DNA from: Sinohyriopsis cumingii
Taxonomy: Eukaryota; Mollusca; Bivalvia; Unionida; Unionidae
DNA length: 64,000 nt
Assembly: GCA_028554795.2 (NCBI GenBank)
Contig: CM068824.1
Span: 158,174,289-158,238,288 of the forward strand
Direction of reading: 5' to 3'
Below the pieces are notes generated by a model. The model ran no database searches. It saw only the letters and a list, made by a program, of their open reading frames with translations, and was not told the origin of the DNA. Of the stretch, positions 1 to 64,000 are shown in pieces. The number at the start of each line of letters is the position of its first letter. Positions within the stretch are counted from its first letter, which is position 1. The position numbers and the translations under genes were made by a program.

Positions 1-37
1 CTTAAGCTCAAAAAGACTCAGGACGATGACTACATGC

Positions 38-272
38 AAAATATACACAATCATGTACGCAATAATGTACACAATCATGTACACAATCATGTACACAATA
101 AATGTACACAATCATGTATGCAATAATGTACACAATCATGTACGCAGTAATGTACACAATCATGTACGCAATAATGTACACAATCATGTACCCAATAAAT
201 GTACACAATCATGTACGCAATAATGTACACAATCATGTACGCAATAATGTAAACAATAACGTACGCAATAAA
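38..272. repeat. Minisatellite, ~12-bp unit ATGTACACAATC
   Basis: Tandem imperfect copies alternate between ACACAATC and ACGCAATA. Open frames across it are by-products of the repeat. Confidence 0.85.
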
Positions 273-511
273 TTGCTTCTCGCAAACATCTTTATGTAAA
301 TACCTCTCGAAGTTCGGGCAAATGCCATGGAAATGTCAGGTGTTTTTTTAATAGTTAGTAATAAGTTGCATGCTATGAGAATGACGGATGTGACACAGCA
401 ACAGTTTCAATAAAAACTTCGCTAATGTCAAATAGGGATTCTAAAAAATGGGAAATGATGTTAGATATAATCTACTCTTTAACACTCAGACACTCGCACA
501 CGTGCACGTAC

Positions 512-751
512 TTGTATAAACGTCACACCAGTCCTGTTGTTCCAAGGTGACTTGCCCAACGCCCTTCATGGCGGCGGTACTCAGGCGGCACTCCGTCACG
601 TTACCGCAGTAGTCAAAGCTGGCGCAGCTGAACGTCTCCTCATCTACACACAGCTTGGCGCATTGGTCTACACTCACACCCGCAATGATGCGGTCGTCTA
701 GATTTTGGATCACTTTCCTAGAGTATTTTTGGAAGTCGTACAAGTATTTCA
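512..751 (-). CDS. Host PAN/LolA-like gene, exon (PAN/apple module 4, last visible)
   Basis: The acceptor is CCTTGCAG and the donor is GTACGT, phase 1 to 1. It encodes LYDFQKYSRKVIQNLDDRI followed by DQCAKLCVDEETFSCASFDY and ECRLSTA. Because it ends at a donor, the gene continues beyond the left edge of the window. Confidence 0.76.
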
Positions 752-1189
752 CTGCAAGGAAAATTATTCCAACGGTTTCACATCACCATGTTGGTATTTA
801 TTTTAAACCACTATGGTTGCGTACCTAATGCATTTTGTATATACTACGAAATTTGAATTTGTTTGGAACTGTGGTTATCTCATGTCACATCATCTTTTTC
901 ATTTCACGATGTTTGGACAGAACAATAAAACAGGAAAATATTACGAGAGGGCATTATGCCTGCAAACATTCAACGTGATTAGTGTCGGGACGTGAAATAG
1001 GTTTTGATTGTCTTTATTGTACAATTGTACATAAAATGACGGTGGAACTTATAGCTTCAGCAACCATTTGCTATTAATGTTTTTGTGCGATTTAAACGTT
1101 ATTCTGAATACTCTTTTTGGCGCTATGCTGACAGTTTATTACTGCTGCAAAAAATTAAAATTATTATTGTTCATATTGGGAGTGAATAT

Positions 1190-1990
1190 TATAAACAATC
1201 ACACACTCGTATACACAATCACACACTCGTATACTCAATCACACACTCGTATACACAATCACTCATTCGTATACGCAACCACACATTCGTATACACAATC
1301 ACACACTCGTATACACAATCACACACTCGTATGCACAATCACACACTCGTATACTCAATCACAAACTCGTATACACAATCACACATTCGTATACTCAACC
1401 ACACATTCGTATACACAATCACACACTCGTATACACAATCACACATTCGTATACACAATCACACACTCGTATGCACAATCACACACTCGTATACACAATC
1501 ACACATTCGTATACTCAACCACAAATTCGTATACACAATCACACACTCGTATACACAATCACACATTCGTATACTCAACCACATATTCGTATACACAATC
1601 ACACACTCGTATACACAATCACACATTCGTATACACAATCACACACTCGTATGCACAATCACACACTCGTATACTCAACCACAAATTCGTATACACAATC
1701 ACACACTCGTATACACAATCACACATTCGTATACACAATCACACATTCGTATACTCAATCACACACTTGTATACACAATCACACATTCGTATACACAATC
1801 ACACACTCGTATACACAATCACACACTCGTATGCACAATCACACACTCGTATACTCAATCACACACTCGTATACACAAACACGCATTCGTATACTCAACC
1901 ACACATTCGTATACACAATCACACACTCGTATACACAATCACACACTCGTATACTCAAACACACATTCGTATACTCAACCACACATTCGT
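1190..1990. repeat. Minisatellite, 20-bp unit, about 40 copies
   Basis: The unit is ACACACTCGTATACACAATC with variants at a few fixed positions. All three plus frames stay open because the unit lacks stops, so the long Thr/His/Ser open frames here are not genes. Confidence 0.92.
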
Positions 1991-2371
1991 CTTGAATAAA
2001 ATATATTCATAGTGCACTCACACACCTGTTTTGAATAAAATCTCATTAACCTACATTTTTTTTACCACAAATGATTCGAGAAAACTTATTATTATTTTAT
2101 TAATTTATCTGGTCTTCCTGTTTTGACATTTTTTTTTAATACGAAGGACTATGAAAACTTACTCCAATATACTCAAATATACAATTTTTCAAAGAATGTC
2201 TTAACTTGGTTCAACTTAGCGGCCGTCCATTTAGTACGTACGCATGGAGGGGTGAGGGGGTAACCCGAATGCATACGCTTACGTATGGGGGTGGGTCTAC
2301 TGATAATGTACGCACGCATAGAAAACGGTGTGTGTGTGTGATTAGGATTTTTGACGTTACTTTAAAAAAAA

Positions 2372-2649
2372 TTCAGTCATATTGCTACGATGTCTGCATT
2401 TTCGGAGTTTATAGTGCTGTCTATCACTGGGGCATCATGCCGCAGACACGTAGCATGATGTCACACCCAGTCATGTTATCCTGACACAAGGCCGACCAGT
2501 CCAAACACTAACCTCTTAATGCTGAACGCCAAGCAAGGCAATTGTTAGTACCATTTTTGTAAGTCTTTGGTATAACTCGGCCGGGTTTGGAACCCACGAC
2601 CTCCCGCTTCCGAGGCGGACTCTTTAACCACTAGGCCACCGGAACGGTC
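2372..2649 (-). repeat. tRNA-derived SINE, family B, copy 1
   Basis: On the minus strand the head reads GTGGCCTAGTGGTTAAAGAG (box A-like) and GTGGGTTCCAAACCCGG (box B-like). A shared body ends near the GCAGACATCGTAGCAATATG segment. Two other copies are at 12.3 and 54.1 kb. Confidence 0.75.
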
Positions 2650-3067
2650 GAAACGAGGTTACGCAGCTTATTTATTTATTTATTTTTTTAATATTTTTTT
2701 TTGATGCAGCCAGACATTCAACGTCGGTGGACTATCTGTTTCACTAAACTCGTTAATATTATTAATCCTTGATCGTTTCTGCGTGGATTAAATAAAGGCC
2801 GTTCTATAGAATTAGGGAAAAGGGTGCGTATAGGGTACGTACGCATGTGGGGGTGGGGGTGTAAAAAGTACGCATGTGTACGGGGAGGGGGGAGCTTTGC
2901 CAGATTTTTGCGTACGTACTAAATGGATTACCTCGCAGCATATTCTGTGTGAGTTAACGGAATATGCGAGCATAAAATGTTTTCTTATAAATTAAATATA
3001 ATTTGATTGCAATAACTTCATTGACCAGTAATTCAAAATACTATTTGGGTTTGACTATCTTACTTAC

Positions 3068-3310
3068 ACGAATAATGGCTACACATTGGATCCGCCTTTA
3101 TATTGGCTTTGGGGACATCATAGTAGTGGGTTTTCCCGAGGAAGCACGTAGAAATATCATCACAATAGTCAAAAGATTTGCAGTTGAAGCCGTCATAGTC
3201 GATACAGAGCTTGGCGCACTCGTCGGAAGAAAAGATGTTCTGATAAATAGCGTCAGAGCTGGACAGAACTGTCGTTCCTGGGATTTGGTTGAACGCCGCT
3301 GAATATTTAC
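3068..3310 (-). CDS. Host PAN/LolA-like gene, exon (PAN/apple module 3)
   Basis: The acceptor is CTTATAG and the donor is GTAAGT, phase 1 to 1. It encodes YSAAFNQIPGTTVLSSSDA followed by the PAN core DECAKLCIDYDGFNCKSFDY and STCFLGKT. It is close in pattern to the last exon at 0.5-0.75 kb. Confidence 0.78.
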
Positions 3311-4289
3311 CTATAAGACAAGGTACATGGATGATATTTGCGTACCAAATACTAAACACAATATTTAATTTAGAAATTGTGGAAGTCTGAATTTCTGTAA
3401 CATCATGTACATTCGTTGGTGTAAAATTTATTTTATTGGAGTAAATATGCGATTTTGTGTTGATACAGTTACCTGGAGTCACGCTGTCTGACTTAACTTC
3501 AGAAGAACAATACATGTACTAGTTTTAATGGTGGAATTAATGTTCGTTATCCATAAGAAAACATATGGATCCTCCACGACCATTTAAAATTTTAGAGTGA
3601 TCAAATATGTGACAGTTACTGGGAATATAAGCGAAAATAGAACAGATACTTCATGGAATGAAGTCATAGACAAATTGTCTGCTCTTGCTTGGCCAGTTTC
3701 ATTTGCATTCAAATAAGTGCAACCTGGTTAATAGAATTATGATACGTTTAGGGTAGAATTCAAATAAAAGCTATTTTATTGCACGTTACGCTAACGACAT
3801 GACGGGCTAATCGTTTGATGTTTTTGGAGGGCAACTAAGTCCGCTATTGGAATCTTTTAATTATCTGAATGAATTGGTTATCTCGATATGTGCCGACATT
3901 TGGCACGATTTTAATTGAGAAAACCACTTGATAATTTATCAATGGAAATGTACATTACATTTCTTGTTCTAATCCGTCTCGCAGATCATGATGCATCGCT
4001 TTTACGGTAAATAAGCAAGTTTTGTTCAGGGTATTTCATGTGAAAAATTCAATCGGTATATATTTAGTACCATATGCAAGCACACTTTACGAAACATTTG
4101 GAACTCCGAAAAGATCTGTAATAGTTCCCAAAACAAGGTTTGTTGTTCGCTTTGCAAACTGTAGTTCTATACAGGACAAATTGATTTAACCTTTTTATTC
4201 ATATTAAAACTATTAAATAAAAATGATTAACTGGTATGTAAATCGTGCCATTTGCTGAGCGGTCAAGATATGGCAGCTTGAACACTCAC

Positions 4290-4526
4290 GTATATAGAGG
4301 TCAACGAACTGCTGGTTCTGAATAATTTTTGGCATTTCATCTGGGTGGAGCTTGGACAGAACGCACCAGCCGGAGTCGAAGTGGAACTCGAAGGAATTGC
4401 AAACCCACTCTTCCTGGTTGATGCAGGCGGCCGCGCAATCGTCAATGGCCATTCCAGTCAGAATCAGGTCGTCGTAGCCAGGGATTGCCTTGTTGATCTG
4501 AGCCCGGAACTGGTCCAGGAACGAGG
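4290..4526 (-). CDS. Host PAN/LolA-like gene, exon (PAN/apple module 2)
   Basis: The acceptor is TTTCACAG and the donor is GTGAGT. It must be entered in phase 1 and leaves in phase 1. It encodes FLDQFRAQINKAIPGYDDL, then the PAN core DDCAAACINQEEWVCNSFEF and GWCVLSKL. The third-position GC is clearly higher than in the flanking introns, which supports coding. Confidence 0.76.
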
Positions 4527-4925
4527 CTGTGAAAGGTAATTGATTAAATATTCTGTTTTATTCATTACAGAAGTACAGATACAGCATGACCTTGCGAAAT
4601 AAAGGTAATATGGGATACTGCTATCTTATTTTTTGTCGTAGATGATACGATTTGACTTAATAATGTTTATTACGAAATATATACTACTGATAGTTTTGAT
4701 AACCTATCCAGAAATTTTGACAGTATTTTTTGACCCGTTCCAAGCAAACGTCCATAAATATAATATAATTTGCTCTGGAAATCAACGTGTTAATGAAACA
4801 TCGTTTATCAGTACATATTTATTCAACAAACCATCCTAGTTTTAAGTCGGTCGCTATGGACAATAAATCTGACTCGGATAGGCCACTACATTCTACCATT
4901 TAATATTACCCTTTCATTAGAACTT

Positions 4926-5162
4926 GCAAATTCAAGGAAGTATAAATAGCCAATTCGGACTTGTATATTCAAGGTGATATAAATAGCCAATTCGGACTTG
5001 TATATTCAAGGTGATATAAATAGCCAATTCGGACTTGTATATTCAAGGTGATATAAATAGCCAATTCGGACTTGTATATTCAAGGTGATGTAAATAGCCA
5101 ATTCGGACTTGTGTATTCAAGGTGATATAAATAGCCAATTCGGACTTGCATATTCAAGGTAT
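4926..5162. repeat. Minisatellite, 37-bp unit, ~6 copies
   Basis: The core TTCAAGGTGATATAAATAGC is followed by CAATTCGGACTTGTATA; copies are nearly identical. Confidence 0.88.
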
Positions 5163-5820
5163 AAAAAATAGTCTAAGTTAGCAAAATAAGACGGAAACAT
5201 GGACAAAACTTGAAATGTAAGAGATCTATTTCATTAAAGTCATAAAAGAGAACCAACAAAGCAACTGTACTAACTGTTATACTATGAATTTATTAACAAT
5301 AATACCACACATAGTGTTCAAAAGAGTTCGTAATGTTTTAGTGTGTTGAACGTTTTGAAGAAAACAAATCTTAAGCAAAGACCGTACAAAAAGGTTGTTC
5401 ATTGTGTTCTGGTGACTAATAAAACTTTACTTACATGACGATGTCTGTCTGGTGTCACTTCTTAGAACGTTGTTTGTGATGGCTGACGCAGTATAGGTCT
5501 TTTGCTAAACACAATGAGCCAGAAGAAATTAAATGTACACAAATTGGTCTTGTATTAACGACTACATGTGAGAAACATAGTTTGCTCCCAAGCTTATTTT
5601 AAATAAACAATGTAACTGTCCTTTCACAGTTAACAGCAAAGTGATTAACTTAACATGAGGGTTAAAATTAGAACGATAGAGACAAGACAATATTTCTTTC
5701 TTCTAAAGCGTTTTATACATTCTTAAGCCAACTGAACGAACTTGTTCAAATTCTTGCATCTCAATCGAAGTTATTAAACCTATAACGTGATATGATCCAG
5801 TATGAATAACAAACTATGTC

Positions 5821-6263
5821 CAGTAGAGTCCTGATTATCCGACGTTCGATTATCCGACATTTAGCTTTATCCGACATAGCCATACAACGAATTATTTACA
5901 AATTTATGCTGCGCGCATTGATGTTCGCGCATCCCACTTTTTCTTAGTATCCTTTAGTCCAGCAGTGTCAGTTTTTATGATACTTATATTAGTATCGTGT
6001 CATGCTGCATGCTCAATGTTGCATTGAAAACCCCATTGTTCAGTTTACTTGATTGAAATGTATTTCTTCGAATAATAGTTCTGTACTCTATTATGTTAGA
6101 TTTACCTTATAACAATTATTAATAAATCTGATACCATACTTCTACTGTACTTCCATTTAATTTGGGATTTGTTTCGGCCCCCGCCCCCATCCGCATTGGC
6201 CGACATTTTCGGTAATTCGACCACTTATCCGCCCGTTTAGGTCAATTAGTCATGACTCTACTG
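5821..6263. mobile_element. pogo/Tigger-like non-autonomous DNA transposon (MITE)
   Basis: The ends are CAGTAGAGTCCTGATTATCC on the left and, as complement, CAGTAGAGTCATGACTAATT on the right. The CAGTAGAGTC...ATTATCCGA terminus is typical of pogo/Tigger elements of the Tc1/mariner superfamily. The right flank is TA but the left flank is not. It has no coding capacity. Confidence 0.65.
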
Positions 6264-6917
6264 TAATATAGTCTTCCCAATTTGAATTTCTTTGTGTCGC
6301 ACGTTCTGATACATATAGATTGGTCACACTGTTACCCTTGCATGCATCAAGTTTTGTTTTCAAACATAGTATTATGACTGTAAAATTTTCATCATATTAA
6401 AAGGTAATAGAAACTCGATAAATAAAATGCACTTGATAAAGTAGCTAGTCACATCAATCACATGAATCGATAAGGAGATCGAGTTATAATATTAAAACGC
6501 CGATAAACGTTAGAAAATCCGAGAACAAAATACAATCATCACTTCACTTTGTGAAACCGCGTCATGAAAATGTAATTGTCGGTGACACACTTTATAAAGA
6601 TGTGTCATGTTGTCATAAAGATGTAAAATTTTCTGGATAGGTCTAACTGCTTAACCATTCCCATGATTCATGATTTCCCATCAAGGAAATGCTCAAGATG
6701 TTGCAACTGTATATCGTGGATTTTCCTGCCAAGATTACTGACGTTCAACCAATCAGAATCAGCGTTACAAACACTGCTGTTTTAAAATCTTACTCAAGAA
6801 AGTTCATGTGAAAAGAAAAACGAATTGCCCCATCGATCCCAAAATGTAACGTCTTATTCATTTATTATAATGTTAAAATGGTTCTTTAGCAGATGAACAG
6901 ACTGGAGCTATATCTTT

Positions 6918-7215
6918 TCCACGCAAGACCGAAGGCAATGAACATGTCTTGTCCCCCCTAAGACCGAAGGCAATGGGCATATCTTTCCCCCTAAGACCGA
7001 AGGCAATGAGCAAATCTTGTCGCCGTAAGACCGACGGCAATGGGTATATATTGTCCCCGTAAGACCGAAGGCTAAAGGCATATATTTTCCATTAAGACCG
7101 AAGGCAATGAGCATATATTGTCGCCGTAAGACCGAAGGCAATGGGCATATCTTGTCTCCGTAAGACAGAAGGCAAAGGGCATATCTTCTCTCCGTAAGAC
7201 AAAAGGCAGTGGTCG
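6918..7215. repeat. Minisatellite, ~31-bp unit, ~9 copies
   Basis: The unit core is TAAGACCGAAGGCAATGGGC followed by ATATCTTGTC; copies vary in length by a base or two. Confidence 0.85.
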
Positions 7216-7333
7216 TATGCTTGTAACTATGCTAATTTTAAAGAATACTCATTGCCATGAAAACATTGTCACCATTTTCAATCAGTAAATTTGTTTATTC
7301 ATAGACTAAGTGATAATTCTCATCTTTGTAATT

Positions 7334-7503
7334 ATAGTATCGAAAACCAAACACTGAGCATCAACCTGAATCTCAAGTTCAGCGGCAACACTGTCCAGTG
7401 CGCAAGTCTGATGATGTATGGCGCAGATTACTTTAAACAATACGTCTCTGAGAAGGATATACTAAGCAGTGACGGTTGCAATGTACAATCAATCAGTTAT
7501 TAA
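7334..7503 (+). other. Coding-like fragment on the plus strand, possible terminal exon
   Basis: A TTATAG acceptor-like site is followed by a 56-codon open stretch (NQTLSINLNLKFSGNTVQCA) with higher GC than its flanks and a TAA stop. It opposes the host gene. I cannot place partner exons or a family, so it may be a relic or chance. Confidence 0.25.
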
Positions 7504-7566
7504 AGACGATAATTGTAAAATGTGAATGAAATCTTCTTAAAATATTTCTAAATGAGCGATACTCAC

Positions 7567-7679
7567 CGCGCCTGCGTCAAGTGTCATGGGGATCTTGAAA
7601 GATCCATGGATGACTATATCACGGAGAATCTGCCAGGCTTGGGCCAGTGTGATCAGCAGAGAGGGGTTATTGACCGTTC
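7567..7679 (-). CDS. Host PAN/LolA-like gene, exon 14
   Basis: The acceptor is TTCGTAG and the donor is GTGAGT, phase 1 in and phase 0 out. It encodes PSLLITLAQAWQILRDIVI and then SFKIPMTLDAG. It reads in frame from exon 13, but its exit phase does not match the entry phase of the 4.3-4.5 kb exon. A short exon between them may have been missed, or a non-canonical donor may be used. Confidence 0.6.
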
Positions 7680-8866
7680 CTACGAAGCAAAGGGTACATT
7701 TTGAATGATTTACAAGAGATAAGTGATGCGGCATGTTTTTTAAAAAAAAGTTAACGTAAAACTATATTCCCCGCTCGCGGAATGGAGAAATGAGATATTT
7801 TTTACAAAATGGTGGTTAATGTCAATTACTGTTGAGATAATGGTTAGGAGACTCATGATGGGTCAAAATGTCATTGGAATACTTTGTAAATTAGGATAAA
7901 ATAACCATACGGACAAGGAAAACAGTGTGTATATTTTAAGTATTTGTAAGCAAGATTAGATTTTCGTCTTTGAAAAAAATGTCTAAATGGATACAATATA
8001 AAAATAGACGATGCGAACATAGATTAAAAGCAATACATTTAAAATCCAGCAAGTTTCAACTTATTAAATGGTTACTTTAATGGAACAACAAACCACAAAG
8101 TAAAACGTTAAACGCCAATACATATCAGCGAGTATATAAAATGTGATGACAGTTATGAAGACAATTTATTGCACTCTCAAAAAAAGCAATAAGCGAAACG
8201 CAGTTGTATTACACTGATTCTTGATATAAGTAATGATGCACGTCATGAACGTAGGTATCTACTCTGGAAGAGGATTTCACAAGGAAGAGGATTTCACAAG
8301 AACTGTCTAAAATGGTATTGGTTAGTATCTACCTAACGTCAAATAAATGCGCATTCTTCATCGGATATTTCGCCACAAAGGAATACAGCCATATTTAAAA
8401 CGGCTAGCTCAAATTCAGTGATTTGGCATCAGGAACTGTTTCCTTCCCATAAAGATTTGGTCTCGGAAAAATAAAATAGGCGAATGAATGAATGAATCTA
8501 CGATAGAAGGGCTAGAAATAAAATAGCATTTAGCTTTCTTTTCATCCACAAAAATACGGAACAAAGCGCTACCTGCATTATGTGAATCAAAATGAGCAAA
8601 TCATGCCGAAAATGCATAGATCTTAGAATCTCTGTGTCATATATTCTTCCTCATTCACCGTATTTTATTTGGTTACATCTTTTGTATTTATGCATATCCC
8701 TTGATGATGATCTGTTCTTCATAAAACTCTCTATGCTAGTAACGATCAGCACTGTGACAAGAAAATGTAAATTTTAAAGAAGCTTAATCATTTCGTATCA
8801 TTGTAACATAATATTACGATTAATCTGTTCATTATCAGCTAAAGTAATAGCAGGTATAAATTGTGT

Positions 8867-8879
8867 CCCCCCCCCCCCC

Positions 8880-8930
<51 letters not shown>

Positions 8931-9300
8931 TTGGATACTGGCTAACAGCTGAAGGGAAGAGGAAGACAGTTAGACTGTCCCTCGTTCTCATCTGAAGAGA
9001 AGAGAACTACTGCTAGTCTCTCTTAGGCCGTCGGCTGAGTGGAAGCGAAAGACTAACGGTTTTTCTCTGGCTCTCAGCTAATAGGAAGAAAAAGACAGAT
9101 ATACTGTCTCTATCTCACAGCTGAAGGAAAGATAACTACTGCTCTGGCCATCGGCTGAAGGGAAGCGAAAGACAGTTAGTCTGTCTCGGACCATCATTTC
9201 AAAGTACGAGAAAGACAGTTAGTCTGTCTCAGACCATCGTTTCAAAGTACGAGAAAGACAGTTTGCATATCAGCTGAAGGGACGATATAGACAGCTGGAT
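8867..9300. repeat. C tract, (CT)n and degenerate palindromic tandem repeat
   Basis: Poly-C and (CT)n (to ~8927) are followed by imperfect ~50-bp units with CATCGGCTGAAGGGAAGCGA and a short palindrome AGACAGTTAGTCTGTCT. Confidence 0.75.
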
Positions 9301-9962
9301 TGTATCCCGATCATGATGACATATATTTTCGATATAATTAGCAGCTGTAAACGATGTTTAAACAAAATGGTTGGTTGTTATGGGTTTAATGTCATCATTT
9401 AGAGCATGATAGGATATACATACCGGAAAAAATTGTCAACTCACATGAAGCTACTAGCAAGTTTTCTCCTGTACCCACTGACAACGGTGAACTAGCTTTT
9501 AGTGTGAAGTCTCGAAATGCAAACAAGACATTTTAACAACATGCAATTCTTATGACGTTGCATATTTGTAAAAAAAAAAAGGTTGTGGAAAATAACGCGC
9601 TGAAGCTAGAGAGACGGTATTGGATACACTGGTCTAAATATCTGCTTTTAAAAAACAAAGTAAAATCGTTCGTAAGGCAAGAAAATGTGCGATCGTTAAA
9701 CGCGGGTCGTAACAAACTTTGCAGTCTACAAAAAATGCCAACGTAAAAAGTTTAAGGCCCTTCGCTCTTTTAAATACCAAAGCGTGTTCCTGCGCCTAAT
9801 CCATCATTTTGAATATTATTTTCGGTAGCAAAAGGTCGCTTCATAAAACTCACATGACATACTGTAAAATAAGTAACTGACAATGTTACTAAACAATGTT
9901 GAACTCGTTAGAACATGTGAAGTCTACGTAGAATAGATAGTTTGAATAAATACTTTACTCAC

Positions 9963-10184
9963 TTGCGAAATGGTCACACTGGCCTGAAGAGTCTGCCAGC
10001 TTTCCATCCTCGGTGTGTGTTTTACTGAGTGTGCATGTTTTCGTGCCGGGACAGTAATCAAAACTGTTGCAGATGAAGTCTGTGTTCTGGTTACACTGTG
10101 ATGCGCACCCGTACTCATCGTCTGTTGTTAGGGCCTTGTCGTTAGCATACTGCATGTATACTCCAGGTAGACGTCGATAAAAAA
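9963..10184 (-). CDS. Host PAN/LolA-like gene, exon 13 (PAN/apple module 1)
   Basis: The acceptor is TTCTGTAG and the donor is GTGAGT, phase 1 to 1, the phase class expected of a shuffled module. It encodes a PAN/apple-type unit: GCASQCNQNTDFICNSFDYC followed by TCTLSKTH. The C-x3-C...C-x2-FxY-C...C-x-LS spacing is shared with the exons at 4.3, 3.1 and 0.5 kb. Confidence 0.78.
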
Positions 10185-10888
10185 CTACAGAAAAAAATAT
10201 TTAAGTACAGTGCAATCACTCTTTATCAAGCAAATGTGCGACAGAAAAAAATTGGTTCGCAGTAGTCGTTACATTTATTAAGGTAGGTACAGTATATTTG
10301 TGCAATTATCGCTGGTAAAAGTCGGACACTGGCTGGATATGAGCTGTGATTGTTAATGAGAAATGGCTGTTGATCGAGGTTGCAAAGTACTAGTCTTACG
10401 CAAAGATATTTGCGACAAAGATACAATAATAGAACATTAAATGAATATGTCGTATTGTGTATTATCTACAAAAATTACACACGTCTACCTCAAAAACCGG
10501 TAATCTACGTTAAACTTTGAATTGAGTAATTTTAAAGTTTTATAACATGACATAGTTGTGTTATTTATATTTTGATCCCTGGCTGGTCCTGCTGATATGT
10601 TGAGCCTTTCCCTTAATATTGTAAACAACGCAGCACCTGTCAAAAAGACACAATTTGGCACAATTGGGAATATAGACGTTTTCTGTATAAAGCTATAAAA
10701 GAAGTTACCATTTCTTTTAAATTGCTTTCCTGATCTTAAATTGTTCATTAATGTGTCATTTGATACTTTTTACTTATACGTAGTCTGAATCGTTGTTTGT
10801 CATTCTAAATATCTTGATGTTCCATTGGTATAAAAGTGGGATCCACCCAAAATAGTAAGAAACTAATCCGCATAGACGCAGCACAATG

Positions 10889-11107
10889 TTGTTATAGGGT
10901 TTAGGGTATACATGGCGGCCAGTATTAATGGTGGAGGAAGAACCCGGGAAAATCCCGGAAAGAACCACCGACCCACGAGAAACTACTGGCAAGCTTTCTC
11001 ACATACCCAAATTGGCTGAATCCGAGACTTGAACCCACGCAGACAGAGGTGAGATGGCAGTGATCCGTAACGGAGAGCGCTTTAGACCAATCGGCCACTC
11101 GGGGCCC
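10889..11107 (-). repeat. tRNA-derived SINE, family A, copy 1
   Basis: On the minus strand it starts GAGTGGCCGATTGGTCTAAA (box A-like) and holds GGGTTCAAGTCTCGG (box B-like), with a shared tail ending in TGGCGGCC. A second copy is at 49.4 kb. Confidence 0.75.
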
Positions 11108-11280
11108 CGACGAAGCACAATGGTTTAGCAAACTTTAGCCGATCCATCTGTACAACAGATATATAATCCATGTAGAGAAAAATGTGCATAAAAATAGACG
11201 ATCCAACAGAGTTTAGCCGGCCTAGGTGTACGGCAAAATATACAATCTGAAGAAGTGCATGAGATGTCAAAAATGAGTAC

Positions 11281-11454
11281 CTGTGGGTGGAGGGACCTCC
11301 AGCAGGGTTCCTATGAAGAAGGAATTGTCTGGCAGCATAGTAAAACTGGTTTTCTGAACGCGGATGGGGGAAATCTTGGTCAACTGCGTGATCAGCAATA
11401 TTATCTTCTCCATGAAAACCTTCTTGTATTTGTAGGTTCCGTCATCATAAGTAT
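11281..11454 (-). CDS. Host PAN/LolA-like gene, exon 12
   Basis: The acceptor is TCTTTCAG and the donor is GTACTC, phase 1 to 1. It encodes YKYKKVFMEKIILLITQ, then PIRVQKTSFTML and FFIGTLLEVPPP. It links the LolA-like region to the PAN-type exons downstream in the transcript. Confidence 0.72.
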
Positions 11455-11751
11455 CTGAAAGAAAAAGAAACACAAAATATGAAATCAGCTGCCATGCTCT
11501 GTGTCAGGTCAAGGCCATCGACACACACGTCACGGTAAAAGGTCATACCTATTGAATGCTCGCAGATGTTTCATCGATTGTGTGCATCATTTGCGTGTTA
11601 TTACTTCTATCATCTAAAAAACTGATTTTAAAGATAAAACACTATTGTAAACTGCTTCGTATTGGGACCTAGAGATTATTATTAACATTAATTTCCAATG
11701 GAGAGAAAAGAAAAGTATATCACTGAGATATAATTCTTTCTTCAACTATAC

Positions 11752-11875
11752 CCGGGAAGTCTATTCTGAAGTCCATCCGTTGGTCTGGATTGAAGCAGGT
11801 GGTGATGTCAAAGCTGCTAAGGGCGGGGTGCTCCTGGTCAAAGTTGTAAATGTTGTAACTGGCTGTGTAACCAAC
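11752..11875 (-). CDS. Host PAN/LolA-like gene, exon 11
   Basis: The acceptor is TTTATAG and the donor is GTATAG, phase 0 in and phase 1 out. It encodes YNIYNFDQEHPALSSFDIT followed by CFNPDQRMDFRIDF. The SSFDITTCF core is typical of the C-terminal half of LolA-like domains, as I remember the family. Confidence 0.72.
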
Positions 11876-12342
11876 CTATAAATATTGAAGCAGAAGTCTA
11901 CAAAAAAGAATGCAGTATAACTAGTCTTCATAGCTAATCGAAAATTAAACATAGAAACAGTGATATACTTCCTTACCATCGAAAGCGGGATGTGTGTGTG
12001 TGTGTGTGTGTGATCTTTATCTCAGTCATCTGTCTGAAGTCATGTGATATGTCTTCGACAATTACTAAAACAAAAACAAATGGTTAACAAACATTTATTG
12101 TTGATTGAAACTATATTCCTTGTTTTTCTGTATTGTGGTTAAAATTACAAATATATTCGCCACGATTGCGTTGATAAAGCACGTACTTTTATGATAGGTA
12201 TGCATTTAATTGATGGTTTCTCCAATACCAATGATAAATCTTGAATTGTTGTATATTCTTGATAAGGCATCAGAAGTTATTTCTGTGTTTGTCCGTAATT
12301 GTGTGGGAGTTTATTTTGTTTGCATTTTTAATGTAGCTTTTC

Positions 12343-12600
12343 ATGTCATATCGCTACAATGTCTGCAGTGTGGCAGTTTATAGTCATATCTAGCACTTGG
12401 GCATCATGTCCCACCCAGTCACATTATCCTGACACTAGGTTAACCAGTCTTAACACCAGCCTCTTAATGATGAAAGCGAAGAGAGGCAACTGTTAGTACC
12501 ATTTTAATAACTCTTTGGTATAACTCTGCACGAGTTCGAACCAGCGACCTCCCGCATCCAAGGTGTACGCTCTAAACACTTAGCCACCGGAACGGTCAGA
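12343..12600 (-). repeat. tRNA-derived SINE, family B, copy 2
   Basis: The same head (GGTGGCTAAGTG, GGTTCGAACTCG) and body as the 2.4-kb copy, diverged by many substitutions. Confidence 0.72.
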
Positions 12601-12824
12601 TATTTATGTTGTTTTCACTCAAGAGTCCATTCATGAAAAATAGGCCTGATTTTCATTTCTGGTGATATTTTGCTTTTACGGTCACAAAATCTCAAACTAG
12701 GTTTGTATATATCTCTCGGTTATAAACTTTTATATGTATCGCCATACTCTAAAACTACAATAGCAAGATTGAAAATATTTTATGGAAGAATCTACATTTA
12801 TCGAACGCTTCTGTCTTAACTCAC

Positions 12825-12914
12825 CCAAATTTCTGTTGTAATATCCAGTCTTATGGGAACACTTGTAGATTGCTGTGTAGAAAAGCCGACATTGTTGACC
12901 GCTGTCCAGTCACT
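12825..12914 (-). CDS. Host PAN/LolA-like gene, exon 10
   Basis: This 30-codon exon has a TTATAG acceptor beside a (TAA)n tract and a GTGAGT donor, phase 0 to 0. It encodes SDWTAVNNVGFSTQQ and then PIRLDITTEIW. It joins cleanly to the next exon, whose first residues are VGYTASYNIYNF. Confidence 0.7.
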
Positions 12915-12916
12915 CT

Positions 12917-12917
<1 letters not shown>

Positions 12918-12947
<30 letters not shown>

Positions 12948-13043
12948 TAATAACAATAATAATAACAGAGGATCACGAAAATGTAATTATTTAATATTGA
13001 ATTTATGTAACAAGTTGAATAATTTCCATGCTTTTTGAGACCC

Positions 13044-13078
<35 letters not shown>
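12918..13078. repeat. (TAA)n and (GA)n microsatellites
   Basis: (TAA)n spans 12918-12966 and (GA)n about 13046-13078. The (TAA)n tract abuts the acceptor of host exon 10. Confidence 0.8.
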
Positions 13079-14395
13079 AAAGATGATTTTCGGCATATAT
13101 AAAAGCTTGGCTCAGATATTGCTTTTTCAATTCATGCATGTGAAAATATAGTCCAGGACGCGAGTTGAATCAGTAATTCACAATTCGATGGCCATAAATA
13201 TTTCAAAGAAGACCGTTTTACAAATTATAATTCAAAGAGAAACTGTCCTTCCAAATCAAAAAAACTTTCGACACTTATAACATCCTATTTCTAAAATAGA
13301 TTTCCAATGGAAATTCCTAACTCACAGTTTGCTGCCTTTGAATACTGTAGACGCCATATATGGATTTGGTTGAGACTGTTGGTTACCATTTTTACACCTA
13401 AAATGTGTTAATTCCTCTAAAGTAGCATCCCAGTTTTAAAAAAAAAATATATATTTGTGTGAAGGAATGATTAATGGATGCAGAAAGTTTACTAATCTAG
13501 ACGATAAAGATGTTGCTGTGCATAATAGTGATTAAAAATTGTATGTTTTGGGACCAGATATATGCATCATTTAGTTTGGAAATATACTGAGCTTGCATAA
13601 CTTCCTGTCAATTGAGAGATCGGCATTTGTCGACATTCTTTTGAAACGAGAGATGAGTTTATTTACTCCTGTAGGCTAACATTTAAGCCACGCTAGTCAA
13701 GGTAGTGGGGTGCCACTAATAGCCTCAGTGGAATAAATTGGCCATACTCCATATAAGTAACCTTTTTTACCCAGTAGTTATCGGTATAATTTTAAAGCGT
13801 GTAATTTTAAAGGATATAATTTTATACATTTGATTTTGGAATTCGAATTCTTAGTTCGATGATTTTACAGTTGTGTGACTGCATTTAATCGAAATCAAGA
13901 AATTTTACTTTGACAAACATCATTTTCTACAACTTTTCCTCTGAATTAAAGGTAAGGCGAAAAAGACCATTTAGCTACAGATCAGAATGGTTTCTGTTTA
14001 AAATATTTTCTTATATACATAATTTCTAGCTCATAATATGTATCAATGAATTATATTTTACAGTCTTCGTGGATTTTAGAGTTAAGATACCCAAAATTCG
14101 TATTTGGAAACCGGATGCAGAATGCAATGCATTAGTCTTAGTAGTAAACGGGGCTTTAAATGTCTCTTTTATTAACGTTTGTATCAAGGATACATGTTGC
14201 TTCTTTTTATATTTTTTATCGTAATCCTATTTTGGAATCCATATTACACTGTTGTTTATTATATACATTTATAGTTTGTTATTATATCGACAAAATAGAA
14301 ATAATAACCCATACATTGTCTTTCTCGCAGATCTAAATAGATAGAAGACAGAAATTAAAATATAATAAGATCTAAACAAATAAAGAGACACCTAC

Positions 14396-14503
14396 CGCCA
14401 AAAAATAATATTCAAATGTTGTGTTAAATGATCCGTATCCGTCTAGATGAAAATCATTTCTGTTAGAGATGAAAACGTCACAATTCATGTCCCGGCATTT
14501 TCG
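14396..14503 (-). CDS. Host PAN/LolA-like gene, exon 9
   Basis: This 36-codon exon has a TTTTTAG acceptor and a GTAGGT donor, phase 0 to 0. It encodes RKCRDMNCDVFIS and then FNTTFEYYFLA. The paired cysteines after a YEGQ junction match the order seen in LolA-like domains. Confidence 0.7.
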
Positions 14504-15796
14504 CTAAAAATTAGGAAAGAATTAATTCAATTTAGAACCTTCTTAATACTGAATTCTTTCATCTAGATCATCAGTGTTTCCGAAGCAAAATTGTGTCCTT
14601 CACGAGTGCAAATTTAGTATATTTCAATTCGTTATCCAAACTCCTCTTTATCCGAACAAATTTAGTGTCCCAGAAGAGTTCGGATGAGTGAGATTCTCCT
14701 GCGAAGAAAAGCTCTATAAAATCACAATGTTGATATAAAACGTATGTTTTCTCGAGATCGTAAGAGATACATTTTTGTCTAACCTTTATCAGGAAGTTGT
14801 ATTGCCATTGAAAGGAACTATTGGATTGATTTGTAAATTTTTGCATTGTCAAATGCAACTGATAATATAAAAACAATATTTTTGTCTTTTTAAGGTAGTG
14901 AGTGTAAAAGCAAGGTATCCTAGACTCAGACCTAACACTAAATTTGTGGCATTGACACATCTTGGTTGCTAATAAATAATAAAATGCCAATTTCTTCATC
15001 ATAACTGAATACAAACTTAGATTTCAGGTACGTATTAATTATTAATGACACAAATTGCTGAAAAACATACAGCTTTCGTCTCACAAACTTTCAAGCACTC
15101 TGATGGAACATTTTATACAGTTAAGTTTACAAGCTTGTGTTGATTTTATGTTCACTGCTTTTACATATGTGTTGTTCAATTTCATTATTTATTTTCATAA
15201 AATTAAAAGTAGAATCAGCTATATATAGTTCTCTGTGCTTTGAAGATAAGATTTATTTGGTTGCGCTCGTAAAAACTTTGATGTAAATTTGAACCAAAAA
15301 AAGCACGTAGGGCCAGATAAATCTCAATAGTTTCCAAGTTATGACCCAGGAGCAAGGTCCCTGGGAGCAGGAATCGGTCAATTTCAGTTGCATGTATAAA
15401 TTTGTCTTTTCATGTTCTGTAAGTACATATCCAGTTGGTTATACGGCGGACATCTCAATCGATTCCAATTTATGGCACAGGATCTACGTCTTTGGAATAA
15501 TCCAGCGTCATGCAAGTTGAACATATAAATTTATCTTTTCTTGCCTAGTAAGGGTATATATGGCTATAGGGTGACAATCTCAAAAGTGTCTTAGTTGTGA
15601 CCCGGGGAATAAGAGTCTTAGTATAAGACCCTGGGTGCAGGGATAGACACCGTGGTCCGTGGATATTTCATGCATGCGTCTTTTCATGGCTAGTAAATGC
15701 ATATATTGTTATTGGTGGGGATCTCAATATTTTCGAATTAATTATAAATAATTTCCAATGTATGGTCCAGTAGCTAACTTCCTGAGGGTAGGAATT

Positions 15797-15885
15797 ATCC
15801 TAGAATCAAGGAATTACCCTAGAATCAAGGAATTACCCTGGAATCAAGGAATTACCCTATAATCAAGGAATTACCCTAGAATCAG
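15797..15885. repeat. Short tandem repeat, 19-bp unit, ~5 copies
   Basis: The unit is AATTACCCTAGAATCAAGG with single-base variants. Confidence 0.8.
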
Positions 15886-16133
15886 GCAGGTTTCATTTAT
15901 AAATTTGTCTTTTGATGCCAGGTAAATGTATATATGGTTACAGAGTTGTGATCTCAATAGTTTCCAAGTTATTATACAGGGGCTACGTCGCTAGTGATAG
16001 GGATGAAGCCATGGTCAGTGTCAGCTGTATGTATAAATTACGTTTTTTGGGGGGTAGGGTTCTCCGTAGTTTCGATGTTATGACCCAGGAATTAAATTAT
16101 TGGTGGTAGGACAATACTGTTAGCAGTGCCGCC

Positions 16134-16283
16134 TTAAGGCATGGGCACACTGGGCAGTTGCCCAGGGCCTCACGCTTCTAGGGGCATCATGCTGCCCATA
16201 TTGTTAATGAATATTGGCCGGTAGGGGGTCCCAGTGTATTGCTTTGCCCACAGCCTACAATGTTGTTAAGGCGGCCCTGACTG
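16134..16283. mobile_element. Short MITE with 4-bp TTAG flanks
   Basis: The ends are CAGTGCCGCCTTAAG on the left and complement CAGTCAGGGCCGCCTTAAC on the right, with TTAG immediately outside both ends. An internal TGGGCAGTTGCCCA palindrome is present. The superfamily is uncertain (hAT-like or other). Confidence 0.55.
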
Positions 16284-16628
16284 TTAGGCATCACAAAGGA
16301 TTTCCAGCTCGACATGTCTTAACACTTGTTTCATTGATCACACATAATGATTTTAATACATGCGGAACACATTTCTGCAGTTATTGGAAATGTATGGAAA
16401 AACACACAAAACCTCACCCCACCATAAAAAAAATCTGAACGCTTTGACACAACCTACATTCAAACAGCTAGTACTAACCCATGTTTTACGTGTCGGGCGT
16501 CAGTACTGCAGTAGGAGGGATATCAAGGACATTTCATACGAACGTACGCACATCTGTACGGACGCATTATATCACAATCTCCCTACCTTTATTTAAAGGC
16601 ATGTAAATGATCAACATGCTACACTTAC

Positions 16629-16813
16629 CTGACCTTCGTAAGTGTACGTTGTACTATCGAGATAAAATAGTTGGGATGCGTTTTTCATTTTAAAGAAAAA
16701 TTCAGGGCGTCCGTCAGCTGTTTGTGTCTTGTTTAAAGAGGCGGTAAATGTGGCATTCTCAATAGGCATTATGGTGCAGTTGCCAATAGTCCTGTCGACG
16801 GCATAGGCGATAC
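16629..16813 (-). CDS. Host PAN/LolA-like gene, exon 8
   Basis: The acceptor is TCTCAAG and the donor is GTAAGT, phase 1 in and phase 0 out. It encodes IAYAVDRTIGNCTIMPIEN and then ASQLFYLDSTTYTYEGQ. There are two or more N-x-S/T glycosylation sequons, as expected for a secreted protein. Confidence 0.75.
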
Positions 16814-17192
16814 CTTGAGAAAAAATAAACACGACGATGCAATAAATATGAAAGGTTATATTTAAGGTAGAGCTTTAACGTTTGTATTGTATTTGCACAG
16901 AGATAAACAATAATTTTACTGACAAAAAGCAAATATATCTGGCTCATTGTGTTGTTATTTGTTGGGGGTGGGTGGGATTTGGGGGGTGTTTAAACGAATC
17001 AGCCCATTATATTCGATTAACAATAATATTCTCATAAAACATAGGATGAAGCATAGACAACACTTATTAAAAAAAATTGATGCAAACTTATTTGCATTTA
17101 GTTCAAGTATGTTTTATTAATTAAGAATAGCAAAATGTTTAGACAATAAGTATTTTCCAATGTATATTGTCAAATAGAATTAGTTGCAAACG

Positions 17193-17241
<49 letters not shown>
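17193..17241. repeat. (GT)n microsatellite
   Basis: About 24 GT units, just 3' of the donor of host exon 7. Confidence 0.9.
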
Positions 17242-17245
<4 letters not shown>

Positions 17246-17253
17246 CAGCTCAC

Positions 17254-17365
17254 CAGTGACATAATCGTGTATCTCGGAGGCAGCATCAGTGGACCAGAAT
17301 GGGTATACAGACGCTGATGGACGGTAGTCAAACCGTACTAGCTGGTACGCATAGTCGTACCATAC
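17254..17365 (-). CDS. Host PAN/LolA-like gene, exon 7
   Basis: The acceptor is TTCTACAG and the donor is GTGAGC, phase 0 in and phase 1 out. It encodes VWYDYAYQLVRFDYRP and ends EIHDYVTG. A (GT)n microsatellite begins just beyond the donor. Confidence 0.72.
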
Positions 17366-17880
17366 CTGTAGAAAATGGCAAGAACATATATCTTGGTATT
17401 CAATTGCCACACAAAATTACTGAACTGAATAACAGGGTAACAGCTAACGCTAATACACTGCGAGAGTTTTAGATAAATAACGATGCATGAGAGACAAGCT
17501 AAAAGTAAAAAGAGGACGTAAGAAACAAAGTGAATCCGAATGGAAGAACGATTTGGTCTGTGTAAGCCCTATGATTAATTTATTACAGATTTTGAGTGAT
17601 ACGATCAAAAACTTGAAAAGAACGTACGTGCACCGAATTGTGCAACAGATTTTATAATGACGTTGAACAATTTAAAACGGATACAAATGTTTATCTGGAT
17701 TGTCAACAATATTGGTATGGCATAAGCTATTATTAACCAAACGGATGAAAATTCTCATACATGAGAATAGCTGATTTGAAGGAAACGTTTGTAACAGTTT
17801 TAGACGCATTAAAAATGAAAAAGATGCAAAAATACTCATGTCACGTGGTAGAATCGATACAGATAATTGAAATTATTATT

Positions 17881-17921
<41 letters not shown>
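17881..17921. repeat. (TAA)n microsatellite
   Basis: About 14 TAA/AAT units in an intron. Confidence 0.9.
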
Positions 17922-17922
<1 letters not shown>

Positions 17923-18440
17923 TGGACTTAGTACGGCGCCTAATCTCTAGAAGCTCTAAGCGCTTTACAATGTTAGGCAACACATAAAAACGTATACAAC
18001 GACAAGTTTAAAAAAAACAAACAAAAAAACATGAAATTACAAAACAAAAAATGCTGACAATAATTAAGAAAGTATACACCATTAACACTTTAAGTCGGAA
18101 AATAAATGAAAACACAGAGACATTCAAAACTAAACTGAATACAGCAATAGATGGAATTATATTGCGTTCTTCGATAGAACCAGACTACTTAAAGAGGAAA
18201 TCGTTAGTAATAAAAAGGGAGTTTAATTAGTATTCGCTATTGATAATGAGAATTCACTTCGTCCTAACTGTAAATTCGCTATATCCATGTTCATACTGTG
18301 TCTTACTGTAAATTTTCTTAAAACGCAACACTTGGAGTCCGTAAAATCAAGCCAATAAAACTTGATGAGGCAAGTACATGTGCATAGTTTGGATGAAAGG
18401 ATTTTAGAATAGTAGAAATATACATTGAAACTGGACTTAC

Positions 18441-18563
18441 ATCTGCCTGAGACTCTTGTCTGCTTCCTTTGTTGATTATTTCTTCACGGTAAGAATACTG
18501 GCCCATTAGTTGGGGAACCGGTCTTGTCTGTTTCCGGTTACTGCAAACCATTCCTTTTGGGGT
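18441..18563 (-). CDS. Host PAN/LolA-like gene, exon 6 (start of second LolA-like region)
   Basis: The acceptor is CTTTAAG and the donor is GTAAGT on the minus strand, exactly 41 codons, phase 0 to 0. It encodes GMVCSNRKQTRPVPQL followed by QYSYREEI. This echoes the LPQMPKQFQ start of exon 2 and suggests that a second LolA-like domain begins here. Confidence 0.7.
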
Positions 18564-18760
18564 CTTAAAGATATCGAGAAACAATTTACGTAAATTTAGA
18601 TTTCTTGACACGCTCATATTTTATACAATTTTAAAACCAACTTCAACTAAAAAAAGAAGTGCGTAAAGAATCAAGATAAATGCTTTCTCCTAAAGGGTAT
18701 TTGAACAAATGTGACAATATTTTGGTCTATAAATAATACTGGTTTCGTGTTAGCTTACTA

Positions 18761-18843
18761 GGGTGTACGGAATGTTGTGACCGTCTTGAGTCTCATACAC
18801 CCTGATCATACAGTTTAAGACAGTCACAACATTCTTTACACCC
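18761..18843. repeat. Long imperfect hairpin, 27-bp arms
   Basis: GGGTGTACGGAATGTTGTGA with its continuation to CCGTCTT pairs with 18817-18843 apart from three mismatches, across a 29-nt loop. It could be a tiny foldback element or a structured RNA. Confidence 0.6.
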
Positions 18844-21800
18844 GAGAAAACTAATGTATAATGAATGTTTAACGTCATGATTGACTCTAAAGTTATTGTT
18901 CAAAGAGTAACACCTAATAATATCTTGACTGTCACTGTTATGGTATCCACCCACCCTTAAGGCACCTTATAACCCAACAACCCAACCACGACCGCCACCA
19001 CCACCTATTTTATAAAGGAAATGCATCAAGAACACAAAAAAATACACAAAAGTTGGCCATTTTATTCATTAATTTATAATTTATAACCTGATTGTCGACA
19101 AGGGGCCTATTACACTGTCATCTCCTTTGCGTTTCAATCCAAATGTGACATTCTCCACTCAGACGGCCGATATATTTGCATGTGCGAATCTGTACTTTCT
19201 AGACAACACCACTTATGTAAGTCATCGTCTTCAATGCGCTCTAAATAATTCCGTAAATTTTGGAGTTACATCCTTTTTAACGCTTGCCCTTTTTATTTTG
19301 TTCAATTTTTATAGAAATATTTGAAACTAACATTCCAAATATTGGGTGTAGCCAACGGTTTTAGGGGGGATGAGAGGGTCGTACCTTCTACTAATGAGTA
19401 ATCCAAGGAACATCACTCCGTCGCTGAAAATAGAGTTTTCCATGAACCCACAGTGGGCTACCTGACTTTTTTTTTACACTGAAAACTCCATTTGGATTGA
19501 AGTATTAACCAGATGATATTGGTAAATACCACTTGGAGCGAAATATGTATTTCTTTTTAAAAATTAGTAATTGGATACCAACTGCCAGAATGGGTAGCAA
19601 ATAGTATAACTACGCAGATGATTGTTTACAAACATCGCGTTAGTAAACGACAAAACAGCATTATTAAATTAAATGTTTGTTCTGGGAATAATGTTCACAT
19701 AACAGTTGATGTGAACAGTAGTTTGAGGCTGTGGAAACTGAATTTTTTCTCTTTTTATTCCAAATTCCAGAAATTACTTTAAAAATTAAAAGCGCAGGCA
19801 TTTCAATGATGGCTAAAACGTTTTGAAATGTTATTTTCAACTTTAGACTTTCACTATGTGTATCTATGTCAAAGACAATATATGCCACACGCCCGACCAA
19901 ATTAACTTTCATTCAACTAGCTTTCCTGGTGACAATCTCCAGTGTCAGAGAATGACATTGTCATGGTGAGGAGTGAGGAGACATGCTTTTCCTTTCAAAA
20001 AAAAAAACAGAAGAAAATAATCTACGTACTATGCAATTTGCACAAATTCATATGCGTATCCATCCAGAAAGATATTCTCTTCCGTTCCAAAAATCGGTGA
20101 CAGTAACCCATAATTCATGTGCCTTTAACCATGTTTGACTCTGTGAGAATCTCATTGTAAAGACTTTTATTCTAAACTTAACGTTACGGTGATATTGTAT
20201 CCCCTGTGTATATGCAATGTTTGAACAAAATTTTCATTTTCACTTTCTGGATTCAGTGGTAAATTTGAAAGACGGAAAAGTGTCTTTTTCGCTCTCTGGA
20301 CTTCAGTGGTAAATTTTAAAAAAATGCCGATAACGGTTTAAATTTTTTATATTTTATAATTAATGTATTGCACTTTCAGAAGTTAGTATTGTCCAATCTG
20401 GCAACATTAATGTTCACTTTTTTAATAGCTACTTTTAATAGTGTACTTTGGACTAGTTCAAGTTCATTTGTCGAGCATAAGGGAGTGGCCATTTCGATTA
20501 GACGTCTGCATTAGGTAGCGTGTTGTTTCCCTGGTACCACATATAAAGATATTTCAGTCAAAGTACATGAAAGTAGCATATATGTATGCCAACATTCTCT
20601 CCACTGTATTTGTTGCAAATCCACCCAACTTTACCTGTACCTGTCTCTTTTTCAGCATAACCAGAATTTCAACAGAATGCTTGTATATTGTAATGTGGTC
20701 CTTCTACCCAAGAAACTGCACCTTCATGTGTTTTTATCCTCTGTATTTCGTCGTTTTTATGTTTTTAAGTTGTTGGTCATTCTTTATTTATTCAAGGAGC
20801 CAAATGTTTGCTTGCAGCCTACGACACCTATAAAGAGCATTTTATCACCTGGAACACTTTTTCATGCTGACGTGATCATTTGAAACTTCTATTGTTAGTG
20901 CAGATTTGTATTTGCATTCGCGTATTACGACGGGAAACTTAATGTTTTATGTTTCATCTTGAAATCTACTTTGCAGGTTGCTTTTAATAACTATTAACGC
21001 TCAAACGTTGCTTATACCACACGGATGAAACTTGGCGAGTAGATGCATCAACACATTGTGCATCCTGACATCTAGAAATCAAAGTGGCCTACTATTTTGT
21101 TTGCTGCTAGCATTATAATTAGTGTTTGCTTCCATATCTCTGGCAATATTTTAATTCAATTATATTGATAATTGATGAATAACTGCATCCAGAAGTAATA
21201 CATTTTTCTTCTGTTTTTGTGTATTTGAATTTGAGGTGATTTCGGGATTGTGTTCACCAACTTATAGCCGCATTAATCCTTTATTTATACAGGGCACAGT
21301 TACTAAAATAATTTAGAAACATATAACTTAACAGTTAAAACAAATATTGTGCAAAGGTAAAACTGAATTTATTATTACCATGTTAATTCCTATTGGATTA
21401 GATCAAGGCAACTTTGAAACATAATCTACTCTATAAAAATGTGGCCAACATCTATCTTAGTTTCATGTATCAATTTGTGTCCAAGTGATTCTGCATATTA
21501 TACAACTTCCCATGGTAACAATCAACTATTATGTTCACTGTGTACGAATGAGGTAGGGGTGGGAGCTCTTGCATAAAACAATTAAAAGAACATTACTGTT
21601 AAATAACACAATTTATGTTTGTTGCAATACAGAATAGCTGAGCTGTCGTGGTTTCTACGAGTAAACCAGCTCTTGCCAATCAATAAAAAAAGAGAACCCA
21701 ATTTATTTTTTCCGAACAGCAGTCCTTAAAATCAACTATTACAATGCTGCGTTCCCTTGTTCTAACCAACCCTCAGTAAAACAGTGAAAACACCAAACAA

Positions 21801-22898
21801 TGCAACACTTGATTTAATATTTCATTAATTATTTTTTCCAGTAAATTTATTTCATCGACATTATTATTTTATATTCATAAAGTTTTCCCGAAATCAATTT
21901 CATCTCAGTCATTTTCGTGTACATTAAGTACATTGCCCACCGCAATTTTGTTGTAGGAAAGGTCAAGCTTGACAAAAGGGCATGCCTGTCATTACGCTAG
22001 CTAAACAACAACATAGGACTAGTCTGACAGAGAGTCTAACAACAGGCAACAAAACAGGAACAGATGTCGATTTTAAGTTTAACTTCAAAGAAAAGATACG
22101 AGGAACAAAAATATGTTCACAGCAATAAATTAATTTTGGAATAAACAAAGTTACTTCACTTTCATAAACAAAAGTCACGAGGCGTTCAGATAGCTATGCA
22201 GCCTTCATGTGATTGATAATGCACTAATTAATCGGTTTCAGTGATTCACAGTGTGAAATTATCAGAAATAAAAATGATAAACTTTCTGGTAAATTGATAT
22301 CGAATTAATAATACAGGCTTAAAACAAAAAGAACTATAAAATCTAGATGAAATATTTGTTAGCCAACAAACTCTGATGAAAACTTGATTTTATGGTATTT
22401 AATAAATTGTCTAATTTATATCGCTGCTACAAATCTTTAATTCAAACAATATCACAAATGCGAGGGGATGAACTGCTTTTTCCCAGGATATTGTATATTT
22501 GTGCAGGACTCGCAACTTTCTTGCAATCGCTACACATGATACCGGAGCCAATATGGGCTGCATGTCTTTTCTCTTTTTACATGCCTCAGACACCATGGTC
22601 AATACCAACTGATCTATTTAAAAAAAAGTCTACTCTAGACAATTTTCGAAAGTGTTTCCCTTAAAATGTTTCAAATTTTGTCTCCAAATATTCCGCAAAT
22701 GTATAATAACTTTATGATAGAGACTGATCTTAAAATGTATTCTATATTGCTCAAAACAATTACCTGTATTTTTTTAAATCTTAGAGTTCTGGTAGCGATA
22801 GTGGTTTCAATAATATGAGTTAGAGTTGTCTTTGTTTTCCTTTTTTGTTTATTTTCGTTTTTTTTTTTTCGTTTTTTTTCTTTTTCTTTTTTACCTAC
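18844..22898. other. Host intron, mostly unique AT-rich sequence
   Basis: This is intronic between host exons 5 and 6. I see a possible exon relic on the plus strand near 19.13-19.22 kb, a small duplicated segment near 20.24-20.32 kb (CTTTCTGGATTCAGTGGTAA-like) and no convincing gene. Confidence 0.5.
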
Positions 22899-23119
22899 CT
22901 TAAATACGTTGTCATCAGCCCATAGTTGGTTTCGAAAATCGAAATAGTCGTAGTAGTGTTCGAAGTCATGGAAGGTCCCATCATTGAAATTAAATTGTCT
23001 TCCCTTTATTATTGCTCGCACTGGTATCTGGGGCTGGGAAACCGGGTCAGTCCAGTTGGGCACTATTGTTGTGAAATAAAACTCAGTAAAGTATGTAAAT
23101 TTAGACGTAGTCGGAGTCA
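22899..23119 (-). CDS. Host PAN/LolA-like gene, exon 5
   Basis: The acceptor is GACATCAG and the donor is GTAGGT on the minus strand, phase 1 in and phase 0 out, 221 nt. It encodes aromatic, Asn/Asp-rich sequence (FTYFTEFYFTTIVPNW, then FHDFEHYYDYFDF), consistent with the end of the first LolA-like domain. The open frame runs past the donor into a Lys-rich intron read-through, which I do not count as coding. Confidence 0.72.
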
Positions 23120-23843
23120 CTGATGTCAATTCGCTGGTGATTCTGATCATGTATTTTGAAAATATGTTGCGGACGAAACTCAAATCCCCAAATTAAATAT
23201 ACTACTTTGGTTACGTCTACATTCTTGGAATTTAGCATGCTCGAAGAAGACCTCAATCTGAGGGTATCTTAAAATCTCAAGATTTTAATTTTATTCTAAG
23301 CAAAGCTAAAATATAAAATTTATCGGATTCGAGTTTGAGCCTGTAGTTTGTATATTTTGTTTATTTATTATGTTTTTTTGTTAATATTGTTTTGTTTAAA
23401 TCCTGAAGACGGGCAGTTACATCAGATACCATCGGCGGAATGGCATTGGAAAGTCAGGAAAATCCAAATTTTCTTCTTGGCTGAATTACAAAAGCTATGT
23501 AGGATATATGCATACAACGATGATTCTGCATTTTCGAACAAAGAATGAAACTAGGTAAACTCGATATATTGGCTGTATGACCGTGGTAGGTTCAGCATCG
23601 GTCTTGACTTATGCAATGATACCTGACTTTTGTAGCAAGTGACATGTTCAAAACAAGTTAATCATCGGAAACATAAGTGATTCTTTTTAAGTAGGAAGTA
23701 AAAATGTTAATGGTTTTTCATGATAAGATATATGAGCTACCATTTCAACCTAAAAATATATTCCCTACAGTCAAACTATGATATTCTCTTTCCGTACGAT
23801 CTGGACCCTATTCATAATTCAATATACGATTACTTTGGTTTAC

Positions 23844-23952
23844 CTGTAAAATAATAGTCCAGAGTGAAGTTGGCAAACAGTAAATCCCACGTCATACAAG
23901 ACTGCCAATGGTCCGCGTCGACACCTCGTACTGTAGTCTGTCCCATGTATGC
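23844..23952 (-). CDS. Host PAN/LolA-like gene, exon 4 (other side of the Polinton)
   Basis: The acceptor is TTCTAAAG and the donor is GTAAAC on the minus strand, phase 0 in and phase 1 out. It encodes YMGQTTVRGVDADHWQSC, the best motif for the LolA-like family: a Gly-x-x-T-V-R-G stretch followed by D-x-W-x-x-C. It splices in phase to the exon across the Polinton, which shows that the element sits within a single intron. Confidence 0.75.
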
Positions 23953-24163
23953 CTTTAGAAGAAAAAGGTTCCATTTGCAGAGCACGAGTAAAAATGAGAG
24001 AAAAAAATATTATTTAAAAAACTCAAAGAAAATAAGAAAACAATATGTTATGTTCTTAAATAATTGGCATGTATTCTAAGATGTATGTGTTCTTTTCAAA
24101 TGATGTCTATTTAGCTGTTAATATTTAGAGTGAATAAAGTAGTAACAGCTGTTAAGATATCGA

Positions 24164-24262
24164 CATATTTCAGTGATTTAGTCTACATAAAAATGTCATA
24201 TTTCAGTGATTTAGTCTACATAAAAATGTCATATTTCAGTGATTTAGTCTACAGAAAAATGT
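24164..24262. repeat. Tandem repeat, 33-bp unit, 3 copies
   Basis: The core CATATTTCAGTGATTTAGTC is followed by TACATAAAAATGT, period exactly 33. Confidence 0.88.
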
Positions 24263-24496
24263 ACGTTTTTTAAAGGTATGAGAAAAGTATTAATGGAAAA
24301 AGATTTACATTTTTTACGTTTTATAAATATACAAGAAAACACTTGCTTGACAGACATGGGTTATTAATGCATTCCTTCACACATTAATGTCAAAACAAGA
24401 AGGCAGTCACATAAGATGTAATAATAGATAAATTAAATCTTGTGAAATCGATTTTATTGGATTGTGTTCGGCCAGTGGAGGAGAGGGGTGGCGGTG

Positions 24497-24502
24497 GCCG
24501 CA
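24497..24502. repeat. Target-site duplication, left copy
   Basis: GCCGCA lies immediately left of the AGTAGTTAAG terminus and is identical to the six bases right of the other end. Six-bp duplications are characteristic of Polinton integration. Confidence 0.93.
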
Positions 24503-24872
24503 AGTAGTTAAGTGGGGCTCTTTACGTACAATGGGAATTAGCATTACAGACCCCCCCCCCCGGGTCAGATTACGTACAATGGAAATTTAACATGGCGAAA
24601 AATCGTGGGTCAGATTACGTACAATGGGAATTAACATGGCGATAAATCGTGGGTCACTTTACGTACAAGGGGAATTTAACATGGGAATAAATCGTGGGTC
24701 ACTTTACGTACAAGGGGAATTTAACATGGGGGAATAGAGTTTGGGTTTGTCTAGGGACAAGGGGAATTGAACATGAGATTTTTTTTTTTTTTTTAATTTA
24801 AAAAAAGGGGTAGGCAATTGAAAAGTCATTCTCTTTTCGAGAAATATGGGTGGCCCTGAAAAGGGCCTTTGG
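24503..24872 (+). repeat. Polinton left terminal inverted repeat
   Basis: This is about 370 bp, inverted and nearly identical to 44289-44665. The outer part is six imperfect units of about 44 bp with a core like TTTACGTACAATGGGAATT and ending ACATGG. A C-tract, an A/T tract, a unique AGTCATTCTCTTTTCGAGAA segment and the GGCCCT hairpin at the inner edge complete it. Polinton termini are thought to carry the protein-primed replication origin; a role for the tandem units in that is inference. Confidence 0.93.
24852..24867 (-). terminator. GGCCCT/AGGGCC hairpin at left TIR inner edge
   Basis: This is a perfect 6-bp stem with a 4-nt loop (GGCCCT-GAAA-AGGGCC on plus). It is the inverted counterpart of the copies at 25949, 42501, 43365 and 44294. 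Here it points outwards and no gene lies in front of it. Confidence 0.5.
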
Positions 24873-24873
24873 G

Positions 24874-24901
24874 TTTATGTTAATGTATCCATTAACATAA
24901 A
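24874..24901. repeat. Perfect 12-bp inverted repeat beside the left TIR
   Basis: TTTATGTTAATG and its exact complement CATTAACATAAA flank a 4-nt loop. It lies 6 bp inside the TIR hairpin and has no partner at the right end. Its function is unknown; a protein-binding site or RNA hairpin is possible. Confidence 0.7.
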
Positions 24902-25275
24902 GGGGACCGCATTGGTCTTCTTCTTGTCCTTAGGCTGCGTCTCACTGTTGGCTAGTAAATCAGCACTCTTTTGAGGCATCCTTGTCTTTCTACGTAGATC
25001 CTACGTATCCACAGACTGGTGTTTGTCCTGTGGACAACGGTCCACTTGGATCGGACATACATGAGCATGTCCGTCCTAAACATCATGGAAGACACAAGGG
25101 TGGATGATTCAACTGTGGTCCACATCTTGAAGCGACGAGAACAGGTGAATCAATGCAGTGAACTGTGCTTATTTATAGGTAGAGGAAGGATTGAAACGGA
25201 TTGAGTTCATTCACCAATCCGAACACGCGTTACAAAATTCAGTCAGCCCGCATCCAATCCGAAGAGAGCAGTTTG

Positions 25276-25300
25276 TGACGTCACGTGGTCTATATAGATT
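25276..25300 (+). promoter_or_regulatory. Promoter of the leftmost Polinton gene: CRE, E-box and TATA
   Basis: TGACGTCA (25276-25283) overlaps CACGTG (25282-25287) and is followed by TATATAG (25291), about 47 bp before the ATG at 25345. TGACGTCA is the CREB/ATF site and CACGTG the bHLH E-box in animals. Use of this combination is inferred from sequence alone. The rest of 24902-25275 shows no open frame I would call. Confidence 0.55.
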
Positions 25301-25344
25301 CGCTAGCGCTTGTGTACAGTCAATCTATGCGACAGTGATTCAAC

Positions 25345-25923
25345 ATGACGGAAACTCAGAAAACGATCCACTGGGGTGCACCAGCAGGGGAGACTGCCCA
25401 AGGGAACCCGGACTTACTTTCAGAAGAGGTAAATTGGGATTTTGTGGATTTTCTTACCTTGCAAGAATTTGTTCCGGAACCTTCGTTACCTTCTTCATTA
25501 CCGCAAGTGGAGAATTTTAGACAGAGACAGAAAGCAGAATTGGAGAAATTTATACAACGACAAAAGGAAGCGGAACAAGCTTTTCTCCTACAGCAACAGC
25601 AGAAAGAAGAAGAAGAGGTAAGAAAAAAACAACAGCAACAACAGCAAGAAGAAGTAGCAGCAGCAAAGAAACAAGAGGGTGAAAATCAAACGGTCACGGT
25701 ACTGTTGGACATTTTAGCGGAGTTAAGGAGTCTGAAACAAATGTATCAGACTTCTTTATTACGACCGAAGAGAATACGACCTTCCCGAGCTAAACACGTC
25801 AACCCTGTGACTAAGCCTACCGTACCACCCTTAGTGATTTCAACCCAATCATCAACATTACGCAGTCCAGAAGTAGGCCTTGGCCGTGGCAAAGGCTTAA
25901 GGCAGTTAAAGTTGATTGCTTAA
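25345..25923 (+). CDS. Polinton accessory protein, Gln/Glu-rich coiled coil
   Basis: This is an intact 192-aa frame from the ATG after a CRE/E-box/TATA promoter. The N-terminal third is acidic and Trp-containing (HWGAPAGETAQGN, then WDFVDF). Residues ~52-115 are a Gln/Glu/Lys-rich predicted coiled coil with KEEEEVRKKQQQQQQEE. The C-terminal part is basic (RPKRIRPSRAKHV). I do not recognise the family. AATAAA at 25941 and the GGCCCT hairpin at 25949 follow within 45 bp of the stop, a convincing 3' end. It may be an early or host-interaction protein; that is inference from its end position and accessory nature. Confidence 0.75.
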   Translation: MTETQKTIHWGAPAGETAQGNPDLLSEEVNWDFVDFLTLQEFVPEPSLPSSLPQVENFRQRQKAELEKFIQRQKEAEQAFLLQQQQKEEEEVRKKQQQQQQEEVAAAKKQEGENQTVTVLLDILAELRSLKQMYQTSLLRPKRIRPSRAKHVNPVTKPTVPPLVISTQSSTLRSPEVGLGRGKGLRQLKLIA

Positions 25924-25948
25924 ACTCACCCCTACACCATAATAAAAA

Positions 25949-25964
25949 GGCCCTTTTCAGGGCC
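25949..25964 (+). terminator. GGCCCT/AGGGCC hairpin after the leftmost gene
   Basis: This is a 6-bp stem with a TTTC loop, three bases after an AATAAA polyadenylation signal (25941-25946). Downstream sequence (CCACATTTCTCGAAAAG) matches the inner TIR, so this copy was probably duplicated from the TIR edge. Confidence 0.5.
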
Positions 25965-26217
25965 ACCCACATTTCTCGAAAAGAAATACAATTTCAATAT
26001 GCCAATAACTCAAAAAAAAACCACCAACCCATTTTACCCCCCTATAGTACGTGTTTTTGTATGAGTGCGTGAGTGTACGTTCTTATTTTAAAATCATAAC
26101 TCAAAGACACTTACCTTATATCATTAATTTATTCTTTTCTCCATTATTACAATCCAATTCACAATTCACAACACAACATTTTAATAAAAAGTTCATTGAC
26201 TTCTTCTGTCTCCTTGT

Positions 26218-26682
26218 TTAGCCTCTCTGTTTTTTAAATTTCTTCACTGTCACACTCTTTTCCTCTTCTTCCTCCTCACTTTCTTCCCTTCTTCTTTTCT
26301 CCTCCTGTTTCTTTTTCTTCACCTGTCTGCTTTCTTCCTCTGAAAAATCCCTCTCTTCTTCCGAAGAATCCCTCTCTTCTTCTGAAGAATCCTTCTTTTC
26401 TTCTGACTCCTCTTGTTTCTTTTTTGGGCAATCTGGAGACCAATGTCCTTTTTCTTTACAATAATAACAGGTATCTTGACTTTTGTCTTTTTTACCCCCT
26501 GTTTTTTTTTGACGGTCTGGACACTCTGAAGACCAATGCCCTTTCTTCTGACAGATATAGCAAGTATCTTGACTTTTATCTCGAAAGGAAGGAGAGTAGT
26601 CCGTGGGCTGGTCTGAAGAGAATTTTCTAATGACCCCTCGCAAAGCTCTGACGAAACGTTCGATTTGGTTAGTCTCTTCCAT
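26218..26682 (-). CDS. Polinton accessory protein with two CCHC zinc knuckles
   Basis: This is an intact 154-aa frame on the minus strand, taken from the first ATG; upstream in-frame codons are non-ATG. Two zinc knuckles fit C-x2-C-x4-H-x4-C exactly: C41/C44/H49/C54 (CYICQKKGHWSSEC) and C72/C75/H80/C85 (CYYCKEKGHWSPDC). The N terminus (RFVRALRGVIRKF) is a basic amphipathic stretch, and the C terminus alternates acidic SEEE and basic KKKK tracts. CCHC knuckles bind single-stranded nucleic acid in retroviral nucleocapsids and in host CNBP-type proteins. It is the only minus-strand gene of the element, divergent from polymerase and convergent with the leftmost gene. AATAAA on its strand lies near 26131. 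Its role is unknown; nucleic-acid binding or packaging is inference. Confidence 0.8.
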   Translation of the reverse strand: MEETNQIERFVRALRGVIRKFSSDQPTDYSPSFRDKSQDTCYICQKKGHWSSECPDRQKKTGGKKDKSQDTCYYCKEKGHWSPDCPKKKQEESEEKKDSSEEERDSSEEERDFSEEESRQVKKKKQEEKRRREESEEEEEEKSVTVKKFKKQRG

Positions 26683-26903
26683 CGTTGTGCTCGGCTTGAG
26701 AGTGAAATGAATAGTGAAAGGACAAGACACACACCCTTTCCTATACGCTGGTCTGCCATGACTATAAATTAGTCTATGGTGTTTAAACTTGAGTCATTTG
26801 ACGTTTTTCACTCAAGATGAAATGATCCTATTCATTCGAGAAGAAAGAAGAAGAAAGTAAGAGGCAGAAACATGATCTATCGCCTCGTACCAGAGCTGAA
26901 ATC
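26683..26903. promoter_or_regulatory. Divergent promoter region between zinc-knuckle and polymerase genes
   Basis: This stretch of about 220 bp separates the two divergent genes. It contains GACTATAAATTAG near 26760, a TATA-like box that could serve either side. The rest is AG-rich leader, and I see no other gene here. Confidence 0.4.
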
Positions 26904-29900
26904 TTGGCACAAATTTATGGCAGTGATTTTGAAGAGGACATGAGTGAACCAGAATTTGAAACCTCTAAACCAAGTTCACCACCCTTAGTCAACCCTGAAA
27001 ATTACTATTCCATTCGAGAGACGGAAAAGCGCTCCTCTAGAAAATTTAGAACCACGGCTTACAAATACACGGTGAAGTTTAAAGATTTCAAGGCTGAAGT
27101 GCCGTTAGAGAAAGCAGAAGTGTTTATCACTGGGATGTGGGATTCTTTGCTCACTGCACTCAAGCGACAATGTCAACCCAAAGAAGACGATCTCTTGAGA
27201 CTTTCCATACAACACGACGGTTTGAAATCCCCTGTTTGGATCGAGTTCAGCACCCCTGCAGAATTGACCGCTTCCAAAGTCATGGACAAGATTCAACACG
27301 TACAACAATCTAATGATCAGTTTGACATCACCGATGGTAAAGCCACACTGGACATGACCCACGTCTCTCCTCCTCAAGGGACTGGACGCAAAAAGATGTC
27401 ATTGGTGGACGACCTTCGCAACACCAAAAAGAGTCTCGTCCGAATTAACAACACTCATGACCAGATGTGTTTAGCCCGTGCCATCGTGGTGGGACGAACC
27501 AATGCCAACAAGAACGACACGGTAGAATGGAAAAGAACCTGGAACACTATTCAACGTTCCTATCGAGCCAAACAACGAAACGAAGCAGAACTCCTGTTGC
27601 AACAAGCTGGCCTGTCCAAAGAGACACCCTGTGGCATTCCTGAGATGCAAAAATTGCAAGATGTCCTAGCTCCACGATACACCTTGAAAGTGCACCCTCA
27701 AGAAGTGCGCGGACCTCTGTTGTTTCGAGGTCAAGACTTTAAGGACGGAAAATACATTCATGTCTATTATCACGATGAACATTTCGATACCATTACCAGT
27801 ATCACCGGATTCCTGGGATACAGTTAGTACTGTGACAAATGTGACCTTGGTTATAATAATCGAGAGCAACACAAGCATTGTGGATCGAAATGCCCAGGAT
27901 GTTTGGCCTCTCCACCCTGTCTGAGCGAAGGACCAGTGCCTTGTTCAACTTGTCTGCGCACGTTTGTCAGCCCTGCCTTTTACCAACAACATCTGAAAAC
28001 ACAAGGTTCACAGCAGAAATGTGCTTGTCAACTGCTGAGATTGTGCCCTACCTGTGGACAAGGCATACTTACCAATAATGCCAAGGCACACGTATGTCGA
28101 GGAAAGAAAAAATGTCACATTTGTCACCACATCGTGGACTTGGAACACCAATGCTACGTGCAAAAATACCAACCCCCACCAGAGAAAGAGGACGGTCACA
28201 AGAAGAAAGGCAATTTCATCTTTTTCGATTTCGAATGCATGCAAGAGACCGGCATTCACATTCCTAATTTCTGCGTGGCTCATCGAGCGTGCGAGAAGTG
28301 CATTCAAGAACCTATCTTCAGTCATTGCCCTCACTGCAGCAAGATTCCTGGAGGGGATGAAAAAATCTTTCGGGGACCGAACACGTTAGCCGATTTTGCC
28401 CAATGGGTTTTAGACCCCATCGACAAGACGTGGAGCCAAGAGGACATCGAACGTTACGGAGATTGTCATCGTCATGCCACGGTGATGGCTCACAATTTCT
28501 CCGGATACGATGGACAGTTTCTTCTCAGATACTATACAGAACATGGCACCGAACGTCCTAAAGTGACTTTGAACGAAGCCAAAATCATTTTCATGCAAGT
28601 GGGACAAGTACAGTTTAAAGATTCGATGAGCTATTTGGCCATGCCTTTGAGTCGAATGCCTAAAACGTTTGGAATGACAGAAATGGCTAAAGTGTACTTT
28701 CCACACTTTTTCAATACGGAAGCCAATCAACACGCCGTTCTACCCCATTTACCTGAGGCTCACTATTACGACCCCGACAACATGCGTACCGAACAACGAG
28801 AAGCTTTCTACGCTTGGTACCAGGCTCACGTCTCGGGCCCTTTCGACTTTCAGGAAGAAATGCTAAAGTATTGTCGTTCCGACGTGGACATTTTACGGCG
28901 TTGCTGTGGAAAATTTCGAGAACTGTTCATGGAACACGGAGGGGTCGATCCTTTGAAAGAAGCTTGCACCATTGCCAAAGCGTGTTCCTTAGTGTATCGA
29001 CAACGATTCATGCCTGAAAACACCGTGGCTGTCATCAGTCCTCAAACGACCCACTTTGTCAAACGTCAATACTCGGTCAAAGCCCTACGTTGGTTACATT
29101 ACTTGTGCGACAAGGAAGACAAGTGGATTCAGCATGCCCGTAACGGAGGGGGTGAAAAGACCATCGGAACGTATTCGGTCGATGGCTGGGACTTAGAAAA
29201 CCCCAAGATCGTGTACGAGTTTAACGGTTGCTTATTTCACGGATGTCCCGTCTGCTACCCTGACCGTAGCACTAAAAATCTGTTTTTACAACGAACCATG
29301 GAAGACTTGTACCAGGACACTTGTCAGCGACGCCTAAAGTTAGAACAGCAAGAATATAAAGTGGTGGAAATGTGGGAACACGAGTACGATCACCGTATGA
29401 AAACCGATCCCGAGTTTAAACGCCTCGTGGAAAGTTACCAGTTCATGGACCCGCTGAACCCTAGGGATAGTTTGTACGGAGGAAGGACCAATGCCACCTG
29501 TTTGCTGTACGAAGCCGACGAAGAGAAAGGAGAAGAAATCAAATACTTGGACGTGTGTTCGCTGTATCCCTACGTGTGCAAATATTGTCGCTTTCCTGTA
29601 GGGCACCCTCAATTGCTGACGGAACACATCGACCTGAAAAACATTTGACAATACGAAGGCTTGACCAAGTGTAAAGTTTTGTCTCCCACGAACCTATAAC
29701 ATCCCGTCTTACCTCACCATTGTCAAGGCAAACTGATGTTTCCCTTGTGCCGTACTTGTGCCGAAACGTGCAACCAAGACCAGCCTTGCCATCACACCCA
29801 GGAAGAACGTGCCTTGACGGGAACCTGGGTCAGCGTAGAATTGTTCAAAGCTCTGGACATGGGATACCAACTGTTAGAAGTGTACGAAATTTGCCACTTT

Positions 29901-30866
29901 CCCAAGACACAACAATACCACAAGGCTGACCCCACTCAGAAAGGCATGTTCGCTGACTACGTGGATGCCTTTTTGAAACTGAAGCAAGAAGCCAGCGGCT
30001 ATCCGTCCTGGTGTCACACTCCCGAAGACCAAATACAATTCAAAGAGAAATACTATGAACAAGAAGGCATCTCTTTAGACCACATCGAGAAAAACGAAGG
30101 CAGGCGATCGTTTGCCAAAGTGATGTTAAATTGCTTGTGGGGTAAAATGGCACAACGACCGTGTTTACCCAAGACGGAATATTTGACAGAACCTTCCCGC
30201 TACTTCCAGATGATTCACGACAAAACCAAATACATGAAACACGTGGACGTCGTTCGAGAGGATTTGATCTTGGTCAATTACGAAGAAGATCTGGACTTTG
30301 TACAAGACGACCCTTTTGGAAATGTCATCATTGCGGCTTACGTGACAGCTCATGCTCGCTTAAAATTGTACGAAGCTTTAGAACTTTTAGGAGAATGCGT
30401 CCTGTACTTTGACACGGACAGTTGCATTTACATCCATCACCCGAGTCAACAGCACCCTAACATCGAAGGAGACCGTTTAGGAGCCTGGACAGACGAGCAT
30501 CCCGACGACAAGATTCTAAGTTTCGTCAGTGGCGGTCCCAAAAATTACGGCTACGAATACCGGGACAAACAAGGAGAAGTGCACACAACGTGCAAAGTGA
30601 AATGACTGACTCTGAATCATCGTACCAGTCGTGTGGTCAATTTTAGGGTATTGAAAGAAGCCTTGCAATCGGGAGAGGATGGAAACTTTAAAGTGACCAC
30701 CTACCAACCGAACAAGATTGTACGTTTACCCACTAACCACATCGTCAGTCGGCCCTTGGAAAAAGTCTATCAAATCGTGTACCAGAAGCGAGTGCGACTT
30801 CCCAATCATTTCACCTTACCGTATGGACACGTCGGTATTGGTCTCTATATAAAAAAGGAACCCTAG
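26904..30866 (+). pseudogene. polB: Polinton protein-primed DNA polymerase B region (broken)
   Basis: This is the family-B polymerase that replicates Polintons from a terminal protein. Visible in order are an N-terminal domain of about 300 residues of unknown fold, a Cys-rich zinc-binding stretch near 27.9-28.1 kb, and the exonuclease motifs FFDFECM (28.2 kb), AHNFSGYDGQF (28.5 kb) and YCRSDVD (28.87 kb). The polymerase motifs LDVCSLYP (29.56 kb), KVMLNCLWGK (30.1 kb) and YFDTDSCIY (30.4 kb) follow. Motif order, the Asp/Glu residues and the ~1,300-codon span match Polinton and adintovirus polymerases. The reading frame is interrupted, so this copy should not make the full enzyme. The start is approximate. 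The next gene, with the BIR domain, begins about 45 bp after it. Confidence 0.93.
30846..30854 (+). promoter_or_regulatory. TATA box of the BIR gene
   Basis: TATATAAAA lies in the last codons of the polymerase region, 66 bp before the ATG of the BIR gene. Boxes with similar spacing precede several other genes of the element. Confidence 0.5.
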
Positions 30867-30911
30867 GCAAGATCGATAGTTCAATGGGACTACCAAGACC
30901 GAGCGAACAAG

Positions 30912-31550
30912 ATGAATACTTTCAGAGAAACACAAAACAAGTTGTTTAGAAAGGCACAATTCAAATGTGAGGCTTTGGAAGTGGAATGCGATTGTGAGCC
31001 TTGCGATGGGTACGATGCTGTACGTTGTGACCTGAGCGATGCCGTAAAGCATCATGGGAACTTTAGTGTCACTACCCCTATCATGGAAAGGGATGCTGTG
31101 CGTGTCAAACCTGAGGGATGCGAAAGTGATGCCGCTCGTCCTCTTGGACATTTTACTGGGTTTCGTTTTAAAGGGGAATGTTCACCTTCACGTCTACCCC
31201 CCTATGGATGTCATCCAGCCCTGAGCAAACTCCTGTTCATGTCACCCAACCCTCATCGAAATGAACCTGTGAAAGACGAATATTCGTTTCCTATGCGTTT
31301 GTCGGAATACTGCGACTTTGAAAATCGTCTTCAATCGTTCAAAGGAAAATGGCCTAAGTATTTGGGAGGACCGATCCCCGAAGAATTAGCCAGAGCCGGA
31401 TTTTTCTACTTGGGCGAAGGAGATAAAGTCAAGTGCTTCAGTTGCGGTGTGTCACTTCATTACTGGGAAGCGCAAGATTCGGCCTACGTAGAACATGCTC
31501 GATGGTCACCGAATTGTCATTACTTACCCTTAGTGGGACCGAGACATTGA
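30912..31550 (+). CDS. BIR-domain (inhibitor of apoptosis-like) protein in the Polinton
   Basis: This is an intact 212-aa frame. Residues ~134-206 are a BIR domain with every hallmark. It opens with YCDFENRLQSFKGKWP, followed by PEELARAGFFYLGEGDKVKC. The zinc ligands C175-x2-C178-x16-H195-x6-C202 have exact BIR spacing. BIR proteins bind caspases or IAP antagonists and block apoptosis; baculoviruses and other large DNA viruses carry captured copies. There is only one BIR and no RING finger. The N-terminal ~130 residues are Cys-containing (CDCEPCDGYDAVRC) and not recognised. It opens an accessory cassette between polymerase and ATPase. Capture from a mollusc IAP and an anti-death role are inference. 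Confidence 0.9.
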   Translation: MNTFRETQNKLFRKAQFKCEALEVECDCEPCDGYDAVRCDLSDAVKHHGNFSVTTPIMERDAVRVKPEGCESDAARPLGHFTGFRFKGECSPSRLPPYGCHPALSKLLFMSPNPHRNEPVKDEYSFPMRLSEYCDFENRLQSFKGKWPKYLGGPIPEELARAGFFYLGEGDKVKCFSCGVSLHYWEAQDSAYVEHARWSPNCHYLPLVGPRH

Positions 31551-31572
31551 AGTAACTTACCATAATCTGTTC

Positions 31573-32028
31573 ATGGATACTTTACAAGAGAACATTCGTG
31601 CTTTGCCTGTGGAGTTGAGAGAACGCATTTACCGAGAGCTGGTCAAAATACAAGTCAAACGTAAAGAACAATTGCATCCGTTACGTCACCGGTGTTTGAA
31701 CCACTGGCACCCGAATGCTATACAAGGGCTGATTGAGTTGAAAGTGTTCCATTGGACAGACATTGATCAACGACCCCCTAGTTTTAAAAAGGAATGGTTT
31801 GGTATTGACAATTCTATCTACTACATTGTAAACGTACTGCATCGATTTCCAGAGGAAGAGTTAACGAATTACCAACATCTTGAACACAATGTCAACTTGG
31901 TGAAAGAGGAAACTTCTGAACGAGTTGTAACGTGTAAATTAGTAACTAAACGATTTAGATTCGACAATGAATTAAAACCATGTCTGTGCAAAGAGTACAT
32001 GTCTTGTGTCAGACCAAAGAGGATTTAG
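31573..32028 (+). CDS. F-box-like protein, tandem copy 1
   Basis: This is an intact 151-aa frame. The N terminus LPVELRERIYRELVKIQVKR fits the F-box-like LP-x-E-L-R-x-x-I-Y-x-x-L pattern used by SCF ubiquitin ligase adaptors and by many viral hijackers. The remainder is Trp/His/aromatic-rich and ends in a Cys-Lys-Glu-Tyr segment shared with copy 3. The gene starts 23 bp after the BIR gene and ends 13 bp before copy 2. Host-protein degradation is a guess from the motif; the C-terminal target-binding part is unrecognised. Confidence 0.7.
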   Translation: MDTLQENIRALPVELRERIYRELVKIQVKRKEQLHPLRHRCLNHWHPNAIQGLIELKVFHWTDIDQRPPSFKKEWFGIDNSIYYIVNVLHRFPEEELTNYQHLEHNVNLVKEETSERVVTCKLVTKRFRFDNELKPCLCKEYMSCVRPKRI

Positions 32029-32040
32029 TATGACCTATTC

Positions 32041-32313
32041 ATGGATACTTTGCTAGAGAACATTCGTGTTTTGCCTGTGGAGTTGAGAGAACGCATTTAC
32101 CGAGAACTGATCAAAATACAAGTGAAACGCAAGCTCAAAGTGATTGAACCGTTTTTAAATTATGCTCTGTTCCAAAGTATAAGAAGACTGATTATGAGTG
32201 GATATTACATCAGGCACAAAGGTAAACGAGGCATTTGGCCAACACCCAAGGATTCCAAAAACAGTGTATATACTTATGGATACTTTACAAGAGAACATTT
32301 TGGGCTTGCCTGA
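32041..32313 (+). CDS. F-box-like protein, tandem copy 2 (short)
   Basis: This 90-aa frame has an N terminus nearly identical to copies 1 and 3 (LPVELRERIYRELIKIQVKR), followed by a different, shorter C-terminal part. It overlaps the start of copy 3 by 38 bp in another frame. The shared N terminus and flanking ATGGATACTTT show recent tandem duplication. It is the weakest of the three as a functional gene. Confidence 0.55.
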   Translation: MDTLLENIRVLPVELRERIYRELIKIQVKRKLKVIEPFLNYALFQSIRRLIMSGYYIRHKGKRGIWPTPKDSKNSVYTYGYFTREHFGLA

Positions 32314-32812
32314 GGAGTTGAGAGAAAGGATTTACCGAGAACTGGTGAAAATACAAGTGAAACGTAAAGAACAATTGCATCCGTTACGTCACGAGATCTT
32401 TAACCACTGGTACCTGAATGGTATAAGAAAACTGATTCGTCAGAAATTGTTTCAATGGTCAGACATTGTTCAAAACTTTGAGGTCGCCAATGATCGACAT
32501 GTTCTTAATTTTGGTTACTTCGACATTCACTTACTGCAACGCATTGAGGAAGACGTGTTAAAGGATTACCAACATTTGTTACGTGGAATCTGCTTAGCGG
32601 AAGAGGAAACTTCTAAACGAACTCTGACGTTTCGGTTACAGTATGTAAGATTTAAATTCCCTACTGGAGAACGAAGATGTCTGGCTAGAAAGTACGTGTA
32701 TTGCATCCGAAAAAAAAGAGAATATAAAAACAGGCTGCCATGCCACGACTTATGTCACATGTCATTGAACAGATTCCGTGGAAGGAACTCAATGACCATA
32801 TTCAAACCGTAG
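32276..32812 (+). CDS. F-box-like protein, tandem copy 3
   Basis: I start this at the ATG matching copies 1 and 2, giving 178 aa; the frame is open further upstream but without homology. The N terminus is LPEELRERIYRELVKIQVKR. The C-terminal half aligns with copy 1 along its whole length, including DYQHL, EEETS and a terminal Cys/Tyr/Arg-rich segment, but is clearly diverged. A conserved N terminus with a faster-changing rest is what a degradation adaptor under host conflict would show; that is inference. Confidence 0.65.
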   Translation: MDTLQENILGLPEELRERIYRELVKIQVKRKEQLHPLRHEIFNHWYLNGIRKLIRQKLFQWSDIVQNFEVANDRHVLNFGYFDIHLLQRIEEDVLKDYQHLLRGICLAEEETSKRTLTFRLQYVRFKFPTGERRCLARKYVYCIRKKREYKNRLPCHDLCHMSLNRFRGRNSMTIFKP

Positions 32813-32964
32813 ATCATTACCATCAATTATTACAAGAACTGTATCCATTCAATTTGGGTCGACAAGTGGTGTGTGTCTTAGTGACTTGTTTTCTGGGATT
32901 TCGTTTACCAGCCGATTCTTTGTGGACTCTTTACGATCAGTACTTACCACCTCAATGGCCTTAA
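32740..32964 (+). CDS. Small Polinton protein of unknown function
   Basis: This is a 74-aa frame from ATG. It starts inside the end of F-box-like copy 3 and overlaps the next frame's start by 10 bp. It has one moderately hydrophobic segment (QVVCVLVTCFLGFRL) between two Trp/Tyr-containing flanks. I do not recognise a family. The tight overlaps resemble the compact packing of the rest of the element, which is the main support. Confidence 0.4.
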   Translation: MPRLMSHVIEQIPWKELNDHIQTVDHYHQLLQELYPFNLGRQVVCVLVTCFLGFRLPADSLWTLYDQYLPPQWP

Positions 32965-33278
32965 ATGGTCACGAAAACCTCCTTTTGCTCAAAGCCTTGC
33001 GTTTTCATCTGGATACTTCTCGACCTCTACGGGAAAACAAGATTCGTCAACTTTTAGCTACCCAAGACGTGTATGACGATGTGTGTGTAGCTTGTGACTT
33101 ACATCCCCAATGGACAGATGTCCGTGCCTGGAAAGAATGGGATTTTGAGGCTTGGACCCAAGAAGTGGCCCAGTATGCACGAGAGTTGTTCAAGGAAAAA
33201 AGTTACTTTTCAACCCGTGTTAGTGACGGTGCCAGAAGAACCCGTCACCCAGGACGGGACTGTCGTGGACAGGCCTGA
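32955..33278 (+). CDS. Small Polinton protein of unknown function
   Basis: I choose the ATG at 32955, in an ATGGCCTTAA overlap with the previous frame, giving about 107 aa. Trp-rich acidic sequence (WKEWDFEAWTQEVAQYAREL) suggests a small helical protein. The family is not recognised. It closes the accessory cassette. Confidence 0.42.
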   Translation: MALNGHENLLLLKALRFHLDTSRPLRENKIRQLLATQDVYDDVCVACDLHPQWTDVRAWKEWDFEAWTQEVAQYARELFKEKSYFSTRVSDGARRTRHPGRDCRGQA

Positions 33279-33552
33279 AAGACCCTTTCGGGAGGACACT
33301 TGTGTGACCTTACCCCTACTATAGAACTGGTTAGAACATTACCCAAAACATGTTGTTGTACAGACACTTGTTTTTATTCCACGTTAATGGTTATCATATG
33401 CCTTTTATTCTTGTACTTAAGCCTTTAGCTTTTATGTATTTTTGTCTTTCGTATTCATGTCTGAAAAAAATCATTCAATAAACGTGTTCTGAAAAAAGTA
33501 TATAAACTCTCGTCTTGTTTGTTTTCGTGTCACAAGTGACATTTCTGACACT
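33279..33552 (+). promoter_or_regulatory. Intergenic region with polyadenylation signal and TATA box
   Basis: AATAAA at 33477-33482 probably ends the accessory transcripts. TATATAAA at 33499-33506 lies 47 bp before the ATPase start. The rest is AT-rich and I see no gene in it. Confidence 0.55.
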
Positions 33553-34312
33553 ATGGCTACCTCTGCTGTCTCTGCTCCCTCTTCCTCTACTGTCAAAGTC
33601 ATCGACGAACACTTAGATCGTGCTAGTTGGGAGGCTTTGTATCTTCGTCATCCCTTTAACATGCTCATTGCTGGACCTAGCGGTTCAGGCAAAACCGAAT
33701 TCGTCAAACGTTTGATCGAAAATAAACATCATTTGATCGATCGGCCACCTCAGCCGATCGTGTGGTGTTACAAAGAGTGGCAATCGGCGTACAACCACCT
33801 CTTGCGAGAAAGTCAAGGCGATTCCATCGTGTTTGTGGAAGGCATTCCTAAAGAAGACGACGGCATCGTCTCTGACTCCCGTCAAACCCATTTGGTCATT
33901 TTCGACGACATGTTAGGAGAAGACGAAGAAGAAATTAAACTGTGGTTCACGCGTAAAGGGCATCACCTTAATGCCAAGTGTCGTTTACATCACCCAAAAT
34001 TCGTTTCAACAAAGTAAAGCCCATCGCACCATTAGTCTCAATGCGCATTATGTGGTCTTGTTTAAAAGCCCTCGAGATAAATCGCAAGTGCAAGTCTTAG
34101 CCAAACAGTTAGGAACGCCTTGGCTGACTCAGGCGTACGACGATGCCACTCAAACGCCACACGCCTATTTACTCGTCGATTTGAAACCTACCACCCCCGA
34201 TGATTTGCGATTTCGCACCCACTTGTTTCACCACTGGTGCCAAGACGGAGGGCCTGTCCTGTACACGTCTCCGTCCTCGACTTTATTTCACTCCACATCA
34301 AAAAATCTATAA
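33553..34312 (+). pseudogene. Polinton genome-packaging ATPase (A32/FtsK-HerA type), broken
   Basis: The Walker A motif is LIAGPSGSGKTEFVKRL and the Walker B motif THLVIFDDML, followed by a YITQNSF segment and SLNAHYVVLF typical of viral FtsK/HerA packaging ATPases. The total span of about 250 codons is normal for Polintons. The frame is interrupted in this copy. It starts 47 bp after a TATA box. The enzyme would pump DNA into capsids. Confidence 0.9.
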
Positions 34313-34314
34313 AA
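34308..34314 (+). promoter_or_regulatory. TATA box upstream of first pX-like gene
   Basis: TATAAAA lies over the natural end of the ATPase gene, 42 bp before the ATG at 34356. Confidence 0.5.
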
Positions 34315-34355
34315 ACCTCAGACCCTTTTTCGTCTGTCTCACACACAGTGTGAAC

Positions 34356-35282
34356 ATGACGTCCCTTCAGTCGCATCTTCCCGTCAAATTGATTCGTGCC
34401 TTGTATGGCATCAGTCGAGAAAAAAATCCACAAATACGAGCTCGTGTCTTAGAAGCTAGTCTCAAAGAAGTCTTACGATGGTTCACGGTGACGGCACGTC
34501 AAATACTCCAAGGAATCATTCAGATTCCTCATCAAACGAAACGCTTTTTCGATCGAAACAAAGTCACTTTGGTCCAACTGGCCGATCCCCGCATCGACAC
34601 CCAAACCAAAAAACAAATCATTTTGAAACCTGGAGGCAGCGGTACTCTAGGAGAGGTCATCATTCGCTCTCTCTTAAGATGGGATCCTAATGCCCCCAAA
34701 GTTATCCCCAAGAAAAGAGTCCAACGAAGCCCCAAGAAGAAAAAGAAAAAGGCCAGGTCCCCAAGGAGAAGAACTTCTCCCGTGGAGGGACCCTCCTCTG
34801 ACCAGACACCACCCCGGAAAAAGAAAAGAAGCCCCCAGAAAAAGAAAAGTCCACAGAAGAAAACTAGTCGCAAGAGAGGCACTTCGGCCAGGACGCAACC
34901 TTACACTCGCAAACCACGTTCTGCCACGACGGTGACACGGTCACCGGCAGCCTCACGTTTATCCACTTCTCCATTAATGACACCAAGAACTGAAGAGTAC
35001 TTGGAGACGTTGATCACACCAAGAACTTCTCCGTTGATGACCCCAAATAGAACTTCCCCAGTGGCAGGACCCTCCAATTTAGTGGCAGTGGCTGCTGCTC
35101 ACAAAGTACCTTCTCCCAAAATCAAAGTCCATGAAAGATCGGGCATGTTACAAAGTTTACTGGATTTGTCCAAGCAAGAACTGGCTCGATTTAGTCCGTT
35201 ACGTACCCCTGCACGACGTGTCATGCCTGTCCTGAAACTGATACGACGTAAAGACAATCAGTGGCGACGCGTTCCAGTATAA
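34356..35282 (+). CDS. pX-like basic virion protein with long Lys/Ser/Pro tail
   Basis: I start at the ATG at 34356 (308 aa), just after TATAAAA; open sequence upstream lacks an ATG. Residues ~1-110 follow the same pattern as the smaller protein at 35343: helical LIRALYGI..., LQGIIQIP, then a Lys-Lys-hydrophobic-Gly-Gly segment (KKQIILKPGGSGTL) and a hydrophobic end. The remainder is a highly basic Ser/Pro/Lys tail (SPKKKKKKARSPRRR), like viral core proteins that condense DNA. In Polintons, proteins of this type sit next to capsid genes and have been likened to adenovirus pX. The role as a DNA-binding core protein is inference. Confidence 0.65.
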   Translation: MTSLQSHLPVKLIRALYGISREKNPQIRARVLEASLKEVLRWFTVTARQILQGIIQIPHQTKRFFDRNKVTLVQLADPRIDTQTKKQIILKPGGSGTLGEVIIRSLLRWDPNAPKVIPKKRVQRSPKKKKKKARSPRRRTSPVEGPSSDQTPPRKKKRSPQKKKSPQKKTSRKRGTSARTQPYTRKPRSATTVTRSPAASRLSTSPLMTPRTEEYLETLITPRTSPLMTPNRTSPVAGPSNLVAVAAAHKVPSPKIKVHERSGMLQSLLDLSKQELARFSPLRTPARRVMPVLKLIRRKDNQWRRVPV

Positions 35283-35286
35283 AAAA
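35278..35286 (+). promoter_or_regulatory. TATA box fused to the stop of the upstream gene
   Basis: TATAAAAAA contains the TAA stop of the 34356 gene and lies 57 bp before the next ATG at 35343. Confidence 0.5.
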
Positions 35287-35342
35287 GACCTGTGACCAAG
35301 TCGGGGGTATCAGTGTTTTTTGGTGCTCCTGAAGACTCAAAG

Positions 35343-35729
35343 ATGTCACCCTCCAGAAAACCCCAAGGAAAGAAAAGGAAAGGACTACCACCACGTTTAG
35401 TCAAACATGGGGACATGTTATCTGTCCTGTCCAAAGCTTCTTCACCTCTACGAAAAAAACTCATTCAATCAGCCTCCAAAGAGGTCATCGATACCGTGTG
35501 CGAATGCTGTTTGAACGTCTTGAAAGGCACGATCCCTTTGTCCAAACACCAGAAACAATGCTTAAGCAAACATCGTCACGTTCTTCGCCAAATGGTTCGT
35601 AAGAAAATTCCCATTCGTCAAAAGAAGAAGATGTTAGTGCAACGTGGAGGCATTTTACCCCTCTTGTTAGGCCGCATACTGAAAGAAGTCTTGGGAACCA
35701 TGTTGGGAGGACTGGTGGGAGCCAGATAA
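35343..35729 (+). CDS. pX-like small basic virion protein
   Basis: This is a 128-aa intact frame from ATG. The core KGTIPLSKHQKQCLSKHRHV and then KKKMLVQRGGILPLLLGRIL is a pattern I recognise from many Polintons and adintoviruses: Lys-rich, then Leu-Val-Gln-Arg-Gly-Gly, then a hydrophobic tail. It is likened to adenovirus pX, a membrane- or DNA-active core peptide. It appears to be a paralogue of the N-terminal domain of the preceding gene. Confidence 0.75.
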   Translation: MSPSRKPQGKKRKGLPPRLVKHGDMLSVLSKASSPLRKKLIQSASKEVIDTVCECCLNVLKGTIPLSKHQKQCLSKHRHVLRQMVRKKIPIRQKKKMLVQRGGILPLLLGRILKEVLGTMLGGLVGAR

Positions 35730-35778
35730 AAAGGCCCTCGGAAGTCCCAAGATCTCAGAATCGACCCCTGACAACCCA

Positions 35779-36408
35779 ATGGAAGGACGAAAACTAGCTT
35801 TAGTACCTTACAAACGATGGATGGAATACCATCGGTGGCAAGAACAACGCACCCCACATTTACCTCCCAATCCCAATTTGAGCGAGATGTCCCAGTTACA
35901 ACACGAATTGCAGTCCTTGATGGATCGCCAAGATTTGTCCGAAACAGAAAAATCGCAAAAGAACGGTCAACTTTTGAAACGACTGCAACTCTTTCACCAG
36001 AAAGCTTTAGACGAAACAGCTCTACCCACTCTGAAAGATTTTAAGACCTTGATGAAAAGTCCAGCACCATCACCAGTACCAGTACCAGTACCACCAGTAC
36101 CAGTGACCAAGACAGAAAAAGGAAAAGAAGAAGAAGAAGAGTTTCAAACTCCACCAGAAAAAGTACCCAAGTTAACAACACCACCTACCTCCAGAATTGG
36201 ATGGATTAAAAAGATGATGGCCATCCCTTCTTCATCACAAGAGAAAAAGAAAGTGAATACAGAAGTGAAACAAGAACCGATATCCCCCGCTCAGACATCC
36301 TCCTCCTCTTCAACACCTATTGCCGGTCGCACACGCAAAGCATTGCAATCCCTGAAAGTACCCCAAGAGAAAAAGAGTAGCCTCTTCCAAGAGTGGGTAC
36401 CTTATTAA
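35779..36408 (+). CDS. Polinton protein of unknown function, Pro-rich
   Basis: This is an intact 209-aa frame, 46 bp after GATAAAAAGG. The N terminus (LALVPYKRWMEYHRW) and a coiled-coil stretch at ~35-95 (QLQHELQSLMDRQDLSETEK) precede a Pro/Val repeat (SPVPVPVPPVPV) and a basic Ser-rich tail. Similar short open frames with this N-terminal pattern often lie beside Polinton capsid genes; I am not certain of the family. A minor virion component is the likeliest guess. Confidence 0.6.
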   Translation: MEGRKLALVPYKRWMEYHRWQEQRTPHLPPNPNLSEMSQLQHELQSLMDRQDLSETEKSQKNGQLLKRLQLFHQKALDETALPTLKDFKTLMKSPAPSPVPVPVPPVPVTKTEKGKEEEEEFQTPPEKVPKLTTPPTSRIGWIKKMMAIPSSSQEKKKVNTEVKQEPISPAQTSSSSSTPIAGRTRKALQSLKVPQEKKSSLFQEWVPY

Positions 36409-36440
36409 CACACCAACCAACCAACACAAAAAATCAAAAA

Positions 36441-37550
36441 ATGGAAAAAGTCTTAGCCAGCATTTACTACGATCCTTCGCATCCTGCAGGTTACGCAGGA
36501 GTTCAAAAATTGTATCGTGCTGCCAAAACTCGACTGAAAAGTCTCCGTTTACCTCAAGTGCAACGATGGTTACAAGAACAAGCTACCTACACTTTACACA
36601 AACCCATTCGACGCAAGTTTTCCAGAAGTCGCACCCGAGTGGAAGGCATCGATCATCAATGGCAAGCCGATTTAGCCGATGTCTCTCATTTGGCCAGCTA
36701 TAATCGTGGCTACAAATATTTGTTTTGTGTCATCGACGTCTTTTCCAAATTTGCCTGGGTCGTGCCCTTCACTTCCAAATCGAGCAGCGAGTTAGTGCGA
36801 GCCCTGCAACGAGTGTTGAAACAAAGCGGTCGTCACCCTCTTCGATGGCAAACGGACAAAGGCACCGAATTTCTGAACCAAGCTTTCCAAAAAGAATTAA
36901 AGAAACGTGACATTCATTTTTTTACCACCGAGAATCCCGAAACCAAAGCCAGCATCGTGGAACGTTTTCAACGCACTTTGAAAGAATGCATGTGGAAATA
37001 TTTTACGCATCACCACACTCTGAAGTACATCGACATCTTACCGCACCTGGTGCAAGCGTACAACCAATCTTACCATCGAAGCATCGGACGTGCCCCGCAA
37101 GACGTGACTCCCGACAACGAAGTGTTGGTGTTTGAGCGCCTGTTCGGTACGTCCCCGACGAGGGCTGTCCCCAAGAAAAGTGAAGAGTTGGCCGTAGGAG
37201 ATTGGGTGCGCATTGGCAAAACCAAACGCACTTTCGACAAAGGTTACTTACCTAACTGGACGACCGAATTGTTTCGCGTCACTGGACGAGTGCATGGCCG
37301 TCATCCTGCCGTCTATAAATTGGAAGACATGAACGGAGAAGTGCTCAAAGGAATGTTTTATTTGCCCGAGTTACAACGTGTCACCAAAAAAGAAGACGAC
37401 GTGTACGACATCGAAAGCATTCTCGAACGCAGAACCCGTAAAGTGGGCAAACGACGTGTCAAAGAAGTCAAAGTACGTTGGAAAGGATATCCACCCAGTT
37501 TTGATTCTTGGATCGACGCTTCGCAAGTCATCGACTATAAAAAGAAGTGA
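36441..37550 (+). CDS. int: Polinton integrase (RVE family) with chromodomain
   Basis: This is an intact 369-aa frame from the ATG at 36441. Catalytic residues are visible: D77 (QWQADLAD), D139 (WQTDKGTEF) and E174 (KASIVERFQRTL), spaced D-x34-E as in retroviral-type integrases. Residues ~321-365 are a C-terminal chromodomain (VYDIESILERR, then VRWKGYPPSFDSWID). The enzyme joins the linear element to host DNA, making the 6-bp duplication seen here. The chromodomain may steer insertion towards modified histones; that is known for related chromo-integrases and is inference for this one. Confidence 0.93.
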   Translation: MEKVLASIYYDPSHPAGYAGVQKLYRAAKTRLKSLRLPQVQRWLQEQATYTLHKPIRRKFSRSRTRVEGIDHQWQADLADVSHLASYNRGYKYLFCVIDVFSKFAWVVPFTSKSSSELVRALQRVLKQSGRHPLRWQTDKGTEFLNQAFQKELKKRDIHFFTTENPETKASIVERFQRTLKECMWKYFTHHHTLKYIDILPHLVQAYNQSYHRSIGRAPQDVTPDNEVLVFERLFGTSPTRAVPKKSEELAVGDWVRIGKTKRTFDKGYLPNWTTELFRVTGRVHGRHPAVYKLEDMNGEVLKGMFYLPELQRVTKKEDDVYDIESILERRTRKVGKRRVKEVKVRWKGYPPSFDSWIDASQVIDYKKK

Positions 37551-37555
37551 CCATC

Positions 37556-37978
37556 ATGCCCTTTCACACAGACGCAGCTACGTCGACCACTCCTCCTTCA
37601 CCTAGTTCTTCTGTGCAAGATTTACAAAAACAACCCTTGTGGGTGTGGTGTGGAGAACGTGTGCCTAAAACGCAAATCGTCTTTTTCTGCCAAATCTTCG
37701 TGGTGTATTGTGTCATCGGGGCAGCCATTGCCAATCTGAGTTTGCAACAAGGAGACAAACAATTGTGGACCATTTTATTGAGCAGTTGCATCGGTTACCT
37801 GCTTCCCAATCCCTCCCTGAAATTCACCTCGAACGGGAACCACGGAAACCTTGTGCCCAGTGCCAGTGCCAGTGTCAGTCACCACTCCAATAACCACAAC
37901 AACAACCCCATTTTGGGTGGAGACACGCCTCTGACGTCCAGTAACCCCTCGGACAGCCACAGAACTCTGGAATTATGA
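37556..37978 (+). CDS. Polinton transmembrane protein
   Basis: This is a 140-aa intact frame starting 6 bp after the integrase stop. The motif PLWVWCGERVPKTQIVFFCQ leads into a membrane segment (~40-62), and a shorter hydrophobic stretch (WTILLSSCIGYLLPNPSLK) follows. I recognise this arrangement as a recurrent small Polinton protein. Its function is unknown; a virion or assembly membrane protein is likely. The C-terminal tail is Ser/Asn-rich. Its end overlaps the minor capsid ATG in an ATGA. Confidence 0.7.
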   Translation: MPFHTDAATSTTPPSPSSSVQDLQKQPLWVWCGERVPKTQIVFFCQIFVVYCVIGAAIANLSLQQGDKQLWTILLSSCIGYLLPNPSLKFTSNGNHGNLVPSASASVSHHSNNHNNNPILGGDTPLTSSNPSDSHRTLEL

Positions 37979-38898
37979 GTCACCAAAACCAATTTTACTT
38001 AACCTTACCCAGTGACAGTTCCATGGAAGTGTTTACCCACAACACGTTGTGCTGTTACACAGCCAAATTACCTCAGGCCATCCCCTTAGATCACGAAGCC
38101 CATTGGGAAGTGGCTTTAGTGGAAATCATTCACCCGACCCAAGTCCTCAGTGTCCTTCCCAATCAAAATGTTTTTGATGTGGAAGTTCATGACAAGCAAG
38201 TGCAAAAGTACTTGGATAAGAATGTCAAATATGACAAGAAAACCTATAATGACAAAACTCAAACGTGGACCTACCACTTGTTTATTCCCCCAGGCTATTA
38301 TTTTAGTGGTCAACATTTGGTCAGCACCATTACCTCCAGGTTTAATGTCGTGTTTCTGAAAGCTTTGGAAAGTGCCCAAAAAAGTTTCACCATGGGATAC
38401 CACAAAGCAGGTCGTCGCTTCTTGATGAAATTTGACCGGGGTAAAATCGTGTCCATTTTATTATGTCCTGAATTGTTTGACATGTTGGGCGGAGACATGG
38501 ACATGAGAATGGCCATGCTCAAGAAAAATGAATTACCAGTCATTTACGACAACGAGTCTTTTAGCAAGTTATTTCGTGCCCCGGTAGAACTGAACCAAGG
38601 ACTGAATTTGATGTTTGTGTACTCCGATGTGGTGGAGTACAACGTGGTGGGACACACCTCCGTACCGTTACTGCGTGTCATTCCTTTCAAAGTGGATTCT
38701 GCCACAAATGCTGACGAGGAAGGTGGAAACACTTATCACGTCCACCGCGAATTTGTCCATCCTCACTATTCAGCAAGTCTTATTTGGACACGGTCAACGT
38801 TGCTATAAAAGGAGATCTGGGACAAAATATTCCATTCACCAAAGGAAAAGTCACGGTGAAACTCCATTTTCGAAAACGGTTCTCTCACAATTCGTAAG
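37975..38898 (+). pseudogene. Polinton minor capsid (penton-type) protein, broken
   Basis: The opening QNQFYLTLPSDSSMEVF and then HWEVALVEIIHPTQ is typical of Polinton minor capsid proteins, which fold as a single jelly roll and form the vertices. The whole span is about 300 codons, the family's usual length. The frame is interrupted in this copy. It lies between the membrane protein and the basic virion-type protein. Confidence 0.85.
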
Positions 38899-38900
38899 TC

Positions 38901-39326
38901 ATGTATCCAGTGTACCGAGGGGTTGCTCGACAGCGAGGACACGGTTTAGGAGATATGTTAAAATCGGCTCTTCGTTCGGTGGCTCCGGTGTTGAAACCGA
39001 TGGTGACACGGGGATTGCACGCCTTGAAAGATGCGGCACTGACGCAAGGCAAAGAATTTCTCCAAAATGTCATCATCGACAAACAAAATCCTAAAGAAGC
39101 CTTCATGATGGCAGGCAAAAATGTCTTGCTGCAAACGGGCAAAGACCTTTTGGGCCGACGAGAAACACCTATAAATTCCCTGCACGCTACCGAGTCAGGC
39201 ATTCAGCAAGGACAAGGCAGAAAGAGACGACGAAGAAAACACCCTTTCACCAGACTTCACACTTCTAAAGCTAGAAAGGCCAAGAAAAGAAGAACCGTTC
39301 GAGACTTAGACGTTTTCGATTATTGA
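38901..39326 (+). CDS. Polinton basic virion-type protein (pVI/pVII-like candidate)
   Basis: This is a 141-aa intact frame. The N terminus (YRGVARQRGHGLGDMLKSAL) leads into an amphipathic helical segment at ~18-60, then a strongly basic tail (GRKRRRRKHPF, KARKAKKRR). Position between the minor and major capsid genes and overall make-up resemble adenovirus core and membrane-lytic proteins (pVI/pVII). The match is by architecture only. A TATAAAA lies at 38804-38810. Confidence 0.55.
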   Translation: MYPVYRGVARQRGHGLGDMLKSALRSVAPVLKPMVTRGLHALKDAALTQGKEFLQNVIIDKQNPKEAFMMAGKNVLLQTGKDLLGRRETPINSLHATESGIQQGQGRKRRRRKHPFTRLHTSKARKAKKRRTVRDLDVFDY

Positions 39327-39340
39327 GAAAGAGAAAAAAA

Positions 39341-40666
39341 ATGATGCACCGAGAGTCTTGTGCTTGTTCCAAGTCGGAACTGGATCTGTTTGCCATGCAC
39401 CCCACCATGATGACGATGCAAGAATCTCAGTGGGTCGAATTTCATCCCGTCTCCTCTTTGACGGAATAAGCTCCCATCGAGTTTGAAATCAAAGGACAGC
39501 CCGAAGATTACATCGATCTAAATAGCAGTTACCTGTATTTGAAGGTCAAAGTGAGCAAAACGGACAACAGCAATCCTGGAGCCAATGATAGGGTAGCTCC
39601 TGTTAACAATTTCATGCATTCCTTGTTCAGCGAAGTGGACTTGTACTTGAATAACAAACTGGTCAGCAGCAGCATGGATACTTACCCATATCGTGCCTAC
39701 CTGGAAAATCTCTTGACGTACGGAAAAGAAGCCAATAATACTCATCTGGATGCTTGCGTGGTATGGAAACCTGACACGGCAGGTGTAGGCACGTTTAACG
39801 ACACAGCCCTGACAGAAGATGACAATCCTCACAATGTGGGGTTTAACACACGTAGAAATAAAATTCTGCAAGGGCGAAGTTTAGAACTGATGGATCGTTT
39901 GCATTTGGACATGTGGTTACAAGAAAAGTATTTGCTGAACGGGGTGGATATCCGCCTGAGACTGAATCGTAGCACTGCTGCTTTCCATTTGATCGCCCAT
40001 AACAACGAATACAAAACTGTTATCCAAGAAGCCAGGCTCTACATACGACGTGTGGAAGTGTTACCCAAAGTGGGAAACGACATCAGTCAGACGTTGAGCA
40101 GAACCACCGCCAAGTATCCGATCCGACGCGTGGAAGTGAAAACGTTCACCATTCCTGTTGGACAACGATCCATGATCGAAGATCATCTGTTCCAAGGACA
40201 TTCACCCAAACGTTTGATTGTTGGTATCGTCAGAAATTCAGCTTTTAATGGACTTCACAACGAAAATCCTTTTGAGTTTCGACACTTTGGTGTGTTCAAG
40301 ATCGAAGTCAGTCGCGACGGCAAGACCTTGTGTACCCGACCCTTTGAGCCTAACTTTACCCAGAACAATTACTTGAGATCGTACTTGTCCCTGTACGAAG
40401 CCACGGGACAGTTAGGAACCAACACCAGTCACGGTATTTCGTACGACGATTATGCAGGAGGCTATGTTTTGTGGGGTTTTGATTTCACTCCAGACCAAGG
40501 CAGCGACGAGGGACATTTCCACCCAATAAAATCCGGCCAGATTCGTGTGGAAATTCAGTTTGCAAACCGAGACCCTGCTGATCCAACGTTGAACGTCATC
40601 CTGTATGCAGAATTCGACAACACGATAGAAATCAACAGTTTGAGAGAAGTCATTCTAGACTATTAG
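39341..40666 (+). pseudogene. Polinton major capsid protein (double jelly roll), broken
   Basis: This is a span of about 440 codons. Recognisable pieces include VEFHPVSS, IEFEIKG, YIDLNSSYLYLKVKV, FMHSLFSEVDLYLNNKLV and YPYRAYLENLLTYG. This is the conserved Polinton/adintovirus major capsid core, whose trimers build the icosahedral shell. The frame is interrupted in this copy. It is followed at once by the Cys-His protein and the protease. Confidence 0.92.
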
Positions 40667-40671
40667 AAGCT

Positions 40672-41157
40672 ATGGAAGACTGTTATCCCTCTTTACCTAG
40701 TGGAGAAACTTTGGAGATGGAATGTGAGGAGACCGTGGAAAAAGAAGAAGTGATCATGATGAAGTCAAGATGGCCAGAACAAGAAGCCCATTTAGTCTCC
40801 TGTTTTGCCAAACACTTGGCTGAAAAAATAACGGAATTGATCAAGAAAAATTGCTATGGATGTCAAAACGATCATCCCAGTCAAATTCAACACGATAAAT
40901 GCCTGATGTTGAGTCAAGAAGAAAAATTGGACGAGTATCTGGACGAAGCTTGGAGTCTCATCTCGGACGAAGTCGTGTTGCATCAGTGGTATAAAGACTT
41001 GCGTGAACATTCTTGTCCACCATTAACCATTCAAGAGATCCATCGTATCGAAGCTTTCCTGAATCAGAGTGAGGAGACGAAACGAAGAAACGGTTACTTG
41101 TCAGACATTTTCAAGCAAAAAGTCAGGATCGAATTGACAACGTATTATTACCTGTGA
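40672..41157 (+). CDS. Polinton Cys-His protein of unknown function
   Basis: This is a 161-aa intact frame starting 5 bp after the capsid gene. CYGCQNDHPSQIQHDKCLM is a compact Cys-Cys-His-His-Cys cluster that could bind zinc. It is flanked by helical acidic sequence (EYLDEAWSLISDEVVLHQW). Genes with this cluster recur beside Polinton capsid genes, as I recall, with no assigned function. Confidence 0.65.
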   Translation: MEDCYPSLPSGETLEMECEETVEKEEVIMMKSRWPEQEAHLVSCFAKHLAEKITELIKKNCYGCQNDHPSQIQHDKCLMLSQEEKLDEYLDEAWSLISDEVVLHQWYKDLREHSCPPLTIQEIHRIEAFLNQSEETKRRNGYLSDIFKQKVRIELTTYYYL

Positions 41158-41185
41158 AGAAGAAAAAAAAAACAACACACAAAAC

Positions 41186-41758
41186 ATGGATACCTGGGAA
41201 CTTTATTACCTTTTGAACCACAGTTCGTACACGGCTTCTTGGAATCCTGTCGTCTGTGCTAAAGATGAACTCCCTCATCGCAAACCTAAAGACCATCAAG
41301 TTTACGTGATCAACACGGACGACAGTCATCTCCCAGGAACCCACTGGGTAGCCGTCTACTTTCCTCAAGAAGGATGTGTGGAATATTTCGATTCGTACGG
41401 ATTGCCCCCTTTGGAAGACGATATCATCGACTTTATGAGAAGAAATGCTCAGACCACCCGATTCAATAATGTGAAATTACAAGGCACAGATTCCTTGGTG
41501 TGTGGACAGTACTGTGTGTATTTTCTGCATCATCGCAGCCTGGGCTATTCCCTAGAACATTTAGTGACTCATTTTGATCCTCGTTCTTCTTCAAGAAACG
41601 ATGTGAAAGTAGATCGATGGTTCTGTGACCATTATGCTTATCTTTTGTCTCAAGCTAGGAAACGTAGTGTCCATCAATGGCCTAATGATGTCCAACAGTG
41701 GAAATCACAATTTCATTCACAACGTTGTCAGCCCTGTTTAAAGTACAGTGTGAATTGA
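41186..41758 (+). CDS. Polinton adenain-type cysteine protease
   Basis: This is an intact 190-aa frame. The catalytic set matches adenovirus protease: H53 (PGTHWVAVYF), D69 (EYFDSYG), Q99 (KLQGTDS) and C106 (LVCGQYC). The Gln-to-Cys spacing of seven residues and the His-to-acid spacing are as in adenain. It would cut capsid and core precursors during virion maturation. AATAAA follows at 41867-41872. Confidence 0.93.
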   Translation: MDTWELYYLLNHSSYTASWNPVVCAKDELPHRKPKDHQVYVINTDDSHLPGTHWVAVYFPQEGCVEYFDSYGLPPLEDDIIDFMRRNAQTTRFNNVKLQGTDSLVCGQYCVYFLHHRSLGYSLEHLVTHFDPRSSSRNDVKVDRWFCDHYAYLLSQARKRSVHQWPNDVQQWKSQFHSQRCQPCLKYSVN

Positions 41759-42091
41759 AGAAAAAATGTTTGCCATTTTTTTAAGAAAAAATGTTTGATG
41801 TTATAATGTTGGATTATTGTTTAAAATATGTTAGAGTTGTTGTTGGTTAGTGTTAAGTGATTTTTGAATAAAAAATGTTGTGTGTTGAAAAAAATGCCTT
41901 TGTCTTTTGTTTATCTATAAGAATGTTGGATTGATGCTCTTTCATTTCTTACTATCCCTCTCATGACACTCATTGAACGTTGCGGCTCGAAATCCGTGTG
42001 GGGGATGTTTTCCTTCACGTCCGCGCTTTGACTTTAAGAACCGGGTTGTTTACAGTCTAACCATCCATTGTCGACTCATCCTCCTGCGAAG
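41759..42091 (+). promoter_or_regulatory. Intergenic: protease 3' end and first copy of right-end promoter module
   Basis: AATAAA (41867) ends the protease unit. The module GGGGATGTTTTCCTTCACGT with CCGCG (42001-42025) is followed by TTTAAGAA, a weak TATA, at 42033, about 52 bp before the ATG at 42092. The module recurs before the next two genes. Confidence 0.6.
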
Positions 42092-42466
42092 ATGTGCTCC
42101 AAACTAGCTAAGCTCAACGAAGCCTACGTGAATTTGCATAGGGTCAGACACAGTCTGATACCGAAGCCAGAAGAGATAGAGAATGTGAGAATGCTAAAAG
42201 TCACTGAAGACCTGATAGAAGAGCTCTTCAGAGAAGAAGTGAACAGGGAAAAAGAAGAATGGACAGAGAAGTACAGACTTCAGAGACAGCAGCAACAACA
42301 ACAGCAACAACAACAGCAGCAGCAGCAGCAGCAGCAGCAATCTGAACCTGACAGAGGCTTTGTCGATTGTCGTATCGACACCAAAGAGTTCTTCTTCTCT
42401 TTCCGAAGAAGCAGACCTATTGCCAGAAAGTCTATCCTCAGAGGACATCGCATTCTTAGAAACTAA
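42092..42466 (+). CDS. Right-end array protein 1, Gln-rich coiled coil
   Basis: This is 124 aa from the ATG at 42092; the open frame upstream lacks an ATG. The N terminus KLAKLNEAYVNLHRVRHSL resembles those of the next two genes. A charged helix and a poly-Gln run encoded by CAG/CAA repeats follow, then a basic tail. The family is unknown. It is followed by hairpin 42501. Confidence 0.6.
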   Translation: MCSKLAKLNEAYVNLHRVRHSLIPKPEEIENVRMLKVTEDLIEELFREEVNREKEEWTEKYRLQRQQQQQQQQQQQQQQQQQQSEPDRGFVDCRIDTKEFFFSFRRSRPIARKSILRGHRILRN

Positions 42467-42500
42467 AAAAGATTGCCATAGCAAACAAAAAACAAAAAAC

Positions 42501-42516
42501 AGCCCTTTTCAGGGCT
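42501..42516 (+). terminator. AGCCCT/AGGGCT hairpin after array gene 1
   Basis: This is a 6-bp stem with a TTTC loop, 35 bp after the stop. Relative to the TIR copy, the outer pair is A-T instead of G-C on both arms, so pairing is kept. Confidence 0.5.
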
Positions 42517-42974
42517 ACCCAATACTCTAGAAGAGAAATAACGATCCATTTGCCAATGTGTGTAAGTAGAGTAGTGTGAATATAAACACTAACTCTTTTT
42601 CAAAAAATGTGAGGGTATGTGTTTGTGTGTTTGTGTGTTTGTGTTTGTAAGTGCTCACGTACGTTGGTATGGATAGTAGATTAAGATGATGTCTTTTTTT
42701 GGTGTTTGAGGTGTAGATTTGGGGTTAGATTGGATTGCTTTGCGTATGTGGTTAGTCTATTGAAGTGATTCATGAAAACATTTTACGATAGGAATGGGTA
42801 GCATAAAAAGTGCGTGAGTGTTTCTTTTAGGTCCGCGCGTTGTTTTTTGGTCATGATCTAGGTAAGATCAATTTTATGTTTTTAGGGGATGTTTTCCATC
42901 ACGTCCGAGCTTTCACTATAAATTGAAACTCGTTCGGCAGTCCAGCTACCCTTGTTGATTGATCAACACCAAAA
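42517..42974 (+). promoter_or_regulatory. Duplicated intergenic unit with promoter module copy 2
   Basis: The unit holds CCATTTGCCAATGTGTG, TGTGTTTG runs and GGTCATGATCTAGGTAAGAT (near 42849). The GGGGATGTTTTCC module (42885) and TATAAAT (42917-42923) follow, 52 bp before the ATG. It is strongly similar to 43381-43882. I see no gene within it. Confidence 0.6.
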
Positions 42975-43334
42975 ATGAACACGAGACTGGCGAAACTGTT
43001 GGAACTTCATGTGCATCTGGAATATGCCAGGCGCCTGTTGAAAGAACTGGCCGCGGAAGCCATTGTGGAAGACGGAAGGATGAGAGAGCAGGAGGAAAGA
43101 AGAAACAAAGAAGAGGAGGAGAGAAAGTACAAAGAAGAGGAGGAGGAGAGAAGAAACAAAGAAGAGGAGGAGGAAAAGGAGAGAAGAAGAAGAAGAAATT
43201 TCAGAATCCCAGAGAGCGAAAATTGGGATTCTGAAGCCACATATCCTGCCTCTGCTCTCTCCCCCCAAAAGGTAAAAAGTAACTGGGGGACAAGATGTGT
43301 ATGTGGCGCCAGGCCTGGAAGGTGCCACCATTAA
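42975..43334 (+). CDS. Right-end array protein 2, Glu/Arg-rich coiled coil
   Basis: This is 119 aa. The N terminus RLAKLLELHVHLEYARRLL aligns with array protein 1. A repetitive Glu/Lys/Arg helix (REQEERRNKEEEERK) and a short Trp/Cys-containing tail follow. The family is unknown; paralogy to its neighbours is supported by shared promoter, hairpin and N terminus. Confidence 0.58.
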   Translation: MNTRLAKLLELHVHLEYARRLLKELAAEAIVEDGRMREQEERRNKEEEERKYKEEEEERRNKEEEEEKERRRRRNFRIPESENWDSEATYPASALSPQKVKSNWGTRCVCGARPGRCHH

Positions 43335-43364
43335 CCAGATGTCCATGAAGTTCAAAACAAAAAC

Positions 43365-43380
43365 AGCCCTTTTCAGGGCT
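43365..43380 (+). terminator. AGCCCT/AGGGCT hairpin after array gene 2
   Basis: This is the same hairpin and flanks as the 42501 copy, 864 bp further on and 30 bp after the stop. That gives the period of the duplication. Confidence 0.5.
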
Positions 43381-43882
43381 ACCCAATACTCTAGAAAAGA
43401 AATAACCATCCATTTGCCAATGTGTGTAGGTAGAGTAGTGTGAATATAAACACTAACTCTTTATTGATAGTGCGAGTGTATGTGTTTGTGTGTTTGTGTT
43501 TGTGTTTGTAACTGATCACGTAAGTTTGTGTGAATAGTAGATTATGGGTTTCTTTATTGTTTCTTAGCGTATGTGGAGAGTATAGTTAGGGTTTTGTAAC
43601 GGTTCACGTACGATTGTGTGGATAGTAGATTATGGATTTAGTTTTAATGATTTGCGTGTGTAAATAGTAGATTTGGGGTTTGTTAAATGTTGCTTCACTT
43701 ATGTGGATAGTATATTACATGAAATGAGAAAAGTAGGGGATGTTTTCCTTCACGTCCGCGTGTTGTTTGGTCATGATCTAGGTAAGATCAATTTTATGTT
43801 TTAGGGGGATGTTTTCCTTCACGTACGCGCTTTTCGTATAAGAACCCACAGTATTCGTCGTTCAAGCCATTCTACAGAGAAG
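43381..43882 (+). promoter_or_regulatory. Duplicated intergenic unit with two promoter-module copies
   Basis: The GGGGATGTTTTCC module occurs twice (43736 and 43805). The first runs into GGTCATGATCTAGGTAAGAT, and the second ends in TATAAGAA (43837-43844), 38 bp before the ATG. The rest repeats the preceding intergenic unit. Confidence 0.6.
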
Positions 43883-44269
43883 ATGGCTTCGAACCACCTC
43901 GATAAATTTCAAACATTGCAAGACGTCCTTGACAATTTGGGCATGATAGAACAAATGCTAGTACGACTCAATGAAGACCACTATTCTTATAGTCCGCACA
44001 GAGTAAAAATGGAGATTAACAACTTAAGAAAAGCAAAGGACATGATAAGTGGTGTGATGAAGGAAATAAAGGAGGAGAAGGAGGATGAAGAGGAAAGGAT
44101 AAGAATACGAAAATGGAATGAAAAAATTGAAAAAGAAGAAGAAAATGAGAAGAGGAAGAAAGAAGAGGAGGAAGAGAAGAAAGAAGAGGAGGAGAAAAAA
44201 AAGAAAGAAAAGAAGAGAAAGAGTGTAGGAGAGAAAATAAGAAGTTGGTTGAGAAAAAGAAGAAATTAG
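43883..44269 (+). CDS. Right-end array protein 3, Glu/Lys-rich coiled coil
   Basis: This is 128 aa. The N-terminal helix (HLDKFQTLQDVLDNLGMIEQ) is a diverged relative of the other two. A long Glu/Lys coiled coil follows and a basic end (GEKIRSWLRKRRN). It stops 24 bp before the hairpin in the right TIR, so it uses the TIR edge as its 3' end. Confidence 0.58.
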   Translation: MASNHLDKFQTLQDVLDNLGMIEQMLVRLNEDHYSYSPHRVKMEINNLRKAKDMISGVMKEIKEEKEDEEERIRIRKWNEKIEKEEENEKRKKEEEEEKKEEEEKKKKEKKRKSVGEKIRSWLRKRRN

Positions 44270-44288
44270 AAGCAGAAGAAGAAGAAAA

Positions 44289-44665
44289 CCAAAGGCCCTT
44301 TTCAGGGCCACCCATATTTCTCGAAAAGAGAATGACTTTTCAATTGCCTACCCCTTTTTTTAAATTTTTTTTTTTAAAAAAAAAAAAATCCCATGTTCAA
44401 TTCCCCTTGTCCCTAGACAAACCCAACTCTATTCCCCCATGTTAAATTCCCCTTGTACGTAAAGTGACCCACGATTTATTCCCATGTTAAATTCCCCTTG
44501 TACGTAAAGTGACCCACGATTTATCGCCATGTTAATTCCCATTGTACGTAATCTGACCCACGATTTTTCGCCATGTTAAATTTCCATTGTACGTAATCTG
44601 ACCGGGGGGGGGGGGGGTCTGTAATGCTAATTCCCATTGTACGTAAAGTGCCCCACTTAACTACT
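44289..44665 (-). repeat. Polinton right terminal inverted repeat
   Basis: This is the inverted partner of the left TIR, about 377 bp. The length difference comes from a longer G/C tract and a longer A/T tract. Its inner edge carries the hairpin that follows the last charged coiled-coil gene. Confidence 0.93.
44294..44309 (+). terminator. GGCCCT/AGGGCC hairpin at right TIR inner edge
   Basis: This is the TIR copy of the recurrent hairpin, with a TTTC loop, just after array gene 3. Confidence 0.5.
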
Positions 44666-44671
44666 GCCGCA
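44666..44671. repeat. Target-site duplication, right copy
   Basis: GCCGCA follows the CTTAACTACT terminus directly and matches the left copy exactly. Confidence 0.93.
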
Positions 44672-44835
44672 ATTCAGCAAACAAAATATCTTCAATAAGC
44701 TTTCCTTATTTGGAAAATCAAACTATGAAAATCTTCATTGAACTTTGGGGTTGAATAGAAAACACAAAATGAATTTGCTGTTTGCATGATAAATGTTAAT
44801 TTAATAAGAATTCATATGTTTTTGTACAATCTTAC

Positions 44836-44966
44836 CAGCCCATTTCGCTTTGCAAACTCCAGAGCTCCGCTTGTGCTGTAAACGTGAGGGACTCCGTTGC
44901 CCGATAAACCACCAAACAACAGGCTGTTCGTGTCAAGGGAAAGATTGTTTGCGTTGCAGGCGCCAT
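44836..44966 (-). CDS. Host PAN/LolA-like gene, exon 3 (flanks the Polinton)
   Basis: The acceptor is TTATGTAG and the donor is GTAAGA on the minus strand, phase 1 in and phase 0 out. It encodes GACNANNLSLDTNSLLFGG and continues to AKRNGL, which fits the middle of a LolA-like domain. The donor lies only about 165 bp from the right end of the Polinton. The next coding exon is at 23.84-23.95 kb, so this intron is about 20.9 kb. Without the element and one target-site copy it would be roughly 0.7 kb. Confidence 0.72.
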
Positions 44967-46654
44967 CTACATAAATGAAAACAACATGGTACATGAAAGA
45001 AGCCTCAAAACTTACATCAGTGAGTTTCATATTTTTTCTAGTCTGGTGAATGTTTGAATTTATAAAATGTTGTTCAGAACATACGGTGATGCGGAAGACA
45101 CCATAGCAACTGTAGCAGTGTCAATCATGGCATCTTCGCTTTTTCCACATAATAACACCGGATGTGTCAAGAGAGATCCATAATGAATTTCATTTACCAG
45201 CACAAACATTTAACCTTCTGGGGTCACGTGGACAAGTGAAACGTTACCAAGGAGATGATGACGAAAATACTGTTTAAGTAAGAACAAGGTTCCAAAGCAG
45301 CATTCAGATGTGAATCGCTTTCTTCACTCCAAAACGGTTAAGTGATTGACTGCTTTGCCGATATGGAATCACAAAGCACAACGTAGTCAGCGTATTATTT
45401 TAATGCACAAGAAATTTGAGCTATGGAGTGTTAAGTTCTTCCCCATCACACACACACACACACACACACACGAAAGACAATCTGTTTTATAAGTTCAAGA
45501 TTTTATAGGCTACAAAGAAAGCAGTTGTTCTTACTGATGGGGAATAACAAAATAAAATTTGGCTCAGTCAGGTTTCGAACGAAAGTTAATATTAAGGACT
45601 ACGTCTATGATTATCCATCACGTACTCGTACACGCACATTTCAGCATATAATGTAGACAGACAAGAATTATAGCACACTTTATAATTGGAGAAATTAGTG
45701 ATAATCCATACCAGAACAACCGTTATCTTTTCATATATCTGCCTGATTCCAAGTAAAACTAACTTTGGTATAACAAACAGATAGTCAATCCACATATTTG
45801 CCTACCTAGTAATAGCATACACAACGATGACTGACATGAGTGCAGTTTCGTAGCGATCTCCGAACCTTACTGCCTAGGACGGGACGGGATGTCCCAATGG
45901 AGGCACAGAATTCCCATCAAAGTACTTTATTGAGAGGGCAAACTATAATTAAGTTTTGAGGGGAGGGGGCAGAATATCTTGCTATGCTACTGCATTGGTT
46001 CCAATAAAGATGCCGAAAGAAATATGGTCTGAATTTTCAAGTAAATTATTACGAAGTTATGTATCTAGCTATTGATATGTACTGCTTATCTCCCTTGCCG
46101 AGTTTAATAGTCCAATTAATAATATTCTGTTATGTCATGCATTTTTCTGTGTTTTAATATCTTTGTGACTACGGTAACAACAGAGTCATTCGAAATTTAA
46201 TTACGACGTCAGATACAACTTTTTATTGCACAGAGAGTTGAATATACACGAGATACTACTATTTAATCTAATAATAGCCAGAGTGAAGACGGAAATCAAA
46301 TATAAAAACTTATGTTGTGAACAAAGTGTAATGTCTGCCAGTCTAAAGTACAACTCTCATTCAACTCTTCCTTCATGGTGCTTGTATTTCCACTTTCTAT
46401 AAATTTACTTTTATGTAAAATTGTGGTGGAGGTTTGGGATTCGTTGGTTCTAATCTTTAAGGACAATGACAGACCGACCAACACCACCGATTTCTTATTT
46501 TTTTTTTTTTTTGGGGGGGGGGGGATAGATTATCAATGTTTTTGCAAACATTTTCTTTAGCTCAGTCGTCCTGCCTCTCTCTATCTTCATAATGTTTGCA
46601 AGTATGCAAAGGGTTTAGAGCAATATGGCAATCATATACATCGTTAAGTTTGTT

Positions 46655-46675
46655 GATAGATAGATAGATAAATAA

Positions 46676-46749
<74 letters not shown>

Positions 46750-46865
46750 GGATGGATGGATGGATGGATGGATGGACGGACGGACGGACGGATGGATGGA
46801 TGGATGGATAGACGGAAGGATATATAGAAAGACGGACGGACGGAAGGACAGACTGATAGATAGAT
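46655..46865. repeat. (GATA)n / (GATG)n / (GACG)n array
   Basis: Long GATA repeats grade into GATG and GACG units. Opposite-strand open frames rich in Ser/Ile/His/Pro are artefacts of it. Confidence 0.92.
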
Positions 46866-46948
46866 AGCTAGACAGAGTGCGAAGCAATAGAGAATTATGA
46901 TTTTGAGATATTTTGATTTTGGTGTGGTTTAATAAATCCATAGAGTGT

Positions 46949-47160
46949 GACGCCATGGTGTTATGTATATCTGGTTTTGTCACCATGGTGTTATGTATAT
47001 CTGGTTTTGTCACCATGGTGTTATGTATATCTGGTTTTGTCACCATGGTGTCATGTATATCTGGTTTTGTCACCATGGTGTCATGTATATTTTGGTTTTG
47101 TCACCATGATGCTATGTATATCTGGCTTTGTCACCATGCTGTTAGGTATATCTGGTTTCG
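46949..47160. repeat. Minisatellite, 30-bp unit, 7 copies
   Basis: The unit starts CACCATGGTGTTATGTATAT and ends CTGGTTTTGT. The period is a multiple of three, so frames stay open. Confidence 0.9.
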
Positions 47161-48253
47161 CATTTGTTATTTTTTATATCCATGATTAGTCATCGTGTAT
47201 GATTGTATTCTGGACTTGACCTTGTCCAAAAGCAGGTTCACTGTGTACCTGACCAATAACTTTTATTTTGTAAACAAATAATACATTGTCAATTATTTCT
47301 CTATGAGTCTGGATTAATTATTAGGATCATGATCGAGGGAAATTAAACATTTTATCTTAATCTGCGTATATGACATCAGAATTCTCCCATGGTCTACCTG
47401 AAGTTTCCCATTTTCTTTATTATAATTTTAGTCATAGACATTTTCTTGATAACGTGGAATATTCTAGAAATCAACTTTTGACTCTCATCCTGGTTCTGCT
47501 TTTGTGTCTTAGTTTTTTTTATGTAATGTTGTTCACTTGAGAAATTGCTCATTCTTGCATTTAACATCTGAGGCAGAATCAGTATTATTTTTGTATTCAG
47601 TATTTGATTTGGGTGGAAATATTTATCGAAAATATTATTCACTGGAAATAAAAAAGTGTACATCTGTAATATCCTTTGACTGGAACATTAATTTGGAATT
47701 ATAGTGAATTCAGGTAATGACATATTTGGATTATCATATTGTGATACATCGAGACATTGCCACGCTACAGACCACTGGCACATTAGCATATTCAAGACAG
47801 CACGCACATAAACACATTCAAAATTAGAAATTATTTGGAATACGACTTGAATTCAGTTGGAACGTCATACATTTTGATTTGTGATAAGATGTTAGGACAA
47901 AATGGGATTTACATCAAAAATAATAAAAATTCTTTTATAAATTTTCGCTTTGTATTCTAGAAAAAAAGTTATTTATTGAATTTTACAAAACTTGTTGGTT
48001 TTCGTTCTTTTCTGCTACTCAGCTTAATACCATAGAGTCGTAACACCAGATTTAAAATATGAAAGGAACACAATAGCTGGCCACTTATAACCACTATTTT
48101 CACACTATTTCAGACCCTCAGGAATGCAGGTTTTAGCTAAAGATGTTTGTCTCTGTGTATATGTGTGTACCAGAGTGCGTTACAGAATTTACTTAAAATG
48201 CAAATTGAATAGTAATAGAGAAACACCTATTGAAGGATTAGAAGTTAACTCAC

Positions 48254-48460
48254 TAACGACATAGAGTATCTGATTGTTGGCGTAGTCATAGATGAGTGCG
48301 TTCTGAGAGTTGTTCGACAGCAACCATAACGATGCACGGTTTCCAGGGCCATCAAAATACTCCTCTGCTGTAATGGTGTAATGCTTGTCTCTGATATTGG
48401 CTTCCACACGGGTCTGGAATTGTTTTGGCATTTGGGGTAATGGGGGCATGGGCATGTTTG
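48254..48460 (-). CDS. Host PAN/LolA-like gene, exon 2
   Basis: The exon lies between a TTTTGTAG acceptor and a GTGAGT donor on the minus strand, phase 1 in and phase 1 out. The encoded stretch contains LPQMPKQFQTRVEANI followed by YTITAEEYFDG. From memory, this pattern opens the LolA-like domains of metazoan secreted proteins that also carry PAN/apple modules; I could not search to confirm it. It joins in frame to the signal-peptide exon on its right and to the 44.84-44.97 kb exon on its left. Confidence 0.7.
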
Positions 48461-49086
48461 CTACAAAATAAAGACAGTATTTTGATAAACATATACAATT
48501 ACAGTTGACAATATTTCCAATTAGGATATCACCGTCAAAGATAAATATAATAAATCATATAAACCATGAAACGCATGTACATTGAATATACACATCCAAA
48601 ATATTATGAAATCATTAAATTTGCGTGAAAATTGTTATTTGATCGGTTTAATTGTGAGGTTAAGCGATGAGGATAGACGGCATTTCATGGAAGCAATGGT
48701 ACATAGGCAAATAGTATCCTTTGGGATGACATAAAGTTTATCACATATACGAGATGATTTGCCAGGTCAAGAATGCCAGTTCGAGCTTCCATATAACGAA
48801 AAAGCTGTAACCAACGAATGATTATAATAATGCAGTGGAAATTAAAAATTCTTATACCGTGAATATTTATGTCGAGACGAAATGGAAGAATGCGAATTAA
48901 CCGTTGACCCTGAATGGAAGGAAAGAAGGAACTAATGTTTGTTGTGCAAGGCTCTAATCTGGAAAGGAGTTACTTCGCTTTCTTTAGTTATAGGTTAATT
49001 GTTTGATGGATGAAGAGTCGAGAACTAAAAGTTAACATATTATAATGTAATAAAACTACAAGCAGAAAATTGGGAGGAAAACTTAC

Positions 49087-49228
49087 AAAAATTTTGCGTT
49101 TGATTCGGTTTTAGACAATTCGCCCCTGGGTAGTTCCACCACGGCGTTCTTGGCTGGGCTTGAACCGTCCTCATCGCCATTATAACACAAAGGGAAAGTA
49201 CAACATATATACACTGGTAGTTTGAACT
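49087..49228 (-). CDS. Host secreted PAN/LolA-like gene, exon with signal peptide (first visible exon)
   Basis: This is the most 5' exon I can place for the minus-strand host gene. On the minus strand it follows an acceptor ending TTTACAG and ends at a GTAAGT donor. It enters in phase 0 and leaves in phase 1. It encodes about 47 residues. A hydrophobic run (IYVVLSLCVIMAM) followed by VQAQP looks like a secretory signal peptide with its cleavage region, then a Trp/Pro/Asn-rich stretch. There are internal Met codons, but the exon is open from the acceptor, so the true start codon may lie in a further exon to the right that I cannot identify. The phase matches the next exon at 48.25-48.46 kb. 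The protein is probably secreted; its function is unknown. Confidence 0.6.
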
Positions 49229-49366
49229 CTGTAAATAAAGATATTACAGCAAAATATGAGCAGCTAGCTGAAACTATTATAGATTTTATTCATAATAAAC
49301 ATTTCTCAAACGTATAACGTCCAACTTTTGATGATAATTCAACATGACCTTTTCTAATGCAACTGT

Positions 49367-49603
49367 TGTTGTTACGGGTTTAACGCCATTTTTCAGCACA
49401 CAATAGGCTATGAATGGCGGCTGTACAACTGGTGGGAGAAGAATCCAGGAAAACGACGCTAAGAACCACCGACCTACGGGAAGTAATTGGCAAGCTTTTT
49501 CCCATAACCACAATGGCCGAACCAGAGACTCCACACGGACAGAGGTGAGACGGCAGTGATCGGTAAAGGCGAGCGCTTTAGACTATTCGGCCACCCGGGA
49601 TCC
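49367..49603 (-). repeat. tRNA-derived SINE, family A, copy 2
   Basis: The minus strand begins GGTGGCCGAATAGTCTAAAG and shares the body (GATCACTGCC, AAGCTTGCCA, TCGGTGGTTCTT) with the 10.9-kb copy. Confidence 0.75.
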
Positions 49604-52600
49604 ATGTAATGTAGCACTTCGTTCAATATATAAAGATAAGTAAGCATAACAGGCACAGAACTTAATTTTTGTGAGAAATATACACAAAAATATTTTTCAT
49701 AACCTTTCATAAATTAAGGCCTAATAATTACTTATCATTATGAGATACACCGACTAGAATAATTTAGTAGGTCATATCAAGGAATTTGTTTTGATTCGTC
49801 TCAGTGCAGTATTTTATTTCTTTGTGCATGTAACACTTTTTGTCTCACAGATATTAAAGAGACGTGGGTTTTTTTATCTTGCAGTAGAGACGTGAATAGA
49901 ACCAGAGCAGTATATATTACCTAACGTTTTGGAAAAGATAACGAAGAATAGTTTCTTCCGTTCACAACATTGACAGATGTACCGTTTTCTTACACCCCCA
50001 CCCCCAGCTTTATAATAAACATTAAATCTCGTCAGTTACAAGAATAAGAGCGGTACTAAGGGATAATTACTGGCTTCATATAATATAGGAGATAACACTA
50101 TAATGCTTGAACCTACATTTGTAAGTGTTGATTTTATAAACAATTCAAATACTAACGATAATCAATCTGTTATTCTACAACATTTCCGAAAACTTTCAGG
50201 ATCCGCAAAGAGACAATAACAAACACAAATTCAAATCTTATATTGAAAAATTTGTTTCATTCTTCTTACATAGATAATCGAATGCACAACAAGAAAAAGA
50301 CAACACCGAAAGCTACGTAATTCTAGCGTAATTGAAATTATAATGAATAAGTAATTGATGTATAGTGTGAAACAAACTTGGAACTAATATGTCCACACAT
50401 GCACTGAACATAAAAGCATCTATCACGAATATGACGACATAAGCACTGAAAATATATGCAGTTAACACTATTGAGAACAAAACTGCTGACAGAGTGATAA
50501 GCACTCGTCCGATATGAGCATCTGCTTGCGACAACTCAGACAGGATTGGACGGAATATATGGAAAAACACCGAAACATAAGAGCTACATTAAAATGATGT
50601 CAAAAATGGGATTTGTTTGGTACAAAATTTTCATAATCATGTTGAAACCTTTCATTCAAAATCACATGATTTGACTTTAAATATGAAAACTAATAGAGGA
50701 AACTGAGGAATTTATACTTGTGTGTATAATAAATGGATGTTATGGTAAATATAAGTTTGCATGAAATAAAACTACCAAATAAACAAAAAACGCGGTTAAG
50801 AAGAATTTCCACATATAGAGCATGAACACTGTAAAATATTTTGTGAGAGAGAGAGAGAACACACAAAATGTAAAACCCTCGTGATAGTATGTCTTTGACA
50901 TTTCCACATTTGACGAAGATGAATACGAATTGTATAAACCTGATTTATGTGAACATTGGCACCATTTAATTTCAATCAGGTTGTATAAAGTAGGTTCCAG
51001 TACGGTTGAATCACGCACGCATTTAATAATGTATGTACCTTTAGACGAATGGACAATTATATTAAGTACGCAAACGAATTACATCATTAAATCGAATTTT
51101 CTGGCTGAAATATCAAATACAAGTCACGAGCTTTTGAACACAGAAATAAAAAGAATTGGAAAGAAACTCCACATTAATGGATACTCCAGATCACCAGAAG
51201 AACATCAGTATTTTCTCCCATCGAGTTGCCACTCAAAATATTGTATTCAAGCCAAGCTCAACTTAGACATTCAACAACCATACAACGAATTGCCGTAATA
51301 CTCAATCAAGCGGAACTAGAACAAACTGTGGATGATGCCGTAGGAAAGACGAAAATTTAACAACCGGGACGACCTTCAAATGTACAAAATTAGGGACAAT
51401 ATTTAAAGAATACCATTCGTCCTGACATTGGATCCAGCTTGCCTCCAGTACGCAAAACCATGGAGCAAAACTGGTCCACGATTAAATGAACTAAAACCCT
51501 AAACAAGTTTATTAAAAACCCACTTGATTTACAGATTAACATAATATAGCATACCGTGCACCCCAAACAGTCGCAGACACATTCTTGTTAAAGCAAAGAT
51601 AAGCCCAGCACAAACCAAACTACGCATGGATCCTCGGAACCCTGTTTGGATAAAAGATGCAAGGCATGCCGAAATATGACCAACATATATCATATTTTGT
51701 GTTTTCCATGTGGAGGTACTGCTGTGAATACTCAAATGACTGGGTTTCTCGACCCCGCCACTACAGCGCCTGCACATCGAATATCTTCTCTACAACAAAC
51801 GGGACACTGACAACTGGTTAAACGCGCCGGCACCTCATACTAACCAAGACGGAGACACCGCAGATATAATGCTATCGGTTCTTATTTACTGCTCTTACGT
51901 TTTCCATGTAAACAGTTGCACACTATCATTTTCCTACCACCTACATCATATCCTTTCTACCAGCCACAAGTGACACCAACAAGGCGGCAAAGATACTGCG
52001 TCCGAACAGTCGTCGGTTTCAGACTATGTCGCGTTACACTGTTGCAAGCATGTAAACACTACGCTACTATGACAGTTAAGAGGCTTGCATAGGAGACTTG
52101 AAGCATCATCTGCACGATCAACAGTCATGGTGTCACTCCTTCCATGTGGTCATTCTGCGGTCGAACCAAAAACCAGAGTTTTCCCAATAAACACTGATCT
52201 TTACAAGCTGATTTTTTTTATCTATACACGACGAAAAATAAAAGACTATTACAGATGATGTGATGGTACTCAACAGTTTCCAAGCTACACTAGACTATAG
52301 AAAAGGCTTATGAGGAAACGAGTCTATAACACGTCATAAATCCAAGCACTCCCTGCTTGCCACGTTCAAGGATATGATACATAGAGTGCGCATCCTACAT
52401 GACAACGCATCTGCGTCTCTACCAAACCCATAAACCTTCCCAGGACCTCAGCTCCTCTACCTAAAGAATTAAAACTTTAAATGTCATATTTCACTGTTAC
52501 GACTGACTCAAAGGCACTCTATGCGAGTGGTTCAATTTAAAAATCCATGGCACTATTGAGGATTGCTTCCCAAAAAGAAAAAGAAAACAAACCAGTTCTA

Positions 52601-54145
52601 ATTTACATCAGTTGTGCTCGAAGCAGCAAATAAAAGACTTCTAACTTAACTTCTGGAAGTTAAATCTGTACATGATTAATCTTAAAAAAATTACCAAAAA
52701 ACAAAAGAGGCATCTATCTTGACATAATAATATTTAGCAAAAACTTTACAAAATTCGTTCCAGTGAGCACTGAGAGCAGCCGCTGAATTTGGTGTCAAAT
52801 GGCTGTTTGATCTTGCATAGATGTGAAGGTAGGCTGCTGTTCGAGTACTTGGTGGAACACTCAACATTTTGCGTCGATAGTACTGCACTGACCTGAGTGT
52901 ACTAATCATCAGTCTGCAATTAGCTACATCAGCAGTCGGATTCAGTAACGTATTGGCACCGTTTTGTCTGTCGTTTTAGCAACTACTCGAGCGATAAGTA
53001 TTTTCGTTAGAGACTCTATTAACAATTCTGCAGATATCCTCCACATTCAACATTCGCAATCCATCCTCGTGCGATAACTTTCCTGTATGCACGGAACCGC
53101 GTTGTTCTCAGCCAAACTAATACGATGACAACCCAAAGTTCCCACAAAATATCACTGGAGCAACAGTCTCGGCATCCGAAGAGTGCTTTCAGAAATGCTA
53201 AAGTCACACTTATACAGACGAAATATTCTAACCCACGAATTCCTAATGTCAGCTTCAACGTAAACATGTCATCTTCTGAAGCCTTTCCAAGCAGCCAAGA
53301 AGTTGGCTCCATCACGAGTTTTCATGGTGTTGCAGTAACCACTGATGAGTTGGCTATGAACGGTGATCAACATTGGCTTTCGTCGACTAAGTTGTTCATA
53401 CCGCCGCATGCTGATCATAGACGTAACAGCTCTATCGCATTTCACTAAACAGTGCATGTACAATAATTGTTCTTCATTCACATAACTTACAGGCTTGGGG
53501 TTTTCTGTACGTTTTTATTATTATTTTGGAACCTAGATTACACTAGACACTCTTCCTTCTCCAGCCAATATCTTTGTTTAAAGGCTTGGTACACTAATAT
53601 TGGTAAAGACCCCGAATCATTACTATTGCAGCCCTGGATTTATGATCTCGTTTCATGCGGTTTGCATTGTTGCATGTGCCACTGACTTTCTCCTTCTTTA
53701 TGTTATTCGTCTAATTTCTTGCTTTGTTCTTATAATAGCTCTACATTCGCTTCGAGTTACAATTTTACGATCGGTATTCTCTTCTCCACACCTGGTTTTA
53801 AAACCTTTTCCGACCATTGAAAGCTCAGCTTACGGAAAGCCTCCCATTCGATTCCGATTCGGATTGCTTCCTGAAAGCTGCTAGGGTATTGCACCAGATC
53901 TTAAGTGTCAGGTCTTCATCCTGAACGGCTCCCAATAAATGATCTTTTGCAAGTCGATCGCAAATACCAATTGAGCAGCCAGGCAACACCAGCGAAACAA
54001 ATCTTCGTATGGTTTGCTCTAATTCGGGTAGCATTTCGCCCTTTTTCTGAAACGGCTTCGACGCTGAACCTAATAGTATTCGTCTTGGATGTACGGCACG
54101 AAGCGTGTGTGCGTATGATTTGGATTTTGAACGTATATTTAACAA
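49604..54145. other. Gene-poor region, degraded repeats suspected
   Basis: I find no intact gene. Short open stretches around 50.9-51.3, 51.5-51.8 and 53.0-53.5 kb look like decayed transposon pieces but match nothing I can name. This lies upstream of the first visible host exon, so a 5' exon could hide here. Confidence 0.4.
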
Positions 54146-54400
54146 TTTTCAGTCATATCGCTACGATGTTTGCAGAGTTGCAGTTTATGGTGCTGTCTAG
54201 CACTGGGGCATCATTCCGCATACATGTAGCATGATGTCCCATCCAGTCACATTATTCTGACACCTGGCCGACCAGTCCTAACACTTACCTCTTAATACTG
54301 AGCGCCAGCGAGGCAGCTGTAAGTATCATTTCTTTAATTCTTTGGTATGACTCGGCAGGGGTTCGAACCTCCGGGGCTGACGCTCTCCAGTTATTGATCA
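54146..54400 (-). repeat. tRNA-derived SINE, family B, copy 3
   Basis: The same body as the 2.4- and 12.3-kb copies (CACATTATTCTGACACCTGG region). The head is partly decayed, but GAGGTTCGAACCCC remains. Confidence 0.7.
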
Positions 54401-54777
54401 TTGCACAATGTCCGAAATGGTTATAAACCATCATTTTTATGTGATTTAATAAAATTTGTTTATTTTGAGCTGGAAAATAATCTCTCTCTTTTTCCAGTGC
54501 CAAATTCCTTGGTCGATTGCGATTTTTGGCGTGGTGTCTCTCGTCTTTCTTTCTTCGCTGAAGCTCTCCTAAATAATGGCCCATGCCTATGCTTACTGTT
54601 TCAGATTTATCTGTGACGAGGGTGTCTTTGGTTTTCACGAGGTTATCGGCCCGCGAACTAATCACCCTCCCAGGAACTTGGGAGGTGTTTCGATCATAAC
54701 TATCATACCTCTTGCCGTCAGGTGCCCCCTCTTTAATTGTCAGGAAATTCAAATGTTCAGACCTGGTGTAGAAGTCA

Positions 54778-55507
54778 TACTGAACTGAACATCATTGTCA
54801 ATGTCGATAAGCATACCGCGTTCCCAATAGTGGATGGCCGTTGTAATAGCCATACGACAGATTAGTAATAAGTCACACTTCAGTTCTTTGTTTTTTATTT
54901 CTTTTGCGACACAAAAATGATTATTATTGTCTAAGCAATGTTATCTGTTAATGATTACTATTCAATGACATATCCACAGACGTAGAGATTTTGTCAAATC
55001 TCTACAGATTTGGAAAGTTAACAGAAATAATATCGAGTTGTCGGCTTTAGTAAAAACAGAGACTAGGTGGGTATAAGCTACAACAGCTTCGTATGGTTCT
55101 TCTAAGTTATAAATTCATGACTCCCGAATGGAAAGAACTCCTTACAACATCATTTTGGTCATTTTAATTCACGTCCATTTTCGTCAAAACTCTCGTTCTG
55201 ATATGGTGTAGACTGAATTGATGAACATCAATGACAATGTCGTTAAGCGTACTGCGCTCCCACTAGTAGGTGGCCATTGTAATAGAACTTCAGTTCTTTC
55301 CTTTTCTTTTGCGATGTCAAATGATTACCAGCTAACGACTGCTAGTCAAGAGTGTATCCACAGATAAAGATACTTTGTCAAATCCCTACAGATTTGTAAA
55401 TTTAATAGAAACAATATAATGTTTGCAGCTTTAATTAAACCAGAGCCTGGATGGGGGTAAGCTACAAAAGCTTTGCATACACATAATCCTTCTCTTCGTA
55501 ATTAAAC

Positions 55508-55588
<81 letters not shown>

Positions 55589-55645
55589 AACTCACGAATA
55601 GAAAGAACTCCTTAGAAAATAATTTTGGCCATTTTAATTCACCCT
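54778..55645. repeat. Diverged ~400-bp tandem duplication with (TA)n insert
   Basis: 54778-55175 and 55208-55645 share ordered blocks: GTGGCCATTGTAATAG-like, ATCCACAGA...TTTGTCAAATC, GGTAAGCTACAAAAGCTT-like and GAAAGAACTCCTTA. Copy 2 contains a (TA)n tract (~55507-55586). Confidence 0.7.
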
Positions 55646-55957
55646 AGAGAGATTATAAGACTTCAATCAAGTCCGCCATTTTAATTCACCCTAGAGAGAT
55701 TACGAGACTTCAATCAAGTCTGCCATTTTAATTCATCCTAGAGAGATTATCAGACTTCAATCAAGTCCGCCATTTTAATTCACCCTAGATAGATTACGGG
55801 ACTTCAATCAAGTCCGCCATTTTAATTCACCCTAGAGAGATTATCAGACTTCAATCAAGTCCGCCATTTTAATTCACCCTAGAGAGATTATCAGACTTCA
55901 ATCAAGTCCGCCATTTTAATTCACCATACAGAGATAATCAGACTTCAATCAAGTCCT
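55622..55957. repeat. Minisatellite, 47-bp unit, ~7 copies
   Basis: The unit is GCCATTTTAATTCACCCTAG + AGAGATTA + GACTTCAATCAAGTCC. It arises from the end of the preceding duplication. Confidence 0.88.
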
Positions 55958-57217
55958 TTCTGCCTGAAAATGCAACTGACCTAAGGTCTGGTCAGGACAA
56001 AAAATTACTCACTGACCCGATTTTCGAAAGCAGAATTGCCTTCTATTATTAAAAACATACTCTATTTTATATTCTAATAAAATTTTACGTGAATAGTATC
56101 AGTTCATAAAGAACTATATCTGCTCCCATTTAAATGGAATGAAAACAAAGAAACATATCTTCTTTCATGTAATAAATGTTGCGATAGTCTGTTTCTCATA
56201 TTAAAATGGACCTCAAAACAACAATCACTGTCAATTGAAGGGTTGTTAAACGCACAAACTTTACAAATAATAATATAATCTAATCACCTAATGACCACAC
56301 ATCACGAAACCTTAATAATTTCACTGTCATGTATTTTCTTGCTCATATTTGTATGATTCACCAGTAAGCTTTTCTAAGCAGAATATTGATACTTCACACG
56401 ATACAATACAAAACACAACCCAAGCACAACACAAAGATGAGGTGCTGTCACAAATTACTAAACACGTTTAACAACAAATATCCAAAATTATACCCGATGA
56501 TAAAAAATTCGGGAGGGTCCATATTATGAAACTAGTACATGATGTCACAAAGTCTCGTGAATGAATTGATTGTAAGTTTAAGAAATACTTCCCAACACCA
56601 ACTCAAAAGGATCGACAAATACTCACTAAAACCTAAAGCTATTCATTAAAACCTAAATATAATTAGCACAATGAAATATTATAACATGACACATTTGTTA
56701 AATCCAGTATGTTGGGGAGACCGAAACATTCAACAAAATGACGAATCTACATCGATCCGATTGGCAAACCAAACAATTTGCTAGCGGCTACGTTTTTTCG
56801 CCTGCCCACCCTTTCAGCTTCATATTTTCCTGACTGGAATAACCAACAGTCGAAATTTGAAACTCGAAGCCTGAAGACCAAAGGAAACTTATTGTTTTTG
56901 CTGCGTCTGAACTTTCAGACCAGGCCACTTTAATCAGGAGTAATAAACACCGGTCCCTTTCTCATGTTTACGCTTGTTTGGAAGGTTTTACCTTCCATAG
57001 GGCTATTGTGCGATTCTTGGTTTTTACATTTTTGAAACTGTACTTATAATTGCTACCATATATTCACTATTTTTCTGAGGTGTCATTAATATATTCATAT
57101 TATCTCGTCTTTGATTTTAAAAGCACGTCATCTTTACTCTTTGGATTATAACCGTGTAATAGATGTTTTCCGGGATAAAACTTTCGGTAGCCATATATCA
57201 CCATCATTGCCGTAAAC
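55958..57217. other. AT-rich stretch without recognised features
   Basis: I see nothing in it beyond low-complexity AT sequence. Confidence 0.5.
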
Positions 57218-57388
57218 CAGTGGTTCCCAACCTTTTCGAATACGAGGAATCCCTCATAACTTAAAACGTTTCGCGGACCCCTACGTGATATTAGCTGTAT
57301 CTTTAGGCTCTGGCAAGTGAGAAAATACACAACTCTTGGAATAACGTTAATAATAATGTGTCCACGGCCCACAGGATGGGAACCACTG
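57218..57388. mobile_element. hAT-like MITE
   Basis: The ends CAGTGGTTCCCAACC and complement CAGTGGTTCCCATCC are the common hAT terminus. The element is 171 bp with no coding capacity. The eight flanking bases do not match, so the insertion is old. Confidence 0.65.
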
Positions 57389-57641
57389 CTGTTTTAGTCA
57401 GTCCAAAAGGACACCCTCGGTTAATCTCAAAACAGTACTCTTGCTACCTGATATACCAAAATGTAAAATAATTCAAAGTACGCAGTTTTCTGGTTTTCAA
57501 GATATATTGATACTAAACGCTTTGATTGTGATAAAATAACAAAACATTATGCAAATAGCTATTATCTTCACGTTTTCGTGTTAGTATTGCTGATTTGTTT
57601 GTGTGTTTTCTCTTACTCCACCTTTGCTTGCCACGCTGCTG

Positions 57642-57661
57642 TTCTCTCTCTCTCTCTCTCT

Positions 57662-57736
<75 letters not shown>
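57642..57736. repeat. (CT)n followed by (TA)n
   Basis: About 11 CT units and about 36 TA units. Confidence 0.92.
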
Positions 57737-57741
<5 letters not shown>

Positions 57742-58793
57742 ATGACGCTGAAGTAGGTTGGTAAGTTATATTGGTGAATGGAACGATGGATGAATACATT
57801 GCGAGATGAATGCGAGTCTCTGGTTATCGGAATGTTCGATATCTTTCTCGTGATAGGGTGTTTTATAAAGACCGTGAGCCGTGCTTTTGTGATAAGGTTA
57901 TCGCTCTACCCACCGTATGATGTACCCGCTTTGATTCGCTTGATACCAGTACAAGTAGACACATGTATGTATGTATGTATCGGGGTAAGGGAGTGAGAAA
58001 GTGACCATTCTGAATTAAAACTTGAATCTAAATTATTTAAATATTTTGAGATATTTACAAATGTTTGAACGAAATAATGCATTAGATAAAACTAAACAAG
58101 AAGTTAATTTTTTTAAAGTCCATAAAAACACTAAGTTATAACGAATGCCAAGTTTGTCAGTGTGATCTGCACACTACGGCGGTTATGCTTAGCCCTACCG
58201 TAGTTTTGACGCATATTCCGAATTAGAGGTATCGCAAATTATTGCCCATACACCGTACTGTGACTTAGGAACATTTCCAAAAATGAGGTACTGATTTAGG
58301 CTGTTGTACTGTCCTTTTCTCAACAGATCATCCGATGACATCATGATAATATCCAAATATAAACATATCCAAGGTAGTAAAATGCAATTAAAACTTTTAT
58401 TCCGTCTCATCACCAGTATTATTTTTTTTTAATTCAGTCAAAATCACATCAACTGTGTTTGCAAAAAAAAAGCATACTCATTGTCATACAAATTTAGGCG
58501 ACATTAAAGCGTTTCAATGCAGTGCCATCGCTTTCACACGCTGATAAAATAGACAAAATAAATGTCCAGTAATTTACCCCACCCCTTGAATGTGTCTGAA
58601 CCTGAGACTAACCACTCTCCTGTGAGTGCGAGGAGAATTTTCTTGAATACGAGTTAGTGGTCCTATTCCACTCGCATTCTTAATCGTTTGATTACCTGAT
58701 ACTTGTTTAATGTATATCCTGTGTGGGAGTATTTCTCTTGTAAATCCTTTAACTGAAGATAGGCGATGAGATTCCAAGTCTGCTATGCAAATG

Positions 58794-58835
<42 letters not shown>

Positions 58836-60639
58836 TACAAGGTAGAAGATAGTTCCACTCAAGTTTTTTTTACTTTTTTCCAATCATCCGTATTTTAATA
58901 AAGAAAAGAACAAAGCTGAAAAATTTGTAATGTGTAACAAAAGGAGGATAAACGTATTCTTATTGTCTGAGACTGTTACATGCGCTTTTAAAAATCATTC
59001 CGGCACACCTAGCATGCTATCTGCTGAGAATTTGGTCAAAAGATCTCCAATTATACGGTCACAGAAAAGTACTTTTTTAATTCTTGTTCTCATACTTACT
59101 GACAGATTTTTTCTTCTCCAAAATATAATGAAAAGCGATAAATATGGTCCCGTTGAACTAACTTGAGGTAGGAAAGGTGTAGTTTGATATGAGTTACTTA
59201 TTAAGATTCAAACCACAGTTAAAAAATTTCTTCTTTCGAATTAGTACCCTATTGTTAATTCCATAGTGCACCGCCTCTCATTTTATCTAACACATCTAGC
59301 CCTGATTTACTTTCGTGATACACATGTACCAATAGTTTGTCTCGAAACATTGTAAAATCAAATAAATATATATATATATATATTTTTTAAAAGACTTAAA
59401 CACTGCATTGTGATAAAATGTTTAGAAATCTGATTTGTCAGATATTCTGCCTTTCCATTCAAAACACGCCCGTTTCACTGGCTCAGTCCCAAAATCACGT
59501 GAGATTAGGAAACTCCTAGTCTAACTCAGCCTTCTAACTCCGACTTTTATGTTAACATAAGTTATATTACAAAACACATCACTTCCATATAAGCCGAACT
59601 GTAATATTCAGAGTATAAAATAAAAGGAAATATGACAAAATACAAACCATTTTGTATGAAGAAAATCTAGAATGTTGAAGGTGCGCAGCTTCTACAGTTC
59701 TGTCTCAGCTCTCCATTTGGACTGTGAACGATAGTTATCATTTGGTGTCAATTATCTGGATATTATCTACCCCCATGTAGATGATCTAGACCACGCAACC
59801 TGTACCATCGTACATCAAACTAAGTTCCTACGTGTACCCAACCTTGTTATCTATCATCCTCATGTACATTTATGTACGTTTCATTCTGGAATTTGTACGT
59901 AATCTGTCTAGTTTTTAAACATTACCATTAATTTACATAAGGCTGAATTCAAAACTGATCAAAGTATGCATGGATGGATGGATGGATTGGATGGATAGAA
60001 GGATGGATGAATTGATGGGTGGATGGATAGATAAATGGATATATATATATATGAATGTACTTGCTGAATTTATTTTATATTACATGTGCATGCATAATTT
60101 ATTCGGTTGTCGTCTGAATTGATTTTTTTGACTGATTGATTAGTTGGTGTAAAAGGTATTTCATTACCAATTTACCTTTCAATTATCCTGCATTTTTTGT
60201 AAGGACAGAAGTTAAAGTTTACTTCATTACCTTGCTGTACTTCCTCACATGTCCTACGGTCTTGGTTTTCGATGATATACTCTTCAGAAACTAATTATTA
60301 AAATATTATAACATTCAGAGAAGGGTTACTTTCTATTTCTACAAAAGGAAAATACAGGGGGTGGGGATGGAGTGGAGTGGGATGTAATACTAATTACCGA
60401 AACCATCTACCTGCAATAATGCAAACACAGCCAATCAATATATATATTTCCAGTTTATCAATATTAGTGGGTTATAAATACATACCACTGGAAATTTCGG
60501 AGATTCTTATTTCCGATATTTCTTATGTTAAAAGCCGGAAACATTTTCTTAACTATATCGGAATTACTTTTAATTTTCAAATATAGATTATGGCAGCATC
60601 TATTCAGTTGTTTCGCTATCTCTCCGTGTAGCTGTTCTT
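57737..60639. other. Non-coding stretch with short simple repeats
   Basis: (GA)n near 58807-58832, (TA)n near 59366 and a (GGAT)n-rich patch at ~59968-60040. No gene is recognised. Confidence 0.5.
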
Positions 60640-60950
60640 CGGTTGTATCGCTCTCTACCCGTAGTAGATGTCATTCGGTCGTGTCGCTATCTACCCGTAG
60701 TAGATGTCATTCGGTCGTGTCGCTATCTATCCGTAGTAGATGTCATTCGGTCGTGTCGCTATCTATCCGTAGTAGATGTCATTCGGTCGTGTCGCTATCT
60801 ATCCGTAGTAGATGTCATTCGGTCGTGTCACTATCTATCCGTAGTAGATGTCATTCGGTCGTGTCGCTATCTATCCGTAGTAGATGTCATTCGTTCGTTT
60901 CGCTATCTATCCGTAGTAGATGTCATTCGTTCGTGTCGCTATCTATCCGA
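60640..60950. repeat. Minisatellite, 36-bp unit, ~9 copies
   Basis: The unit is CATTCGGTCGTGTCGCTATC + TATCCGTAGTAGATGT. Because 36 is divisible by three, Ser/Arg-rich frames stay open across it. Confidence 0.9.
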
Positions 60951-61198
60951 CATTAATAAGCTGTATGCTAGATAATTCTTGTCACATTATTTCGAATGGA
61001 AATGTTTCTGATTGTGAAACAGAGATCCACTCAATTTAGAGTAAATATAGGCAACTTCATACATAATCATTTCGAGTCAAGCATCTGAGGATATGATATT
61101 ATGGGACACCCCCACCCACCCGATCATTTTCACTCTTCACAAGATATAGTTACGTTTTGATCAATTAATTACTCCTGATTTTGTGATTATTCTAATAA

Positions 61199-61200
<2 letters not shown>

Positions 61201-61249
<49 letters not shown>

Positions 61250-61320
61250 CATTATTATTATTATTATTATCATTATTATTATTATTATTATTATTATTGT
61301 TGTTGTTGTTGTTGTTGTTG
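61201..61320. repeat. (TTA)n / (TTG)n microsatellite
   Basis: About 34 TTA units with a few TCA interruptions, ending in TTG units. Confidence 0.93.
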
Positions 61321-63399
61321 GTCCGATAGGCTATATATTTAAGTTTAGACAGATATAAGATTTACAAGTTAAATAATGCGTATGTATATCGAAGGAAATC
61401 AAGAACTCAAGAACAGTTAATATTTTTAAAGGGAGCTTGAAGTGTTGGTCATTCTTTCGCTAACACTGTCTAACAGTGTGTCCGTAATAGAAACTGTCTG
61501 GTAGCGAAATAGCCTTTAAAACTGTATATACTTATTGTATGTGCTCACAGTGCGTGCAAGATAAATAATAGAAATATTAACAAAATGAAAGAACATATTT
61601 ACAAATATTAATCCTAGAGGAAATAACTGTAAACAACATACCTAATTGTTCCAGCGTGTGGTTTTATCAAGATAGCAAATACTGCTTTTAACGAAAATCT
61701 AGGCCATTGAAGTGCAAGTCCCGTTGTGTAACCTTTATATTTAGTACTGATTCAGTTAGTACAACGTGAAACCATTAAAATGTAACAAAGATGGATAATA
61801 ACTTGATATTTCTTTTTGATGAGTGGATATCTCCCTATGATATTAAGACAACCTGACCAAAAAACAAAGAACAATTACTAGCTGTTTCTTTTGAAAAATT
61901 CAGTTTTCCTTTTAAAAATAGTCCGAAATGCTTTTAAAAATAGTCCGAAATTTATACACTTTAATCGTAATTTGTTTTATGTAATCGTCTGCTAATAATT
62001 TTAGCTAAAATATAAGAATATATTTTTTCTATACGAAAACGAAACCACTGAGAGTTAACTAGTAGTACGCATGCCACAGCTCTTAAATCTGTTCTTACAC
62101 GTTTGTTGGTTAAGTTACAAACACAATTCTGTTTTTAGAAAGAAACCCATCTTTTTCTCGCATCAGTCCGTATACTATGAAACTAATCTCAGTGGTAATT
62201 TCTGTTCTACTGACACGGGGGACATCTTCTGTTACATCGTCTCTGTTTTCCGCGTATGAACAAGTATCGTTGATATAAATGCATCGTGTGATTATGGACT
62301 GGATTTATGTGGCAATTCTACATGTAGTCATCAGATTTCAGCGGCGACGGAGCAGATTGTTGACATCGTAAATTGTGTTTCTGTTCCGCCACTGAATGTT
62401 TGAAATCATAATGTGGGGAAAATATGAAGACTTTCAATAGCAATTATCAAAAAATATGCTATGGAATATAACGTTTATTTCATTTTGAGTGCAGTAAGGA
62501 GGATGTAGTTACACTGGGAATATAGTGGAAATTACAGTACAATTTCGAAATGCGTAATCAAGCTTGAGAACCCATGACATGGCTCATGTAATTCGGATTT
62601 GCAGAACTAAGTACATTTTGAAGACGTACAGGATGTAGAACTGTGAGTATATTTTTGCCATTCTTGTTACCAGTGAAAGAATACAGTGTATGCCTTGTCA
62701 CTTGCATGTTATTTGTAAGGACTCTGTCTGGCGTCTGCTGTATAGCTAGCCTAAATCCGAAACAATGTATAAAAAATTATTTATTTTGGGACTTATTCGC
62801 AGCCTAGACGAAGTATTGAAGAAGTTCTTAGAGTGGAGTCGGAGAAATAGGTGAGTCTAATGGGCAACGGCTAGATAAAGACGGTTTAGAGAGGACAGAT
62901 TCCATCAGGAGTTTGAACTACATGAACCTCTACTAAGGGATTTTGATATCCGCCACTCTTTAGGAGTTTAAAGTTAGGGATCTGATCCAATATTAGAAAA
63001 GGCTTATAGGATTCTGTTCAAAGTTTGTACTACTTTAGCCACTAACTAGACATTTTTGATTTCCCCCCTCTTTCAAAGTTTCTAGTTAGAGATATGGTCG
63101 AACAGTAGAAAACGTTCCGTCGAAATTCGTCTAGAAATCGGATGCTAAATACATCCTGTGTATTGTCTAATAATATTTCGACCCCAAGAAGAGGAACTGA
63201 CAAAATTCGTTCAGCGGAATAGGAAATATGAAGTCCCGTGTGGGTACCATCATCGGAAAGTCCATAGAGAGGACCGATTCTATCAGCAATTTAGACTACG
63301 CGAACCCTTGCTTTAAGTATTTTAACTGACACTTCTCTTGAACTTTTGCAGCTTGAAATATGCTCCAAGAGTAAGTATCAAACTACGAAATTATGTTAG

Positions 63400-63403
<4 letters not shown>
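61321..63403. other. Non-coding stretch with a weak diverged duplication
   Basis: Segments near 62.88 and 63.26 kb share GAGAGGAC-GATTC-ATCAG and GAACC-T-CT--AAG blocks. No gene is recognised. Confidence 0.4.

Positions 63404-63488
<85 letters not shown>
63404..63488. repeat. (TA)n microsatellite
   Basis: About 42 uninterrupted TA units. Confidence 0.93.
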
Positions 63489-63491
<3 letters not shown>

Positions 63492-63564
63492 GTAACAGGG
63501 AACACCATATGGGTGAAGTAAGTTGCACAGACGTTGCAGAGTTATATCACAAGGTGCTACGCGA

Positions 63565-63813
63565 AGAGCAGCAGAGGGGGCGAATCCCACAACTTTTAGA
63601 AGCCTCCAAACGCCGAAATAAACCCTTTATAAAAACCCAACGCCGTTGCAAACGTAATTGTCGCGGCGTTTTTGTTGTCGTCGTCGTTGGAAGGGGCGCT
63701 GCCTACAACTTGTCGCCAAGGCCGAAATGGAGGGCTCTAACCTTACGAGTTGTAGACGTAATTGTCGCCGTCGTTGCTGAGTTTTGTTGTCGTCGCCCCC
63801 TCTGCTGCTCTCT
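63565..63813. mobile_element. Possible MITE with AGAGCAGCAGAGGGGGCGA ends
   Basis: A ~19-bp inverted repeat (AGAGCAGCAGAGGGGGCGA) bounds 250 bp rich in GTTGTCGTCG-type sequence. No clear target duplication is visible. Confidence 0.45.
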
Positions 63814-64000
63814 AGCTGAAAATTGTATCTAACCCGACTCGATACCGTGTTCGAGGATCATGTAAGTTTATCGTTACAAATCCATGTGGTTTTGCCTGAG
63901 CACGACCAAAGAAATGTTTAAACTTATTTACATCCATATCGCCGCTGCACCAAGTCTGATGTATATTTCGTAACGTGTGTGTGTCAACGCCGCTGAACAG

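What the first reader, a model, noticed from the sequence alone, without database searches (positions are those of the whole stretch)
30912..31550. Inhibitor-of-apoptosis (BIR) gene carried by a Polinton
C-x2-C-x16-H-x6-C with the full BIR context is unmistakable. A single BIR without RING, fused to an unrecognised Cys-rich N-terminal region of ~130 residues, suggests a captured host gene reshaped for blocking cell death, as in baculoviruses. It supports a virus-like life cycle for this lineage.
Basis: partly seen in the sequence, partly recalled or inferred. Interest (0 to 1): 0.75.

Follow-up and report, generated by a model that had tools for sequence, protein, structure and literature searches.

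The report
Cell-death-blocker gene in Polinton elements
A virus-like jumping element in what is probably a bivalve genome carries, in many copies, a small gene that resembles the cell-death blockers of insect viruses; its working domain looks kept by selection, yet forms of the element that lost it have also multiplied.

Summary
Confirmed. Window 30912-31550 encodes a 212-aa RING-less protein with one C-terminal BIR (Pfam E 1.7e-22), inside a 20,163-bp Polinton (inverted repeats, 6-bp target duplication, PolB, integrase, ATPase, capsid gene). New: 14 of 28 sampled copies hold a second, diverged BIR gene in tandem. In 20 copies chosen by a neighbouring gene, dN/dS is 0.21 in the BIR and 0.65 in the N-terminal region: the BIR was under selection, while the 'Cys-rich N-terminal region' evolves fast and is predicted disordered. 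Yet 8 of 12 PolB-chosen elements lost the BIR by two shared deletions and still multiplied, so it is dispensable for copying within the genome. Likely role, untested: blocking host cell death by binding IBM-type peptides. The host's own IAPs were not reached, so the donor is unknown. Bold reading: intronless single-BIR 'retroposed' bivalve IAPs may be Polinton cargo.

The parts
24503..24876 (+). left terminal inverted repeat, begins AGTAGT
   Evidence: arms pair with 44285-44665, 98-99% complementary in the main blocks; sequence
24497..24502 (.). left copy of the 6-bp target-site duplication GCCGCA
27903..29648 (+). PolB, first ORF (DNA_pol_B_2); PolB is split over two ORFs in this copy
   Evidence: PF03175 90.2 bits
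29736..30605 (+). PolB, second ORF
   Evidence: PF03175 35.7 bits
30912..31550 (+). BIR1 gene: disordered residues 1-130, BIR at 139-205, no RING
31573..32028 (+). F-box-like gene A (label by eye; no Pfam match)
   Evidence: ORF; tandem kin; Pfam none at E 10; used as DNA probe
32041..32313 (+). short or truncated F-box-like paralogue
32276..32812 (+). F-box-like gene B
31006..33205 (.). stretch missing in 6 of 12 PolB-chosen copies (one shared junction); not a deletion in this copy
33553..34312 (+). packaging ATPase, split over two overlapping ORFs in this copy (33553-34017, 33971-34312)
   Evidence: Pox_A32 27.5 bits, cut-off 22.8, first ORF; single ORF of 242-247 aa in L030, L033, L034
36393..37550 (+). 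integrase (rve core plus chromodomain)
   Evidence: PF00665 51.9 bits, PF00385 32.1 bits
37975..38808 (+). unassigned ORF; size and place would suit a minor capsid protein (guess)
   Evidence: no Pfam or PHROG match
39539..40666 (+). major capsid protein, double jelly roll (ORF read from a TTG; relatives are longer at the N-terminus)
   Evidence: 743 relatives; model mean pLDDT 64, Foldseek to PBCV-1, iridovirus, mavirus, Sputnik capsid proteins
41186..41758 (+). probable adenovirus-type protease
   Evidence: Peptidase_C5 16.3 bits, below its cut-off of 21.3
44285..44665 (-). right terminal inverted repeat, ends ACTACT
44666..44671 (.). right copy of the 6-bp target-site duplication GCCGCA

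Best explanation
A RING-less single-BIR, IAP-like gene is accessory cargo of a multi-copy Polinton family. It sits in a variable island between PolB and the packaging ATPase, with tandem F-box-like genes and often a second BIR gene. Most likely mechanism (inferred, not shown): while the element replicates and packages DNA, the BIR's peptide groove binds IBM-type N-termini (Smac/HtrA2/Reaper-like antagonists, or an initiator caspase), so that host IAPs stay free or the caspase stays off and the cell lives long enough for the element. Without a RING it would work by sequestration or through host IAPs, not as a ubiquitin ligase. The gene pays when the element behaves as a virus but is not needed for copying within one genome, so island-deleted forms could also amplify. 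Shown: the BIR, its setting, copy number, tandem paralogue, constraint on the BIR, shared deletions. Inferred: target, expression, benefit during infection.
For: BIR by sequence and fold. PolB - BIR - F-box-like order in 28 of 28 BIR-chosen loci, one of which is the window itself; gene present in 20 of 20 copies chosen by the F-box-like gene and in 6 of 6 fetched of 144 matches to an unrelated IAP, one of them old (L044). dN/dS 0.21 (0.07-0.54) in the BIR against 0.65 (0.36-1.23) in the N-terminal region; shared substitutions 0.32, singletons 0.73. Duplication to a second BIR gene in 14 of 28. Groove: compared with a bat XIAP BIR both Trp and the Leu are kept, Glu is Asp (the roles of these positions are recalled).
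Against: 8 of 12 PolB-chosen elements lack the BIR by two shared deletions and still multiplied. One groove Gly is Ser. 6 of 20 neighbour-chosen copies have stops and 5 of 20 frame-breaking indels. No expression or binding data. Whole-gene dN/dS is only 0.45 and one degraded copy against the window gives 0.57.
Confidence: 0.6

Rival explanations
1. Passive passenger: a BIR exon was picked up, rides along by amplification and does nothing for the element.
For: 8 of 12 PolB-chosen elements lost it and still spread; the N-terminal region is nearly unconstrained (0.65).
Against: dN/dS 0.21 in the BIR (upper bound 0.54) and 0.15 for shared BIR substitutions; zinc motif kept in 4 of 5 relatives P0001-P0005, P0004 having lost part of the domain; presence in an old element.
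Confidence: 0.17
2. The BIR acts on host signalling other than death, for example innate-immune or ubiquitin signalling (BIRs also bind TAB1 and RIPK2 complexes), together with the F-box-like genes.
For: Neighbouring tandem genes look like F-box proteins by eye; PDB holds XIAP BIR1-TAB1 and BIR2-RIP2K complexes among the fold matches.
Against: Pfam does not recognise the neighbours as F-box; groove residues of the peptide-binding type are mostly kept.
Confidence: 0.18
3. The copies serve the host: Polinton BIRs have become part of the host's IAP set.
For: Hard clam has 159 IAPs, 51 of them intronless and scattered, with DNA transposons but not LINE, LTR or SINE enriched nearby (PMC7831173, section 7 read).
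Against: That paper says most retroposed-type IAPs are not transcribed (passage); here singleton substitutions are near neutral (0.73), as expected of decay after insertion.
Confidence: 0.05

Closest known systems
Baculovirus and entomopoxvirus IAPs
   Same: BIR gene carried by a DNA virus of invertebrates; several were found by the profile search (P0017, P0019, P0022, P0027, P0030, P0058)
   Different: those with a full entry have two BIRs, five of the six also a RING by the Pfam column (P0058 is a 103-aa fragment); their BIRs fall outside the Polinton clade
Bivalve IAP expansion, intronless single-exon BIR clade of hard clam (Song et al. 2021, PMC7831173)
   Same: single-exon BIR, many scattered copies, DNA transposons enriched nearby (section 7 read)
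   Different: described there as retroposed host genes; whether they lie in Polintons was not tested here
Polinton/Maverick accessory genes (PMC8097293, passages; adintovirus paper not held)
   Same: element with core virus-like genes plus variable accessory ORFs
   Different: the passages seen name no BIR gene
Burro giant retrotransposons of planarians (PMC6431247, passages)
   Same: a mobile element carrying BIR and other apoptosis- and ubiquitin-related motifs
   Different: LTR retrotransposon, BIR inside a very large polyprotein
NS3-like zinc-finger proteins of bidnaviruses and others (PMC4061559, passages)
   Same: suggested apoptosis inhibitors in viruses whose PolB comes from Polintons
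   Different: called unrelated to IAPs by the authors

Membership tests
Polinton/Maverick | terminal inverted repeats with AGT-repeat ends | tested here: met
   motif described in PMC8097293 (passage)
Polinton/Maverick | 6-bp target-site duplication | tested here: met
   GCCGCA on both sides
Polinton/Maverick | PolB, rve integrase, A32-like ATPase | tested here: met
   all above Pfam cut-offs; PolB and ATPase split in this copy
Polinton/Maverick | adenovirus-type protease | tested here: inconclusive
   16.3 bits against a cut-off of 21.3
Polinton/Maverick | double jelly-roll major capsid protein | tested here: met
   Foldseek E 1e-10 to 1e-7 to capsid proteins at moderate model confidence; no sequence match in the PDB
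IAP / BIR family | BIR domain with zinc ligands C-C-H-C | tested here: met
IAP / BIR family | IBM-peptide groove (type II BIR) | tested here: inconclusive
   Trp, Leu, Trp kept, Glu to Asp, Gly to Ser against a bat XIAP BIR (roles recalled)
IAP / BIR family | inhibits cell death | not testable with these tools
   needs an assay
Baculovirus-type IAP | two BIRs plus RING in one protein | tested here: not met
   one BIR, no RING
Survivin/BIRC5 | single BIR followed by a long C-terminal helix (recalled) | tested here: not met
   the BIR ends at residue 205 of 212; the model has no long C-terminal helix

The most novel reading that the evidence does not exclude
Polintons, not retroposition, spread a RING-less single-BIR gene family through bivalve genomes: the intronless, scattered, mostly silent single-exon BIR 'IAPs' reported in hard clam, and perhaps in other bivalves, are largely cargo of virus-like elements, and the BIR / F-box-like island is a duplicating host-manipulation cassette that is gained, multiplied and lost as elements shift between infectious and purely intragenomic life.
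Probability: 0.35. Interest if true: 0.75.

Novelty: new variant of a known kind. Interest (0 to 1): 0.6.

Why it matters
If the bold reading is right, part of the bivalve IAP expansion, so far read as host adaptation, is virus-like cargo. Maverick particles have not been observed (abstract of PMC8097293 as shown), so a cell-survival gene that looks selected before insertion but is dispensable for copying in the genome would be indirect evidence of an infectious phase and makes that phase testable. Island-bearing and island-less forms side by side in one genome are a natural comparison.

Tried and rejected
Relatives in viral contigs: five scans (the BIR protein, the MCP, the integrase, alignments A2 and A5) gave no confirmed relative; phage records none; PHROGs nothing for the BIR. 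The first dN/dS script was spoilt by a misregistered copy (L020) and is discarded. The second (0.18 for 28 copies) is biased, because those copies were ranked by protein similarity; I rely, whose copies were chosen by the F-box-like gene but are still of the window's own subfamily. F-box identity: Pfam at E up to 10 gave nothing for the two larger ORFs and one chance-like death-domain hit (E 0.18) for the third; the label stays a guess. MCP by sequence against the PDB: no match, hence the fold. Equal contig lengths in BIR hits (55 of 84 typed) and listed MCP hits: two coincide; P0043 (2039 bases, from another source than the MCP entries of that length) was dropped, P0059 (13,848) kept as suggestive only. 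Tree rows dropped: P0031, P0069 (synthetic), P0006, P0072, stretches under 55 residues and all but the last BIR of multi-BIR proteins; the bootstrap had not settled and most deep forks are open; BIR2 sits on a long branch, so its place inside the clade is unsure.

Papers: the searches (also 80 and 113 on related matters) showed no paper that links a BIR/IAP gene with a Polinton, but I opened only some of those listed (PMC8905726, PMC8097293, PMC6431247, PMC8363768, PMC10120064, PMC11071308, PMC10675110, PMC4061559, PMC4028283, PMC13419823: passages or term counts only; PMC7831173: passages and section 7). The adintovirus paper and the nematode Maverick paper are not held, so prior report there is not excluded.

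Full report
1. What is there. The ORF at 30912-31550 (+) encodes 212 aa and ends 22 bp before the next gene. Residues 139-205 are a BIR (PF00653, 80.2 bits, cut-off 22.9). 82 distinct PDB sequences match at E <= 0.01, and a model from 7 sequences, of low mean confidence (46), gives the BIR fold (Foldseek to XIAP BIR2/BIR3, cIAP1, DIAP1, E about 1e-6). The zinc motif occurs once in six frames of 64 kb. There is no RING. Residues 1-130 are predicted disordered.

2. The element. Inverted repeats at 24503-24876 and 44285-44665 (98-99% complementary in the main blocks), ends AGTAGT/ACTACT and a perfect GCCGCA duplication bound 20,163 bp. These are the end motifs and 6-bp duplications described for Mavericks (PMC8097293, passages). 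Inside are PolB (PF03175), an A32-like ATPase, an integrase with chromodomain, a protease match below its cut-off and an MCP. The MCP model (mean pLDDT 64) matches double jelly-roll capsid proteins of PBCV-1, an iridovirus, mavirus and Sputnik in the PDB; in BFVD the best match is an uncharacterised bracovirus protein, followed among the named entries by NCLDV, virophage, adomavirus and MELD/adintovirus capsid proteins. In this copy PolB and the ATPase are each split over two ORFs; copies with a single ATPase ORF exist (L030, L033, L034). Of 743 MCP relatives 120 are listed; those with an organism name come from bivalves (Mercenaria, Saccostrea, Crassostrea, Ostrea), apart from one named as a bacterial MAG.

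3. Copies. In 28 of them (8 given, 20 fetched; L001 is the window itself) the order PolB - BIR - F-box-like was found in 28 of 28, and an ATPase in 20 of the 20 long stretches. 14 of 28 have a second BIR gene (BIR2) just upstream of BIR1 and 41-46% identical to it: 12 as separate ORFs of 135-153 aa, one in a 385-aa ORF together with BIR1 (L024), one without an ORF of 70 aa (L018). The window copy lacks it. The number and state of the F-box-like genes also vary. BIR1 occurs with at least two N-termini: 212 aa as here, and 247 aa with an extra Cys-rich stretch (L041, L042).

4. Samples chosen otherwise. (a) With an unrelated BIR-BIR-RING protein (P0012) as query, 144 matches were listed (143 of 14,989 candidates scored). 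I fetched 6: all 6 lie beside F-box-like genes, 4 of 6 also beside PolB in the 2.6 kb held. One of them, L044, is old and decayed: PolB pieces 71-75% identical, BIR 68%, the long F-box-like pieces 40-52%. So the cassette is older than the recent burst. This search did not show a host BIR-RING gene, which its cap may hide. (b) PF03175 gave 75 scored PolB loci; I fetched 12. Their PolB ends are 93-98% identical to the window's, except a short end piece of one split copy (L035; 77% over 22 residues), so this is the same family. 3 of 12 carry BIR1 (L029 with a stop; L039 frame-broken, with BIR2; L040). 6 of 12 share one junction (window 31006|33205) that removes the BIR and the F-box-like genes and leaves a stub of 54-73 residues; the junction was placed by blastn in 4 and read off in all 6. 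2 of 12 share another deletion that takes the whole gene (placed in one, same letters in both). 1 of 12 shows PolB only. Shared junctions at different chromosomal places mean that the deleted forms themselves amplified. (c) The F-box-like gene as DNA query gave 40 full copies (40 of 2,093 candidates scored); of the 20 I fetched, 20 carry BIR1, 6 with stops and 5 with frame-breaking indels.

5. Selection. On sample (c): dN/dS 0.45 (codon bootstrap 0.28-0.80) for the gene, 0.65 (0.36-1.23) for residues 1-130 and 0.21 (0.07-0.54) for 131-207; substitutions shared by copies 0.32, singletons 0.73; within the BIR 0.15 and 0.37. My reading is constraint before insertion and near-neutral decay after it. 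The 0.18 is biased by protein ranking. One degraded copy against the window gives 0.57. Against P0001-P0005 from other data sets the BIR is 74-83% and the N-terminal region 49-64% identical.

6. Kin. Seven homologues were found with the protein and 84 with a profile. In a tree of 81 BIR domains the window, five other BIR1 pieces from four copies, two BIR2, P0001-P0005, P0009 and P0010 form one clade of 15, support 95/95; its nearest rows are mostly other short RING-less single-BIR proteins (21-row group, 93/77). Baculovirus, entomopoxvirus, Mytilus and Saccostrea BIRs fall outside. 75 columns leave most deep forks open and the host's own IAPs are not in the tree. P0059, a single-BIR protein, and P0136, an MCP 51% identical to the window's, both report a longest contig of 13,848 bases from one source: perhaps one more Polinton with a BIR, not proven.

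7. Mechanism. Against a bat XIAP BIR (roles recalled) both Trp and the Leu of the peptide groove are kept, Glu is Asp and Gly is Ser. I infer peptide sequestration without ubiquitin-ligase activity. Nothing here shows binding or expression.

8. Known or new. BIR genes in DNA viruses are known, and so are accessory genes of Polintons. The paper searches showed no report of the pair (not all listed papers were opened), and the adintovirus paper is not held. Song et al. 2021 (PMC7831173; passages, section 7) report 159 hard-clam IAPs, 51 of them intronless and scattered, 42 of the 49 of clade 1 intronless, DNA transposons but not LINE/LTR/SINE enriched around IAPs, and most retroposed-type copies silent. 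They infer retroposition. Carriage by Polintons would predict the same. A hard-clam repeat table lists Maverick at 1.69 and 1.93 per cent in its two column sets (PMC8905726, passage). The link is my inference and untested.

Noticed in passing
31573-32812: Three tandem ORFs share a nearly identical first 36 residues (LPxELRERIYRELVKIQ), F-box-like by eye but unknown to Pfam; their number varies between copies.
   Followed up: partly
L010:3989-4447, and 13 more of L001-L028: A second, diverged BIR gene upstream of BIR1 in 14 of 28 copies, missing in the window.
   Followed up: partly
L031, L032, L033, L035, L037, L038: Island-deleted Polinton forms that share one junction. In L031 and L035 the ATPase lies in a 573-aa ORF that runs on into the next gene's sequence.
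   Followed up: partly
L041, L042, L045: A BIR1 subtype with an extra Cys-rich stretch near the N-terminus (CDGKCPEGNCDCPCGYHCNC).
   Followed up: no
26218-26730 (-): ORF with two CCHC zinc knuckles, opposite strand, between the left repeat and PolB.
   Followed up: no
24503-24740 and 44430-44665: The inverted repeats hold short internal repeats (units around TTTACGTACAA...GGGAATT...AACATGG).
   Followed up: no
3060-3515 (-): ORF that looks by eye like a PAN/apple-type cysteine domain, outside the element; not searched.
   Followed up: no
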